Part shown: one piece after another, positions 1 to 55,672 of the stretch | How the letters are laid out: the number at the start of each line of letters is the position of its first letter | Position numbering within the stretch: position 1 is the stretch's first letter | Source of the DNA: Candidatus Saganbacteria bacterium | GTDB lineage: Bacteria > Margulisbacteria > WOR-1 > XYC2-FULL-46-14 > XYC2-FULL-37-10 | Direction of reading: 5' to 3' | NCBI GenBank assembly: GCA_016223245.1 | Contig: JACRPL010000017.1 | Span: 1-55,672 of the forward strand | DNA: 55,672 nucleotides | Translations under genes and position numbers: made by a program | The notes under the pieces: model-generated | What the model saw: only the letters and a program-made list of their open reading frames with translations | Told to the model about the DNA's origin: nothing | Database searches by the model: none

Positions 1-289
1 AGCTAAAAACCCAGAATTGAGCACGAAGAAGAAGGTGCGTACGCATTGATTTTTTGGACAAAAAACTCAAAAAGATATTTTTATTGTATTGTAAGACAGG
101 CTGGCATGCTGTAAGAGGCGATAAAAATCGAGCTTGAGGTCAGGGGGCTTGACAAGTTATAATGGCATTAGCGAAGGAAGTTGGGAATTTCTCAAATTTA
201 GGTCCGAGGGCACTGTTCCTAACTAGTCTCATTTTTATATGTAGAGGCGGGAGTAGAGCAATTTGAAGCGGTTAGTTAACTGTGTTGAT
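1..289. other. Leading stretch with no clear gene
   Basis: No convincing gene is seen. In one frame, bases 2-49 could be the last 15 codons of a gene that begins before the window (ending KKKVRTH then stop), but this is too short to judge. A plausible promoter lies at 134-163. The bases between that promoter and the tRNA at 290 hold no structure I can name, although a decayed tRNA or a long leader is possible. Confidence 0.4.
134..163 (+). promoter_or_regulatory. Candidate promoter upstream of tRNA-Thr
   Basis: A -35-like TTGAGG at 134-139 is followed after 18 bases by a perfect -10 TATAAT at 158-163. The next recognisable gene on this strand is tRNA-Thr, 127 bases on. A TTGACA at 149-154 lies only three bases from the -10 and cannot serve as its -35. 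Confidence 0.45.
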
Positions 290-362
290 GCCCGTGTAGC
301 TCAGTTGGTAGAGCACCTGCTTGGTAAGTAGGAGGTCATCGGTTCAATCCCGATCGCGGGCT
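290..362 (+). tRNA. tRNA-Thr (anticodon GGT)
   Basis: The sequence folds as a full cloverleaf. The 7-bp acceptor stem pairs GCCCGTG with CGCGGGC, with one T-G pair. The D arm is GCTC/GAGC, and the anticodon arm is CCTGC/GTAGG around loop TTGGTAA, giving anticodon GGT for codon ACC. The T arm is ATCGG/CCGAT around TTCAATC. The 3' CCA is not encoded. A threonine tRNA just upstream of tuf is a common bacterial order; here an insertion sequence has come between them. Confidence 0.95.
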
Positions 363-371
363 TTTACCCTG

Positions 372-1398
372 CGTTGACTCATGGGAAAACCTTACCGAAG
401 GGTGAATTGTTGCCTCACGGATAATCTTACTATGATCGCTTGAGTATTGCATTAAGTTTTTCCTCAAGAGAAGCTTTTAACATAAACGGATTAAGGGTTT
501 TAAAGAGCCGGGTAAGTTCAGCCTTCATAGCTTGAGAGATAGCTTCGCTTTCTAAAATCCGTTGATAAGGAGTCTTGGGTTTATCGTGTTCTTTTTTGAT
601 TTTGGCACCGAAACGAGTCTTAGTCATTAACTTTACTGATGGGGAAAAGAAATTCTGCAATAGCCGCCATTCGTTCTTGTAAATATCATTCATCAAGACG
701 ACAAATTCTGGCTTATCCAGACGCTGATAACCAAATAAATGCCTAACCTTCGTCCAGTTTTTCTGTTCCACGTGGGCGTTATCTTCTTTCTTATAGGGTC
801 GGGAGCGAGTGAAGACAATTTTGCGCTTTCTGTAATGAGCGACTGTGTCCGCTTCTAAAAATCCCGGCTGGGTTGTATCCCATTTTGCTGTTTCGATGGG
901 GATATGTTGTTTGAGTAATTTTCCCGGCTTGGTTAAGCTTTTCCCCTTAATTTTTACTTTGGCTTTTATCTGTTTCAGATAGCGGTCCATCGTTGATGGC
1001 GACATTCCCAGCAGTTTGTCAACATATTCCTGCGCCAAGCCGGAAGTTTGCTGATACCATGGCAGCCATAAAGGCATAGCCGCCTTTAATCTCTTTGAGC
1101 AAAGATAGCCGGACTTAACCCATAAATATTTTAAAGTGCCGGTAACGGAATTGTGGGCGTAGATTGGCACCGGACCGGATCGCTTTTTGTTAGCTTTTAC
1201 CCCTCGCAGCAATAATGCGATGGCATACTTGCGGTGATAACCGCATACTTGACAGAATTCATCCAGAATCGCCCTTTTCTCTTTTCTCGTCGCGATTAAA
1301 TATCGTGCTCTGATCTTCTTAAGGTACTCCCGCTTGCTGTTTGGACTCATATTGCCTCCTTCTTAGAAATTTTCGGTAAGGTCAATTATGAGTCAACG
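372..1398 (-). mobile_element. Insertion sequence with terminal inverted repeats
   Basis: The ends match in inverted orientation. CGTTGACTCAT (372-382) and ACCTTACCGAA (389-399) on the left are repeated as the reverse complement at 1388-1398 and 1372-1382 on the right, separated by 6 and 5 unlike bases. A second, looser motif (about GAATTGCCTCA with ATCTTAC) occurs inside the left end at 403-430 and outside the right end at 1411-1435, so the true right boundary could extend to about 1435. One transposase gene on the minus strand fills the element. I could not settle a target-site duplication. It separates tRNA-Thr from tuf. Confidence 0.75.
430..1350 (-). pseudogene. DDE transposase with its catalytic middle deleted
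   Basis: This 306-aa frame starts at ATG 1350 behind a strong AAGGAGG. Residues 1-165 hold the helix-turn-helix half of an IS1202/ISNCY-like (integrase-core, 'ISNCY family') transposase. The core begins with FLEADTVAH (first acid D168), then jumps straight to YRKRKIVFTRSRPYKK and NAHVEQKNWT (glutamate E195). In relatives as I know them, about 65-75 residues lie between these parts, including the second aspartate in a DSDNGSEF-type motif. Here they are absent without loss of frame. The protein should therefore bind DNA but not cut it, and the element would move only with help from a full copy elsewhere. Family assignment is from memory of the core motifs. Confidence 0.8.
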
Positions 1399-1440
1399 AA
1401 TGCTTTTTGGGTAAGATTTAATATGAGGCAATTCATACCC

Positions 1441-1470
1441 TTGACAAAATCCTTCCCCAGCTGGTATTAT
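1441..1470 (+). promoter_or_regulatory. tuf promoter
   Basis: A perfect -35 TTGACA (1441-1446) is spaced 18 bases from TATTAT (1465-1470), starting just past the right end of the insertion sequence. The transcript would have a leader of about 65 bases containing a palindrome (1498-1514) and the AAGGAGGA ribosome site at 1526-1533. tuf therefore has its own promoter and need not rely on read-through from the tRNA. Confidence 0.75.
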
Positions 1471-1497
1471 TGTCAGTTGTAAGTTGTTTGTTGCCCG

Positions 1498-1514
1498 CCT
1501 GCCGGACGGGCAGG
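1498..1514. repeat. Palindromic repeat in the tuf leader
   Basis: CCTGCC and GGCAGG form a 6-bp stem around GGACG. The motif belongs to the short GC-rich palindromes that recur in many genomes of uncultured lineages. Here it sits in the 5' leader of tuf, 12 bases before the Shine-Dalgarno sequence. It has no T-run after it, so it is not a terminator. Confidence 0.6.
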
Positions 1515-1542
1515 TAAGTTAATTTAAGGAGGAAAATAAAAA

Positions 1543-2733
1543 ATGGCAAGAGAGAAGTTTCAGAGGAACAAGACGCACGTAAACGTCGGGACGATCGGAC
1601 ACGTAGATCACGGAAAGACAACACTAACATCGGCGATCACAAGCGTATTGGCGGCAAAAGGATTGGCAAAAGCAAAGAAATTCGACGAGATCGACGCGGC
1701 GCCGGAAGAGAAAGCCCGCGGTATCACAATTGCTATCGCGCACGTTGAATACGAAACAGACAAAAGGCATTATGCCCACATCGACTGCCCCGGACACGCG
1801 GACTATGTAAAGAACATGGTCATAGGCGCTGCCCAAATGGACGGCGCAATACTTGTAGTTTCAGCGGCCGACGGACCGATGCCTCAAACTCGTGAACATA
1901 TCCTATTAGCGCGCCAAGTTAACGTGCCATTCATGGTTGTATTTTTAAATAAATGCGACATGGTTGACGATCCAGAACTTATCGACTTAGTTGAAGTTGA
2001 AACCCGTGATCTTCTTAAGAAATACCAATTCCCAGGCGACGACATACCGATAATCAGAGGCTCCGCATTAAAAGCCATGGAAAATCCAACGGACGCGGCA
2101 GCCGCCAAACCAATTCTTGATCTTATGAATGCGCTTGATACATATATTCCTGATCCCGTAAGACCGGTAGACAAGCCTTTTCTTATGCCTATCGAAGACA
2201 TATTTTCGATCACCGGACGCGGAACGGTCGCAACTGGAAGGATCGAACGCGGAAAAGTCAAGGTCAATGAAGAAGTGGAATTAATAGGCCTTGGCGCGCA
2301 CAAAAAAACAACGGTTACCGGCGTTGAAATGTTCAGGAAATTCTTGGACGAAGGATTAGCCGGAGACAACGTTGGGTTGCTTTTGAGAGGCGTCGAAAAA
2401 GAAGAGCTAAAGCGGGGCATGGTGCTTGCAAAAACAGGATCGGTCAAACCCCACAGAAAGTTTGAGGCGCAAGTTTACGTTTTGGCAAAAGAAGAAGGCG
2501 GGCGGCATACCCCGTTCTTCCCAGGCTATAAGCCGCAATTCTTTATCAGGACAACCGATGTGACAGGAGAGATCAAGCTTCCTGAAAAAGTTGAAATGGT
2601 CATGCCTGGAGATAACACAGTTATGACAGTAGAGCTAATTAACGAAGTTGCTGTTGAAGAAGAAATGCGTTTTGCGATCCGTGAAGGAGGCCATACGGTC
2701 GGGGCCGGATCGGTAACAAAGATTATTGAATAA
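1543..2733 (+). CDS. tuf: Elongation factor Tu
   Basis: EF-Tu brings aminoacyl-tRNA to the ribosomal A site and hydrolyses GTP on codon match. At 396 aa it is full length. GTPase motifs are all present: GHVDHGKT (19-26), switch I RGITI (59-63), DCPGH (81-85, catalytic H85) and NKCD (136-139); the two beta-barrel domains follow. ATG 1543 has a strong AAGGAGGA nine bases upstream. It has its own promoter and overlaps the start of the next gene by eight bases. Codon choice looks normal for a highly expressed housekeeping gene. Confidence 0.98.
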
Positions 2734-4066
2734 CAAAAGTATATTAAGGCTCCTTGTTATATCCGCAATATTATCCCTCCTATTACTAGGGGGGATGATT
2801 CTTTTTGACTTCTTTACAACCCAAAATAAATTCAGCCCAAGAACATTAATTGAAAAAGTCGATGTTTCAGGGTTGACCGCCGAAGAAGCCGTGATAAAAC
2901 TAAACCAAAGCCCGGTTTCAGATTTGCTGCCAGGGACAGTTGCATTCGTAAACTCGGGCGAAAGTTTTTCGTTCTCTCCAAGGGATTTGGGGATATTCGT
3001 AAAAGCAACAGAAACCGTATCGCAGGCCTTTTCCCTGTCCCACGGCGGCAATTATCTTAAAACTCTTTCACAAAAGCTTTCGGGAAAATACAGGGTGTAT
3101 CCAGCAAAATTCTCATTTGTCCCTGAAACTGCGCAAGAGATCATTTTGGAGATAGCCCAGCAACTTGATGCCCCTCCTGTCGATGCAAAAATAACAATAG
3201 ATGAATCTACCGGGGGATACCATATTTATCCCGAAAAATTTGGCCGCAAACTCCGCATCAGCAACACGCTGGAGAACCTAAAACAAGCCCTGGACTCGGG
3301 GAAGCCGATTATAGCCCTTGATATTGAAATTACAACAAAGCCTAAGATCACTGAAACCATGCTCCGGGAACATCCCCCTGTTTTTAGGCTTTCGGCGTTC
3401 ACAACCTATTATGGCACGCATGATTCGAAAAACAGGATACACAATATCAAGCTTATCGCCTCATGGTTGAATAATACGATCATTCTTCCCGATGAAGTCA
3501 TGTCCCTTTCAGAAAATATCGGGGACTTTACGGCGGAAAGGGGTTTTAAAGAAGCCTTTGTTATAATGAACGGCGAATTGGTTCCGCAGCTCGGGGGCGG
3601 CACCTGCCAGATCGGCACAACGCTTTACAACGCGGTCCAATTGGCTGACCTAGAAATTATTTCTAGAAGGAACCATTCTTTCTATTTTAATATATATCCT
3701 CTCGGGCGGGATGCGACGGTATACCCAGGGTCGGCTGATTTTAAATTTAAGAACAACACCGGCCGCCCTGTCCTTATTAAAGCTGTTGCAAATAACAGAA
3801 AGCTTTCATTCAGGATATTTGGGACTTCAACCGGGAAAAAAGTTGAGTTTAGCAATCCAAGCATTTATCTTTTAGGCGAAGACGGCTCATTCCACCCGTC
3901 AAACCTGCGAAGCGCGATCGCTTCCGACGCGCCGTTTAGGACTGTCGTTGTAAGGACTGTTTATAACGCTTCTGGAGAAGCAATAAAAAAAGAAACCATC
4001 CGAAGCTACTATAAGCTCTATGGAGAAAAATCAAATGTTCCAATCAAAAGGCCCGAGCCCCGTTAA
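2726..4066 (+). CDS. VanW-family membrane-anchored protein
   Basis: This 446-aa protein begins with a membrane anchor (about 6-28). A YoaR-type 'peptidoglycan binding' region follows (about 40-205), then a VanW domain (about 217-345) with the typical [14 protein letters not shown] and RRNHSFYF stretches. VanW proteins lie in some vancomycin-resistance clusters and many ordinary genomes; their biochemical role is unknown, with a cell-wall role presumed. The start is a TTG (2726) inside the last codons of tuf, so translation may be coupled to tuf. No better start precedes the membrane segment. It also runs into the start of lpxC, which suggests one transcription unit. Confidence 0.8.
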
Positions 4067-4847
4067 AACAATAGCCGATCCCGTTTCGCTGTCAGGGATT
4101 GCTCTGCATTCCGGGCAAAGCTCAAAATTGACCTTCTTGCCCGGCAACGAGGTCGGGATCTTTTTTATCTATCGAGGCAAAAAGCTCCCCGCAATAGCTG
4201 ACTATGTCACCGGGACAAACCGCGGTACGGCGCTTGGAGATATCCAAGTTGTCGAACATGTTCTTTCGGCGGTAAGCGGGCTTGGCATTGGCGCGCTTGA
4301 TATCGAATTATCGACAAACGAGCCTCCCGCGATGGACGGGAGCGCATATCCTTTCGCCAAAGCGTTAATGTCTGCCGGAATTAGGGAATTTGAAGGGAAA
4401 AGGCAAGTTGTAGAAATCGATTCTCCTATTTATCTTAAAGACGGCGGGGCATCAATTGAAGCTTTGCCTTATGATGGATTTGAAATAAAATTTATGGTAG
4501 ACTTCCCAATAATCGGGTATCAAGAATTCACTTTTTCTTCGAATTATCTCGATGAGATATCGCAAGCAAGGACATTCGGGTACCTTGAAGAACTTGAAAA
4601 TTTAAAAAAATGCGGCATGGCGTTTGGCGCATCGACTGAAAATGCGCTGGTATTAAGCCGGTCAGGATATGTAAATTCCCCCAGGTTCGAAAACGAACCG
4701 GTGCGCCATAAGATACTCGACCTTATCGGCGATCTTGAGCTGGTCGGGTCAGACATAAAAGCAAAAATCAACGCTGTAAAGTCCGGCCACAAATTGAATA
4801 TCGCTCTTGCAAAAAAAATAAGAGAGATAGGAAAAGGAGCAAAATAA
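4035..4847 (+). CDS. lpxC: UDP-3-O-acyl-GlcNAc deacetylase LpxC
   Basis: LpxC removes the N-acetyl group from UDP-3-acyl-GlcNAc, the committed step of lipid A synthesis. Seen here are the zinc-site region VVEHVLSA (E74, H75), PAMDGSA, and RHKILDLIGDLELVG giving the other ligands H225 and D229, plus SGHKLN near the C terminus with the conserved histidine. At 270 aa it is a little short of the usual about 300. I prefer ATG 4035, with GGAG nine bases upstream; ATG 4020 in the same frame lacks a ribosome site. Its stop overlaps the start of fabZ-lpxA (TAATG). LpxC is not fused to FabZ here, unlike in Bacteroidetes. Confidence 0.95.
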   Translation: MFQSKGPSPVKTIADPVSLSGIALHSGQSSKLTFLPGNEVGIFFIYRGKKLPAIADYVTGTNRGTALGDIQVVEHVLSAVSGLGIGALDIELSTNEPPAMDGSAYPFAKALMSAGIREFEGKRQVVEIDSPIYLKDGGASIEALPYDGFEIKFMVDFPIIGYQEFTFSSNYLDEISQARTFGYLEELENLKKCGMAFGASTENALVLSRSGYVNSPRFENEPVRHKILDLIGDLELVGSDIKAKINAVKSGHKLNIALAKKIREIGKGAK

Positions 4848-6127
4848 TGCAAGACGTAAACGACATCCTAAAGACCCTGCCCCACAGGTATCCTTTCCTT
4901 CTTGTAGATAAGATCCTCGATATGGAGGAAGGCAAAAAAATTGTAGCAATAAAAAATGTTACAATAAATGAACCATTTTTCCAGGGGCATTTTCCAGGTC
5001 AGCCAGTCATGCCCGGCGTCCTCATCATTGAGTCATTGGCGCAAGTTGGAGCTATTATGGCCCTGCGCGCTCCGTCTTCGCTTGGCAAGATCGTTTTTTT
5101 TGCCGGGATAGACAATGTCCGATTTAGAAGGCCTGTTCTTCCCGGGGACCAGATGAAGATAGTGGTTGAAGTGCTTTGGCTCAAGCGCGGGCTTGGGAAA
5201 ATAAAAGGAACAGCCACGGTTGAAGGCGACATCGCATGTGAAGGCGAATTTACCTTCTCTCTTGTCGACCAGGGAGGGGCAAAAGGAAGTTCTATCCATC
5301 CGACCTCGACCGTCCACCCGACGGCAATACTTGGAAATGGCGTGCAGATCGGTCCATACGCGGTAATAGGCCCGGAAGTCGAGATCGGGGATAGAACTAT
5401 TGTCGGCGCGCACAGCGTCATCAACAGATGGACAAAGATCGGCCAGGATAATAAGATACATCAAAGCGTTTCAATTGGCGCGGCTCCGCAAGACTTCAAA
5501 TATAAAGGCGAAAAAGGGCAAGTAATAATAGGCAGCAAAAATACAATTAGGGAATTTGTGACCATCCACCTGCCGGCCGGTATTGATGGCGGGAAAACAG
5601 TAATTGGCGACGAAAATTTTATCATGATCCATGCGCATGTCCCGCATAATTGTATAATAGGGAACCAGGTCGTAATAGGCGGATATGTCGGCCTCGGCGG
5701 GCACACAATAATTGAAGACCAGGTAACTATTGGCGGGATGTCCGCCATTCACCAGTTCGTGCGGGTAGGCAGGCTCTCCATGGTCGGCGCCCTAACAAAA
5801 GTTGTGCAGGATATTCCGCCATTCATGCTTGTGGAAGGCAACCCATCCGAAGTCCGCGGAATAAATTCTATCGGCTTGCAAAGGCGCGGGATCTCGTTCG
5901 AGGCGCAGTCCGAGATCAAAAAGGCTTTCAAGCTGATATACGAAGCGAAACAATCGACCGACAAAATAATTGAAGCACTTAAAAACAGATTAAGGCCCCT
6001 TGATGAAATAAAACATTTAATATCATTCTTATCTGAAGAAAGCAAAAGAGGTATAAGCAAAAAAGTCGCGCTGGAAGAGATCGAAGAAGAATTGCTCCTT
6101 CCGGAATTGCCAGAACTTGGGATATGA
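4847..6127 (+). CDS. fabZ-lpxA: FabZ-LpxA fusion: hydroxyacyl-ACP dehydratase + UDP-GlcNAc acyltransferase
   Basis: A single 426-aa frame joins two enzymes that use 3-hydroxyacyl-ACP. Residues 1-145 are FabZ, a hot-dog dehydratase with GHFPGQPVMPGVLIIE (catalytic H48 and E62). Residues 148-426 are LpxA, with a left-handed beta-helix of hexapeptide repeats, the catalytic histidine in HAHVPHNC (H267), GGMSAIHQF and a C-terminal helical part. FabZ sends the substrate to phospholipid synthesis while LpxA sends it to lipid A, so one polypeptide holds both branches. The linker is only a few residues long. It starts within the lpxC stop and overlaps lpxB (ATGA), so the lpx genes are coupled. No stop or frameshift separates the halves. 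Confidence 0.95.
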   Translation: MQDVNDILKTLPHRYPFLLVDKILDMEEGKKIVAIKNVTINEPFFQGHFPGQPVMPGVLIIESLAQVGAIMALRAPSSLGKIVFFAGIDNVRFRRPVLPGDQMKIVVEVLWLKRGLGKIKGTATVEGDIACEGEFTFSLVDQGGAKGSSIHPTSTVHPTAILGNGVQIGPYAVIGPEVEIGDRTIVGAHSVINRWTKIGQDNKIHQSVSIGAAPQDFKYKGEKGQVIIGSKNTIREFVTIHLPAGIDGGKTVIGDENFIMIHAHVPHNCIIGNQVVIGGYVGLGGHTIIEDQVTIGGMSAIHQFVRVGRLSMVGALTKVVQDIPPFMLVEGNPSEVRGINSIGLQRRGISFEAQSEIKKAFKLIYEAKQSTDKIIEALKNRLRPLDEIKHLISFLSEESKRGISKKVALEEIEEELLLPELPELGI

Positions 6128-7254
6128 AGTTTTTCATCTCGGCTTGTGAAACAAGCGGAGACATGCATGCCGCGCATCTTGTAGAAGAAATAAAAAAGAT
6201 CGCACCGCTATCAACCTTCCTAGGCATTGGCAGCGAGCATATGAGAGCCTCCGGAGTCAATGTCTTGTTCGATATGAGCCCCAGGGGGACTATCGGAATA
6301 TTAGAAACACTTCCTAATCTTCGTTCAATTTATTCGTTCTTTTCAACAGCAAAAGAATTATTGCTCGCGGAAAGGCCCGACGCATTGATCTTGATCGATT
6401 CGCAGGGATTTAATGTACCATTGGCGCAATATGCAAAAAAGATTGGGATCAAAACGATATATTACATCGCGCCGCAGGAATGGCTTTGGGGAAGCGATAA
6501 GAATTTATTGAAGATCGCAAAATCATTAGACTTGATAATAGCAATATTTGAAAAAGAATATAAAATATACGACGCGGCAAAAGCGAACGTATTATATTTT
6601 GGCCACCCGCTATTGGATATAGTTAAGCCGACCTATTCAAGAGAAGAAGCCCAAAATCTTTTCAATCCCGGTAAAAGTCCGCTAATTTGCCTTTGCCCGG
6701 GAAGCCGCGTGCAGGAGATCAAAAATCTTTTCCCGATCCTTATAAAGGCCGCCGAAATAATAAAAGAAAATATTCCGGAAATAAAACTTATAATATTGGT
6801 CTCTTCCGGCTGGCTAAAGCCGCAAATAGAAAAAATACTGGCAAAGTATAAAATAAAGGCGGATCTCGTTGAGGGATACAAATACGACGTATTAAATATT
6901 TCCGATCTAGCCTTGGCGGCGTCGGGCACAATAAACCTTGAGGCGTCTATACTTGGAACCCAAAATATAATGATATATAAGCTAAATCCCCTGACTTATT
7001 GGATCGGAAAGAATATTTTGAAGATAGATAAGAAGATGAAGTATTTCAGCATGCCGAATATTTTATTGGATGAAAAATTTATTGAAGAGTTCGTACAGGA
7101 CAAAGCGAAACCAGAAGCAATCGCCGCAGCTTCATTAAATATATTAAAAAAAAAATCAAAATTATACAACAATAAGCTGCTGCGGCTGCTTGGCCAAAGG
7201 CCTGTCATATCTAAAGCGGCTCAAGCCATACTAAACTTTACGGCTCCCATATAA
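6124..7254 (+). CDS. lpxB: Lipid-A-disaccharide synthase LpxB
   Basis: LpxB joins lipid X and its UDP-activated precursor into the lipid A disaccharide at the inner membrane. At 376 aa it has the family's usual length. GT19 hallmarks are visible: SGDMHAAHL near the start, DSQGFN, YYIAPQEWLWG, LCPGSRVQEI, and ASGTINLEASILG in the UDP-binding half. It starts inside the fabZ-lpxA stop (ATGA). The next gene has its own promoter 6-35 bases downstream, so the tight lpx unit ends here. Confidence 0.96.
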   Translation: MKFFISACETSGDMHAAHLVEEIKKIAPLSTFLGIGSEHMRASGVNVLFDMSPRGTIGILETLPNLRSIYSFFSTAKELLLAERPDALILIDSQGFNVPLAQYAKKIGIKTIYYIAPQEWLWGSDKNLLKIAKSLDLIIAIFEKEYKIYDAAKANVLYFGHPLLDIVKPTYSREEAQNLFNPGKSPLICLCPGSRVQEIKNLFPILIKAAEIIKENIPEIKLIILVSSGWLKPQIEKILAKYKIKADLVEGYKYDVLNISDLALAASGTINLEASILGTQNIMIYKLNPLTYWIGKNILKIDKKMKYFSMPNILLDEKFIEEFVQDKAKPEAIAAASLNILKKKSKLYNNKLLRLLGQRPVISKAAQAILNFTAPI

Positions 7255-7265
7255 AATGATATAAT
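7237..7265 (+). promoter_or_regulatory. Leaderless-type promoter of the aminotransferase gene
   Basis: TTTACG (7237-7242), a 17-base spacer and a perfect TATAAT (7260-7265) stand only eight bases before ATG 7274. Transcription would begin at or next to the A of the start codon. No Shine-Dalgarno sequence is present. Confidence 0.65.
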
Positions 7266-7273
7266 TTTACTTC

Positions 7274-8383
7274 ATGGCAGTTCCATTTTTTGATCTTAAA
7301 AGACAATTATCATCAATAAGACCCGAGATCGACAAGGCTGTCGCGGAAACACTAGATAGCTGCGCCTTTATTCTGGGCCCAAAAGTAAGCGAGCTTGAAT
7401 CTTATTCTGCAAAATATTTAAATGCCAAACACGCCATAGGCGTTGCATCCGGGACTGATGCGCTCATGCTTTCCCTAAAAGCCTTGGACCTAAAGCCTCA
7501 TGATGAAATTATAACTACCCCGTTCACGTTCGTCGCAACTGCAGAAGCCATAAGCTATTGCGGGGCAAAGCCGGTCTTTGTAGATATTGATCCTGGTACA
7601 TTTAATATCGATCCAAAATTGATCGAGGAAAAATTAACAAATAAAACAAAAGCCATCCTGCCCGTTCACTTATACGGCCAGCCGTCTAACATGCATGAAA
7701 TATTGAAGATAGCAAAAAAACATAATTTGAAAGTGATCGAAGATTGCGCACAGGCGATCGGGTCAAAATATGAAAATAAATATGTTGGGACAATTGGCAA
7801 TATTGGATGCTTCTCGTTCTTCCCAACAAAAAATCTAGGCTGCTTTGGCGACGGAGGGCTTGTAACTACAAATTCTGACGAATTGGCGGAAATGATTGGA
7901 GTTCTACGCGGACATGGCAGCAAAGTTACATATTATTACGATTACATCGGGTACAATAGCAGACTGGATTCTATTCAAGCCGCAATTTTGCTTATAAGAT
8001 TCAGATATTTAGATGATTGGATTAATAAAAGAAGAGAAACATCCGAGAAATATAGAAAGCTTCTGTCAAAAGTTACAGCTATCAATCTTCCTGTCGAACA
8101 GGCCAATTCCTACCATGCATACAACCAATTTACTATAAGAGCACCAAAAAGAGATGCCTTGATCAGTTTTTTAAGATCAAAGAGCATAGGGGCAATGGTG
8201 TACTACCCACTATCTCTTCATTTACAGAAAGCGTTTTCAAATTTAAATTACAATCCGGGAGATCTGCCTGAATCTGAAAAGGCTCAAGACGAAGTATTGT
8301 CCCTGCCCATCTTTCCCGAGCTTACTGACGGCGAGATAGAAGAAACAGCAAAGGCCATAGCGGAGTTTTATGGCCAAAGTTAA
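7274..8383 (+). CDS. gnnB: DegT/DnrJ/EryC1 sugar aminotransferase, GnnB-like
   Basis: This is a 369-aa PLP-dependent nucleotide-sugar aminotransferase. The lysine that would bind PLP is K186 in [24 protein letters not shown] and EDCAQAIG are family marks. It follows lpxB and overlaps by 14 bases a Gfo/Idh/MocA dehydrogenase. In Acidithiobacillus and Leptospira, GnnA (dehydrogenase) and GnnB (aminotransferase) turn UDP-GlcNAc into the 3-amino sugar UDP-GlcNAc3N, which LpxA then acylates through an amide bond. The gene pairing here fits that pathway. The family also includes WbpE/WlbC-type enzymes for O-antigen sugars, so the symbol is an inference from context. Confidence 0.75.
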
Positions 8384-9290
8384 GGTCGGGGTTATTGGCT
8401 GCGGCGCCATGGGTTCCTTTCATGTAAAAACCGCCGGATCTCACCCCGATGCAAAACTGATAGGAGCCTTTGACGCCGACCAAAGCAAGGCTTCGGAAAT
8501 CGCCGCAAAATATTCCACAACATCCTTTAGTTCGATCGAACAATTATTAGAAAAAGTTGAAGCCATTGTTGTCGCGACCCCAACCTCCACCCACCCAGAA
8601 ATCGCGTCTATTATTATTTCAAAAAAGAAACACTTATTAGTAGAGAAACCATTAAGCTTGGACAGCACAACATCTGAAACGATCACAAACGAAGCCGAAA
8701 GAAATAATTGTATTCTCGCGGTCGGGATGATAGAGCGATTCAATCCGGCATTCACGAAAGCATTTTCGATCGTAAAGAACGAGAAGATCCTCGGCATTGA
8801 GATCAAAAGATTCAGCCCCTACCCCGCGAGAATATCAGACGCAAGCGTCGTTTGGGATATGATGATCCACGACATCGACCTGCTATCGACCATGGCCAAG
8901 TCGCCGCTCGATTCCATTAAAGCATCGGGCAAAAAAACCAAGTCGGAACTGCTCGATGAAGTCGACTCGACCTTCTATTTCAAGGATGGGCTGATAGCTA
9001 GAATTTCGTGTAATAGAGGCATAAATGAAAAGGTTCGCAAGATGGTGATTACAACAGACCATGCCATCTATGATGTTGACCTGCTGGAAAAGAAACTGTA
9101 CAAAAGGAATTACGGCTCGCTGTCGAATAAGGAAGAAATTGTAACAATTATCGCCGACCAATTGTGGCTCGAACATAAAGACTTCTATTCGGCAATCAGG
9201 AAAAATAGACCGCCAAAATGCACGGGAAACCAAGCTATTTATGTCGCAAAATTAGCCGAGGAGGTTGAACAAAAATGCTTATCTCATTGA
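8370..9290 (+). CDS. gnnA: Gfo/Idh/MocA NAD-dependent sugar dehydrogenase, GnnA-like
   Basis: The 306-aa protein opens with a Rossmann dinucleotide fold ([10 protein letters not shown], 7-15) and carries the family's catalytic EKPL motif, then [10 protein letters not shown] and [10 protein letters not shown]. The last two resemble the UDP-GlcNAc 3-dehydrogenase branch. The proposed role is oxidation of the 3-hydroxyl of UDP-GlcNAc so that the preceding aminotransferase can place an amine there. The start lies inside the end of that gene, and the stop lies inside rseP, showing translational coupling. Assignment to GnnA rests on pairing with the aminotransferase and closeness to lpxA/lpxB; other UDP-sugar dehydrogenases remain possible. 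Confidence 0.72.
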
Positions 9291-10324
9291 TCTCGTTCAT
9301 CATAATTTTTACTCTGATCGCATTGGTGCATGAAGGCGGACATTTTCTAATGGCCAAAAAAGCCGGCATGTATATTCCCGAATGCGGCATCGGGTTCGGC
9401 CCAAGGATCTTCTCGTTCAAAAAAAGCGAAACAACCTATTCGATAAATCTTATCCCAATACTTGCCTACGTAAGCATTGCCGGAATGGATGAAGCGGGAA
9501 AAGACAGCGCGCCGATCCTGGAGAACCAAAAATATTTTTCAAAGCCTCCCCTATCAAGATTATTAATGGCATTGTTTGGGCCAATGATGAACATCTTTCT
9601 TTCTGTCGTAATACTTGCTTTTGTCTTTGGAATTTATGGCGTACCAAAAACACTATCAAATGTGATAGATCAAGTCCAGCCAAAATCGGCGGCAGAAAAA
9701 GCAGGGCTAAAATCCGGTGACCAGATAATTGTTTTTAACGGGAAAAAAGACATAAAAATGGAAGAAGTGATCGAATCTATACACAAAAGTGATGGCAAGC
9801 AGGTCAAATTTACAATTAAACGTGGAAATCATACATTTGGGATCACCGCAACCCCGATATACAACACAAAACTTAAAGTTGACCTTTTAGGCTTCACTCC
9901 ACTGCCCATATATTCAAAGGTAAACCCGCTTGAGGCCATATTCTTTGGATTCCAACAAACACTATCAATGATCGCCCTAATGTTCATAATTCTGTTCAAA
10001 TTAGTAACTGGCTCCGTAGCCTTGTCCGATCTTGCGGGACCCGTGGGCATTGCCCAGATCACAGGGAAGTACGCAAGTTCTGGCCTTCTAGCCTTACTTC
10101 AATTTACCGCCTTCCTCAACGTAAACATCGGGGTACTAAATCTGCTGCCATTGCCTGCATTAGACGGGGGGCACATTGTATTCGCATTGATCGAAATGGT
10201 CACAAGAAAAAGGGTAAGCGAGGATCTTCAAAAAAAGATTCACCAATGGGGCCTAATATTCCTTCTCGCCCTAATGGCGCTAGTTACGCTGAACGATTTT
10301 TTAAGGATCTTTCGGCCGAGATAA
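9275..10324 (+). CDS. rseP: Site-2 zinc metalloprotease RseP (M50)
   Basis: An intramembrane protease that cleaves transmembrane regulators such as anti-sigma factors. The zinc site HEGGH (H19, E20, H23) lies in the first membrane segment and the third ligand is D297 in LPALDGGH. A single PDZ domain spans about 115-195 (KAGLKSGDQI), where E. coli RseP has two. At 349 aa it is typical of single-PDZ members. It overlaps gnnA by 16 bases. Its 3' end overlaps the convergent folD by 41 bases, so the two 3' ends share coding sequence. Confidence 0.93.
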   Translation: MLISLISFIIIFTLIALVHEGGHFLMAKKAGMYIPECGIGFGPRIFSFKKSETTYSINLIPILAYVSIAGMDEAGKDSAPILENQKYFSKPPLSRLLMALFGPMMNIFLSVVILAFVFGIYGVPKTLSNVIDQVQPKSAAEKAGLKSGDQIIVFNGKKDIKMEEVIESIHKSDGKQVKFTIKRGNHTFGITATPIYNTKLKVDLLGFTPLPIYSKVNPLEAIFFGFQQTLSMIALMFIILFKLVTGSVALSDLAGPVGIAQITGKYASSGLLALLQFTAFLNVNIGVLNLLPLPALDGGHIVFALIEMVTRKRVSEDLQKKIHQWGLIFLLALMALVTLNDFLRIFRPR

Positions 10325-11144
10325 TTGTATTCTTTAAAAGCATTGCAATAGTCATTGGCCCCACCCCTCCAGGGACAGGTGTAATATATGAGGCCTTATC
10401 TTTCGCGGAATCAAAATCAACATCCCCAACAAGCTTGCCGCCTTGGCGGTTGATCCCAACGTCAATAACAACTGCGCCATCCTTAATAGAATTGCCCTTT
10501 ATAAGCTTTGGCCGCCCAACAGCCACAACAACGATATCCCCAGATCGAATAACATTATCTATTGCTTCCGTTTTAGAATGGCATATCGTAACAGTTGCAT
10601 TTGCCGCCAATAACATTAGCGAAATAGGCTTCCCGACGATATTGCTACGCCCAACCACAACAGCATGCTTGCCGGAGATGCTTATACCCGTAGACATTAT
10701 CAGCTCCATTATGCCTTGGGGCGTGCATGGCATAAATAATGCCGCTTCTCCCTTTAAAAGCCTCCCCATATTTGAAATATGCAGTCCATCGACATCCTTT
10801 TCGGGGGATATCACGTCCAAAATAGCTCTTTCATTCAAGCCTTTGGGGAGCGGCAGTTGAACTAGAAGCCCATGAACAGACATGTCGCTGTTGATGCGAT
10901 TAATTTCAGCGATAATTTGATCCACAGATGCGGATTCGGGAAGGCAAACAATATTTGATAACATTCCAATGGATTCGCATCCCTTTTCCTTATTCCTTAC
11001 ATAAACCTGTGAAGCCGGATCGCCCCCGACCAATATCACCGAGAGGTTAGGAACGACTCCAGATTCTTTTAGTTGCCTCACCCTACCCCTCAAATCATCC
11101 TTAATGCCATCTGCAACACTCTTTCCATCAATAATTCTTACCAT
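10284..11144 (-). CDS. folD: Bifunctional methylene-THF dehydrogenase/cyclohydrolase FolD
   Basis: FolD interconverts 5,10-methylene-, methenyl- and 10-formyl-tetrahydrofolate, feeding purines and formyl-Met-tRNA. At 286 aa it has the normal length. Signatures are YVRNKEKGCESIG (substrate-site Y and catalytic K), VQLPLPKG, the NADP-binding VVGRSNIVGKP and the C-terminal TPVPGGVGPMTIAMLL. It works with the glycine cleavage genes found 13 kb away. It is the last gene of the minus-strand run leading from rpmH and converges on rseP. Confidence 0.97.
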   Translation of the reverse strand: MVRIIDGKSVADGIKDDLRGRVRQLKESGVVPNLSVILVGGDPASQVYVRNKEKGCESIGMLSNIVCLPESASVDQIIAEINRINSDMSVHGLLVQLPLPKGLNERAILDVISPEKDVDGLHISNMGRLLKGEAALFMPCTPQGIMELIMSTGISISGKHAVVVGRSNIVGKPISLMLLAANATVTICHSKTEAIDNVIRSGDIVVVAVGRPKLIKGNSIKDGAVVIDVGINRQGGKLVGDVDFDSAKDKASYITPVPGGVGPMTIAMLLKNTIISAERSLKNRSA

Positions 11145-11147
11145 AAG

Positions 11148-11169
11148 TTATACACACCCCTTATCCACA
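11148..11169. promoter_or_regulatory. Two DnaA boxes between folD and mnmE
   Basis: TTATACACA (11148-11156) and a perfect consensus TTATCCACA (11161-11169) lie in tandem in the 96-base gap, 36 bases from a parS site. They may titrate DnaA or help connect initiation with segregation. They are about 3.5 kb from dnaA. Confidence 0.6.
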
Positions 11170-11188
11170 GCTTATTTTTTTTCACGCC

Positions 11189-11220
11189 TGCCCGCCGAAG
11201 TAATTGTTTCACGTGAAACA
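11189..11220 (+). repeat. 32-bp element ending in parS (copy 1)
   Basis: The last 16 bases (11205-11220) are TGTTTCACGTGAAACA, an exact match to the palindromic ParB-binding consensus known from Bacillus. The 16 bases before it are identical to those flanking the second parS at 13222-13253 in inverted orientation. ParB is encoded at 37988-38917. The ParB-parS complex spreads on origin DNA and is moved by ParA. Confidence 0.93.
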
Positions 11221-11240
11221 TTCAATAGAAAATTCACTCT

Positions 11241-12548
11241 CTATTTTCCAACACAGAAATCAACGAATATTCGATCGATCAAGTCATCTCCAAGGCCTGT
11301 GCCCAGCATTTCATCCAAGGCCGCCAATGCCTCCTGCATGTCAGCTGAAACCATTTCGAGATCATGATCTATTTTATCCCTACGCACAATTCTTTGCAAC
11401 GACGATTTTGCCATGCGGAGACAATTGATCTGCCTTTCTGATGTCAAGGCAAAATCTGGCGCATTATTTTTTCCAATGAATCGATCATATATTGCATTTT
11501 TTAGCCCTTGAATGCCATAGCCGGTTTTTGCCGACACTTGTAATCCCTTACCATCTAGCAACACGCGAAGATCGCACTTATTGATCACCAATAAGCTATT
11601 TTTGCCTTGTATATAGGCCATGATTTCCAAATCCAGGTTGTTTAATTCAGATGATCCATCTAAAACAGCAAGGATAATATCTGAAGATTCGGCAACTCGC
11701 CTCGTTTCGCCAATACTTAGCTCCTCTGCCATATTTTCAGCGTCCCTTATTCCAGCAGTATCAATAAAATTAATGATAAGCCCGTTGACATTGACAGCTT
11801 CAATAATACTGTCTCTAGTAGTACCGGGAATATCAGTTACAATCGCCCTTTGTGACCCAATCAAGGCATTTAGCAAGCTAGATTTTCCAACATTTGGCTT
11901 GCCAAGAATTGCAACCTTAATTCCCGATCTCATAAGGCGCCCGTATTGAGCTGTGGATAACAAGAAATCAATTTTCAGAAGTATCTCCGCGGCTCCTTCA
12001 ATAAGACCCGCAACCATTGAAACATCATCTGGAAAGTCAATAGCTGCCTGCATATGGGCAATTAGCCCAAGGCACTCCGCCTTAATACCATTGATCTCCA
12101 ATGACAATGCGCCAAAAAGATGGGATGACGCTATTTTAACCATTTCGGCCGACTGCGCCTCAATTAAGCCCTGGACCGCCTCCGCCTGCACTAGGTCGAT
12201 CTTGCCATTCATGAATGATCTCTTAGTGAATTCGCCGCCATGCGCCTGCCTAGCGCCCATTTCAAATAATAACGACAGAACATTATTGAGAATGATCGGA
12301 TTTCCATGGCAGGATATCTCCAGAGAGTCCTCGCCAGTGTAGCTTGTAGGGGATTTGAAGAAAATGACAATAACATCATCGCGAATGCCGTTCAATCGAG
12401 CGTGGTAAGCCATATTTGGGGTTATTTTATCTGTCGCGAGCAGTTTTTTAGTGATCTCGTACGACCCTGAACCGCTAACCCTAACGACACCGATTCCGCT
12501 ATGCCCTATTGGCGTAGCAATTGCAGCAATTATATCATCCAGAAACAT
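11241..12548 (-). CDS. mnmE: tRNA-modifying GTPase MnmE
   Basis: MnmE with MnmG places the aminomethyl-type group on wobble uridine 34 of certain tRNAs. The 435-aa protein has the N-terminal folate-binding domain (1-118), a helical domain, an inserted G domain with GKPNVGKS (216-223), DIPGTTRD (239-246), DTAG (263-266) and NKCD, and the C-terminal CVGK (432-435) whose cysteine is conserved. MnmG is not in this window. The start overlaps the end of jag by 14 bases. The two genes are enclosed by inverted parS copies. Confidence 0.97.
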   Translation of the reverse strand: MFLDDIIAAIATPIGHSGIGVVRVSGSGSYEITKKLLATDKITPNMAYHARLNGIRDDVIVIFFKSPTSYTGEDSLEISCHGNPIILNNVLSLLFEMGARQAHGGEFTKRSFMNGKIDLVQAEAVQGLIEAQSAEMVKIASSHLFGALSLEINGIKAECLGLIAHMQAAIDFPDDVSMVAGLIEGAAEILLKIDFLLSTAQYGRLMRSGIKVAILGKPNVGKSSLLNALIGSQRAIVTDIPGTTRDSIIEAVNVNGLIINFIDTAGIRDAENMAEELSIGETRRVAESSDIILAVLDGSSELNNLDLEIMAYIQGKNSLLVINKCDLRVLLDGKGLQVSAKTGYGIQGLKNAIYDRFIGKNNAPDFALTSERQINCLRMAKSSLQRIVRRDKIDHDLEMVSADMQEALAALDEMLGTGLGDDLIDRIFVDFCVGK

Positions 12549-13173
12549 TATCGGTATTAGGACAAATTACAAGCCTACGATTTGGGCCCTCTCCCCGACT
12601 GACCGTTACAACCTTCTTGTTGTCTTTAAGCGCCATGTGTATGATCCTCCTATCGGCGGCCGACATCGGAGGAAGCACTTTTGCAACACCCGATTCAATA
12701 ACATCCTTTGCCGCATCTTCTGCGATCCGTCCAATAGCCATCTCTTGCTTATTTCGATATCCCCCAGCATCTACATAAACCCTAACCCTCTCTGAAAAAT
12801 CTCGCCCAACTATGGATGAAACTATTATTTGTAAAGCTCTTAGCATGGCCCCCTCCTTGCCTATTATCATTCCAAGATCCTCGCCTTTAACCTCAAGCAT
12901 TATTGCATCATTTGATTCTGATTCAATATCAGCAACCGCCATAAGACCAAGCTTATTAATGATCTCCTGCAAGACCTCCTTGGCGTCTTCAGCCTTCGAA
13001 ATAACCTGCCTGATCTCCACCTCTGCCTCCTCTCCTCCAAACATGCCCAAAACCCCCGCTTTACCTTCTGAAATTGTAACCACCCGCGCATTCCCCTCTT
13101 CCAGCCCCAATATTTTTAAACCATTTGCCGCGGCCTCTTCTATAGATTTCCCCTTAATTCTGATCTTTTTCAC
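12535..13173 (-). CDS. jag: RNA-binding protein Jag/KhpB
   Basis: The 212-aa protein has a Jag-N domain (1-50), a KH domain around residues 75-150 (MIIGKEGAMLRALQ) and an R3H domain at the C terminus (ADRRIIHMALKD). Jag/KhpB forms an RNA-binding complex with KhpA, which is also present at 46845-47084. GTG start at 13173 is supported by an AGGAGGG sequence nine bases upstream. Location between yidC and mnmE is the classic order in many bacteria. Confidence 0.93.
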   Translation of the reverse strand: MKKIRIKGKSIEEAAANGLKILGLEEGNARVVTISEGKAGVLGMFGGEEAEVEIRQVISKAEDAKEVLQEIINKLGLMAVADIESESNDAIMLEVKGEDLGMIIGKEGAMLRALQIIVSSIVGRDFSERVRVYVDAGGYRNKQEMAIGRIAEDAAKDVIESGVAKVLPPMSAADRRIIHMALKDNKKVVTVSRGEGPNRRLVICPNTDNVSG

Positions 13174-13221
13174 AATATGCCCTCCTATAAACTATAAAAT
13201 TGTTTCACCCTCCTCCGTAAT

Positions 13222-13253
13222 TGTTTCACGTGAAACAATTACTTCGGCGGGCA
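13222..13253 (-). repeat. 32-bp element ending in parS (copy 2, inverted)
   Basis: Bases 13222-13237 are again a perfect TGTTTCACGTGAAACA, and the adjoining 16 bases copy those at 11189-11204 exactly on the other strand. It fills the gap between jag and yidC. A half-site-like TGTTTCACC lies just before it at 13201-13209. Confidence 0.93.
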
Positions 13254-13270
13254 AGCGCGAAACACAAATC

Positions 13271-13921
13271 CTATAGATTGCCTTCCTTGTTCAATAAGTA
13301 TTTGCCTATATACCACTGTTGCGCGATGCTTAGCGAGTTTGAAACGACCCAATAAAGCTGTACGCCGGCAGGGAAACCAACGCTAATAAAGGCGATAAAG
13401 AACGGCATAATATAGTTCATTGAAGCCATTTGGGTATTATTGGCGCTACCCGGCATTGTCTTTTGGGCAAAATATGTTGTTAATGCGATCAAAGCAATCA
13501 TGATATATAAGTGATCGGGTTTAGACAAATTTGACATCCAAAGAAAAGCCGAATTGATCTTTTGATTTGCGATGAGAGCAGTAAATTTAGGATCCTGTAG
13601 AGCCATGAAAAATCCTATGAAAAACGGGATCTTAAGCAGCATAGGCAAACACCCGCCGAAAGGATTAACCTTTTCAGATTTATATAGTTCCGACAATTCC
13701 TTTTGGAGTTCCTGCGGGTTATCCTTATGTTTTTTTTGAATGGCCTGAAGCTTTGGCTGGATCTTCTGCATGGCGGCCATTTGAACAATAGATGAAAGAG
13801 TAAGAGGGTAGAGCGCAATATTTATTATAATAGTAAGAAATATTATAGATAAACCATAATTTCCGGTATAGGTGTAAAAGAAATTTAAGCCTTGTAATAT
13901 TATATCTACTATCCAGTTCAT
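13271..13921 (-). CDS. yidC: Membrane protein insertase YidC (short form)
   Basis: YidC inserts and folds inner-membrane proteins. At 216 aa it holds only the conserved core: five hydrophobic segments, the charged loop after the first segment, FGGCLPMLLKIPFF and VGFPAGVQLYWVVSN. The large periplasmic domain of proteobacterial YidC is missing, and so is a lipoprotein signal. It overlaps yidD by four bases in the standard rpmH-rnpA-yidD-yidC-jag-mnmE order. Confidence 0.95.
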   Translation of the reverse strand: MNWIVDIILQGLNFFYTYTGNYGLSIIFLTIIINIALYPLTLSSIVQMAAMQKIQPKLQAIQKKHKDNPQELQKELSELYKSEKVNPFGGCLPMLLKIPFFIGFFMALQDPKFTALIANQKINSAFLWMSNLSKPDHLYIMIALIALTTYFAQKTMPGSANNTQMASMNYIMPFFIAFISVGFPAGVQLYWVVSNSLSIAQQWYIGKYLLNKEGNL

Positions 13922-14124
13922 ATTATAGGATCATAGCCTCCTTTAAAAAACTGATTACATCGTAATATTCGCATAAGAGCGTAATATATTCCACGGATTC
14001 CGTGTTTATCAATAGATTGCCTGGCATAGTCTGAACAGGTAGGATAGAATCTACAAGCCTTGGGTTTAAATATAGTTATTTTTCTGTATAGATCAATAAA
14101 TAATATCAACAACCTATTTAACAA
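13918..14124 (-). CDS. yidD: Membrane protein insertion efficiency factor YidD
   Basis: This 68-aa protein has the whole family signature: KACRFYPTCSDYARQ, a middle helix, RILRCNQFFKGGYDP. YidD is thought to help YidC-dependent insertion. It overlaps rnpA upstream by 11 bases and yidC downstream by four. Confidence 0.95.
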   Translation of the reverse strand: MLNRLLILFIDLYRKITIFKPKACRFYPTCSDYARQSIDKHGIRGIYYALMRILRCNQFFKGGYDPII

Positions 14125-14431
14125 GTCTAGCCTTCTTTAAGCATACAGCAAAATCATCAAGCATTTCCCAGTATGTTTGCTTACTGATCCCAGGTCTCGG
14201 TATGATGGATGCGTGAAGCCCTGTGGATAACATTGGTTGATAGCTTTTAATAATTTCCTTGATTCGTCGCCTTATCCTATTCCTAACTACCGCATTTCCA
14301 TGCTTCTTACTGACAATGATCCCGAACCCAAGCTCGTCATCAAAAATATATATAACATCAAAAAACCTGCTTGATACCCTTTTGCCCTTCTTAAGAACGG
14401 CCTGGATCTGATCGTTTTTCAAGGATTTCAA
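14114..14431 (-). CDS. rnpA: Ribonuclease P protein component
   Basis: RnpA binds the RNase P RNA that matures tRNA 5' ends. The 105-aa protein has the basic signature [17 protein letters not shown] start at 14431 shares bases with the rpmH stop codon (TTGA), so it is translated with rpmH. The RNase P RNA gene is not in the window. Confidence 0.94.
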
Positions 14432-14565
14432 ACAGCGAGTCTTTTGCGGCCCTTCCTGCGCCTAGCCGCCAACACGGCTTTCCCGCCGCGAGTTGTTTTG
14501 CGAACCAAAAAACCATGGGTCCGTTTTCTTCTGATCTTATGTGGTTGATAAGTTTGCTTTGTCAT
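14428..14565 (-). CDS. rpmH: 50S ribosomal protein L34
   Basis: The 45-aa protein begins [18 protein letters not shown] and ends [11 protein letters not shown], which is the L34 family from end to end. It opens the minus-strand rpmH-rnpA-yidD-yidC operon next to the origin. The promoter sits so close (TATAAT six bases before ATG) that the mRNA should have no leader. Confidence 0.97.
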
Positions 14566-14729
14566 GGAACAATTATACAAATTGCAAACATAGATGTCAA
14601 CAAATTTTTCTTGATATTAATTTTTTTTGTGATAAAATATTAATACGCTGATATTCACAAAACTCAATGCTAGGTCTGTGGATAAACCTGTGGATATAAT
14701 GATCTTGTCTGTGGATAACTTGGTAAAAA
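14566..14729. other. Candidate origin of replication (oriC)
   Basis: The 164-base rpmH-dnaA gap holds three DnaA boxes in the same direction: TGTGGATAA (14677-14685), TGTGGATAT (14689-14697) and TGTGGATAA (14710-14718). An A+T-rich tract at about 14600-14645 could unwind. Genes diverge from this point on both sides, as expected at a bidirectional origin. A second non-coding gap after dnaA holds another perfect box, so the origin may be bipartite. Confidence 0.8.
14572..14600 (-). promoter_or_regulatory. Leaderless promoter of rpmH
   Basis: On the minus strand, TTGACA (14600-14595), a 17-base spacer and TATAAT (14577-14572) are both perfect consensus. The -10 box ends six bases before the ATG at 14565, so the expected start of transcription is the start codon itself. 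Confidence 0.85.
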
Positions 14730-16100
14730 ATGAACGACCTATCAGATATCAACCATATTTGGGCAACATTATTGCCAACAGTAGAGAGAAGCTTAAACAA
14801 GCCTATCTACGAAACGTTATTATCATCTACGAAACCAATTGAATTAAAGGACGGCATCCTTGAGGTTGCGGTTCCACATGAAACAATAAAAGAGTGGCTA
14901 TCAAAACACTGTCTGACGCTTCTTGAAGAAGAAGTATTATCTGTTTCTCCTTATGTGAAAAAGATATTTTTTGTTGTTGGGTCGCAAGACCTGTTCCAAA
15001 CCCCAAGCCTTGATGAGCCAGGGGTTTCAAATTTCCATGAAAATATTTCAAGAAGCATTCAAGTTGCATATCTCAATCCAAGATACACATTTGATACCTT
15101 CGTCGTTGGCAACGGAAATCGCTTTGCCCATGCGGCAGCGCTTGCTGTGTCAGAAGCGCCGGCAACGGCATATAATCCGTTATTTTTATACGGCGGGGTG
15201 GGGCTTGGCAAAACACATTTAATGCAAGCTGTGGGTTATATAGTATTGAGAACCAACCCAAAAGCAAAAGTATATTATATAACTTGCGAAATGTTCACAA
15301 ATGATCTTATTACTTCCATACAAGAAGGAAAAATGCAGGAATTCAGGAATAGGTACAGGAATATAGACCTATTAATGGTTGATGACATCCAGTTCCTGGC
15401 GGGGAAAGAAAGGACGCAAGAAGAATTCTTCCATACATTCAACACGCTCCATGAAGCGAACAAACAAATTATTGTAAGCTCCGACCGGCCGCCAAAAGAG
15501 ATCCCAACACTTGAGGAAAGGCTAAGATCAAGGTTTGAGTGGGGCCTGATCGCCGATATCCAGCCGCCTGATTTTGAAACAAGAATTGCGATCTTAAATA
15601 AAAAGGCTGAACTAGTGGACCTTGAAGTGCCAAATGAAGTCGTTCACCTGATAGCATCGCGCGTTGCAAGCAATATCAGAGAACTTGAAGGAGCCCTTAT
15701 ACGAGTTGTAGCCTTTGCGTCGCTGTCCGGGGCTGAAGTTACCGTTCCCTTGGTTGAAAAAGTATTAAAAGATCTTGCGGCCCCGCTAAAAGACAAATCA
15801 ATGGTATCAATCGACCTTATTAAAAAAGCTACGGCGGAATTTTACAGCGTCAAAATAGACGACATGTCGGCAAAGATCCGTACAAAAGAGATCGCAACGG
15901 CCAGGCAGGTTGCAATGTTCATTGCGCGGGAGCTTACGTCAGCATCGCTCCCAAAAATAGGGGAGGAATTCGGGGGGCGCGATCACACAACGGTCCTTCA
16001 CGCGTTTGAAAAGATCAAGGGCGCGATGAAGACTGATAAAGAAATCATAGAAGCCGTAAAGAACATCCAAACCAATCTAAAAAAATACGCCCCAATTTAA
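14730..16100 (+). CDS. dnaA: Chromosomal replication initiator DnaA
   Basis: DnaA binds DnaA boxes, melts the origin and loads the helicase. The 456-aa protein has domain I (1-90), a variable linker, the AAA+ ATPase with GGVGLGKT (155-162), the Walker B stretch LLMVDDIQFLAGK and a sensor arginine region, and the DNA-binding domain with GGRDHTTVLHA. A TGTGGATAA box ends 11 bases before its ATG, which hints at autoregulation. It is the first gene of the plus-strand run dnaA-dnaN-dciA-gyrB-gyrA. Confidence 0.98.
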   Translation: MNDLSDINHIWATLLPTVERSLNKPIYETLLSSTKPIELKDGILEVAVPHETIKEWLSKHCLTLLEEEVLSVSPYVKKIFFVVGSQDLFQTPSLDEPGVSNFHENISRSIQVAYLNPRYTFDTFVVGNGNRFAHAAALAVSEAPATAYNPLFLYGGVGLGKTHLMQAVGYIVLRTNPKAKVYYITCEMFTNDLITSIQEGKMQEFRNRYRNIDLLMVDDIQFLAGKERTQEEFFHTFNTLHEANKQIIVSSDRPPKEIPTLEERLRSRFEWGLIADIQPPDFETRIAILNKKAELVDLEVPNEVVHLIASRVASNIRELEGALIRVVAFASLSGAEVTVPLVEKVLKDLAAPLKDKSMVSIDLIKKATAEFYSVKIDDMSAKIRTKEIATARQVAMFIARELTSASLPKIGEEFGGRDHTTVLHAFEKIKGAMKTDKEIIEAVKNIQTNLKKYAPI

Positions 16101-16329
16101 AATGTTTATCCACACAAGGCTGTTAACAAGCCCTTGATAACCTGTTGATTTCTGTTGATAATTTCAAAGTTATACAATGTGGGATTTTAGGTGTTGACAA
16201 TAAAAGAATAAATTTTACATATCCAATATGCAAAAGATGTCTTTTCCACATATAAACAGCTTCCTATTACTACTAAAATATATTATAATTATATAGTATA
16301 TACATGTTTCATATAAAAAGGAGAAAATC
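16101..16329. other. dnaA-dnaN gap with a DnaA box and A+T-rich tract
   Basis: A perfect TTATCCACA lies at 16106-16114, and several TTGATAA-like words follow. Bases 16255-16320 are strongly A+T rich. TTGACA at 16194-16199 with a weak ACATAT 17 bases on may be the dnaN promoter, and an AAAAGGAG ribosome site precedes ATG 16330. The gap could be the second half of a bipartite origin, with its own unwinding tract. Confidence 0.55.
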
Positions 16330-17463
16330 ATGGAATTCATAATAAATAAATCAGAATTAAGTTATGGGGTTTCTCTTGTCGAAAGAGTTGTTGCAACAAG
16401 AAGCACTCTCCCGATCATCGGAAATATTCTATTTGAAGTTACAAAAAGCGGATTGAAGCTTTCGGCTAATAATTTGGAAATGGGGATCGAAGTAACGCTT
16501 AAAGCAAAAGTCTTAAAAGAGGGCTCTATATTGATACCGGCAAAAACTTTGAGCGGGATAGTATCAAAACTTCCAGATGATGATATTTCATTTAAGTTGA
16601 AGGATAAAGGCTTAATAGGCATTAATTATAAGAAATCAAATTTTAATATCCACGGGCTTCCGCCGGATGAATTCCCTCAGCTTCCGAAAGTAAAGGAAAC
16701 AAAGTCCATAAGCGTTGAGGGAAAAGTATTGATCGATATGATCGGCCAAACCGTATTTTCAGCGTCAACGTCCGAGGATAAGTATGTCTTAAACGGCATA
16801 CTTATTGAAACCGGCAAAAGCGCGCATGACAGTACGAATTTGAGGATGGTAGCAACAGACGGATACAGGCTGTCCAAGAGCGGGGTTAAAGTAGAAGGCT
16901 TGGCTGATATTGTATCCGTAATAGTTCCTTCAAAATCCATGGGCGAGATATTGAGGATATTGTCACAGGACCCGGACGGAACGGCAAAGATAACGATAGG
17001 CCCAGACCAAATGTCGTTTAAATATAAAGACACATTTTTGGTTTCAAGGCTCATCCAAGGGCAATTTCCGGATTACAGACAGGTAATACCAAAATCGACC
17101 GAGACAAAAATTACAATAGACCTGCAGTCGTTCCTGTCATCGGTTGAAAGAGCGGCAGTAATAGCCTCGCAAAGCGCCAACATCGTAAAGATAGAGGTCA
17201 AGGCAGGGCAGCTACATATTATGGCGCAGGCGCCTGACGTTGGAAGCGTTGACGAAGTAATCGAGGTTGAGATAAAAGGCAAGGAAAAAGGGCTGGTCGC
17301 GTTCAATGTGAGGCTTTTGGCCGACGCGCTAAAGGTAATGGATACTGATAAAGTGGTTTTAGAGCTTGGCGAAGCATTAAGCCCGGGGCTTATCAGGCCA
17401 AAAGATGGGACGGAATTTGTATATATAGTAATGCCGATACGCACGCAAGAGGTTGCGGCTTGA
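16330..17463 (+). CDS. dnaN: DNA polymerase III sliding clamp (beta subunit)
   Basis: DnaN is the ring that holds the replicative polymerase on DNA. At 377 aa it has the three clamp domains. Recognisable parts are LVERVVATRSTLPIIGNIL at the N terminus, VATDGYRLS in the second domain and the C-terminal YIVMPIRTQ, which lines the partner-binding pocket. It has a good ribosome site (AAGGAG). Its stop overlaps the TTG start of the next gene. Confidence 0.97.
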   Translation: MEFIINKSELSYGVSLVERVVATRSTLPIIGNILFEVTKSGLKLSANNLEMGIEVTLKAKVLKEGSILIPAKTLSGIVSKLPDDDISFKLKDKGLIGINYKKSNFNIHGLPPDEFPQLPKVKETKSISVEGKVLIDMIGQTVFSASTSEDKYVLNGILIETGKSAHDSTNLRMVATDGYRLSKSGVKVEGLADIVSVIVPSKSMGEILRILSQDPDGTAKITIGPDQMSFKYKDTFLVSRLIQGQFPDYRQVIPKSTETKITIDLQSFLSSVERAAVIASQSANIVKIEVKAGQLHIMAQAPDVGSVDEVIEVEIKGKEKGLVAFNVRLLADALKVMDTDKVVLELGEALSPGLIRPKDGTEFVYIVMPIRTQEVAA

Positions 17464-17735
17464 CAGAGCTTCTGAAAAATATTCTACAGGGGCATAAAGA
17501 CCTTCGAGGACTAAACGCGGTACTGCTTTGGGACGATGTCGTCGAATCAAAGATCAAAAAGCATACAAGAGCGCTAAAGCTGAACAGGGGGACGCTTTCT
17601 GTAGTGACGGAAAATTCGGTTTGGGCGCAGGAGCTTAATTTTTTCAAAAAAGAGATTATGGATCGGATAAATATCAAAGCGGGATCTAAGGTCGTGCGAA
17701 ATATCATGTTTAAAGTTGGAGGAATAAAAGAATGA
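17460..17735 (+). CDS. DciA-like protein (DUF721)
   Basis: A 91-aa member of the DUF721 family. DciA proteins load or support the replicative helicase DnaB in most bacteria that lack DnaC. Visible marks are WDDVVESKIKKHTRALKLNRGTL and VWAQELNFFKKEI, the compact KH-like domain. The TTG start shares bases with the dnaN stop, and the gene overlaps gyrB by four bases. The place between dnaN and gyrB is a usual one for this family, in which recF is sometimes found; recF is absent here. Confidence 0.8.
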   Translation: MTELLKNILQGHKDLRGLNAVLLWDDVVESKIKKHTRALKLNRGTLSVVTENSVWAQELNFFKKEIMDRINIKAGSKVVRNIMFKVGGIKE

Positions 17736-20443
17736 TGGCGAAACAAAAAGACACCTCGCAGTATGACGCGTCTAAGATCAAGATATTAGGAGGGATAGAA
17801 GCTGTACGCAAAAGGCCTGCCATGTATATCGGCTCGACCGGAAAATCAGGGCTCCATCATTTGATTTATGAAGTCGTCGATAACAGCATTGACGAAGCGC
17901 TGGCGGGATATTGCGATACGATCGGAGTTACAATCCATAAGGACAACAGCGTGACAGTTGAAGACAACGGGCGCGGCATACCGATAGATATGCACAAAGA
18001 AGCAAAAAAACCCGCGGCAGAGGTCGTATTGACGACCCTTCATGCCGGAGGAAAATTCGGCGGCGGCGGATACAAGGTATCTGGCGGCCTGCATGGCGTC
18101 GGCGTATCTGTTGTAAATGCGCTTTCCGAATGGATGGAAGTTGAGATCAAGCGCGATTCGCAGATCTACAGGCAAAGGTTTGAAAGAGGGGATGCCGAAA
18201 AACATAAAATAGAAAAATATAAGGGCGATGAAACCGGGACAGTTGTGACCTTTTTGGCGGATCCAAAAATATTTTCTGAATTGGTTTACGATTACGACAC
18301 CGTAAAACACAGATTGCAGGAATTGGCCTTTTTAAACAAAGGGCTAAAGATCGGATTGATAGATGAGCGCGAAAAAGAAAAAGTCGCGGAAACTTTTGAA
18401 TTCGAAGGCGGGGTCATTGAGTTTATAGAGCATTTAAACAAAGGAAAAGAGGCCCTTTATCGGCCGGCCGCCGGGTTTTCGGCCGAAAAAGAAAATGTAT
18501 TCGTAGAGGTCGGCCTCCAGCACTGCAAAGATTATTACGACGAAAACCTCTATTCTTATGTCAATTGCATAAGGACAAAAGAGGGCGGGACACATGTTGT
18601 CGGCTTCAAATCCGCGCTCACAAGGGTCGTCAATACCTTCGGGCATAAGAATGGGTTATTAAAAGAGGCCGAAACCGTCCAAGGCGAAGATATCAGGGAA
18701 GGGTTGACGGTCGTCATCAATACGCGCGTTCCTGATCCGCAATTTGAAGGCCAGACAAAAACAAAATTGGGGAACGGCGAAGTCAAGGGGATAGTCGATT
18801 CGATAGTTGTCGACGGGCTATCAACATACTTGGATAAAAATCCGGCCGCGGCGAGGGCCATGATCGAAAAATCAATCCTCGCATTCAGGGTAAGGATGGC
18901 CGCAAGGAAGGCGCAGGAGCTCGAACGAAAAAAATCGGCGCTCGACACCGCCATGCTTCCCGGAAAACTTGCCGATTGTTCCGAATCGAACGCGGCAAAA
19001 TGCGAATTGTTCATCGTGGAAGGCGACAGTGCCGGGGGATGTTTTTCTTCTGAAACAAAAGTTGCGTTGACAGATGGAAGCAGTGTTTCTTTTATTGATC
19101 TTGTTAAAGAGTACGAAAAAGGGAAACAAAATTATTGTTATACGATAAAAGACGATGGAAATATTGGGATTGAAAGAATTTTAAATCCGAGAATAACAAA
19201 GAAGAATGCGGAAGTTATCAAGGTGATACTTGATAATAATGAAGAGATTGTTTGTACCCCGGACCATAAATTTATGTTGAGAGATTTTACTTATGTTGAA
19301 GCAAAAAACCTAGCTCCGGATATGAGCCTAATGCCGCTTTATATAAAAAATTCAAAGAAAGAGGGCAGGATAACAATTGAAGGATATGAAATGGCATTAA
19401 ATCCGAAGACGCATAAATGGATTTTTACCCATTTGTTGTCAGATAGATATAATCTTGACAATGCGGCTTATTCAATTGATACAGGCTTAGACCATAGCCT
19501 GCATTTCTTCAAACAAGTATTGGAAAAGCGCGGAGAAGCATTTTATTATGATTGGGACAGAAGCGCCCTAAAACCAAAAAACACAAACCTCTTAAGTTTT
19601 CAAAAATTAAAAAACAGATTTTTTGCCGGAGACGAAAACATGTTATTGGAAGCAGCACAAAATTATAACCATAAAATAAAAAGAATAGAGCGCTTGAAAG
19701 AAAAAGTCGATGTATATGACATTGAAGTCCCGTGCACCCACAATTTTGCATTGTCGGCTGGAATTTTTGTCCACAATAGCGCAAAACAAGGCCGCAACAG
19801 GAAATTCCAGGCGATTCTCCCTTTAAAAGGAAAAATTCTGAACGTTGAAAAAGCCAGACTTGATAAAATTTTAGCCAACAACGAAATAAGGACGATGATA
19901 ACGGCTATAGGCCCTGGAGTTGTGACGGGGCTTAAGGCTTCCGGGAACGGTGACGAAGAAAAAGAAACAGACCGTTCCATTGAGGCTCTCTTGAAGGAAT
20001 TGCGTTACCATAAAATAATACTCATGACCGACGCGGACGTCGACGGAAGCCATATCCGCACACTTCTTTTGACCTTCTATTACAGGTACGCAAGAGAAAT
20101 TGTCGAGAACGGAAATATTTTTATCGCACAGCCGCCGCTTTATTTGGTCAGAAAAGGAAAGAACGAAAAGTATTGCTACTCTGACGCCGAAATGTCCAAG
20201 ATCGTGAAAGAAATGGGGAGCGACGGCGTCGTTATCCAGAGATATAAAGGTTTAGGAGAAATGAATCCGGAACAGCTTTGGGAAACAACATTAAATCCTG
20301 ATACACGCACTTTGCTTCAAGTAACCCTTGAGGACGCCGAGGTTGCCGATGAAATATTCACGGTCCTTATGGGGTCGGAGGTCGAACCGCGCAGGGCATT
20401 TATCGAAAAACACGCGAAAGATGTAAAGAGGTTGGACGTATAA
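17732..20443 (+). CDS. gyrB: DNA gyrase subunit B with an intein
   Basis: GyrB is the ATPase half of gyrase, which adds negative supercoils. The 903-aa frame is about 250 residues longer than usual because an intein (residues 437-682) splits the toprim motif: VEGDSAGG ends the first part and [19 protein letters not shown] opens the second. Without it the protein is 657 aa, a normal size. The N-terminal GHKL ATPase shows [17 protein letters not shown] and [13 protein letters not shown]. The metal site [10 protein letters not shown] and QRYKGLGEM follow the intein. Two ATG codons stand in tandem at the start; the gene overlaps dciA by four bases and precedes gyrA by one. Confidence 0.97.
19040..19777 (+). 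other. Mini-intein in GyrB at the GDSAGG/S site
   Basis: The 246-residue intein has all residues needed for splicing: Cys1 in [10 protein letters not shown], the block B TPDH about 76 residues in, the penultimate His and terminal Asn (FVHN), and Ser as the first residue after it. The C-terminal blocks read [19 protein letters not shown]. The roughly 110 residues between blocks B and F contain no LAGLIDADG motif. The order of residues there (H, then D-W-D, then N-T-N-L) recalls a worn HNH nuclease, which is inference. Splicing should work; homing probably does not. Confidence 0.93.
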
Positions 20444-20444
20444 C

Positions 20445-22952
20445 ATGGTAAAAAAGAAAAAATACGAAGAAGTTGCCCCATCAAATAATTTATTTGCAAA
20501 GATAATACCAACAACGATAGAAGCCGAAATGAAAGGCTCCTATATAGATTACGCGATGAGCGTTATCGTCGGCCGCGCTCTCCCGGACGTAAGGGACGGC
20601 TTAAAGCCCGTCCACCGCAGGGTGCTGTACGCGATGGACGAGATCGGCGTCCAGCCAAATAAGCCGTATAAAAAATCGGCGAGGATCGTCGGTGAAGTTT
20701 TGGGAAAATACCATCCCCACGGCGACGTCGCGGTCTATGACACAATGGTCAGGATGGCCCAGGATTTTTCTCTTAGATATTTGCTTGTCGACGGACAAGG
20801 AAACTTTGGGTCTGTTGACGGCGACTCTCCTGCGGCCATGCGATATACCGAAGTCCGCCTCGCGTCAATTGCGACGGAGCTTTTGTCCGACCTTGAAAAA
20901 GAAACAGTGGATTTTGGCCCGAACTTTGACGAATCCTTAAAAGAGCCGCTGGTCCTTCCGTCGAAATTCCCGAATCTTTTGGTCAACGGGTCGTCTGGCA
21001 TAGCGGTCGGTATGGCGACAAATATCCCTCCGCATAATTTATCGGAGGTTGTTGACGGGGTCGTACATGTCATAGATGAGCCGGATACCGACAACGAACA
21101 TATAATGCAGCATATTAAAGGCCCTGACTTCCCGACAGGCGGGCTCATTTGCGGGAAACAAGGGATCAAAGATGGATATCAAACAGGCCGCGGATTAATA
21201 ACTGTTCGCGCGCGCACAACAACCGAAGATGTCCGCGGGGACAAAGAAGCCATAATCGTTACAGAGCTTCCGTATCAAGTGAACAAAGCCGAGCTTATCG
21301 AGCACATTGCGGACCTTGTAAAAGACAAAAAAATGGTCGGCATTTCAGACTTGAGGGACGAATCCGACAGGGACGGGATGCGCATTTATATCGAATTAAA
21401 ACGAGGCGTAAGCCCCGAGGTTGTTTTAAACCAATTATATAAGCACACGAATATGTCGACGACATTCGGCGTGAACATGGTTGCCCTTGTTAATGGCCAG
21501 CCGAAACTTTTGCAAATAAAAGATTTTATCGATGAATATATCAAACATCGCGAAAATGTAGTTGTCCGCCGGACAAAATTCGACCTAAAAAAAGCCGAGG
21601 ATCAAGCCCATATATTGGAAGGCTTAGTCATCGCGCTGAATAATATCGATGCTGTGATCAAGCTTATAAGAAAAAGCGAGAACGTCGACGAGGCTCGCAC
21701 CGAGCTCATGAAAAAGTTCGACCTATCACAGATCCAGTCGCAGGCGATCCTCGACATGCGCCTGCAAAAACTGACCCAGCTTGAAGTGGAAAAGATCGAA
21801 GAAGAATTGAAGGGGCTAAAAAAATTGATAGCGGAATTAAAACGGATACTGGCTGACAGGAAAGAAATATTAAAGATCATCAAAAAAGAGCTTTTGGAAA
21901 TAAAAGAAAAATACGGCGACAAGAGGCGGACATCGATTGTCGCTGCGGCGGAAGAGATAAATATCGAAGAATTGATCCCGGAAATGGAAGTAGCCGTATT
22001 CATAACTAGGGACGGCTATGTCAAACGCTTGCCGGTAAGCGCTTTCCGGGCGCAGCTCCGCGGCGGGCGCGGCATAACCGGAATGGCGACCCGCGAAGAA
22101 GACCAGATCGATAAGCTATTTGTAGCCTCAACCCATAGCTATCTTTTATTTTTTACAAATAAAGGGAAAGTGTACAAGGTCAAAGTTTTTGAATTGCCCG
22201 AGGCGAGCAGGGCAGGCAAGGGGCAGAGCATTGCGAATTTCCTTCAAGTAGGCGAGGGCGAAAAAGTAACCGCCGCAGTCAAAGTGGATTCTTTCGACAA
22301 GAAAGGCTTCTTAATGATGGCAACTACGGGCGGCATAGTCAAAAAAGTGCCGGTCGAGGATTTTGCAAATATCAGAAGGAGCGGAATAATCGGCATCAAG
22401 CTCAAAGGCGACGATGAACTTGATTGGGTATCGGAAACCGATGGAAAGCAGGAAGTCCTTCTTGGAACGGCAAACGGCCTTATGATCCGCTTCAATGAAA
22501 AAAATGTCCGCCCGATGGGAAGGTCGGCATCCGGCGTCCGCGGATTAAGGCTTTCCAAAGGCGACGTAATTGTTTCAATGGATATCGTAACAGAAAAGGG
22601 AGACCTTCTTGCAATTTCGCGCGGAGGGTTCGGCAAGAAGATGAAGATCGACGAGTTCGGCGTCCAAAACCGCGGAGGCAAAGGGCATATCGCGATCAAA
22701 TTGAGGGACAAGGACAAAGTCGCCGCCATGAAGATAATTGAAAAAAATGACGAGCTCCTTTTTGTGACGGCCCAAGGGACGATGAGCAGGCAGTCGGCTT
22801 CGGGGATTTCAATGCAGGGCAGGTACGCGAAGGGAGTGCGCATCCAGAGGCTCGACGACGGCGATAATATTGTTGATTTGCAAAGGGTATTGACAAAAGA
22901 ACAAGAAGAAGCGGTCGTAGAAGCCGCGGCTTCCGAAGAAAAGAAGAAATAA
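20445..22952 (+). CDS. gyrA: DNA gyrase subunit A
   Basis: GyrA cuts and rejoins DNA through tyrosine Y134 (AAMRYTEVR). The 835-aa protein has the winged-helix/tower breakage domain, a coiled coil and a C-terminal beta-pinwheel with the GyrA box QNRGGKG (741-747), which marks gyrase rather than topoisomerase IV. The quinolone region reads [11 protein letters not shown]: the position matching E. coli Ser83 is Val95, while Asp99 (E. coli Asp87) is kept. It follows gyrB after one base and converges with gcvPA, 17 bases away. Confidence 0.97.
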
Positions 22953-22969
22953 TATAGCAGGCATCGGGC

Positions 22970-24106
22970 TTATTGTTTGCGTAGTTGCGGGAATCTGTCC
23001 AAGTCCGCTTTCGAGTAAAGCTCCGTCACACAAATAAGCCTGTACCCTGAAAGTTCCGGATAATATTGCGCGAGATCGAGGCCTATTTTTTCGTTGGTTT
23101 TGACCGCAAATTCCTTAAAAGACTTTCCTGAAAAAGAAGATCCGCATTTATTTTTTAAATAGTTGCTTTTTTGCAGGCAAATTTCGGCTATCGCCTTCAA
23201 CCCTTTCTTTCCAAGCAGCGATAAATATATACATGCGGACAGCGCGCAGAGGGCTTCATTGCTGCAAATATTTGAAGTCGCCCTCTCGCGGCGTATATGT
23301 TGTTCTCTTGCTTGGAGAGTTAATACAAAGCATTGTTTTCCATTCTTATCGACCGTTCGGCTGACCAGCCTTCCCGGGACTTGCCTTAAATATTTTTCTT
23401 TTGCGGCAAAAATGCCGAGAAGGGGCCCTCCGAAATTTTGCGGGATGCCAAGCGATTGCCCTTCGGCGACAACGACATCGGTCCCGTATTCGGATGGAGG
23501 CGCAAGCAATCCGAGAGATATTGGATCGACGCTTGCAATAAATAATGCTCCTGCATCATGTATTTTTTGGGCGAGACCGCCTACTTCTTCGATACAGCCA
23601 AAAAAATTCGGCTGCTGAATGATGAGGCATGCGGATTTTTCCGTTAGCTGGAAGCTGTTTGCCGTAAGCCCGGACTTTTGGTCATATGGTATTTCTCTGA
23701 CAATCAGATCGGCGCCATTTGCATAAGTTTTCAAAACTTGTCTATACATCGGATTCACTGTTTGTGATACGACAATTTCTTTCCTGCCTGTTGCGCGGCA
23801 TGCAAGGAAGGCGGCTTCCGCCATAGCGGTCGCGCCATCATACATAGATGCATTTGCAGCATCCATGCCCGTTAACGCGCACACCAAACTTTGATATTCA
23901 TAAATTGTTTGGAGCGTGCCTTGGCTTGCTTCGGGCTGGTATGGAGTGTAAGCCGTGTAAAATTCTCCCCGGCTGATTAGCTGTTTTAATGCCGACGGGA
24001 TAAAATGATCGTATATCCCGCCGCCAAGAAAATCTTTGGAAATATTGTTCTTTTCGCTTAGAGTTCTTAATTCGGCAAGAAGCTCGATCTGTGAAAGTCC
24101 GATCAT
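22970..24106 (-). CDS. gcvPA: Glycine dehydrogenase subunit 1 (GcvPA), N-terminally short
   Basis: The P protein decarboxylates glycine and passes the aminomethyl group to lipoyl-GcvH. This 378-aa frame matches the subunit-1 type, with FLGGGIYDHFIP, AYTPYQPEASQGTLQ and NASMYDGATAMAE. Family members are about 440-450 aa and begin with a conserved stretch of roughly 60 residues (RYIPHT-type) that is missing here: the frame starts directly behind gcvH. The C terminus is also divergent. The PLP-binding subunit 2 (gcvPB) normally follows; here the next thing is the end of gyrA. It may be elsewhere, or the gene may be decaying. Confidence 0.88.
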   Translation of the reverse strand: MIGLSQIELLAELRTLSEKNNISKDFLGGGIYDHFIPSALKQLISRGEFYTAYTPYQPEASQGTLQTIYEYQSLVCALTGMDAANASMYDGATAMAEAAFLACRATGRKEIVVSQTVNPMYRQVLKTYANGADLIVREIPYDQKSGLTANSFQLTEKSACLIIQQPNFFGCIEEVGGLAQKIHDAGALFIASVDPISLGLLAPPSEYGTDVVVAEGQSLGIPQNFGGPLLGIFAAKEKYLRQVPGRLVSRTVDKNGKQCFVLTLQAREQHIRRERATSNICSNEALCALSACIYLSLLGKKGLKAIAEICLQKSNYLKNKCGSSFSGKSFKEFAVKTNEKIGLDLAQYYPELSGYRLICVTELYSKADLDRFPQLRKQ

Positions 24107-24493
24107 TTATTTCGATTCTTTTAGAAAGGCCTCGTACGCGTCAGACGATAAAAGGGAGCCTTTCTCGGACGGATTTGATAATTCGATCGTTATGATCCAT
24201 CCTTTTCCATAAGGATCTTCATTTATTGATTGGGGAGAGGATGAAAGGCCGTCATTTAATTCGATGACCTTGCCCGAAAGCGGGGAGTAGAGGGTTGAGA
24301 CCGTCTTTACCGATTCGACCACGCCAAATTCTTTCATTTGAGATAATTCCGCGCCGATCTTAGGCATTTCAACATATACAATATCGCCGAGGGCGTCTTG
24401 GGCGTGGTCTGATATCCCGATCACCACTTTGTTCCCGTCGATTTTTGCCCATTCATGTTCTTTAGAATACAATCTATCGTTTGGATTTTCCAT
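24107..24493 (-). CDS. gcvH: Glycine cleavage system H protein
   Basis: GcvH carries the lipoyl arm that shuttles the aminomethyl group between P, T and L proteins. The 128-aa protein has KEHEWAKIDG at the start and the lipoylated lysine K63 in VVESVKTVS. ATG 24493 has an AAAGGAA ribosome site. It sits between gcvT (38-base gap) and gcvPA, which follows with no gap. Confidence 0.96.
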   Translation of the reverse strand: MENPNDRLYSKEHEWAKIDGNKVVIGISDHAQDALGDIVYVEMPKIGAELSQMKEFGVVESVKTVSTLYSPLSGKVIELNDGLSSSPQSINEDPYGKGWIITIELSNPSEKGSLLSSDAYEAFLKESK

Positions 24494-24531
24494 ACAAATT
24501 CCTTTCTATGAGGCTTTTTCGTCAGAATATT

Positions 24532-25599
24532 CTATACCATTTTGCGCGCGTTTACAACTGCGGGATAAAGCTTGTCCCTGATCTTGGCTGAAACATTTAA
24601 TCCCTGTCTTGAAAAATCGGGGGCAATAAGCGCCAGCGCGATCGGTATTTTAAGCGTCGGCGAAAACGTTCCCGACGTCACAACCCCTATCTTTTTTTCA
24701 TCTGCAAAAACCTCGGTTCCTTGCCTTGGTATCGCTTTGTCCGAAAATTTTAGGCCGACGAGCTTTTGTCCGACGCCCGCCTCTTTTTGCTTTTCAAGCG
24801 CGGTCCTCCCGATAAAATCATGGTCGAATTTTACAGCCCAAGGATAGCCAACTTCTAAAATTGAAGTATTGTCGTCATATTCATGCCCGTAAAGCGGAAG
24901 CCCTGCCTCAAGGCGCAGAGTGTCTCTCGCACCAAGGCCGCAAGGCGGAATGCCGAGCCCCAAAAGGGTTTCGAAGACATTGGGAAGCGCGTCGGAATCG
25001 ATGAAAAATTCAAATCCGTCTTCACCGGTGTATCCTGTATGCGAATAAAACAGGTCGCCCCATGTTGAGCAATGATTTCTTGGGGGCATTACAGGAACTC
25101 CAAGGATGTCTTTTGTTTTTGGCCCTTGGACCGACAATATCCCAATATCTGTCCTGTTTGTGATCGTTAAATTTTCAAAATCCTTTGAATAGCGCGTGAA
25201 CCATTCAAGGACTTTTTCTGTATTAGACGCGTTTACAACCAATCTATATCTATCTTCTAATCGGAAAACGAATATGTCGTCAACTGTCCCGCCATGCTCG
25301 TTGCAAACAACCGAGTATTGCCCTTCGTTTATTGCCAACAACGAAGCGTTATTGGTAGCTATCCTCAATATAAAATCTAATGCTTCATTGTTCGGATTTC
25401 GGATTTCGGATTTCGAATTTATGTCTATAATGCCCATGTGGGAAACATCGAACATCCCGCAAGAATTTCTGACCGAAAGGTGTTCTTGAATTATTCCAGG
25501 CGGATACGAAACAGGCATTTCCCATCCCGCAAATGGGACGATCTTTGCCCCTAGTTTAATATGTTCATTGTATAATGGCGTTTTTTTTAGCGCGCTCAC
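24532..25599 (-). CDS. gcvT: Aminomethyltransferase GcvT
   Basis: GcvT moves the one-carbon unit from lipoyl-GcvH to tetrahydrofolate, making methylene-THF, the substrate of FolD. Marks are KTPLYNEH, GAKIVPFAGWEMPV, FDVSHMG, YTGEDGFE and LGARDTLRLEAGLPLYGHE. I choose GTG 25599, next to the hisC stop, because the family begins just there; the open frame continues to 25656 but that extension lies inside hisC. Residues around 75-84 (SKSEIRNPNN) are an extra stretch encoded by a 7-base tandem repeat that other GcvT proteins do not have. Confidence 0.94.
   Translation of the reverse strand: MSALKKTPLYNEHIKLGAKIVPFAGWEMPVSYPPGIIQEHLSVRNSCGMFDVSHMGIIDINSKSEIRNPNNEALDFILRIATNNASLLAINEGQYSVVCNEHGGTVDDIFVFRLEDRYRLVVNASNTEKVLEWFTRYSKDFENLTITNRTDIGILSVQGPKTKDILGVPVMPPRNHCSTWGDLFYSHTGYTGEDGFEFFIDSDALPNVFETLLGLGIPPCGLGARDTLRLEAGLPLYGHEYDDNTSILEVGYPWAVKFDHDFIGRTALEKQKEAGVGQKLVGLKFSDKAIPRQGTEVFADEKKIGVVTSGTFSPTLKIPIALALIAPDFSRQGLNVSAKIRDKLYPAVVNARKMV
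25391..25420. repeat. 7-bp tandem repeat inside gcvT
   Basis: The unit CGGATTT occurs three times, followed by a variant CGAATTT, within the coding part for the surface loop near residue 80 of GcvT. One unit is seven bases, so loss or gain of a single unit would break the frame. Confidence 0.85.
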
Positions 25600-25600
25600 G

Positions 25601-26668
25601 CTAAATTGCTTTCTTAAGGGCTGAAAGGAGTTTTGTGTTTTGTTCTTCAGTTCCAATGGATATTCTTATTGCATTCGGGAGCCCAAAAGAAGTCAAAGGC
25701 CTTATAATTATTCCTTCAGACATTAATTTTAAAAATATCGGGTCAGCTTGTCCTACTTCTACAAGAACAAAATTAGCTTCGGTCTTATTGTATTTGAGGC
25801 CAAGCTTGTCGAGGCCGGCGTACAAGGCTTTCTTTACTTCGGAATTGTTCTTGTAAGTTTTATCAAGAAAGGCTCTGTCTTCTAATGCGGCAGAGGCCGC
25901 GGCGATTGCTGCGCGGCTCACGTTGAACGGCATTTTGACTTTCATCATCGCGGCAATATTCTCGGGAGCCGAGATGCCGTATCCTATGCGGAGACCAGCC
26001 AAACCATAAAACTTTGAGAATGTGCGAAGAACGATAATATTCTTTTGCCCTTCGCGGATATGATCCATGCAGTTGGGGAAATCTTTTGATTCCGCAAATT
26101 CGGCATATGCCTCATCGATGATCAACAAAATATTTTCAGGGATCTTTCTGATGAATTCAACCAGCTCGGCTTTGGTAAAAATCGTACCGCAAGGATTATG
26201 CGGGTTCGTAAGAAAGATCAATTTTGTTTTGCCGGTTACTGCGGCCGCCATGGCGCTTAAGTTAATCGCGCAGTCTTTCAGCTGGGCCATTACGGGGATT
26301 CCTTGATAAATCAATGTTACGAGGCTGTATATACTGAAGGAATTATTCGGGATCACGGCTTCTTCTCCAGGCGATAAAAAAGTTGCGCCGATTATTTGCA
26401 TAATATCGTCAGAGCCATTGCCGCAAATTATAGAATCAGCTTCGACCAAGAATTTTTTGGATAATGCTTCGCGCAAGCGGCTTGCTTTCTGGTCCGGATA
26501 TATTTGGAGCGAGCTTAGCTCTTTCTTTATTGCTTCAAGCGCGAGGGGAGAAGGCCCGAACGGGTTTTCGTTTGATGCGAGCTTAATAATGCCTGGCTTG
26601 TCAGGATTCTTGCCCGCATTATATTCGGTGAGCCCTGATACGAACGGGCGGAAGATATCCCCGTTCAT
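25601..26668 (-). CDS. hisC: Histidinol-phosphate aminotransferase family
   Basis: A 355-aa fold-type I PLP aminotransferase. LASNENPFGPSP, GNGSDDI, NPHNPCG, DEAYAEF and the PLP lysine K219 in RTFSKFYGLAGLRIGYG fit HisC, which makes histidinol phosphate. No other histidine gene is in the window, so it may instead act on aromatic amino acids, as some HisC-like enzymes do. It begins directly after the stop of the upstream membrane protein gene and runs into gcvT. Confidence 0.85.
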   Translation of the reverse strand: MNGDIFRPFVSGLTEYNAGKNPDKPGIIKLASNENPFGPSPLALEAIKKELSSLQIYPDQKASRLREALSKKFLVEADSIICGNGSDDIMQIIGATFLSPGEEAVIPNNSFSIYSLVTLIYQGIPVMAQLKDCAINLSAMAAAVTGKTKLIFLTNPHNPCGTIFTKAELVEFIRKIPENILLIIDEAYAEFAESKDFPNCMDHIREGQKNIIVLRTFSKFYGLAGLRIGYGISAPENIAAMMKVKMPFNVSRAAIAAASAALEDRAFLDKTYKNNSEVKKALYAGLDKLGLKYNKTEANFVLVEVGQADPIFLKLMSEGIIIRPLTSFGLPNAIRISIGTEEQNTKLLSALKKAI

Positions 26669-27400
26669 TTAGAAAGGATTGATCCAGCTCATTCCCAGCA
26701 GATATTGCTGGGCGTCTTTGGTCGCAAGCGCATTCTGCTGGTTTCCCGCGATGTTGATCGCGCGTACATCGACGGCAAAAGTCGGTAGAAGCCGAACTCT
26801 TAAGCCTCCGTTAAGCTGGAAAACAGTTTCACCCGCGAACATATCAGCCAAAACGGACATTGTGCCGAAAGGAACATCTATTCCAGCCATGCCCATCGGC
26901 CTGAATTTATTCTGTGGAAAATCCGCCATAAAGCCGAACGATAGGGATGGACCCTGTGAAAAGGGCTTGGTCGCTACCATATATACGTCCGTCATTGTTT
27001 TGCTTGCGAGATTATCTATCCCGATCGCGAGCAAAAGGGGATCCGAGCCATCGCCAATAGCAGGGCTGTATTTTAGATTTACATAAACTCCGTCCCGTAT
27101 CTCCTTTCCTGCGGCGTCCAACCCGCCTACCATTCCAAGCTCAAAATTGTGGAAGGCGCCGATGTTTGCTTTGTAGTACATTGAAGGCTGATCCGGACTT
27201 TTTGAAACCCCGTAGTCAATGGACATATTCCAGTTTTTGTACGGAAGCGAATTTGCGTCTGGGATCCTTGTCAACCCGGATGAACCGGTAAGCGATGGGA
27301 ACGGGAAATACGCATCTGCTGGCGCAGAAATGACAAATGACAAATAACAAATGACAAATAAAACCCCAATCGTCAAAGACAAGCTTCTAAAATAATTCAT
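26669..27400 (-). CDS. Small outer-membrane beta-barrel protein (YjbH-like)
   Basis: The 243-aa protein has a signal peptide (about 1-30, ending in APADA) and then a run of alternating strands rich in aromatic residues, ending in phenylalanine (SWINPF), as beta-barrels do. The opening SGLTRIPDANSLPYKNW resembles the start of YjbH-like and related barrels, but I can assign no function. Its signal peptide is encoded in part by four 7-base units (27331-27358). It lies between a glycosyltransferase and hisC on one strand. Confidence 0.65.
   Translation of the reverse strand: MNYFRSLSLTIGVLFVICYLSFVISAPADAYFPFPSLTGSSGLTRIPDANSLPYKNWNMSIDYGVSKSPDQPSMYYKANIGAFHNFELGMVGGLDAAGKEIRDGVYVNLKYSPAIGDGSDPLLLAIGIDNLASKTMTDVYMVATKPFSQGPSLSFGFMADFPQNKFRPMGMAGIDVPFGTMSVLADMFAGETVFQLNGGLRVRLLPTFAVDVRAINIAGNQQNALATKDAQQYLLGMSWINPF
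27331..27358. repeat. 7-bp tandem repeat in a signal peptide
   Basis: TGACAAA, TGACAAA, TAACAAA, TGACAAA stand in tandem within the part coding for the hydrophobic core of the signal peptide on the minus strand (reads VICYLSFVIS). The related unit TTTGTCA, its reverse complement, recurs at 51169-51105 in another signal peptide. Confidence 0.85.
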
Positions 27401-27425
27401 AAGATCCTCCTTAGATCCTCCTTGA

Positions 27426-28538
27426 TTATCGGATGAGTGAATTATAAAGAGTTTCTACGCGTTTTGCAATCGCTTTTGAAGAAAATCTTTCATGGGCGTC
27501 CACGCGAGCTAGCTCTCCCATTTTTTTGCGAAGCTTGTCGTCGTTTAATAGCCTTTCAATATGCGATGTGAATGCTTCGATATTCCGCGCAACCAGGTAC
27601 CCGTCGGTGCCCGACCTTACGGTATCGATAAGCCCGCCCGCAAAAAGCGCAACTATAGGAAGAGATAAGGCTTTTGCTTCGGCAAGCACAAGCCCCTGCG
27701 TTTCGGTAAGCGAAGCGAAGACAAAAATATCGCCCGCCGCGCAATGGGCTAGCGCGTCCTCATGCTTCAGGCCGCCGGAAAAGATAACATTTTTTACGGG
27801 CTTGCTTTTCAGCTCACATAACATCGGTCCGTCCCCTATCAAAAGCAGGTATAAATTTTCACGGTTTAATTTCCGGAAAGCTGAAACAAGGAAGGGGATA
27901 TTTTTTTCGCGCGAGATCCTACCCAGGCACACAAGCACTTTTGCATCTTTTGGGATGCCAAGAAGGGCTCTTATTTTCCCGCGGCTCCGCATGGCGTCAA
28001 TTTCCGCGTTAGGGTGTAGGTCGAACCCGCTCGGCACGACTTCGATGCGGTTTTTTATACCCCAGCTCAATAAAACCCTTTTCGACATTGCGGATGGCGC
28101 GATCGTCGCATCGATCGAATTGCAGAATGAGCGCAAGTAATTAGCCGCAATGAATTTTACAACTGGGTCCGGCAGTATCCGTATATAATGGGAATAGCGC
28201 GTGAAAAGCGTATGGAAAGTATAGGCGATCGGGACTTTTCTTTTTCGCGCAATGCTCCTGGCCAAAAGGCCTTGGAAAAAAGGCGAATGGGCATGGACCA
28301 AATCGACTTGCGGCAAGTCTTTTACGAACGGGAGCGCCACGCGAAATCCGGGATACCAAGTTGGGGAAGAAGGAAGCCTGATAACGTCCTTCTCATCGCA
28401 TACCTCCCCGGGGTAGCTTGGAGCAACGATGTAAACCTTATGCCCAAGAGCCCTAAGCTCCGATGCAAGCGTTACAATGGAGATTGTAACTCCCGAAATA
28501 TAGGGCTTATAAGAGTCGGTGAAAAAAGCGATGCGCAT
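27426..28538 (-). CDS. Glycosyltransferase family 4
   Basis: The 370-aa protein has the GT-B fold of GT4: N-terminal MRIAFFTDSYKPYISGV, HAHSPFFQG and, in the donor-binding half, LVCLGRISREKNIPFL, LLLIGDGP and the EX7E-type pair in SLTETQGLVLAEAKA. These features are shared with glycolipid synthases such as diacylglycerol glucosyltransferases, and the family also includes LPS core enzymes. Next to lpxD and skp, an envelope role is likely. The sugar and acceptor cannot be told from sequence. Confidence 0.85.
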   Translation of the reverse strand: MRIAFFTDSYKPYISGVTISIVTLASELRALGHKVYIVAPSYPGEVCDEKDVIRLPSSPTWYPGFRVALPFVKDLPQVDLVHAHSPFFQGLLARSIARKRKVPIAYTFHTLFTRYSHYIRILPDPVVKFIAANYLRSFCNSIDATIAPSAMSKRVLLSWGIKNRIEVVPSGFDLHPNAEIDAMRSRGKIRALLGIPKDAKVLVCLGRISREKNIPFLVSAFRKLNRENLYLLLIGDGPMLCELKSKPVKNVIFSGGLKHEDALAHCAAGDIFVFASLTETQGLVLAEAKALSLPIVALFAGGLIDTVRSGTDGYLVARNIEAFTSHIERLLNDDKLRKKMGELARVDAHERFSSKAIAKRVETLYNSLIR

Positions 28539-28541
28539 CTG

Positions 28542-29471
28542 CTATTTTAACTTTTTTAATATTTGGGGAAGCCGTCTCATGACGGCCAATGTTTCCATTT
28601 CTTTTTTATGGTCGACGGCAGGGAACCCTGAAACAACTGAATTTGACGGGATGTCCTTTGTGACACCCGCACGCGCCATGATGATAGTATTGTCTCCGAC
28701 GGACTGGTGACCTGAAAAGCCGGCCTGGCCGCCAACCGTTACATGCCGCCCAAGCTTAACGCTTCCGGCAAAGCCGACCAATCCTGTTATTGCGCAATCT
28801 TCGCCTATCTCGCAGTTGTGCGCGATATGGGTCAAGTTGTCGATCTTGCTCCTGCTGCCGATAATAGTGTTGCCGATCGTGCCTCGCGCAATGCATGTAT
28901 TAGCGAATATCTCCACATCGTTGCCGATTATTAGTTTTCCTATCTGGGGGATTTTTAAAAATTTGCCGCCTTCGGGCACAAACCCGTACCCGTCAACCCC
29001 AAGCCGTGCCCCGCAATGCACTACGCATCTTTTCCCTATTTTCGTGTTCGCGTAAACGCTTGCCTGCGGATAAATTATCGTATTCTCCCCGATCTCAACG
29101 CCAGGGCCAATGTACGAAAAGGCGCCGATAACGGCTCCTTTGGCTATTTTTGCAGTCGCGTGAACAACTGCCGTCTTGTGTATTCCGGCCTCGAGCTCGA
29201 GGGGATTTTCAAAAAGTGCAAGGATTTTAGCCAGGGCCAATCGCGTATTTTTTACAAGGATCGCGGGCTTTTCTTTAATAATTGAATTGGCTGGCGCCAC
29301 AACTGCCGCCGCATTAGAGGAAACAGCGTCATTTATAAATTTTTCTTCAAGAGCGAAGACCAGGTCGCTTGTTTTTGCGGACAAAAAATCGGAAACCCCG
29401 GCAATCTTTATAGTGGGGCTTCCCGACAATTGTCCGGAAATAAGCTTAGCAAGTTCGCCTAATTTAGGCAT
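28542..29471 (-). CDS. lpxD: UDP-3-O-(3-hydroxyacyl)glucosamine N-acyltransferase LpxD
   Basis: LpxD adds the second acyl chain to the lipid A precursor after LpxC. The 309-aa protein has the N-terminal uridine-binding domain, a left-handed beta-helix of hexapeptide repeats and the catalytic histidine in THIAHNCEIG, followed by GGQAGFSGH. It directly follows skp, the same order as skp-lpxD in E. coli, while the rest of the lpx genes are 20 kb away on the other side of the origin. Confidence 0.96.
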   Translation of the reverse strand: MPKLGELAKLISGQLSGSPTIKIAGVSDFLSAKTSDLVFALEEKFINDAVSSNAAAVVAPANSIIKEKPAILVKNTRLALAKILALFENPLELEAGIHKTAVVHATAKIAKGAVIGAFSYIGPGVEIGENTIIYPQASVYANTKIGKRCVVHCGARLGVDGYGFVPEGGKFLKIPQIGKLIIGNDVEIFANTCIARGTIGNTIIGSRSKIDNLTHIAHNCEIGEDCAITGLVGFAGSVKLGRHVTVGGQAGFSGHQSVGDNTIIMARAGVTKDIPSNSVVSGFPAVDHKKEMETLAVMRRLPQILKKLK

Positions 29472-29477
29472 TTGCCG

Positions 29478-29942
29478 TTATTTATTTAGTTCGGTTATTA
29501 CAAGATCGGTCAGGTCCATTCCGCCGATAATCACAACCTGTTTGTCTACGACAACGTCAATGCCCACTTTGTCTGCAACCTTTTGGACCGATTTGACGAT
29601 CTCTTTTTGGAGCCTTATCGTTAGCTCTTCATTGAGCTTGAGGAGAAGGTTCCTTTTTGGACTTAATTTTTCTTCGAGCTCTTTCCTAAGTTTTTCAAGG
29701 TCTTCTTTGCTTTTGCTTTTCTCTTCAGCTTCTTTGAGCTTTTTTTGGCTTTCTTCGAAGTCTTTTTTGAAAGATTCCTCGTCTTTGCTAAGCTGTTTTT
29801 GGGCTTTAGAAGTTTCTTTATACTCTTTGAACACCTTTTGGACATCAATAAGCCCTATATTTGAAGTTTGCGCCGCTTGCGCAATCGACAACGATGCCAT
29901 GAAACATGAAACCAACATTATAGCGAATAGTTTTCTTAACAT
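29478..29942 (-). CDS. skp: OmpH/Skp-family periplasmic chaperone
   Basis: From ATG 29942 the protein is 154 aa: a signal peptide (MLRKLFAIMLVSCFMASLSIA), then IGLIDVQKVFKEYKE, a long charged coiled coil (about 50-110) and a C-terminal strand region (VDKQVVIIGGMDLTDLVI). Skp forms a three-armed trimer that holds unfolded outer-membrane proteins. The frame is open further upstream, but the signal peptide and a GGGAGGA ribosome site fix the start. Six bases separate it from lpxD. Confidence 0.9.
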   Translation of the reverse strand: MLRKLFAIMLVSCFMASLSIAQAAQTSNIGLIDVQKVFKEYKETSKAQKQLSKDEESFKKDFEESQKKLKEAEEKSKSKEDLEKLRKELEEKLSPKRNLLLKLNEELTIRLQKEIVKSVQKVADKVGIDVVVDKQVVIIGGMDLTDLVITELNK

Positions 29943-30061
29943 AAATTCATCCTCCCTTTTTGATGCCCAAATTGTAGCATATAAAATATTTAAAATAAAG
30001 TGAAATTTTTCTTGGAGGAATATGATGTATATGCGGAGGCGAGAACCCCGAATATGCAAAA

Positions 30062-31729
30062 ATGTTAAACCGACTTAGCTCCATTTTAAAACTGCGAACC
30101 AATCTACACCAAGGGAAACGCTATGATGTAGCGATAGTTGGAGGGGGAATCATTGGTGCGGCAATCGCGGTTTCCTGCGCGCGCCAGGGATGGTCGGTTT
30201 TGGTAGTAGATAAAGGGGATTTGGCGGGAGAAACCTCTGCCAACAGTACCGGCCTTCTCCATGGAGGCGCGCGTTACGCAGAAAAATTAGAATTTGGCAT
30301 GGTGCTTTCTGCCATCCGCGGCAGGGAAGCTTTCAAAAGAGCGGCTCCCCATTTGGTCAGGGAAGTGCAGTACTTGGTTCCTGCTTTCTCGGAAGGGAAG
30401 CATAGTTATCGAAAAATGCAGGTTGGCCGTTGGTTATATGACGCAACCGAATGGATGGGTTTTAGTTCGTTTCCCCGGGGCAGAACAGCGAATGCCAGAG
30501 AACTCAGGTTGGAAGATATTCCCTTTGCGTATGGAAGCATCAAAGGAGGATCTTTTTTTTGGGACGGGCAAACCGATGATCACCGTTTGGCTTTGACCAT
30601 GTTGACGACAGCGGCTCAATACCGGGCGCATGTAATCAGCCGCATGGAGTGCTGCGGTTTCATTTATTCTGACGGGGGAAAAGCTCAAATTATCGGCCTG
30701 GAAATGAAGGATCAATTGGGTACGGAGACTTTTGAAGTCCGAGCCAATGCGGTTGTCAATGCCGCTGGCTCGTGGGCGCAGAATGTGGTTGGGCTGCAGG
30801 ACCCTCATGCGCGCCAATTACAAACGCTGGATGCAGGCTCGCATTTAATAGTTAGAAACTTTTTTGAACAGCAGTTGAAGAGCGGATTTTTTGCCGAATT
30901 CAAGGATGGCCGACTGGTATTTATCCTCCCGCACGGGGAGAATCTCCTTATCGGGACTACCTCTGAAGGGAAAAGAGAATCCTTAGCAAATGTTTTTCCC
31001 TTACCGGAGCACAACCAATACTTGCTGGACGGCGTAAATGGGCTTTTTCCGTTTGCCAACCTTGTCCCCGCGGATATTATTTTTGCTTATTCCGCGCACC
31101 GGGCGCTTTACAAAGACCCCAAGGCGAAAAATGCTGATGGGCTTTCCCGTGAACATGCGGTATTTGTTTCCCCGCAGGGATTGATTACGATTATTGGAGG
31201 GAAAATTACCGCTTCTCCGCTGATCGGCGAACAAGTCGCAAAATTGGCCGCCAAAAAGAGCAACCGTCCTTTTGAAAAGATTCCTATTGATGGCCTCCTC
31301 TATGGAGCAACCGATAGTTTTGATGTTTTTATGAGGGAAGAACTTCCGGCCTTGTCTGAAAAGTTTTTGGCTGATAAAAGGCTTTGTCGGCATCTCTTGT
31401 TAAAATACGGAAAGTTTGCCAGAGAAGTTTTAGAGGCGGCGGAAGGAGACAAAACTTTACTGGAGCCCCTGGAACCTTGGGCATTTGATATTGGCGCGCA
31501 GGTGGTTTATGCGGTGAGGCACGAAATGGCGCTAAAGGTAACAGATGTATTATCGCGTCGAATCCGGCTCGAAAGAGAAGTTGGAAACGGTCTCGTCGCT
31601 TCGGAACGTGTAGCAGAGATCATGGCCAAAGAACTGGGCTGGCCAGAAGAAGAAGCGGCTGCTCATGTGAGTAGTTATAAAGAAAAGGTCCAGAGAGGCA
31701 AAGCGGCGCCAAGGCCGCCAGCAGGCTAA
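30062..31729 (+). CDS. glpD: FAD-dependent glycerol-3-phosphate dehydrogenase (GlpD/GlpA-like)
   Basis: The 555-aa protein has an N-terminal FAD-binding fold (DVAIVGGGIIGAA, 22-34), the family's TSANSTGLLHGGARYAE, and the C-terminal helical cap (DIGAQVVYAVRHEMALKVTDVLSRR) of glycerol-3-phosphate dehydrogenases, which pass electrons from glycerol 3-phosphate to quinone. It stands alone on the plus strand between minus-strand envelope genes and the accessory region, with no glpK or glpF beside it. The 420 bases after it hold no gene. No clear ribosome site near ATG 30062. Confidence 0.85.
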   Translation: MLNRLSSILKLRTNLHQGKRYDVAIVGGGIIGAAIAVSCARQGWSVLVVDKGDLAGETSANSTGLLHGGARYAEKLEFGMVLSAIRGREAFKRAAPHLVREVQYLVPAFSEGKHSYRKMQVGRWLYDATEWMGFSSFPRGRTANARELRLEDIPFAYGSIKGGSFFWDGQTDDHRLALTMLTTAAQYRAHVISRMECCGFIYSDGGKAQIIGLEMKDQLGTETFEVRANAVVNAAGSWAQNVVGLQDPHARQLQTLDAGSHLIVRNFFEQQLKSGFFAEFKDGRLVFILPHGENLLIGTTSEGKRESLANVFPLPEHNQYLLDGVNGLFPFANLVPADIIFAYSAHRALYKDPKAKNADGLSREHAVFVSPQGLITIIGGKITASPLIGEQVAKLAAKKSNRPFEKIPIDGLLYGATDSFDVFMREELPALSEKFLADKRLCRHLLLKYGKFAREVLEAAEGDKTLLEPLEPWAFDIGAQVVYAVRHEMALKVTDVLSRRIRLEREVGNGLVASERVAEIMAKELGWPEEEAAAHVSSYKEKVQRGKAAPRPPAG

Positions 31730-32149
31730 GCGTTTTTAGCGTGCCATCTTAAAGTGCGTCCATAATTTTTTTGAACCATTTTTTGAGCTTAGAAGCCATC
31801 GTTGCAAGATAGGATTTCCATTAAACTTTTCTTCTCCCATTCGCTTGGTTCTAATGACTTTGCAGAGTCCTCCGCACTTTAGGGCGGGGATTCCATTAAG
31901 AGGATTTTGGGATCAATGTGATTGCGGTTGGCAGGGCTTTCATTTTTCTGTATTCCTTGCGCGCCAAGGTATTACGGGCAATTAAAAATAGTTTACTCCA
32001 AAGTGAAATTTCGGGGGGCTGTAGATATATATGTGAGGCCAAAGGAGAATAGGCAATCAATAGAAAAAATAGATTGATTTTTCAAAGGTCTCGCAGGAGG
32101 GGTTGAAAAAGTCAACGGAAAGAATTTCAAAGAAATAAGGAGGCTTAAA
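31730..32149. other. Gene-free stretch after glpD
   Basis: No open frame with a family signature, no tRNA and no convincing terminator is visible. A small GCTAA/TTAGC stem occurs at about 31725-31740 without a T-run. Only the AAGGAGG ribosome site at 32140-32146 of the next gene stands out. Confidence 0.5.
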
Positions 32150-32996
32150 ATGACAAAGACAAATATAGTGGGTGTAGTAAGATCCAGAATGACAGCTTTC
32201 GAACAGGTATGCGGTTCTTTTGCGGATCGAGAAAGAGGATTGGCTCTTACAGTCGGGAGGCCGGATGGAACAAGAATAAGATTGAGAGATGCCACATATC
32301 AGGATGTCACATATCGGCTAGGGAATAATCCACATGAGGATAGGTGCGTTGAGATGGTAACGAGGTTGCGGCTTGAAAAAGAAGACTCGCTTGAAGTCCG
32401 TACTCCCGTTGGAATTTTGCTGTCAAACATAGAAATCTATGTGCCAAATAAAAAGAAATTTGCATCTCTTAATGAGAGTAGACTTTCTGATATAGATGCT
32501 GCAATGCAATTTGTTGATAATTTTTTGTTATATAATGCAATGTGCGCGGCAGCGGAAAAAGGCGGGCCTACGCCTAAAGATATTTCAAATATTGGCCTTG
32601 CTTTTGCTATGACCAAAAGAATACCTATTCCTGCAATGCATGAACGCAAGCCTGCGATGAAGGATGTATTTCCAATAGCGATAGGGCAAGCAGACGTAAT
32701 CGTTAAAGAATTCCAGGCATTTTTAGACGCAGGATATTCAATGCCTTCCCCCCCTGTTATCGAAAAAGGTTGCTTCGGAATATTCTTATCTTGCTGACGA
32801 TTACAAGCCGGCGCTTGTTGATAACGAAACTGACAAAACAGCTTATTGCGATTGGTTGAGCTATATAACCAGAAGGAAATTTAGATTATTAACTCAAGCT
32901 GAATGGGAGGTCGCGATAAAGCATAAAATTATCTTTCCTACTACTAATAAAGATGGAAACTCTAACCCTGTTGGCTTCATCCTTGCCGAGGATTAA
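32150..32996 (+). pseudogene. Frameshifted gene with FGE-like C-terminal fragment
   Basis: The first frame (32150-32797, 215 aa) has a strong AAGGAGG and no family I know. At 32763-32770 (run of five A then GG), a +1 shift opens a second frame (32769-32996) that reads on smoothly as VASEYSYLADDY and then TAYCDWLSYITRRKFRLLTQAEWEVA. That is the YCxWLS...RLPTEAEWE signature of formylglycine-generating-enzyme/SUMF1-type domains. The product would be about 281 aa, and the domain stops soon after this motif, far short of its usual end. It may be a decayed gene, a sequencing slip, or true frameshifting; I favour decay because the domain is also truncated. Confidence 0.7.
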
Positions 32997-33095
32997 CAGG
33001 AACTCGATCCTGCCAAAGGCCGGCACGCGCCAAAATAATTCTTAAATAATTCTTAATCAACTGAAATTTTGGGAAGTACGGTACGATAAAAGAGT

Positions 33096-33584
33096 ATGGC
33101 AGAAGGCGTACACTTTAGAATAGGCGGCAATGACGCATCTTCTTGGGAAAATGCGGCATCCTATGCGCTAAAAAATATTTGTGGGCGAGATCCGTCGTCA
33201 GCCAATATGGCTGGCGCCGAAAAAGCTTTGAAAGCGCAGAATGAGGCGCATCTAAAAGGAGAAGGCGCATACAGGATAAATCTTTCTCTCCCATCCGGCG
33301 CGGACCATAGGTTTTTTTCAAAATTAAGGCCAGGCGTCGAGATATACGTTGTTCCAGCCGAATTTTGCCAGAAAGATGAACCAAAGATTATCGTAAAAGA
33401 AGTTGAAATACCTTGCAAAGAAGCTCCTAAACCTATTCCAGCGCCTGATCCTATGCCTGTCCCTGCCCCAAAGCCAGAGCCAAAACCCGAGCCAGTTCCT
33501 GCGCCTAAGTCTACGCCTGTTCCCAAGGCTAAGCCAAAGCCTAAGCCTAAGCCTAAAGATAATGGAGGCAAAGTCACAATATGA
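33096..33584 (+). CDS. Small protein with proline-lysine-rich tail
   Basis: The 162-aa protein has two parts. Residues 1-88 form a compact unit (AEKALKAQNEAHL, YRINLSLPSG, LRPGVEIYVVP) that loosely resembles a LysM domain (the ALxxxN and PGxxIxVP pattern), which would bind peptidoglycan. Residues 105-155 are proline-lysine-glutamate repeats (PAPKPEPKPEP, KPKPKPKP), like spacers that span the periplasm or wall. No signal peptide is seen. It overlaps the next gene by four bases (ATGA), opening a three-gene unit. Confidence 0.6.
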   Translation: MAEGVHFRIGGNDASSWENAASYALKNICGRDPSSANMAGAEKALKAQNEAHLKGEGAYRINLSLPSGADHRFFSKLRPGVEIYVVPAEFCQKDEPKIIVKEVEIPCKEAPKPIPAPDPMPVPAPKPEPKPEPVPAPKSTPVPKAKPKPKPKPKDNGGKVTI

Positions 33585-34804
33585 GCGATCTTTCTGCAAG
33601 CCCGGTCTGCGCAAAATATTCTATTGCGCCCTCAAGACTAATGCCGGCCTCCGATAAAGAAGCGGCGGCAAGGGCGGAAGATATTATAAGCATCCTGAAG
33701 GAAATAGACGCGTTGTCCAAAGCGAAGGTACTAGTCGGCAGTATTTCCGGCATCTCATCTGCGGCGGTCAAGATCTTTGCGGGAACAAAACCCGACAAAT
33801 GGTTAGATGATGTACGGTTTGAGAATTATATCCAAAAGAAGCTCGAGGCAGTAATCGAAAAGCTTAAAAGTAGAAAATTTGCGAATGATAAGATCAAATT
33901 TGAACAAATGCTTGCGATCTTGAAACCAGTTTTGGACGCGCTTTTGCAAATAAAAAGCAGCCTTTCCCCTGAATCAAAAAAGATATACGATGAAAAAACG
34001 CGCTCGCTTATAAGCAATATTACCACTGACGATATCATGAATGCCCTTGAACGCATCGCAGCAGGGATAGCCGGGAAATTTTCACAGAAAGAAAGAGCCG
34101 CGCTTGGGATAACAGATAATAAAACACCAAATTATTCAGTATTTGAAGCATACATTAGGAGGCAATGCATCCCATCTGCCGCGGTACCGAAGCTCGTCCT
34201 GCCGATCGATCCGCCTAAAAAAATCGAATCTCCCCCATCTTGGGTTTTTAATGCAAATGGAAGCATAGGCGGCGGATATTTGAGCGGAACCGCAGCGGGG
34301 CTTTCGTTAAGGGCCGACGTTAAAATTGGAAAACTTTCGATCTCTCTTGGATACCTTAATAAGGAAAGATTTTCCAACGGCTTTTTGCAGGAGGCCTTCG
34401 ACAAGTATTACGCCGCCGCATCTTATCTTCTCGGAGATCTTGCGGTTGCCGGCGGGCCGCAGACTAATTATCACGCCATTGCGCGCGAATTCGAATTTGG
34501 AGGATTTGCTTCGGGAAGTTTTACAAAAAAGGCGCATTCCGCTTCATTACTTATCAATCCTTCGTCAAGAGGTATTTTTGCCGCGGGGAGATATGCGTAC
34601 GACAAATATGGGGCGGTTGTGTCTTTTAGTTCTGTAAGCGGTGCGCAAGCGACCGTTTTCGCTTCATTTAATATTTGGAAATTAAGAGTTTCCCCTTTTG
34701 TGTCGGCAGATAAAAATGGATTTGGCGGAGGCTTGTCTGTTGGGGCAGGGTCTGAAAACCCGGCAAACAATTTATATCCCGAGAGGTTCACACAATGGCA
34801 GTAG
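33581..34804 (+). CDS. Unknown protein: helical N-terminus, barrel-like C-terminus
   Basis: No family recognised in this 407-aa protein. Residues 1-215 are mainly helical and charged. From about 222 on it reads as alternating short strands (SIGGGYLSGTAAGLSLRADV, SISLGYLN, FGGFASGSFT, FAAGRYAYDKYGAVVSFSS, LRVSPFVSAD, FGGGLSVGAG), much like an outer-membrane barrel. Yet it has no signal peptide, and the C terminus (FTQWQ) lacks the usual last-strand aromatic end. It overlaps both neighbours, so it is made together with the proline-rich protein and the kinase. Confidence 0.6.
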   Translation: MSDLSASPVCAKYSIAPSRLMPASDKEAAARAEDIISILKEIDALSKAKVLVGSISGISSAAVKIFAGTKPDKWLDDVRFENYIQKKLEAVIEKLKSRKFANDKIKFEQMLAILKPVLDALLQIKSSLSPESKKIYDEKTRSLISNITTDDIMNALERIAAGIAGKFSQKERAALGITDNKTPNYSVFEAYIRRQCIPSAAVPKLVLPIDPPKKIESPPSWVFNANGSIGGGYLSGTAAGLSLRADVKIGKLSISLGYLNKERFSNGFLQEAFDKYYAAASYLLGDLAVAGGPQTNYHAIAREFEFGGFASGSFTKKAHSASLLINPSSRGIFAAGRYAYDKYGAVVSFSSVSGAQATVFASFNIWKLRVSPFVSADKNGFGGGLSVGAGSENPANNLYPERFTQWQ

Positions 34805-36402
34805 CTGCAACAGTTAGAGCTCAAACTTTAGGAATAAGATATAGAGGATTTTCAAGGATCGCAGTAGAGCATCCGCGGCTCGCAAATATTGCAAAGTTTG
34901 GAACTCCTATTGCTTCTGCCGGATTTTCCGCATTCAGCTATTATTTATTAACATTCGCAGCGCTTATTCCTGATGCACTGATGACAGCGGGAGCTGGCTT
35001 TGGAGTTGGCGTCTTTTTAGCGGCGATCGGTTCTCTTGTTTCACAAAAAGGGCAAGCAGCTGCAGCGGCTGAAGAAAATTTGGCGCGTGCGGATGCCGCA
35101 GAAGCCGCGCTTCAGGCAAGCCGGCTTGCATTACTGGGAACGCAAGAGATGAACGTTCTTGGGCTCTCGGTAGATGCGCGTTTGAAATCGATAAGAAGAG
35201 AAATAGCTGACCTGAAAAGCGGCATAGAGAAAAATCAAAGTCTGCTGATAATCAGGCGTAAAGAGGTATCGCGGCAAAGCAAGATGGGCGAAACCCAGGA
35301 TGCAATAATCGGAGCCGCAGCCAGAGAAGGTATTGAGCACGATGTCAAAACTTTGCCGGGCAGAATAGAAGGGCAAGAAAATGAATTAAGAGGGCTTGAG
35401 ATCAGCGAAGCGCAGACGGAAAGGTCGCTATTTCCAAGCGCTCTCATTACAGACATCGAAGAATTGGGAAAAGGCGGGATGGGTCAGGTTCAGGTTGGAT
35501 ATTGTCCGAAACTCGGCAAAAAAGTGGTGCTAAAAACAATGCTTTCGGATAAGCTTGACAAAGAGGCATTAAGGGAAGCAAAGGAACGGTTTAAGAGAGA
35601 AGCCCTGTCCCAATCGCAGATATTTGACCCAAATGTCGCAAAAATTTATGGATATTCCGAAGAGACAAAGACCGACAGCGGCGGGCAAACATATATTGTT
35701 TACACTATTTACCAGGAATACATTGAAGGCATGGATCTTACAAAATATTTGGATGCGCTCGAGGGGCGGCCGCGGCCGGTGATCGATATCCTTAGCCTAT
35801 TTTTACAGATCGCAAAGGGTGTTGCCGCGACGCACGCAAAAAACATTATCCACCGGGACCTTAAGCCTGACAATGTGAGGGTCAGCGGCTTGAAATTTGC
35901 AAAATTGATCGATTTTGGCATTGCCAAAGCGGCTAAAGAACACGGAGAAAACGCCGGAGGAACGCAGCTGACGGCGTCCGGGAATATTATAGGAACGCCG
36001 CAATACATGGCGCCCGAGCAAATTCTTCCTGGAGGCAGTAGGAGAATCGGCCCAAAAACGGACGTTTTTGCGCTCGGAATTATTTTATTTGAAATGCTTA
36101 CGGGAAAGCGCCCTTATCAGGGAACCCAGATCGACCAATCATCCGGCGCTTGGGAGCAAGCAGACGAGCAATCGTTGCAATCCCTGCAAATCCTTCTCCG
36201 CACAATATCGGCTTTTGGCAACAGGACAGCGTATCCGTTCCCTGTAATTTCGAAAACTTTAGGGGAACACCATGAATTACAGATACTTGTTGAAAGAATG
36301 ACAGAAAATAACGTCGAACAAAGAATTCCATTGAGCGAAGCGATCAAAGAAATTAATGAATTAATAGCCAATTTTTCTAAACAGAAGATTTTCGCAATCT
36401 AA
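34795..36402 (+). CDS. Membrane-anchored Ser/Thr protein kinase
   Basis: The 535-aa protein has an uncommon order. Two hydrophobic segments lie near the N terminus (about 38-85), then a coiled coil (about 90-215), then a complete Hanks-type kinase (223-535). Kinase motifs: glycine loop GKGGMG (226-231), K247 in VVLKTM, HRDLKPDN (353-360, catalytic D355), DFGIAK (D373), GTPQYMAPEQ and DVFALGIILFEMLTGKRPY. Most PknB-type kinases have the kinase first and a sensor after the membrane segment. It is the last gene of the three-gene unit, whose other products are likely partners or substrates. Confidence 0.93.
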   Translation: MAVAATVRAQTLGIRYRGFSRIAVEHPRLANIAKFGTPIASAGFSAFSYYLLTFAALIPDALMTAGAGFGVGVFLAAIGSLVSQKGQAAAAAEENLARADAAEAALQASRLALLGTQEMNVLGLSVDARLKSIRREIADLKSGIEKNQSLLIIRRKEVSRQSKMGETQDAIIGAAAREGIEHDVKTLPGRIEGQENELRGLEISEAQTERSLFPSALITDIEELGKGGMGQVQVGYCPKLGKKVVLKTMLSDKLDKEALREAKERFKREALSQSQIFDPNVAKIYGYSEETKTDSGGQTYIVYTIYQEYIEGMDLTKYLDALEGRPRPVIDILSLFLQIAKGVAATHAKNIIHRDLKPDNVRVSGLKFAKLIDFGIAKAAKEHGENAGGTQLTASGNIIGTPQYMAPEQILPGGSRRIGPKTDVFALGIILFEMLTGKRPYQGTQIDQSSGAWEQADEQSLQSLQILLRTISAFGNRTAYPFPVISKTLGEHHELQILVERMTENNVEQRIPLSEAIKEINELIANFSKQKIFAI

Positions 36403-36611
36403 ATTTGAAAAGGCTTCAAAGCCCCGCTCACTATTATAGATATCACGGCATTGCTCCAAAGATACTATCTTCACCTCCTTAGGCCATCCAAAGGCGTGTA
36501 GTATTGTGCGGGTATGTTCAAAAGAAAGCTTTCAAACAATATTCTACCTTTCTTTAACGAGATTGCTTGAAGACACAAAATAAGAACGAGTTTTCTTCAT
36601 CTAGAAAATGG

Positions 36612-36617
36612 TAAAAT
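36612..36617 (+). promoter_or_regulatory. -10 box of a leaderless rsmG promoter
   Basis: TAAAAT (36612-36617) is six bases before ATG 36624, and there is no Shine-Dalgarno sequence. A good -35 is not seen (TTTTCT 15 bases upstream at best). The 220-base gap before it holds nothing else clear. Confidence 0.5.
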
Positions 36618-36623
36618 AGGCGC

Positions 36624-37226
36624 ATGCTTTCCGAAAAAGAACAATTCGACATCTACGCGCGCGAACTAATAGAATGGAACAAAAAGTTCAATTTAACGGC
36701 CATAGCAGAAATTGAAGAAATTAAAAAACGCCATTTCGACGATTCGCTTTCAATTCTCCAGGCGATCGACTTAAAAGACGAAAAAGTCGTAGACATCGGG
36801 CCGGGCGCCGGGTTCCCGGGTATCCCATTAAAAATCGTACGACCAAATATAAAATTAACACTTGTTGAAGGGACCAGAAAAAAATCCGAATTCTTAACCC
36901 ATATTGTAAAAACATTAGAGCTAAAAGATGTCGAGGTGGTTTGGGGCCGCGCTGAAGAGATCAATCGAAATAAAATATATTCCAACCAATTCGATGTCGC
37001 ATTGGCCCGCGCGGTCGCAAAACTCCCCGCCCTTGCAGCATATGCTCTTCCATTCTTAAAATACGGCGGGATTTTTATCGCACAAAAGCAGAACGAAGTC
37101 GAAGAGGAAGTAAAAACTGCGATCGGCGAATTAAATAAACTTCAAGGCAAGCTCGTCGAGATCAAGAAAGTCGATGTCCATGGGATCGTCCGTTCTCTTG
37201 TTATTATTAAGCGGATTGTAGTATAA
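36624..37226 (+). CDS. rsmG: 16S rRNA (guanine-527-N7)-methyltransferase RsmG
   Basis: RsmG methylates G527 of 16S rRNA. The 200-aa protein has WNKKFNLTAI, the SAM-binding VVDIGPGAGFPGIPLKI, LVEGTRKKSEFL and ALARAVAKLPAL. It heads the rsmG-parA-parB cluster, a common order near origins. Its TAA stop forms part of the -10 box of parA. Confidence 0.96.
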   Translation: MLSEKEQFDIYARELIEWNKKFNLTAIAEIEEIKKRHFDDSLSILQAIDLKDEKVVDIGPGAGFPGIPLKIVRPNIKLTLVEGTRKKSEFLTHIVKTLELKDVEVVWGRAEEINRNKIYSNQFDVALARAVAKLPALAAYALPFLKYGGIFIAQKQNEVEEEVKTAIGELNKLQGKLVEIKKVDVHGIVRSLVIIKRIVV

Positions 37227-37227
37227 T
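37198..37227 (+). promoter_or_regulatory. Leaderless parA promoter built over the rsmG stop
   Basis: TTGTTA (37198-37203), an 18-base spacer and TATAAT (37222-37227) end six bases before ATG 37234. The TAA inside TATAAT is the rsmG stop codon. Confidence 0.75.
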
Positions 37228-37233
37228 TTCCCC

Positions 37234-37995
37234 ATGGCGACAACCACATCCTTCGTCAACCAAAAAGGCGGAGTGGGCAAGACCACAACAACAATTAATC
37301 TAGCGGCTTACCTTGCTGCTTTTGGGAAAAGAATACTCATAATCGATATCGATGCCCAAGGCAATGCGACTGTCGGCTGCGGCATCGACCGCGAAAACCT
37401 TGAGCTCGACATATATGATGTATTAATAGAAGGCACTCCCATTAAAGATGCCATCAAAAAAACAAACCTGAACAATCTCGATGTAGTCCCTGCATCCGCG
37501 CACCTTGCCGGAGCCGAAGTAGAATTGGTCCCTGTCCCCGACCGCGAACTAAAATTAAAAACTGCAATTGCCGAAATAAAAGACCAGTACGATTATATAA
37601 TGATCGATTGCCCGCCATCGCTCAATTTGCTGACCGTAAATGCGCTTGCCGCGTCCGACGAAGTTATGATCCCGATCCAGTGCGAGTATTACGCGCTTGA
37701 AGGAATAAGCCAGCTTATGAAAACACTAGACCTCGTCCGCGAAAGCTTGAACCCAATGCTAAAAATCGGCGGGATAATTTTAACGATGTATGACCAAAGA
37801 ACGGTATTGTCAAACCAAGTCGCCGAAGAAGCCCGGAAACATTTTGGGACAAAAGTTTTCCAAACGATAATTCCGCGAAATATTCGATTGGCGGAAGCTC
37901 CAAGCTTTGGCCAGCCGATTATTTTTTATGATCCGGGGTCGACAGGCGCGCTAGCTTACGAGAAATTAAGCAGGGAGGTGATCGGCGATGAATAA
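37234..37995 (+). CDS. parA: Chromosome partitioning ATPase ParA/Soj
   Basis: ParA dimers bind DNA non-specifically with ATP and move ParB-parS complexes apart. The 253-aa protein has the deviant Walker motif KGGVGKTTT (11-19) with signature lysine K11, IDIDAQGNAT and DYIMIDCPPSLNLLTVNAL. It is the short chromosomal type without an N-terminal DNA-binding domain. It overlaps parB by eight bases. Confidence 0.96.
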   Translation: MATTTSFVNQKGGVGKTTTTINLAAYLAAFGKRILIIDIDAQGNATVGCGIDRENLELDIYDVLIEGTPIKDAIKKTNLNNLDVVPASAHLAGAEVELVPVPDRELKLKTAIAEIKDQYDYIMIDCPPSLNLLTVNALAASDEVMIPIQCEYYALEGISQLMKTLDLVRESLNPMLKIGGIILTMYDQRTVLSNQVAEEARKHFGTKVFQTIIPRNIRLAEAPSFGQPIIFYDPGSTGALAYEKLSREVIGDE

Positions 37996-38917
37996 AAAAG
38001 GACTAGGTAAAGGATTGGGGGCGCTCATCCCAAAAGGTTCCGTATTTACGGGCGGCCGGACCATCGTTAATATCAGCATTGATCAGGTAATTCCAAACCC
38101 CAGACAGCCTCGCACCATATTCAATGAATCAAGCCTAAAAGAACTCGCCGACAGCATTAAAACTTCCGGCGTCGCCCAGCCTGTATTGGTCAGGATGCGC
38201 AAAGGGAATTACGAATTAGTCGCGGGTGAAAGGCGATTACGCGCCGCGAAGCTTGCCGGTTTAGCCGCAATTCCCGCTATCATAAAAGATTTTTCCGATG
38301 AAGAATCGGTTCAATTGGCATTGATCGAAAACCTGCAGCGCGAAGACCTAAATCCTATGGACGAAGCCGAAGCGTATGGGAGATTGGTCTCTGAATTCAA
38401 TTTGAGCCAAGAAGTAGTCGCAAAAAAAGTCAGCAAAAATCGATCAACGGTCGCTAATATGTTAAGACTTCTTGAATTGCCAAAAGATGTCCAAAAAGCT
38501 TTGAGAAAGGGGGATCTTTCAACAGGACACGCCCGCGCTTTGCTATCGATTGAGAACAAAGATAAACAGTTATCAATATTTCATGAAGTCGTAAAAAGTA
38601 AACTTAGCGTAAGGGATATTGAAGTATTGGTCTATGGGGCGCCTAAAAGCATTAAAGCTCGCAAGGCTTCTAATAGCCATAAAAAGGCTAATGATGAATT
38701 GAAGCCTTGGGAAGATAAATTAACAACCCATCTTGCTACAAAGGTAAGAATGCATGGTACGGCTTCGCGCGGACGAATTGAGGTCGAATATTTTTCGCAA
38801 GACGATCTTGAACGAATTCTAACAATTATTACAGGCGAAGCGCTTGAAAATACCCATAAGACCGCAGAAAAATATGAATTGGCGGCAACTATTCCACCGG
38901 AGGCGGCGGGAAGCTAG
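37988..38917 (+). CDS. parB: Chromosome partitioning protein ParB/Spo0J
   Basis: ParB is a CTP-dependent clamp that loads at parS, two of which lie in this window. The 309-aa protein has an N-terminal basic LGKGLGALIP (contacts ParA), the CTP-binding region with PNPRQPR and GERRLRAAKLAG, LIENLQREDLNPMDEA, a helix-turn-helix (SKNRSTVANMLRLL) and a C-terminal dimer domain. Its last four bases overlap a convergent small gene. Confidence 0.96.
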   Translation: MNKKGLGKGLGALIPKGSVFTGGRTIVNISIDQVIPNPRQPRTIFNESSLKELADSIKTSGVAQPVLVRMRKGNYELVAGERRLRAAKLAGLAAIPAIIKDFSDEESVQLALIENLQREDLNPMDEAEAYGRLVSEFNLSQEVVAKKVSKNRSTVANMLRLLELPKDVQKALRKGDLSTGHARALLSIENKDKQLSIFHEVVKSKLSVRDIEVLVYGAPKSIKARKASNSHKKANDELKPWEDKLTTHLATKVRMHGTASRGRIEVEYFSQDDLERILTIITGEALENTHKTAEKYELAATIPPEAAGS

Positions 38918-39138
38918 ATTGAAGATTTTTTCATCTGTTCGATAGCTGTTTCAATTGTTAAGCCGTCTTTTACCGCTTTTAGCAATATTTGGTAGAGCTT
39001 TCTTGTATTTGGGTCAGAATTTGCAAGAGTTGGGCCCATTTGGGCTTCGAAGGTCGCTTTGCCTTCGGGTGAAAGTATCGAATACACCTCAAAAAACCGG
39101 TTAATTTCATCAGTAAGCCTCAAATTTAGGTTTGTCAT
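38914..39138 (-). CDS. Small protein of unknown function
   Basis: From ATG 39138 the product is 74 aa, helical and charged (LRLTDEINRFFEVYSILSPEG, LYQILLKAVKDGLTIETAIEQMKK), with no family that I know. A TATAAT six bases before this ATG supports both the gene and this start; the frame is open to 39165. It runs into the end of parB on the other strand. Confidence 0.6.
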   Translation of the reverse strand: MTNLNLRLTDEINRFFEVYSILSPEGKATFEAQMGPTLANSDPNTRKLYQILLKAVKDGLTIETAIEQMKKSSI

Positions 39139-39144
39139 AAGTAA

Positions 39145-39177
39145 ATTATAGCATATCGTCATCAAATATGTTATAAT
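39145..39177. promoter_or_regulatory. Divergent leaderless promoters
   Basis: On the minus strand TATAAT lies at 39150-39145, six bases before ATG 39138. On the plus strand TATAAT lies at 39172-39177, nine bases before GTG 39187. The two promoters overlap in their -35 regions, neither of which is a good match. Neither start codon has a Shine-Dalgarno sequence. Confidence 0.6.
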
Positions 39178-39186
39178 AGCGGCACA

Positions 39187-40521
39187 GTGGCAAAGATTTA
39201 TCCTTTTCGCGGCGTTTTATACAATAAAAAGAGATTAAAAAAACTGTCCAAGGTGATATCGCCTCCCTATGATGTCATATCCGAAGAACTCCAAGACGAG
39301 CTTTACAACGAATCCGATTTTAAGATGGTCAGGCTTATCCTTGGCAAAGAATTCCCTGGGGACAATGAATACAACAATAAATACGTCAGGGCCGCGGCCT
39401 CTTTCGACGGCTGGGTCCGGCACGGGATATTGGTCCAGGATGAAAAACCGGGGATATATGTTTATGAACAGCAGTTCAAGTACTGCAGGAAAACATATTC
39501 AAGGCTAGGCGTTGTCGCTCTGCTTCGGCTGGAAGAATTTGGCAAAGGAAAGGTTTTTCCCCACGAGCATACGCTGTCTAGGCCTAAGCTTGACAGGATC
39601 GAGCTCATGCGGGCGGCATCGGCGAATTTTGACTGTGTTTTTTCTGTCTTCCAGGATGAAAAAGGCAAATTCATCAAATTCCTGAAAAAATTCACAAGGA
39701 AAAAACCTGATATCGAGGCAAAGGACAAGGACGGCATTAACAACCGGTTATGGCGCGTCAACCAGAAAAGCGTGGTAGCCAGGCTCCAAAAGGAATTCAA
39801 GGACAAGGCCGTTTTTATTGCCGATGGCCACCACCGCTATGAAGCGGCTTTAAGGTATCGCAATGAAATGAAAATGCGCAATACGCGCTTTACCGAAGAA
39901 GAGATCTATAACCATGTCATGGCATATTTTACTCCGATCGAAAACCCCAGCCTTCTTGTCCTGCCAATCCACAGGATCATAAGGGAACTGCCCCAAGCCG
40001 AAATTTCAAATATTTTGGTGGAGCTTGGGGTGCATTTTAATATTACCGAGATCCCGTTCGGAAAAAGATCCGAAACCCGCGCGCGCAAAAAGCTTTTGTC
40101 ATTGCTTCAAAAAAATATGGAAGAGCACGCGTTCGGGATATACTTCAAAGAAGAGCCCAATAAATATTATCTTTTAACGCTAAAAGATGAAGCTGTCATG
40201 CAGGACCTTATCGAAGAGGAAAAGCCGCTCGCTTGGAAAAAATTGGATGTTACGATACTCCACAGCCTTATTCTAGATGATATATTAAATCTCCACGGTG
40301 AAGACCATTATACTTACACTCGCGATGAGAACGAAGCTCTTGACCGAGTAAAGAACGGGGAATTCGGGATGGCCGCGATCTTAAACCCGACAAAATTGTC
40401 TGATGTCATAACAATAGCCTGCAAATATGAAAGAATGCCCCAAAAATCGACATTCTTTTATCCAAAACTGACGACCGGCATGGTTATCAATAAGATAGTC
40501 CACGGCGAAAAAGTTGAATAG
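39187..40521 (+). CDS. DUF1015 family protein
   Basis: The 444-aa protein has the DUF1015 hallmarks: YPFRGVLYN, SPPYDVIS, PHEHTLSRPKLDRIEL, and FIADGHHRYEAALRYR. The function of the family is not established, although some members are listed near serine metabolism. GTG start is placed by the family's MAKIxPF opening. It converges on comM with two bases between. Confidence 0.88.
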   Translation: MAKIYPFRGVLYNKKRLKKLSKVISPPYDVISEELQDELYNESDFKMVRLILGKEFPGDNEYNNKYVRAAASFDGWVRHGILVQDEKPGIYVYEQQFKYCRKTYSRLGVVALLRLEEFGKGKVFPHEHTLSRPKLDRIELMRAASANFDCVFSVFQDEKGKFIKFLKKFTRKKPDIEAKDKDGINNRLWRVNQKSVVARLQKEFKDKAVFIADGHHRYEAALRYRNEMKMRNTRFTEEEIYNHVMAYFTPIENPSLLVLPIHRIIRELPQAEISNILVELGVHFNITEIPFGKRSETRARKKLLSLLQKNMEEHAFGIYFKEEPNKYYLLTLKDEAVMQDLIEEEKPLAWKKLDVTILHSLILDDILNLHGEDHYTYTRDENEALDRVKNGEFGMAAILNPTKLSDVITIACKYERMPQKSTFFYPKLTTGMVINKIVHGEKVE

Positions 40522-40523
40522 CC

Positions 40524-42050
40524 TCAATTCGGCGTTGATAACGCCCTATACTGCAATGCTTCAGCGATATGTTTTGCGTTAATATTTTCCGATGATTCAA
40601 GATCCGCGATCGTCCTCGAAACTTTCAATATCCGATCATACGCCCTCCCGCTGACTTTCAAATGAATTATCGCGGATTTAAGAAGATCGGAAGCTTCCTT
40701 GTCCAGTTCGCAAAATATTCTTATATGTTTTGGCGCCATGCTGGAATTTGAATATATGCGACGGCCTTCGAATCTTTTTTCCTGGATCTTTCTTGCGGAG
40801 ACGACTCTTTCTCGGATCTGTGCCGATGTTTCGCCTTGAGGAAGGGAAACGAGTTCTTCTTTTTTAAGACGCGGAACTTCTATGTGTATATCTATTCGAT
40901 CAAGCAAAGGCCCCGATATTTTTCCCCAATATTTTTGTATTTTATTTGGCGGGCATGAACAGTTTTTCATGGGATCCATGTAATTGCCGCAAGGGCAGGG
41001 GTTCATCGCGGCTACCAGCATAAAATCGGCAGGGTAGGTCACTGATGCGAGAGCTCTTGATACTGTAACTTGATGATCTTCAAGCGGTTGCCGCAGCACT
41101 TCCAAAACTTCGCGCTGAAATTCCGGGAATTCATCCATGAATAGCACGCCAAGATGCGCGAGCGAGACTTCGCCTGGTCGAGGCATTCTTCCCCCGCCGA
41201 TTATTCCGATATCAGATGTAGTGTGATGGGGCGAGCGAAACGGCCTTTTTGTAATTAGCACATTTTTTCGATCGATCATTTCGGTAATTGAATAAAGTTT
41301 TGTAACTTCCAGCGCTTCATCAAGAGATAGGGGCGGCATAATGCTTGGTAGTCTTTTTGCGAGCATCGTTTTTCCCGATCCCGGAGGGCCTACGAGTAAT
41401 ATGTTGTGTCCGCCTGCAGTCGCGATCTCTAGCGCGCGTTTCGCGTGCGATTGTCCTTTTATTTCCGAAAAATCAAAATCGAATTCGATGTTTTTATTGA
41501 ACAATTGTTCAAGATCAACTTTGTGATAATTTATTTGTAATTCCCCGTTCAGATATTGCACAGCTTCTTTAAGGGTTGAAACGGGAACTACATTTAATTC
41601 TTTAATAAGCGCCGCTTCATCGGCGTTCTCTTTTGAGACGATGACATTTTGCGACCCAAGCTTTTGCATTGAGTGGCAGATAGGAAGCATTCCGGACACT
41701 CCTCGCACTTCGCCGTTTAAAGATAATTCTCCCAGCATGAAAGTGTTTTTAAATTCGTTGGCGCCCATTTGTTCAGAAGAAGAGAGAAGCCCAATGGCGA
41801 TCGGAAGATCGTATAATGGGCCTTCTTTTCTTACATCGCCTGGCGCAAGATTGATCGTAAAATATTGGGCAGGGAATTCAAACCCGGAATTTACTATCGC
41901 GCATTTGACGCGATCGCGGCTCTCTTTAACTGCCGCGTCCGGAAGCCCTACGATGCTTTGTCCGGGAAGCCCTCGGCTTGAATCGATCTCAACTTCAACC
42001 CTCTGTCCATCGAGCCCCTGCAATGACGCGCTATCAAGTTTTACAAGCAT
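40524..42050 (-). CDS. comM: ComM/YifB family Mg-chelatase-like AAA+ ATPase
   Basis: ComM is a hexameric helicase that promotes branch migration when transformed DNA is integrated. The 508-aa protein has the N-terminal LonC-like domain (VEIDSSRGLPGQSIVGLPDAAVKE), Walker A GPPGSGKT (221-228), GVLFMDEFPEF and a CPCG cysteine cluster. It is present in many bacteria not known to be competent. An AAGGAG ribosome site precedes ATG 42050; yraN ends 12 bases upstream. Confidence 0.94.
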   Translation of the reverse strand: MLVKLDSASLQGLDGQRVEVEIDSSRGLPGQSIVGLPDAAVKESRDRVKCAIVNSGFEFPAQYFTINLAPGDVRKEGPLYDLPIAIGLLSSSEQMGANEFKNTFMLGELSLNGEVRGVSGMLPICHSMQKLGSQNVIVSKENADEAALIKELNVVPVSTLKEAVQYLNGELQINYHKVDLEQLFNKNIEFDFDFSEIKGQSHAKRALEIATAGGHNILLVGPPGSGKTMLAKRLPSIMPPLSLDEALEVTKLYSITEMIDRKNVLITKRPFRSPHHTTSDIGIIGGGRMPRPGEVSLAHLGVLFMDEFPEFQREVLEVLRQPLEDHQVTVSRALASVTYPADFMLVAAMNPCPCGNYMDPMKNCSCPPNKIQKYWGKISGPLLDRIDIHIEVPRLKKEELVSLPQGETSAQIRERVVSARKIQEKRFEGRRIYSNSSMAPKHIRIFCELDKEASDLLKSAIIHLKVSGRAYDRILKVSRTIADLESSENINAKHIAEALQYRALSTPN

Positions 42051-42062
42051 TTTTTAATCTCC

Positions 42063-42431
42063 TTATTTGATCCCAAATGCATTTTTAATATGGTCGACAT
42101 TCGTTTTGCCGGAAAAATCTTTATAAATGGCGACAACATCGAATCTGCAGTATTCGTTTTGTAGTTTGTTTTTATAGAGATAAAATCTTGCCGCGTGGAT
42201 AATCGATCCGCGCTTGTTTTTTTGCACGGCATGAATGGGGAGAGAATTGCTTCTGAACGAATACGATTTTACTTCGACGAAGACCAAATAATTCTTATCT
42301 CTTGCTATAATATCTATCTCGCCTTGCTGCGACCTGAAATTTCTTTCGATGATCGAGAAGCCTTGTTGCTTGAGATAAGCCGCTGCAGTATTTTCGCCCT
42401 CGATTCCAAGTTGATAACTAAGTTTACCCAT
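42063..42431 (-). CDS. yraN: YraN/UPF0102 endonuclease-like protein
   Basis: At 122 aa from ATG 42431, it has the PD-(D/E)XK-like core of UPF0102: GIEGENTAAAYL, QGEIDIIARD and FVEVKSY. Its role is unknown, though it usually lies next to rnhB or comM, as it does here. The start overlaps the end of the ORF6N gene by eight bases; the frame is open to 42443. Confidence 0.9.
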   Translation of the reverse strand: MGKLSYQLGIEGENTAAAYLKQQGFSIIERNFRSQQGEIDIIARDKNYLVFVEVKSYSFRSNSLPIHAVQKNKRGSIIHAARFYLYKNKLQNEYCRFDVVAIYKDFSGKTNVDHIKNAFGIK

Positions 42432-42963
42432 TTTGGAAACCAAATTTCTTTGTCGGTTTTTCTTTTGGCATCATTAGTTCTCTAATTGCTTCAAATACCG
42501 TTTGAATTTCAATATCGTGTTTTTCGTATTTTCTTTCAAGTTCTTTGAGCTTTTGGGCTAAATCTTTATTATTAGAAAGAAATCTCCGTAATTTTACAAA
42601 AGTTCGCATAATTGCAATATTCACATCAATTGCGTTATTACTGCTTAAAACGGAAGATAGCATTGAAACCCCTTGTTCGGTGAAAGCGTAGGGGAGATAT
42701 TTTATGTTTGATCCTCTGTTCAAGGTCACAATTTGTGACCTTGAATTGGGTTCTTTTGCCTGGATGATTCTTTTTGCTTCTTCTGCCGTCAGCTTAAACA
42801 TAAAATCCGAGGGAAAGCGCCTCGAGTTTCTTTTAACGGCTTGATTAAGGGCTTTTGTTTTAACCCCATAGAGTTTTGCCAGATCGGAAGCAAGCATAAC
42901 CTTAAGCCCGCGTATCAGATAAATTTTATTCTCTATTGTTTCTATTGGAATAATGTTTGGCAT
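42424..42963 (-). CDS. ORF6N domain protein (phage antirepressor-like)
   Basis: From ATG 42963, with AAAGGAGA upstream, the protein is 179 aa. The ORF6N domain spans about 8-95: IENKIYLIRGLKVMLASDLAKLYGVKTKALNQAVKRN and the following RFPSDFMFKLT. YLPYAFTEQGVSMLS is also typical. A C-terminal coiled coil ends the protein. ORF6N proteins are common in phages and mobile DNA, often as DNA-binding regulators. It interrupts the usual rnhB-yraN-comM set and overlaps yraN, so it is likely a later arrival. Confidence 0.88.
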   Translation of the reverse strand: MPNIIPIETIENKIYLIRGLKVMLASDLAKLYGVKTKALNQAVKRNSRRFPSDFMFKLTAEEAKRIIQAKEPNSRSQIVTLNRGSNIKYLPYAFTEQGVSMLSSVLSSNNAIDVNIAIMRTFVKLRRFLSNNKDLAQKLKELERKYEKHDIEIQTVFEAIRELMMPKEKPTKKFGFQNG

Positions 42964-43040
42964 TGTTTTGTCTCCTTTGAACAAGAAGACAGCAATTTTC
43001 ATACCAGGTTTATTTGAGGATTTCGCCGAGGTTTCGTCTA

Positions 43041-43093
43041 AAAAGAAAACTCCCGCCTTCTAAATAGTCGATCCTTTAGAAAACGGGAGTTTA
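43041..43093 (-). terminator. Rho-independent terminator of the HU gene
   Basis: AAACTCCCG (43047-43055) pairs with CGGGAGTTT (43085-43093), and inside this TTCTAAA (43058-43064) pairs with TTTAGAA (43075-43081), giving a long hairpin. Read on the minus strand it is followed by TTTTCTTTTT, as a terminator needs. It lies three bases past the HU stop codon and separates HU from the ORF6N gene. Confidence 0.85.
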
Positions 43094-43095
43094 AA

Positions 43096-43368
43096 TTAGT
43101 TGATCATGTCGAAAAGTTGCTGTCCTGTGCTGAATTTTACGACATTGCGCGCCGAGATCTTGATCGCTTTCCCTGTTTGAGGATTGCGGCCCATGCGAGC
43201 TTTTCTTTTTGCTTTTTTCCATGTGCCAAAACCTACCAACCTTACTTCTTGGCCCTTTTTTAGCGCGCCAGAGATAGCTTCGATCGTATTGTCCAACATG
43301 TTTAAGCATTGTGTTTTTGAAAGCTTTGTTTTTCCTGATACATAATTACAAAGTTCTTGTTTGTTCAT
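43096..43368 (-). CDS. hup: HU-family DNA-binding protein
   Basis: The 90-aa protein has the HU/IHF fold: MNKQELCNYVS, the flank VRLVGFGTW, the DNA-contacting arm RMGRNPQTGKAIKI and ARNVVKFSTGQQL. It bends and packs chromosomal DNA. ATG 43368 has a GGGGG site; an in-frame GTG lies at 43377. Its own terminator follows. Confidence 0.95.
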   Translation of the reverse strand: MNKQELCNYVSGKTKLSKTQCLNMLDNTIEAISGALKKGQEVRLVGFGTWKKAKRKARMGRNPQTGKAIKISARNVVKFSTGQQLFDMIN

Positions 43369-43390
43369 TGATTTCACCCCCTCATTTCGA

Positions 43391-44038
43391 TTAGTGTATC
43401 AGCGAGGTCTGCTCAAAGTCAAGCGGATTCGGGGAAACCGTGGAGCTAGCCATTGGGTTGAAGGATCGGCGGTGGATTGCGCATGGCCCGAATTCCAAAA
43501 TATTTTTTATATGCAATTCAGTCCCATATCCTTTATGCTTATTAAATCCATAATTCGGATATAAAATATCGTACTCGCCCATTATTTTATCCCTTATGAC
43601 TTTTGCGATAATAGACGCCGCGGCGATCGATACGCATTTTGAATCACCCTTCACTATATGCTGTTGAGGGATGGATGATTTTATATCGCACTTCCCATCG
43701 ACCAATAAAACTTCCCCTTTGGGGATCAAGCTGTCGACTGCGTATTCCATCGCAAGAAGTGATGCCTGCGCAATATTTATACGATCGATCGTTTTTTCGT
43801 CAACTATCCCGACGCCGATCGCGACCGCATGCTTTTTTATTTTTATAAATAATTTCTGCCTTGCCGAGTCTTTTAATTTCTTGGAATCGTTAATGCCTTT
43901 GAACTTGTGTTTTGTAGGAAGAATTACTGCGGCGGCAACGACGGGGCCTGCAAGCGGTCCGCGGCCAACTTCATCAACGCCTGCTATATATTGGAATCCT
44001 TGTTTTATAAGAAAATTTTCCCATTTGGAAGAGGGCAT
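43391..44038 (-). CDS. rnhB: Ribonuclease HII
   Basis: RNase HII removes ribonucleotides from DNA. The 215-aa protein starts with GVDEVGRGPLAGPVVAAAVIL (acidic D22, E23), has LVDGKCD, KGDSKCVSIAAASIIAKVIRD and YGFNKHKGYGTELH. The mRNA appears leaderless: TATAAT ends six bases before ATG 44038. Confidence 0.96.
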   Translation of the reverse strand: MPSSKWENFLIKQGFQYIAGVDEVGRGPLAGPVVAAAVILPTKHKFKGINDSKKLKDSARQKLFIKIKKHAVAIGVGIVDEKTIDRINIAQASLLAMEYAVDSLIPKGEVLLVDGKCDIKSSIPQQHIVKGDSKCVSIAAASIIAKVIRDKIMGEYDILYPNYGFNKHKGYGTELHIKNILEFGPCAIHRRSFNPMASSTVSPNPLDFEQTSLIH

Positions 44039-44044
44039 GGGGAA

Positions 44045-44050
44045 ATTATA
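44045..44050 (-). promoter_or_regulatory. -10 box of rnhB over the lepB stop codon
   Basis: TATAAT (44050-44045 on the minus strand) includes the lepB stop TAA (44048-44046) and ends six bases before the rnhB ATG. The -35 region has no good match, so read-through from lepB may also serve rnhB. Confidence 0.55.
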
Positions 44051-44708
44051 TCAGACCAAATTGCCAAAGAGGCCATATCCTAAGGAAGGCCGGGCCTACA
44101 AGCTGGCTCTTTGGAAGGAATCCCCAATATCTTGAGTCGGCCGAGTTAGGCCTATTATCTCCCATTACAAAATAGGAATCGTTAGGGATGATCTTTGGCC
44201 CGAAAGTTGCAGGCATAGTTTTGAGATCATAATAGTCATTGAACATTTGGTGGGTTTCTTTGAGCGGCTTGTCATTGATATAAACGATCCCTTGTTTTAT
44301 TTCCCATTTTTCTCCCGGCATTCCGATCACTCTTTTAATTAGATCTTTTCTGTTGAGCTCTCTGTCGTAAAGTTTGAACACGACAATATCAAAACGTTTC
44401 GGTCCCCTGTGAAAATCGAGAAAATACTGTTTGTCCGATAAAAATATAGGACGACTAAAAAGAGGGTTTGGGATAATATATAGAAATGATCTTTCTTTGA
44501 ACGATTCGAATAGTGGGTTTTGTACGCCGTAAGCTAACTTGTTGACGATTATTCTATCATTTATATTGAGCGTCGGTTCCATGGACCCAGACGGGATCCA
44601 GAAAACCTGTATAAAAAATGCGCGAATAACTATCGCCATCAAGAAGGCGACGATCAATGTTTCGGCCCATTCGCGGAGCCATTTCTTGAAAGCGTCGAAA
44701 GTCGGCAC
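44046..44708 (-). CDS. lepB: Signal peptidase I
   Basis: LepB cuts signal peptides from exported proteins, many of which are coded in this window. The 220-aa protein has one N-terminal membrane segment (about 14-36), the nucleophile S42 in WIPSGSMEPTL, the general base K125 in DLIKRVIGMPGE and the GDNRPNSADSRYWG box. It starts one base into the rplS stop and so belongs to the rpsP-rplS operon. Confidence 0.96.
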   Translation of the reverse strand: MPTFDAFKKWLREWAETLIVAFLMAIVIRAFFIQVFWIPSGSMEPTLNINDRIIVNKLAYGVQNPLFESFKERSFLYIIPNPLFSRPIFLSDKQYFLDFHRGPKRFDIVVFKLYDRELNRKDLIKRVIGMPGEKWEIKQGIVYINDKPLKETHQMFNDYYDLKTMPATFGPKIIPNDSYFVMGDNRPNSADSRYWGFLPKSQLVGPAFLRIWPLWQFGLI

Positions 44709-45055
44709 TATTTGGAGGCCTCTTCGACCCTTGTGGCCGCGCCTCCGATTTTATTCCTCAAATAATAAAGCTTGGCGCGCCTGACCTTTCCTGATTTGAT
44801 AACTTGGATGCGATCGACTTTTGGCGAATGGAGCGGGAACGACTTTTCAACGCCTATGCCCTGTACAAGCTTTCGGACGGTGAACATCTTCCTGCTGCTT
44901 CCGCTTTGTTTTTTGATCACTATCCCCTCAAACGCCTGCAGACGCTCTTTGTCGCCTTCAACTATCTTTGAGAAAACCTTGACAGTGTCGCCGACATTGA
45001 ATGCCGCGACCTTTTCTTTTAACTGTCCTGTTTCAATTTCTGCTATTCTTTTCAT
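44708..45055 (-). CDS. rplS: 50S ribosomal protein L19
   Basis: The 115-aa protein has the family marks FNVGDTVKVFSKIVEGDKERLQ, FEGIVIKKQ, FTVRKLVQGIGVEKSFPLHSP and RRAKLYYLRNKIG. It lies in the rpsP-khpA-ylqD-trmD-rplS-lepB gene order that is classic in many bacteria. Confidence 0.97.
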   Translation of the reverse strand: MKRIAEIETGQLKEKVAAFNVGDTVKVFSKIVEGDKERLQAFEGIVIKKQSGSSRKMFTVRKLVQGIGVEKSFPLHSPKVDRIQVIKSGKVRRAKLYYLRNKIGGAATRVEEASK

Positions 45056-45060
45056 CTTGT

Positions 45061-45606
45061 TTACCTCCCAAACAATCTATCCAATATGATCGCAACTGCA
45101 GCCCTGACTGATAAATGGTTATAACTGCCTCGGCCTTTGACCGGAGCCAGGACCATGTCCGCCCGATCCAATAACTCTTCGGTCATTCCCCATCCAGTCC
45201 CGAACAAGAAAAGATAAGGCCTTCCCCTCTTTTTAATTTTTGCTTTAAGAGCATCAAAAGATACGGACTTATTCAGGCGTCTTGCGGATGTCGCCACAAT
45301 TATCGGGTTTCCGATCTTCTTTATCGCTTCATCCAGGCTTTTCTTGATCTCCATCCGGCTAAAAGCTTCTGCCCGGGTCCAATTATTGACAAAACTCTTT
45401 TCGCTCTTCCAGCAATTTAAAATCCGCTGTGCGAATTTTATTTGCGCAGGCAGCGGATTTATGACAAAATATTTGGCAACACCGTAAGTCAGCGCTGTGC
45501 GAGCTATATCGTGGAGATCGAACCCCGTGATGCAGGTTGTAACGACCTCTTTTCTCTTATTATACACCGGATGATGGAGCAATGCAATGTAGATTTTAGG
45601 AGCCAT
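45061..45606 (-). CDS. SPOUT-type RNA methyltransferase (Methyltrn_RNA_4)
   Basis: The 181-aa protein has a SPOUT knotted fold: IYIALLHHPVYNKRKEVVTTCITGFDLHDIARTALTYGV, PIIVATSARR, LFLFGTGWGMTEE and the C-terminal GSYNHLSVRAAVAIILDRLFG. The family lies beside trmD in Thermotoga, Aquifex and others and is predicted to methylate tRNA or rRNA; the target is not known. It overlaps trmD by 11 bases. Confidence 0.85.
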   Translation of the reverse strand: MAPKIYIALLHHPVYNKRKEVVTTCITGFDLHDIARTALTYGVAKYFVINPLPAQIKFAQRILNCWKSEKSFVNNWTRAEAFSRMEIKKSLDEAIKKIGNPIIVATSARRLNKSVSFDALKAKIKKRGRPYLFLFGTGWGMTEELLDRADMVLAPVKGRGSYNHLSVRAAVAIILDRLFGR

Positions 45607-46375
45607 TTATTATGTCCTCCAGGAGCTTAGTGTCTTCTTTTTTGAGCTTTGCGGTCGCTAGCAGTTCCGGCCTCTTAAAAAATGTTGATCGGAGCGCTTC
45701 TTTTCTGCGGTAGCGCGCGATTTCTTCGTGGTGGCCGGACATTAAAACCGCGGGAATATTTTCGCCGTTAAACACTTCAGGCTTTGTATAGCTCGGGTGA
45801 TCAAGCAACCCGTTATAAAAAGAATCATTAATTAGGGAATCTTCTTCTTTCACGACATCCGGAATGTGTCGAGAAACGCTATCGATTAAGACCATCGCAG
45901 GCAATTCTCCGCCAGTTAATACATAATCTCCAATGCTTATTTCATCTGTAACCAGATTTTTTCTTATTCTTTCATCTATACCTTCATAATGGCCGCAAAT
46001 AATAATTAAGTTTTCTTCTTTTGAAAGTTCTTTTGCTTTATCATTAGTTAATTGTTTGCCGGTAGGGGACATATAGATGATTTTGACCCCCTCTGTCCCT
46101 CGACAGAGCTCGGGACATCTCCCCCTTGATAAGGGGGAGAAAGAGAGGGGGTAAAGAGTTTTTATTGCATTGTAGATCGGCTCGGGTTTCATTACCATTC
46201 CGGCGCCGCCGCCGTATGGCGAATCATCCGCTGTTTTGTGCTTATCCTCTGTAAAATCCCTGATATTAATGATATTTAATGCGAGGATCTTTTTTTCGAT
46301 CGCTTTTTTAATGAGACTCGATGAAAAGGGGCCCTCGAACATCTCTGGGAAGAGAGTTAGGACGTTAATCTTCAT
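45596..46375 (-). CDS. trmD: tRNA (guanine-37-N1)-methyltransferase TrmD with repeat-derived insert
   Basis: TrmD methylates G37 next to the anticodon and prevents frameshifting. The 259-aa protein has NVLTLFPEMFEGPF, SPYGGGAGMVMKPEPI, the knot ICGHYEGIDERI, EISIGDYVLTGGELPAM and LDHPSYTKP. Between the helix ending NAIKTL (74) and the strand VKIIYMSPTGK (97) lies an insert of about 22 residues (YPLSFSPLSRG, then RCPELCRGTEG) that other TrmD proteins lack. It is coded by a genomic repeat (46085-46152) whose second copy lies in a non-coding gap. The frame stays open and all active-site parts remain. Confidence 0.96.
   Translation of the reverse strand: MKINVLTLFPEMFEGPFSSSLIKKAIEKKILALNIINIRDFTEDKHKTADDSPYGGGAGMVMKPEPIYNAIKTLYPLSFSPLSRGRCPELCRGTEGVKIIYMSPTGKQLTNDKAKELSKEENLIIICGHYEGIDERIRKNLVTDEISIGDYVLTGGELPAMVLIDSVSRHIPDVVKEEDSLINDSFYNGLLDHPSYTKPEVFNGENIPAVLMSGHHEEIARYRRKEALRSTFFKRPELLATAKLKKEDTKLLEDIINGS
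46085..46152. repeat. Palindromic repeat, copy inside trmD
   Basis: The 68-base element is an imperfect palindrome framed by GACCCCCTCT and AGAGAGGGGGT, with a CCCCCTT/AAGGGGG stem in the right half and TCCCTCGACAGAGCTCGGGA in the left. It aligns with the element at 47465-47548 over nearly all its length. In trmD it is read as coding sequence. Confidence 0.9.
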
Positions 46376-46391
46376 GGGTGAGGGTTTTGTT

Positions 46392-46820
46392 CTATTCTAC
46401 GCCGCGAATTTCTTGAATGATCCCGTCTTTGACCAATATTTCGGCCCCGCCGACTTTTTTGTACAAATTGTCGCCGACAGAAACATTGACCGGGCCTTCA
46501 AGCGGGCCTTGGACGAACTCTGATCCTACTGTTAGCCTTTTTGCTTCTTCGATCTTCATCAAAAGATCAGATTTCGCGGCCGCTTGCCTTGTTTTTTCTT
46601 CCTCAAGCTGGTTTTTGAAAGCTACAGCTTTCTGCATTAATCCTTTTTTCTTGAGGTCTTCAAGATAATTTTTGCTTTGATTGTTCATTTGTGATTCTTG
46701 CGCTTCAAGGTTTTTTACGGCCCTGTCAAGTTCTTTGATCAAATTGTCTTTAAATGCCTCTGTTACGATCGCCTTTACCATAACGACTCTTTTCAACTCA
46801 ACCGAATTTTTATCTGCCAT
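46392..46820 (-). CDS. YlqD-family protein
   Basis: The 142-aa protein resembles the YlqD family: a short N-terminal strand (VVMVKAIVTEAFK), a long coiled coil with many Lys/Glu/Gln (about 25-95), and a C-terminal beta part (GPLEGPVNVSVGDNLYKKVGGAEILVKDGIIQEIRG). The function is unknown. In Bacillus, ylqD lies between khpA (ylqC) and rimM; the same place is kept here, but rimM is missing. Confidence 0.8.
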   Translation of the reverse strand: MADKNSVELKRVVMVKAIVTEAFKDNLIKELDRAVKNLEAQESQMNNQSKNYLEDLKKKGLMQKAVAFKNQLEEEKTRQAAAKSDLLMKIEEAKRLTVGSEFVQGPLEGPVNVSVGDNLYKKVGGAEILVKDGIIQEIRGVE

Positions 46821-46838
46821 TATTTTTTCTCCTCCCTG

Positions 46839-46853
46839 TCCGCCTCAGGCGGA
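46839..46853. repeat. Palindrome that ends khpA
   Basis: TCCGCCTCAGGCGGA has a perfect 6-bp stem and provides the last two codons and the stop of khpA on the minus strand. The same stem with a different loop occurs at 51181-51195. Confidence 0.75.
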
Positions 46854-47084
46854 TTTTGAGATAAATTCGACATTTACTCTAATTTGTTCTTTTCCCGCGG
46901 CGGCTTTTGCCACGGTCCTTATCGCGTTCGCTATCTTTCCTTCTTTTCCGATCACTTTGCCCATATCGGCTTCCGCTACTCTGACCTCGATTATCGCCAG
47001 CTTATCTCCCGGGGTTTCGGTTATAGAAATTTGGTCGGGAAATTCAACCAGAGATCTTACAATGTACTCGACAAGCTCTTTCAT
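46845..47084 (-). CDS. khpA: KH-domain RNA-binding protein KhpA
   Basis: The 79-aa single KH domain has MKELVEYIVRSLVEFPDQI and the GKEGKIANAIRTV loop that grips RNA. It pairs with KhpB/Jag in other bacteria, and jag is present at 12.5 kb. It overlaps rpsP by four bases. Its final codons and stop lie inside a palindrome. Confidence 0.94.
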   Translation of the reverse strand: MKELVEYIVRSLVEFPDQISITETPGDKLAIIEVRVAEADMGKVIGKEGKIANAIRTVAKAAAGKEQIRVNVEFISKSA

Positions 47085-47440
47085 GCCGCGGCCTCTGGAG
47101 CTTTTTCTGCGGGGGCTGCAGATGCTTCAGGCTTTGCTTCAACCGCCGGGGCTTCTTTCTTTGGTTTGCGCTGGACGAGTTTTGACGTATCCATTGGAGG
47201 CATGATGCCTGCTTTTCCAAGCAAATATCTTACTTTATCGGTTGTTTGTGCTCCAACTTTGAGCCATTTTTCAACTTTTTCTTTTTTGAAATTGATGAAT
47301 GCGTTCGTTTGTCTAGGATCGTATTCGCCAAGTATCTCAACAAGATTCCCCCCGAGCTTTGTCCTTGTCTCTTGAGCTATCAGCCTATATTTTGGTTTGC
47401 TTTTTGTTCCTACTCTTTGTAGTTTTAACTTTACCGCCAT
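47081..47440 (-). CDS. rpsP: 30S ribosomal protein S16 with Ala/Glu-rich tail
   Basis: S16 helps 30S assembly. Residues 1-82 are the family (AVKLKLQRVGTKSKPKYRLIAQETRT, LGEYDPR, WLKVGAQTTDKV). The last 30-odd residues are a low-complexity Ala/Glu/Pro tail (PKKEAPAVEAKPEASAAPAEK) of a kind also found in some other phyla. It opens the operon towards lepB. ffh, often upstream, is not here. Confidence 0.96.
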   Translation of the reverse strand: MAVKLKLQRVGTKSKPKYRLIAQETRTKLGGNLVEILGEYDPRQTNAFINFKKEKVEKWLKVGAQTTDKVRYLLGKAGIMPPMDTSKLVQRKPKKEAPAVEAKPEASAAPAEKAPEAAA

Positions 47441-47464
47441 TTATATTTAACCTCTCTCCTTAAC

Positions 47465-47548
47465 GACCCCTTCTGTCCCTCGACCCTTCGACTTCGCTCA
47501 GGACTCGGGACATCTCCCCCTTATCAAGGGGGAGAATGAGAGGGGGTC
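47465..47548. repeat. Palindromic repeat, copy between rpsP and aroC
   Basis: This 84-base copy has the same GACCCC start, TCTGTCCCTCGA, CTCGGGACATCTCCCCCTT and AGAGGGGGTC end as the trmD copy, with an extra 16-base inner part near CTTCGACTTCGCTCAGG. It occupies most of the gap upstream of rpsP. It could fold in RNA; there is no T-run tail to make it a classic terminator. Confidence 0.9.
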
Positions 47549-47557
47549 AAAAAACAA

Positions 47558-48598
47558 TTATAACACAGACGATCTTTTTTGGAAAGAAGCAAAATTATCT
47601 TTGACTTCTTCGAGGGAATCGCCGCCGAATTTTTCCAAAAAAGCGTTTGCTATCGTAAATGCAGACATGGCCTCGCCGACAACCGCTGCGGCTTCGACGG
47701 CGCAAACGTCCGCCCTCTCAACATGCGCCAAAGTTTGTTTTTTTGTCTTAAGATCCACAGATTTTAGAGGTTTAACCATTGTGGATATGGGCTTCATGGC
47801 CGCCCTTAACACGATAGGCATACTATTGGATATTCCACCTTCTAAACCGCCGGCATTATTTGTGCGCCTTACGAATTTTTTGTTTTCATAAAATATTTCG
47901 TCGTGGACTTTAGATCCCGGGAGCCTTGTTTGCGCGAATCCAAGACCGATCTCGACGCCTTTGATAGCTGGGATGCTCATTAATGATTGTGCGAGCACTC
48001 CGCTCAATCGTTTGTCCCATTGCATAAAGCTCCCGAGGCCGTACGACACATTCTCTATCTTGACCTCAAACACGCCTCCAAGGGAATCTCCTTCTTCTTT
48101 TGCCTTTTCAATGAGATTCTGTATCTCGAATTTTTCGGATTTCCCGCCGATCTGCACAATAGCGCTTGTTATTACAATATTAAATTCCGCCAAAAACTTT
48201 TTGCATATTGCGCCGATAACCACTCTTGCGGCGGTTTCACGGGCAGATGATCGTTCAAGCACATCCCTTAGATCTTTTTGGTTGAATTTCATGGCTCCGG
48301 CGAGGTCTGCATGACCGGGGCGCAAACACGTGAACGGCTCATCCCATTTTTCTCGCGCAAGGTTTGGGATAATGATCGAGATCGGCGATCCGATAGTTTG
48401 CCCGCCGCGTATTCCGGATAATATTTCGATCTTGCCTGTTTCGATCTTCATCCGCGCCCCGCGGCCGGAGCCTGCCTGCCTTCTTTGGAGTTCGGGAATT
48501 ATATCGTTTTCAGAAAGGGGGAGATGCGCGACCATCCCGTCCAATATTGCGGCCAATGATTTTCCGTGCGACTCGCCCGCTGTTAAAAATCTAAGCAT
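47558..48598 (-). CDS. aroC: Chorismate synthase
   Basis: AroC makes chorismate, the branch point for aromatic amino acids and folate, using reduced FMN. From ATG 48598 it is 346 aa with MLRFLTAGESHGKSL, RRQAGSGRGARMKIE, RPGHADL, RSSARETAARV and the C-terminal part. The longer open frame to 48619 is rejected because the family begins at MLRF and TATAAT lies six bases before that ATG. Confidence 0.97.
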   Translation of the reverse strand: MLRFLTAGESHGKSLAAILDGMVAHLPLSENDIIPELQRRQAGSGRGARMKIETGKIEILSGIRGGQTIGSPISIIIPNLAREKWDEPFTCLRPGHADLAGAMKFNQKDLRDVLERSSARETAARVVIGAICKKFLAEFNIVITSAIVQIGGKSEKFEIQNLIEKAKEEGDSLGGVFEVKIENVSYGLGSFMQWDKRLSGVLAQSLMSIPAIKGVEIGLGFAQTRLPGSKVHDEIFYENKKFVRRTNNAGGLEGGISNSMPIVLRAAMKPISTMVKPLKSVDLKTKKQTLAHVERADVCAVEAAAVVGEAMSAFTIANAFLEKFGGDSLEEVKDNFASFQKRSSVL

Positions 48599-48604
48599 AA
48601 TAAA

Positions 48605-48655
48605 ATTATACCACCCCAAAATCCGCTTGCCAAATGCTTTGTAAAACAGTATAAT
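48605..48655. promoter_or_regulatory. Back-to-back leaderless promoters of aroC and the surface-protein gene
   Basis: Minus strand: TTGGCA (48633-48628), 17-base spacer, TATAAT (48610-48605), six bases, ATG of aroC. Plus strand: TTGCCA (48627-48632), 17-base spacer, TATAAT (48650-48655), six bases, ATG 48662. The seven bases TTGCCAA (48627-48633) serve as the -35 of both, so the two promoters must compete for polymerase. Confidence 0.8.
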
Positions 48656-48661
48656 TATTCT

Positions 48662-51139
48662 ATGAAGCTCAAAAGAATTGGGGTTTTCTTCTTTGCAGTT
48701 TTCCTGCTTGTTTTTTCTGCTTCGATTTGTTTTGGCGCATCAAATTATCACGGGGGCTGGAGCTCAGTAAGTTCCGGCATTAGTACAGGAGTCGGCGTTT
48801 CGAAGGCGCATGTTTTAAGCGGGGCCGCCGCATTTATGGCGGGCGGCGCAGGAAAGGCGATATTCATAAGGGGCAACTATCCAAGCCAAATATATCATAA
48901 CCGGTCGCTTTCAACAAGCGAAACAGTTAAAGATGTAAAAGCGGTCGACGCGACAAACGTTTGCGTCCTTACCAACAATGCCGCATATATGTCGACGGAT
49001 GGAGGAGCGAGCTATACAAGAAAAGCCTCCTCTCTTTCAGGCATTGAGGGCTTTTCGAGGGCATTTCTTTTAAGCGCTTCGGAAGGATATTTTGTTGTTT
49101 CAAACAACGGGTCTAGTACAAATTTTTTGTTTTCGACAGCAGCATTGAATGATGGGAGCGAGCTTACATATTTGTCTGATAGGCAGATCGGCGGGGCAGA
49201 CAAACTGCTCAACGGACTTTGGATATTCAGCGGTACGAGCGGAGTTATTGTCGGGAAAGACAATACTTCCGGGAACAGCTTGATATACCGGGCTTCGGTC
49301 GATATTACCATCGTCTCAAATTGGTCTAAGGTATACGACAGCAGCAGCGAGGGCACAGGATTGAATTCGGTCTATTTTATCGATACGGCCACAGGCTATG
49401 CTGTGGGTAATGGCGGTGCTATTTTGAAAACCACGGACGGCGGGGCTACTTGGACAGCGCAAACAAGCGGGAGTACGCAAATTCTGAATGATGTCTACTT
49501 TTTAAATTCCAGCGTTGGCTGGGCGTCTGGCGATAATGGCACAATTCTACGAACAGTTGACGGCGGGACAAATTGGGCGTCCATAGGTCCGGGAGGATCT
49601 TCGATATTAGGGGGAGTCAGCGGTTCCAGCGCTAACAATGTCTGGATCGCCGGGACATCGAGGGATGGAGAAGTTATTTACCACAATAACGTTCCTGTTG
49701 TTACACAGGTATCAACGAGCGCTGTGGTCGGGACATCCGGAACATTTACATTTACAGGGTCAAATTTTGAGCCGGAAACAACTTTTACTATTTCCGGGAC
49801 AGGAGCGGCCGCATCGTCTATAACAGTGGTCAGTTCAATTTCTGCTACCGCAACTTTAACTATTTCTTCTTCTGCGACAACCGGAGCAAGATCGGTCACG
49901 GCAACAAATCCTGATGGTTCCACGGGAACGGGTACGGATATTTTTACGATCATATCTGCCGCCGGAGCCATTTCTGGGATTACCAACCCTTCAATATTGA
50001 CAGTAACACCGGAGGTTTTGGCAATTACTTCGACAAATGATGTGACAATAAGCGGGGAAGGGTTCCAGTCTGGAGCAACTGTGGCTTTTAACCCGTCAAC
50101 TGGGATACAATCGACGGTCAAATCGATCAGTTCAAATACGATAACATTATTAACAACTGTCGGGGCGACTGCGACTTCGGGAGCTGTAGCGATAACCGTA
50201 ACAAATCCAGACGGGGGGGGTAATACGAAAAACGCCGCTTTTGTTTTAACGGCAGCGGGGGTTATTGCTCCAACCATAACATCAATTAGCCCGGGAACTA
50301 TAACCCGAGGATCAAGTGAAAGCGTTACTATTATAGGGACAGGGTTTTTGGCCGGGGCGTCCATTGCATTTTCCGGGAGCGGCGTTGTCGCCGGCACAAT
50401 AACTTCATTGAGCACAACCGAAATAAAAGTCCCGGTGACGTGCGATCCCTCCTCCGGCATAGGCTTGAGAAATTTAACTATAACAAATACTAATGGCGGA
50501 GTGGCTGTCAAAACCTCTGCGCTGACCGTCGTATCTGCAACAACTGCCGACAACCCGGTAATTACGAGCGTGGTTGAAAAAAATGTCTCTCCCGGTGTCA
50601 TTGACGTAACGATCAACGGCAGTAATTTCCCGTACCCTTTGAGCGGCAAGACATTGAGCTTTGATTTTGGAAGCGGGATCGCTGTCGCAAGTTATACGGT
50701 GTTAAGCTCAGCCCAGATCGTCGCGACAATTACGATCAGTTCGGCAGGTTCGGTCACAGGAAGCCATGATTTTGTATTAACAGTAAAAGACGCTTCGGGG
50801 ACGGCTACGGGGACGGGGTCGCTTGCCAATGCGATCACCGTTGTCGCCTCGGCCGCAAATACTGCCGCTTTCTTTTGCAGGAGCCCATGGGACCCTTCTG
50901 TCGGCGGGAATCTTAAAATAAAAATATACGTTCCCGAAGCCGGAACGTACACGATCGCGGCCGTAAGCCCTGCAAGCAATATATACAAAAAGTCTTTTAC
51001 TTTTGTTGCCGGCGTCAATTACATCACGATCGACAAGGATGCATATCAATTTCCGAACGGGATATATGTATGGAGAATTATAAATGGAGGGAAACTCCTT
51101 TCAGGCAAATTAAAGCTTGCGGTCGTGCATTCAAAATGA
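48662..51139 (+). CDS. Large secreted protein with Ycf48-like and IPT/TIG repeats
   Basis: The 825-aa protein has a signal peptide (1-26). A beta-propeller-like part follows (about 35-335), with Ycf48/BNR motifs (GYAVGNGGAILKTTDGGATW, GWASGDNGTILRTVDGGTNW). Then come about four IPT/TIG immunoglobulin-like domains (about 345-720), each with an SISPGTITRGSSESVTIIGTGF-like opening. The last 90 residues (YVPEAGTYTIAAVSP, FPNGIYVWRIINGGKLLSGKLKL) are like the FlgD/T9SS-type C-terminal modules. It is likely exported and held at the surface. It overlaps the next gene by four bases. Confidence 0.85.
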   Translation: MKLKRIGVFFFAVFLLVFSASICFGASNYHGGWSSVSSGISTGVGVSKAHVLSGAAAFMAGGAGKAIFIRGNYPSQIYHNRSLSTSETVKDVKAVDATNVCVLTNNAAYMSTDGGASYTRKASSLSGIEGFSRAFLLSASEGYFVVSNNGSSTNFLFSTAALNDGSELTYLSDRQIGGADKLLNGLWIFSGTSGVIVGKDNTSGNSLIYRASVDITIVSNWSKVYDSSSEGTGLNSVYFIDTATGYAVGNGGAILKTTDGGATWTAQTSGSTQILNDVYFLNSSVGWASGDNGTILRTVDGGTNWASIGPGGSSILGGVSGSSANNVWIAGTSRDGEVIYHNNVPVVTQVSTSAVVGTSGTFTFTGSNFEPETTFTISGTGAAASSITVVSSISATATLTISSSATTGARSVTATNPDGSTGTGTDIFTIISAAGAISGITNPSILTVTPEVLAITSTNDVTISGEGFQSGATVAFNPSTGIQSTVKSISSNTITLLTTVGATATSGAVAITVTNPDGGGNTKNAAFVLTAAGVIAPTITSISPGTITRGSSESVTIIGTGFLAGASIAFSGSGVVAGTITSLSTTEIKVPVTCDPSSGIGLRNLTITNTNGGVAVKTSALTVVSATTADNPVITSVVEKNVSPGVIDVTINGSNFPYPLSGKTLSFDFGSGIAVASYTVLSSAQIVATITISSAGSVTGSHDFVLTVKDASGTATGTGSLANAITVVASAANTAAFFCRSPWDPSVGGNLKIKIYVPEAGTYTIAAVSPASNIYKKSFTFVAGVNYITIDKDAYQFPNGIYVWRIINGGKLLSGKLKLAVVHSK

Positions 51140-53061
51140 AAAACACAAATAAAATATTTGTTATCGCATTTGTCATTTGTTCCGCCATAGGCGGATCATT
51201 TGTCATTGGCGCAGCGAATGCCGCATTTGACGCAAATGATCCGTCAGGGCGTTCTCCTAATGCTAGGGTTTTGGCTCTCGGCCGCGCATTCACTGCATTG
51301 GCCGATGATCCGGCGGCGATCTATTTTAATCCTGCGGGCCTTGCCGGCCAAAACTTCTGGCAGTTATCTTCGATGTCCGGGAAATTCGTTGATGATTATA
51401 ATTACTTGTCTCTCATGGGGACTTATCCTACAAATTTTGGCGTGGTGGGCATAGGCTATGGCGGATACAATATTGGAGGCGCAGTCCCAACCACAATTGA
51501 GGCAGGTTCGGATCCAAGAGACCCGACATATATCGCTGACCCTACCCAGCCGCAGATGAGCAACTACAACAATGTTTTTACTCTCGCTTACGGCTCGAAG
51601 CTTGATAAGTTCCTCGGGAGATATTTTTCGTGGGTTGACAAAATTGATTTTGGCCTTTCATTAAAGCTGTTTTCTGTCGGCCTTTCGGGTGACCATATCA
51701 TAAACGGCTCGGCGACAGGACAAGAGCTTGATGCGGGTATAATGTACAGGCCTCATCCTGCCGCCAGGCTTGGAGCGGAGCTTTCTAATTTGCTCCCGTC
51801 TTCAATGGGCGGCAAGCTTTCATACGTTTCAGGGCATACCGAATATTATCCCGCTGTGGTAAAGCTTGGCGGCGCATTAAAGATAGTCGGAGCGGAGAAT
51901 GCTTTACGAAGCTGGCAGAAGCAAGAAATATCGGCCGCCGCCGATTACGAACTGCACCCAACGACTTCTTCGTATCCGGGACTTTTTCATCTTGGGGTTG
52001 AATGGTCGCCATTATCATTGTTATCTGTGAGGATAGGGATAGACCAATCGCCTGCAGATGATGGCAATGCCAAATATGTCGCAGTTTCAAATATGACGTT
52101 TGGCGTAGGGGTCCATTATTCAAACTTTAAATTTGATTACGCATACCACCAATTCGCGGGACTTCCGATAGACAATTCTTATTTTTCACTGGCATATTCG
52201 CCGGCAATCAAAAAACCGGAAATAAAAGACAAGCTCATTATTAGCGGCCCGAAGGATAAGTCGGTCGTATTTGATGACTCGGTAAAAGTATCAGGCCAGG
52301 TAAAAGACCTTTCCATGGCGCTTCTCCAAATAAACAACAACAAAATTGATTTTAAAAAAAGCGGGTCTTTCGAGGCGGAGGCCGCCTTGGGCCCCGGGAA
52401 AAATAAGATAGGCATCCAATTGTTCGGCGAGAAGGGCAAGTTATCAAAACCAGCAACTGAAGAATCTATTCGCGTGCTGAAACTTACAGCTTTTCCTGAT
52501 GTCCCTGAAGGATACTGGGCAAGACAACAAGTTTCGTTGATATCGATGTTAAATATAGTTACAGGCTATCCAGACGGGAGCTTCAAGCCCGAGGGGAATA
52601 TTACGCGTGCTGAAATGGCGGCTCTGCTTATGCGATCGAGTTCGGATGTTAGCCAGTTAACCGGTTCACCTGTTAAATTCAAAGACGTCAAGCGCAACCA
52701 CTGGGCTTCAAAATTTATTCTTGATGCCGCCGCGGTGAAAATTGTTGAAGGATATACCGACAGGACGTTCAGGCCGAATGGGAATATAACCAGGGCTGAA
52801 GGGCTTGCGATGATCGCGCGATTTGCAAATATAAGCCTTGAACCGTATTCATATTCTTATTTCCCGGACATCGCTTCAACGCACTGGGCGTCGTCGATCA
52901 TCGCGGGATCATTCAAAGCAGGCATTCTGGAATATCTTAAGGGCAAAGCGTTTGAGCCCAAGAGGACGCTTACCCGGGCGGAAGCTGTTGAAATATTGTA
53001 TAGGACGGAGTATGCTAAAGGCGTGCTTAATAAAGACCTGTTGAACTGGGATACTTATTGA
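51136..53061 (+). CDS. Outer-membrane barrel (PorV/UPF0164-like) with three C-terminal SLH domains
   Basis: From ATG 51136, inside the stop of the previous gene, the product is 641 aa. A signal peptide (about 1-29) is followed by an N-terminal barrel of the PorV/UPF0164 type: ARVLALGRAFTALADDPAAIYFNPAGLAG and many strands to about 360. A short beta-sandwich follows (about 375-460), then three SLH domains: FPDVPEGYWARQ, FKDVKRNHWASK and FPDIASTHWASS, each closing with a TRAE motif. SLH domains bind wall polymers, so the protein could pin the outer membrane to the wall. The frame is open to 51070, but the signal peptide fixes the start. Confidence 0.88.
   Translation: MKNTNKIFVIAFVICSAIGGSFVIGAANAAFDANDPSGRSPNARVLALGRAFTALADDPAAIYFNPAGLAGQNFWQLSSMSGKFVDDYNYLSLMGTYPTNFGVVGIGYGGYNIGGAVPTTIEAGSDPRDPTYIADPTQPQMSNYNNVFTLAYGSKLDKFLGRYFSWVDKIDFGLSLKLFSVGLSGDHIINGSATGQELDAGIMYRPHPAARLGAELSNLLPSSMGGKLSYVSGHTEYYPAVVKLGGALKIVGAENALRSWQKQEISAAADYELHPTTSSYPGLFHLGVEWSPLSLLSVRIGIDQSPADDGNAKYVAVSNMTFGVGVHYSNFKFDYAYHQFAGLPIDNSYFSLAYSPAIKKPEIKDKLIISGPKDKSVVFDDSVKVSGQVKDLSMALLQINNNKIDFKKSGSFEAEAALGPGKNKIGIQLFGEKGKLSKPATEESIRVLKLTAFPDVPEGYWARQQVSLISMLNIVTGYPDGSFKPEGNITRAEMAALLMRSSSDVSQLTGSPVKFKDVKRNHWASKFILDAAAVKIVEGYTDRTFRPNGNITRAEGLAMIARFANISLEPYSYSYFPDIASTHWASSIIAGSFKAGILEYLKGKAFEPKRTLTRAEAVEILYRTEYAKGVLNKDLLNWDTY
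51181..51195. repeat. Palindrome inside a signal peptide
   Basis: TCCGCCATAGGCGGA splits a run of TTTGTCA units (51169-51180 before, 51196-51109-type TCATTTGTCA after, through 51107). It codes for residues in the middle of the signal peptide (SAIGGS). The stem is the same as at 46839-46853. Confidence 0.7.
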
Positions 53062-53102
53062 TAAAAGTCCCGCACGGCTTTTGAATTAGGAGGTAAATAA
53101 CA

Positions 53103-53207
53103 ATGGATATTTCGACGGTTTTCGCATATATTATTGTTGCGTCAATAGGAATAATGCTGGGGCTCGGGTTGATCTATTGGATGATAGGTCCGCATAGGAG
53201 CAGATAA
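53103..53207 (+). CDS. 34-aa single-pass membrane protein
   Basis: ATG 53103 stands nine bases after a strong TTAGGAGG (53087-53093). The product is one hydrophobic segment (VFAYIIVASIGIMLGLGLIYWMI) ending in basic GPHRSR, so the tail should face the cytoplasm. No family recognised; in size and form it is like small subunits of transporters or oxidases. The next tiny gene begins one base after its stop. Confidence 0.6.
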   Translation: MDISTVFAYIIVASIGIMLGLGLIYWMIGPHRSR

Positions 53208-53208
53208 A

Positions 53209-53352
53209 GTGTCCCAATTCGCCGATATTTTGGTTGGCTCATTAGCGTTTGCGGTTGTTTCGATTTTATCGATAATTTTATTTGTCGTGAAAAAATACGC
53301 TGAAACAATAGCTAAGCTTTCGGCCGAAGATTTTTATAAAAACAAAAAATAA
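53209..53352 (+). CDS. 47-aa single-pass membrane protein
   Basis: GTG 53209 lies one base after the preceding stop, so the two would be translated together. The product has one membrane segment (ILVGSLAFAVVSILSIILFVVKK) and a charged cytoplasmic tail (YAETIAKLSAEDFYKNKK). No family recognised. Support comes from coupling with the gene before it and the clean membrane pattern. Confidence 0.5.
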   Translation: MSQFADILVGSLAFAVVSILSIILFVVKKYAETIAKLSAEDFYKNKK

Positions 53353-53379
53353 TAAAAGGTCCCGCACGCGGCATAAAAT

Positions 53380-53547
53380 ATGAAAAAATTATTATATATT
53401 TTAATATTCACATTGTTGGTCATTGGTAATTGCTTGCTCTCCGAAGCTTCAGCGAAGGAGGGGTCATTGGTCATTTCTGCCGCATCATATGCTGCAGATT
53501 ATACGCTTGAGCTTGCTGCTCCCCACGGCGGCGGGGCGATCGCATGA
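53380..53547 (+). pseudogene. Truncated 5' copy of the secreted-protein gene at 54281
   Basis: The 55-aa frame opens MKKLLYILIFTLLVIG and later reads ADYTLELAAPHGGGA, both nearly the same as in the gene at 54281 (MKKLLYILIATLLVIG, ADYTLELAAPHGGGA). The match stops at about 53538, and the frame ends five codons later in TGA, whose bases overlap the ATG of the nucleotidyltransferase gene (ATGA). The signal-peptide part holds a palindrome (53439-53460) not present in the full copy. Confidence 0.8.
53439..53460. repeat. Quasi-palindrome in the truncated signal peptide
   Basis: CTCCGAAGCTTC followed by AGCGAAGGAG pairs CTCC(TTCG-type) ends. Short palindromes of this sort recur in many uncultured-lineage genomes. 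As at 51181, it lies within TTGGTCA-like units and is followed by TCATTGGTCATT. Confidence 0.6.
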
Positions 53548-53879
53548 ACCTAGGGTTGCGTCAAAATGAGGAACAAGCCATAAAAGAATTTAGCGGGATC
53601 ATAATGAATAAGTATGGGAACAGGGTAAAGTTTTTAAAACTATACGGCTCAAAAGTTCGAGGAGACTCAGACAAGTATTCAGATATTGACATATTTGTCC
53701 TGATGGATAAAAAAGATCCGGGAATGAAAGGTTTTATCCTGAACAATGCATACGAAATTGATTTAAAATATGATGTGTTGTTGTCTGTTGCCGTGTACGA
53801 TGAAAAAGGATTTAACGACCCTATGGTGCAGATAACGCCATTTATCAAGAATGTGGTGGATGAAGGAGTTTCGGTTTGA
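53544..53879 (+). CDS. MNT-type nucleotidyltransferase (MntA-like antitoxin)
   Basis: The 111-aa minimal nucleotidyltransferase has the GSx(10)DxD motif: G35-S36 in LYGSKVRGDSDKYSDIDIFV with D47 and D49. In MntA-HepT pairs, such a protein adds AMP groups to its HEPN partner and silences it. It starts inside the stop of a truncated secreted-protein frame and overlaps the HEPN gene by four bases, so the three are translationally coupled. Confidence 0.88.
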   Translation: MNLGLRQNEEQAIKEFSGIIMNKYGNRVKFLKLYGSKVRGDSDKYSDIDIFVLMDKKDPGMKGFILNNAYEIDLKYDVLLSVAVYDEKGFNDPMVQITPFIKNVVDEGVSV

Positions 53880-54277
53880 ACGGGGAGTTAAAAAAATTAT
53901 CCGAAGCTAGATTAGGGAAAGCGCATCAGGCGGCAAAAGATGCCGATATATTATTAAGCGCGGGGTCTTATTTTGGCGCGATCAATAGGAGCTATTATGC
54001 GGCTTTTTATGCGGCCAGAGCCCTATTGGCATTAAAACAATTAGATTCTCCCAAGCATTCGGGAGTAATTTCTTTATTTAATTTGCATTTTGTTAAAGAA
54101 GGGATAATCTCAAAGGATCTAGGGAAAATACTTAATCAATTATTTGACGCGCGTTCAGAAGGGGATTACATGGACGAAAGGATATTTACAAAACAAGAAG
54201 CGAGTGATATCTTGATAATGAGCGCAACTTTTATTGACGGCGTAAAACGTTTGATCGATAATTTGTCGCGGGCGTAA
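53876..54277 (+). CDS. HEPN-domain protein (toxin-like partner)
   Basis: The 133-aa helical protein has the HEPN (UPF0332 type) core AINRSYYAAFYAARALLALK around R38 and ARSEGDYMDE near the end. HEPN proteins are often RNases paired with MNT proteins. The typical Rx4-6H motif of HepT/DUF86 toxins is not seen, so RNase activity is not assured. TTG start at 53876 has GAAGGAG seven bases before. It ends three bases before the intact secreted-protein gene. Confidence 0.85.
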   Translation: MNGELKKLSEARLGKAHQAAKDADILLSAGSYFGAINRSYYAAFYAARALLALKQLDSPKHSGVISLFNLHFVKEGIISKDLGKILNQLFDARSEGDYMDERIFTKQEASDILIMSATFIDGVKRLIDNLSRA

Positions 54278-54280
54278 AAC

Positions 54281-55435
54281 ATGAAAAAATTATTATATAT
54301 TTTAATAGCCACATTATTGGTCATTGGTCATTGGTCATTGGTCATTAGCTCAAGCGCTTTCGCGGCAGATTATACGCTTGAGCTTGCTGCTCCCCACGGA
54401 GGCGGGGCTCTCGACCTTCAAGACGCAGGCAAAACATTAAACCTCTGGGACGTAAAAGGCCAGCCTGTTGCAGGGGAATCAAAATCCGGCGATTACACGA
54501 TCCAATGGGGATGGATACATTATGCGGGTGGGACGGGGGAAGTTATTCCTATCGTTATTTCAAGCGTGCCTGACGATGGGATCATTCAAGGCACAAAAAT
54601 ATTAAGGGAAACAAATGATCCGGGCAGTGACTTGAAATTAACGTGGGTGTTTAAGGTGGGATCCGGTGTATCACTGGCTGATATTTGGAGATATAAAGGA
54701 ACTGCCGGGACCATAGGCGGCGATTATAATGCCGATGCGGCAAAATGGAAGAAAATATTTACAACGTCAAATAAAGGGCAAGACGAATATAAAGACATTT
54801 CCTCTGATGCTTCGAAAGTTGGAGACGGGACCAATGCCTATTATCGCGTTGTTCCGAACAATACCCAATCCGCGGATATTTTTAAATTCGAAAATAATGC
54901 GCGAACAGTGGCAAAGATCGACCTGCCTTTAAAAGGAAACGGGTTAATGCTCATATCTATCCCTATATATGGAGGCCCGGTTGATTTGGCGCTAAAGGGT
55001 CAGCTAGGTAACGATGGCATATATTTCTATCCGCAAAGCGGCACGGGGCTTGGGGCATATAAATATGAAAATGATGCGCTTGCCGGAAAGCCTTTTGGGG
55101 TCGCACCCGGAATAGGGTATTGGATCAAAAATCTTACCGCAAATCCTCATACGATCTCATTTGTAGGAACCCTTGAAACTTACGGAGAGACACAGCTTCA
55201 AGCCTTGGACTTAACTGGAAATCCTTTGCCTTATACAATATTAGGCGCCAATTTGGTAGGGCTTGAAAGCGATTATATATATCCTCAAAGCGGCACGGGG
55301 CTTGGCGCATATAAGCATTCCGGCGGCAAATGGCTAGGCGACTTTAGTATAGTGAATACAGCCGGATTCTGGTATAAACAAACTGGAAAATTAATTTGGA
55401 TCAAAGATCTTGCAAAAGGGCTGTCCAAAAAATAA
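54281..55435 (+). CDS. Secreted protein of unknown function with repeated motif
   Basis: The 384-aa protein has a signal peptide (1-28, LLVIGHWSLVISSSAFA) and no family that I know. In the last third the segment YPQSGTGLGAYK occurs twice (near 249 and 337), each followed by a glycine-aromatic part (GIGYWIKNL, AGFWYKQTGK), so two copies of a small module of about 80-90 residues are likely. The first 40 codons are copied upstream at 53380. The signal peptide is partly made of 7-base tandem units. Confidence 0.75.
   Translation: MKKLLYILIATLLVIGHWSLVISSSAFAADYTLELAAPHGGGALDLQDAGKTLNLWDVKGQPVAGESKSGDYTIQWGWIHYAGGTGEVIPIVISSVPDDGIIQGTKILRETNDPGSDLKLTWVFKVGSGVSLADIWRYKGTAGTIGGDYNADAAKWKKIFTTSNKGQDEYKDISSDASKVGDGTNAYYRVVPNNTQSADIFKFENNARTVAKIDLPLKGNGLMLISIPIYGGPVDLALKGQLGNDGIYFYPQSGTGLGAYKYENDALAGKPFGVAPGIGYWIKNLTANPHTISFVGTLETYGETQLQALDLTGNPLPYTILGANLVGLESDYIYPQSGTGLGAYKHSGGKWLGDFSIVNTAGFWYKQTGKLIWIKDLAKGLSKK
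54316..54346. repeat. 7-bp tandem repeat in a signal peptide
   Basis: ATTGGTC is repeated four times and a little more without change. Three units give seven codons, so the run codes for a repeating LVIGHWS peptide in the hydrophobic core of the signal peptide. A change by one unit would shift the frame at about codon 15-20. Confidence 0.9.
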
Positions 55436-55479
55436 TAATATTTTGAATTGTTTTAGATATTTAAGGAGGAATGGATTAT

Positions 55480-55672
55480 ATGGATTTTAAAAGATTTCTT
55501 TGGAGGTTGATGGTTTTTATTTTTATTTTGGGAACAATTTCGGGGATTGCAGGCGCAAATTTAACAGTCACATTGCCTAAAGTTACAACTCAAGACCTTA
55601 TTGACCTCTTTTGGAGCGGGGACGCAAATACTGCCGATCTTGTCGGTAGAACAATTAGCGCTAATCCTACTG
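55480..55672 (+). CDS. Start of a secreted protein (cut by window end)
   Basis: ATG 55480 lies ten bases after AAGGAGG (55463-55469); an in-frame ATG at 55471 is too near the ribosome site. The visible 64 residues begin with a signal peptide (MDFKRFLWRLMVFIFILGTISGIAGA) and go on NLTVTLPKVTTQDLIDLFW. The family cannot be told. It is likely another exported protein of the surface cluster. Confidence 0.75.
   Translation, partial: MDFKRFLWRLMVFIFILGTISGIAGANLTVTLPKVTTQDLIDLFWSGDANTADLVGRTISANPT

Follow-up and report, generated by a model that had tools for sequence, protein, structure and literature searches.

A conserved three-gene operon with a membrane-anchored Ser/Thr kinase and a barrel-like protein in Candidatus Saganbacteria

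Background

Hanks-type membrane Ser/Thr kinases of the PknB/StkP kind resemble the kinase of the three-gene unit described here in the kinase domain and its catalytic residues, and StkP-, PknA- and PknB-type domains are the closest solved domains to it. Unlike PknB and StkP, the unit kinase has an N-terminal two-helix hairpin and a coiled-coil-like stretch, and it lacks PASTA repeats or any other sensor domain outside the membrane. The BcsC/BcsZ cellulose export system, with its GH8, TPR and outer-membrane barrel components, shares with the middle protein of the unit a helical part followed by a C-terminal barrel-type region, but the 407-aa family to which the middle protein belongs matches neither TPR nor GH8 and is not accompanied by a synthase gene: no TPR was found in the middle proteins scanned, and no cellulose synthase was recognized by eye among the ORFs of the window. 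OmpA-type proteins and LysM anchors resemble the unit in concept: an outer-membrane barrel is fastened to a small protein that faces the peptidoglycan. In the unit, however, the barrel-like region is C-terminal in a protein that lacks a signal peptide, and the small first protein did not prove to be a LysM protein. The known defense systems PD-T4-6 and MADS match the unit in the kinase domain only; their cognate partner genes are missing, and the partners in the unit do not match them. What is new is the conserved operon, which has not been described so far, while the kinase itself is an ordinary Hanks-type domain.

The unit was found in a window of 55,672 nucleotides (the whole stretch of DNA that was analyzed), which is a complete contig of a 1.65-Mb genome from Candidatus Saganbacteria (WOR-1), a poorly known, uncultured class-level group related to the cyanobacteria.

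Results and Discussion

Layout of the unit

The features of the unit in the window are as follows.

33096..33584, plus strand: first gene, 162 aa; cysteine-containing domain of ~95 residues (33096-33380) followed by a tail rich in Pro, Lys and Glu; signal peptide absent in this genome
33581..34804, plus strand: middle gene, 407 aa; [IV]C motif at the N-terminus, then a helical region, a Pro-rich linker and, at the C-terminus, a region resembling an outer-membrane barrel; signal peptide absent
33581..34180, plus strand: residues 1-200 of the middle protein, a helical N-terminal region; a low-confidence model shows helices, and beta periodicity is absent
34181..34252, plus strand: proline-rich linker of the middle protein, found in the members aligned
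34253..34756, plus strand: barrel-like region of the middle protein, residues 225-392; aromatic/glycine-rich, alternating hydrophobicity, antiparallel strands in a low-confidence model
34795..36402, plus strand: third gene, 535 aa; Ser/Thr kinase with a membrane hairpin and a coiled-coil-like stretch ahead of the kinase domain
34918..35040, plus strand: two hydrophobic segments of the kinase, residues 42-58 and 66-82, together a hairpin whose loop is short
35452..36348, plus strand: Hanks-type kinase domain; K247, E269, HRDLKPDN (353-360), DFG (373-375) and the PE of APE all present

The original prediction had the three genes overlapping head to tail, and they do: the first and middle genes share 4 bases and the middle and third genes 10 bases, all on the plus strand. 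Shine-Dalgarno-like sequences precede the starts of the middle gene (GGAGG) and the third gene (GAGAGG). Promoter and terminator scans of the unit gave a signal no better than that in shuffled sequences.

Distribution of the unit

In a single-sequence search the 407-aa protein found only itself among 74 genomes of the phylum, 84,980 species genomes and viral contigs. The resulting impression of an orphan was overturned by profiles and kinase neighborhoods. The domain of the first protein and the kinase, used as queries, led to one and the same pair of contigs, where the gene order was also shared, and the full unit was present in G007 and G010. A profile of three middle proteins matched G025 (E 2.9e-50) and, weakly, G004 and G006, and these weak matches belonged to complete units. 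Examination of 40 more neighborhoods, nearly all of them around kinases, with growing profiles yielded further units in G004 (a third copy), G013, G024, G029, G023, G022 and G021. A weak match at L045 was a false positive, a flagellin-like protein.

In total, profiles and kinase neighborhoods placed the unit at 14 loci in at least 12 of the 31 Saganbacteria genomes, in six families, with a constant gene order of first gene, helical and barrel-like protein, and kinase. The original prediction that the three genes form a unit is thus upheld by the same order at 13 loci beyond the window, and the outcome that would have spoken against it, genes not found together elsewhere, did not arise. There is almost no doubt that this is a genuine, conserved unit. 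Thirteen of the 14 middle proteins were recovered by leave-one-out profiles, with E values between 3e-6 and 5e-48. The distribution is patchy and the unit is fast-evolving. None was found in the 43 other genomes of the phylum or in 383 broader relatives, a search that strongly diverged copies could escape.

The first and middle proteins had no convincing match in Pfam, NCBIfam, PHROGs, PADLOC or PDB sequences, and no system of this kind is described in the papers searched. The earlier statement that no described system has this gene set holds in that neither partner is covered by a described family. What had appeared to be an orphan of one draft genome is a class-wide operon with two unmatched protein families.

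The kinase

The kinase domain (PF00069, residues 220-518, E 1.3e-40) contains the VAIK lysine and the HRD, DFG and APE motifs expected of a Hanks-type Ser/Thr kinase. Residues K247, H353-D355, N360, D373, G375 and E408 were invariant across eight kinases. All 15 unit kinases have DFG or a close form of it, and an HRD-type motif was present in 14. In the window kinase the two hydrophobic segments are followed by a charged helical stretch and then the kinase domain, and a two-helix membrane hairpin was found in 15 of 15 unit kinases, so that the membrane part predicted ahead of the kinase domain is there in every copy. The suggestion of a sensing role fared less well. Only a short loop of the hairpin lies outside the membrane, and the kinase therefore has no external sensor domain. 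No PASTA repeats were found in the Pfam/NCBIfam scan, and a match to NF033483 covered the kinase domain only and fell under its cut-off. In a kinase tree the unit kinases clustered better than shuffles (8 changes versus 13.1), yet they did not form one clade.

The middle protein

Nearly all middle proteins carry a conserved short N-terminal motif ending in [IV]C; one has NEC. Given its place at the extreme N-terminus of the protein, this motif may serve in targeting or binding. It is followed by a helical region, a proline-rich linker, and an aromatic- and glycine-rich region with two-residue periodicity, the size of which differs among members from ~180 to 350 residues. In the third copy in G004 the motif sits upstream of an in-frame stop. 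A copy of the middle gene at L078 (~3950-5398) has an in-frame stop close to its start, and is either a broken gene or an assembly error.

Aromatic residues and glycine make up 20-32% of the C-terminal region in 13 of the 14 members and 18% in one, compared with a background median of 15.6%. When the background was 460 other ORFs taken from these loci, 12 BamA proteins were among the 20 ORFs most similar on both composition and periodicity, and these measures therefore do pick out outer-membrane barrels. Some members were near average, L073 on periodicity and L074 on composition, and the alternation signal of the window protein was weak (z 0.6). A model from an alignment of three sequences had helices followed by antiparallel strands and was too poor to rely on (mean pLDDT 32.5). 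No Pfam barrel family matched the middle proteins scanned, and the C-terminal residue of the window protein is Q rather than an aromatic residue, with a mixture among its relatives. Overall, the middle protein is probably an outer-membrane-type barrel.

The original prediction that this protein has no signal peptide was confirmed in the window and beyond. None of the 14 middle proteins has a hydrophobic N-terminal Sec signal, while BamA and other exported proteins encoded by these genomes, taken as controls, have ordinary ones. The window protein has no room for a Sec signal because no more than 6 codons of open frame precede its ATG, and in seven members that were checked the frame opened 0-14 codons upstream of the start.

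The first protein

The absence of a signal peptide from the proline-rich first protein was likewise confirmed in the window genome, and most first proteins across the units also lack one. In contrast, the description of this protein as LysM-like was not supported: none of the seven members scanned matched the Pfam LysM family (PF01476), and there was no profile match to the LysM domains of E. coli MltD and NlpD (hhalign probability 0.1%). The predicted structure has the strand-helix-helix-strand order of the LysM beta-alpha-alpha-beta fold, at low confidence (mean pLDDT 57.8), and Foldseek returned only noise, with nothing at E ≤ 0.001. A TonB identity was rejected, as the NCBIfam match covers only the Pro-rich tail (19 bits versus a cut-off of 315) and the protein has no transmembrane segment.

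Leave-one-out profiles recovered the window protein strongly (E 3.7e-20) and the third copy in G004 weakly (E 0.03), and did not support the first proteins of G013, G021 and G022 (E >0.5 or no match). The first-gene products at L074, L096 and L099 have an apparent lipoprotein signal; these copies were equated with the first gene mainly by position because their leave-one-out scores were not significant.

Genome context and a fourth gene

Seven of the units lie at one housekeeping neighborhood, OmpH-LpxD/RsmG-ParA-ParB. The window unit is between OmpH-LpxD, from which it is separated by an oxidoreductase gene and a gene remnant, and RsmG-ParA-ParB. At L030, L031, L043 and L044 the unit follows ParB in convergent orientation (BamA-RsmG-ParA-ParB-unit), and at L041 and L093 it adjoins OmpH-LpxD. 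Ten other genomes of the class had no unit at RsmG-ParAB (two of these stretches are cut by contig ends), and five of them have one elsewhere. The pattern suggests that the unit was inherited vertically from early on and has since moved or been lost around a locus of envelope biogenesis.

The gene remnant in the window consists of a 215-aa ORF of unknown family and, in another frame, a fragment with a weak match to formylglycine-generating enzymes (32150-32998 together); the two look like pieces of one broken gene. The matching segment (32829-32951) ends ~145 bases upstream of the unit.

At least seven units (L041, L073, L074, L083, L093, L096 and L099) have a fourth gene after the kinase, encoding a protein with an acidic Pro/Asp-rich stalk; no such gene is found downstream of the window unit. 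The fourth protein at L041 has a LamG-like match (E 8e-5, under Pfam's cut-off), and several fourth proteins have a cysteine following a hydrophobic stretch. At L042, neighboring genes encode MopE-like motifs and have a weak beta-propeller-repeat match.

Possible function

Location, partners and composition point to a Saganbacteria-specific, kinase-controlled operon for envelope or surface assembly, a reading to which we give a probability of roughly 0.45. The earlier idea of an envelope sensing device survives in its envelope part, which fits the neighboring genes and the apparent lipoproteins and stalked proteins in relatives, but not in its sensing part; the other earlier idea, an export-linked system, may hold. 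One operon, apparently inherited vertically in Saganbacteria, would build or operate part of the cell envelope. The middle protein would be an outer-membrane protein whose helical part and proline linker extend into the periplasm, where the small proline-rich protein may form a bridge to it. The cytoplasm-facing kinase would phosphorylate itself or a partner, which might be the middle protein in its N-terminal region prior to export, and phosphorylation might set the amount of barrel assembled and, in many relatives, of the stalked surface-type fourth protein. Against this stand the signal-less middle proteins in genomes whose BamA has a Sec signal.

That same observation, together with the lack of a Sec signal in most first proteins and the cytoplasmic orientation of the kinase, would suit an inner-membrane or cytoplasmic kinase scaffold for intracellular signaling, with the barrel-like region as a soluble or membrane-peripheral beta domain. 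We consider this somewhat unlikely, since composition and periodicity place the region with the BamA barrels, its variable size is unlike that of fixed-size soluble barrels, and relatives have stalk proteins and apparent lipoproteins in addition.

Other kinase clusters in the class encode giant proteins (1346-1841 aa) with C-terminal barrel-like regions and no evident Sec signal, which means that signal-less barrel-like proteins beside kinases recur in the class. Two of these giants are GH8-TPR-barrel fusions (L112 7430-12268 and L113 6733-12258), and L113 also has a GH26. The unit could be a small relative of these clusters in an exopolysaccharide-linked system, with the barrel as a glycan channel, and the GH26 and the LamG-like fourth protein would agree with such a role. 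However, GH8, TPR and glycosyltransferase are all missing from the window unit and no significant sequence match links the 407-aa family with the giant barrels, making a glycan channel decidedly unlikely.

A defense-type module, with the kinase as a sensor of phage or stress that turns on the barrel protein as an inserted pore and so stops the cell, is very improbable: the patchy, fast-evolving distribution and the PADLOC PD-T4-6 and mad6 kinase profile matches would favor it, but those matches are limited to the kinase domain, the partners have no convincing PADLOC or PHROG match, half of the loci are at one housekeeping neighborhood rather than in defense islands, and there was no phage or plasmid match.

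Beyond the envelope-assembly operon itself, a broader and rather speculative proposal is a lineage-specific delivery of Sec-less outer-membrane-type barrels, coupled to membrane-hairpin Ser/Thr kinases, of which the 407-aa unit would be the smallest form and the giants, including the GH8-TPR-barrel proteins, the largest. The question raised is whether signal-less barrel-type proteins reach the outer membrane, how they do so, and what part the membrane-anchored kinase plays.

Other observations

The kinase clusters at L056 (5066-6997) and L059 (1-2789), at first taken for barrel-like, contain coiled-coil proteins and C-termini that resemble PP2C phosphatases by eye, which suggests kinase-phosphatase pairs in the same class. 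Similar N-termini occur across kinase clusters of one genome (L030 10080-10901, L031 9360-10208, L080 1-474 and L076 10864-12840); they consist of an amphipathic stretch followed by SSSTxGC or VTLxGC and resemble a modular targeting segment. Elsewhere in the window, the DNA gyrase subunit B gene (17732-20443) contains an intein (Pfam Intein_splicing, E 2.9e-18, residues 448-682).
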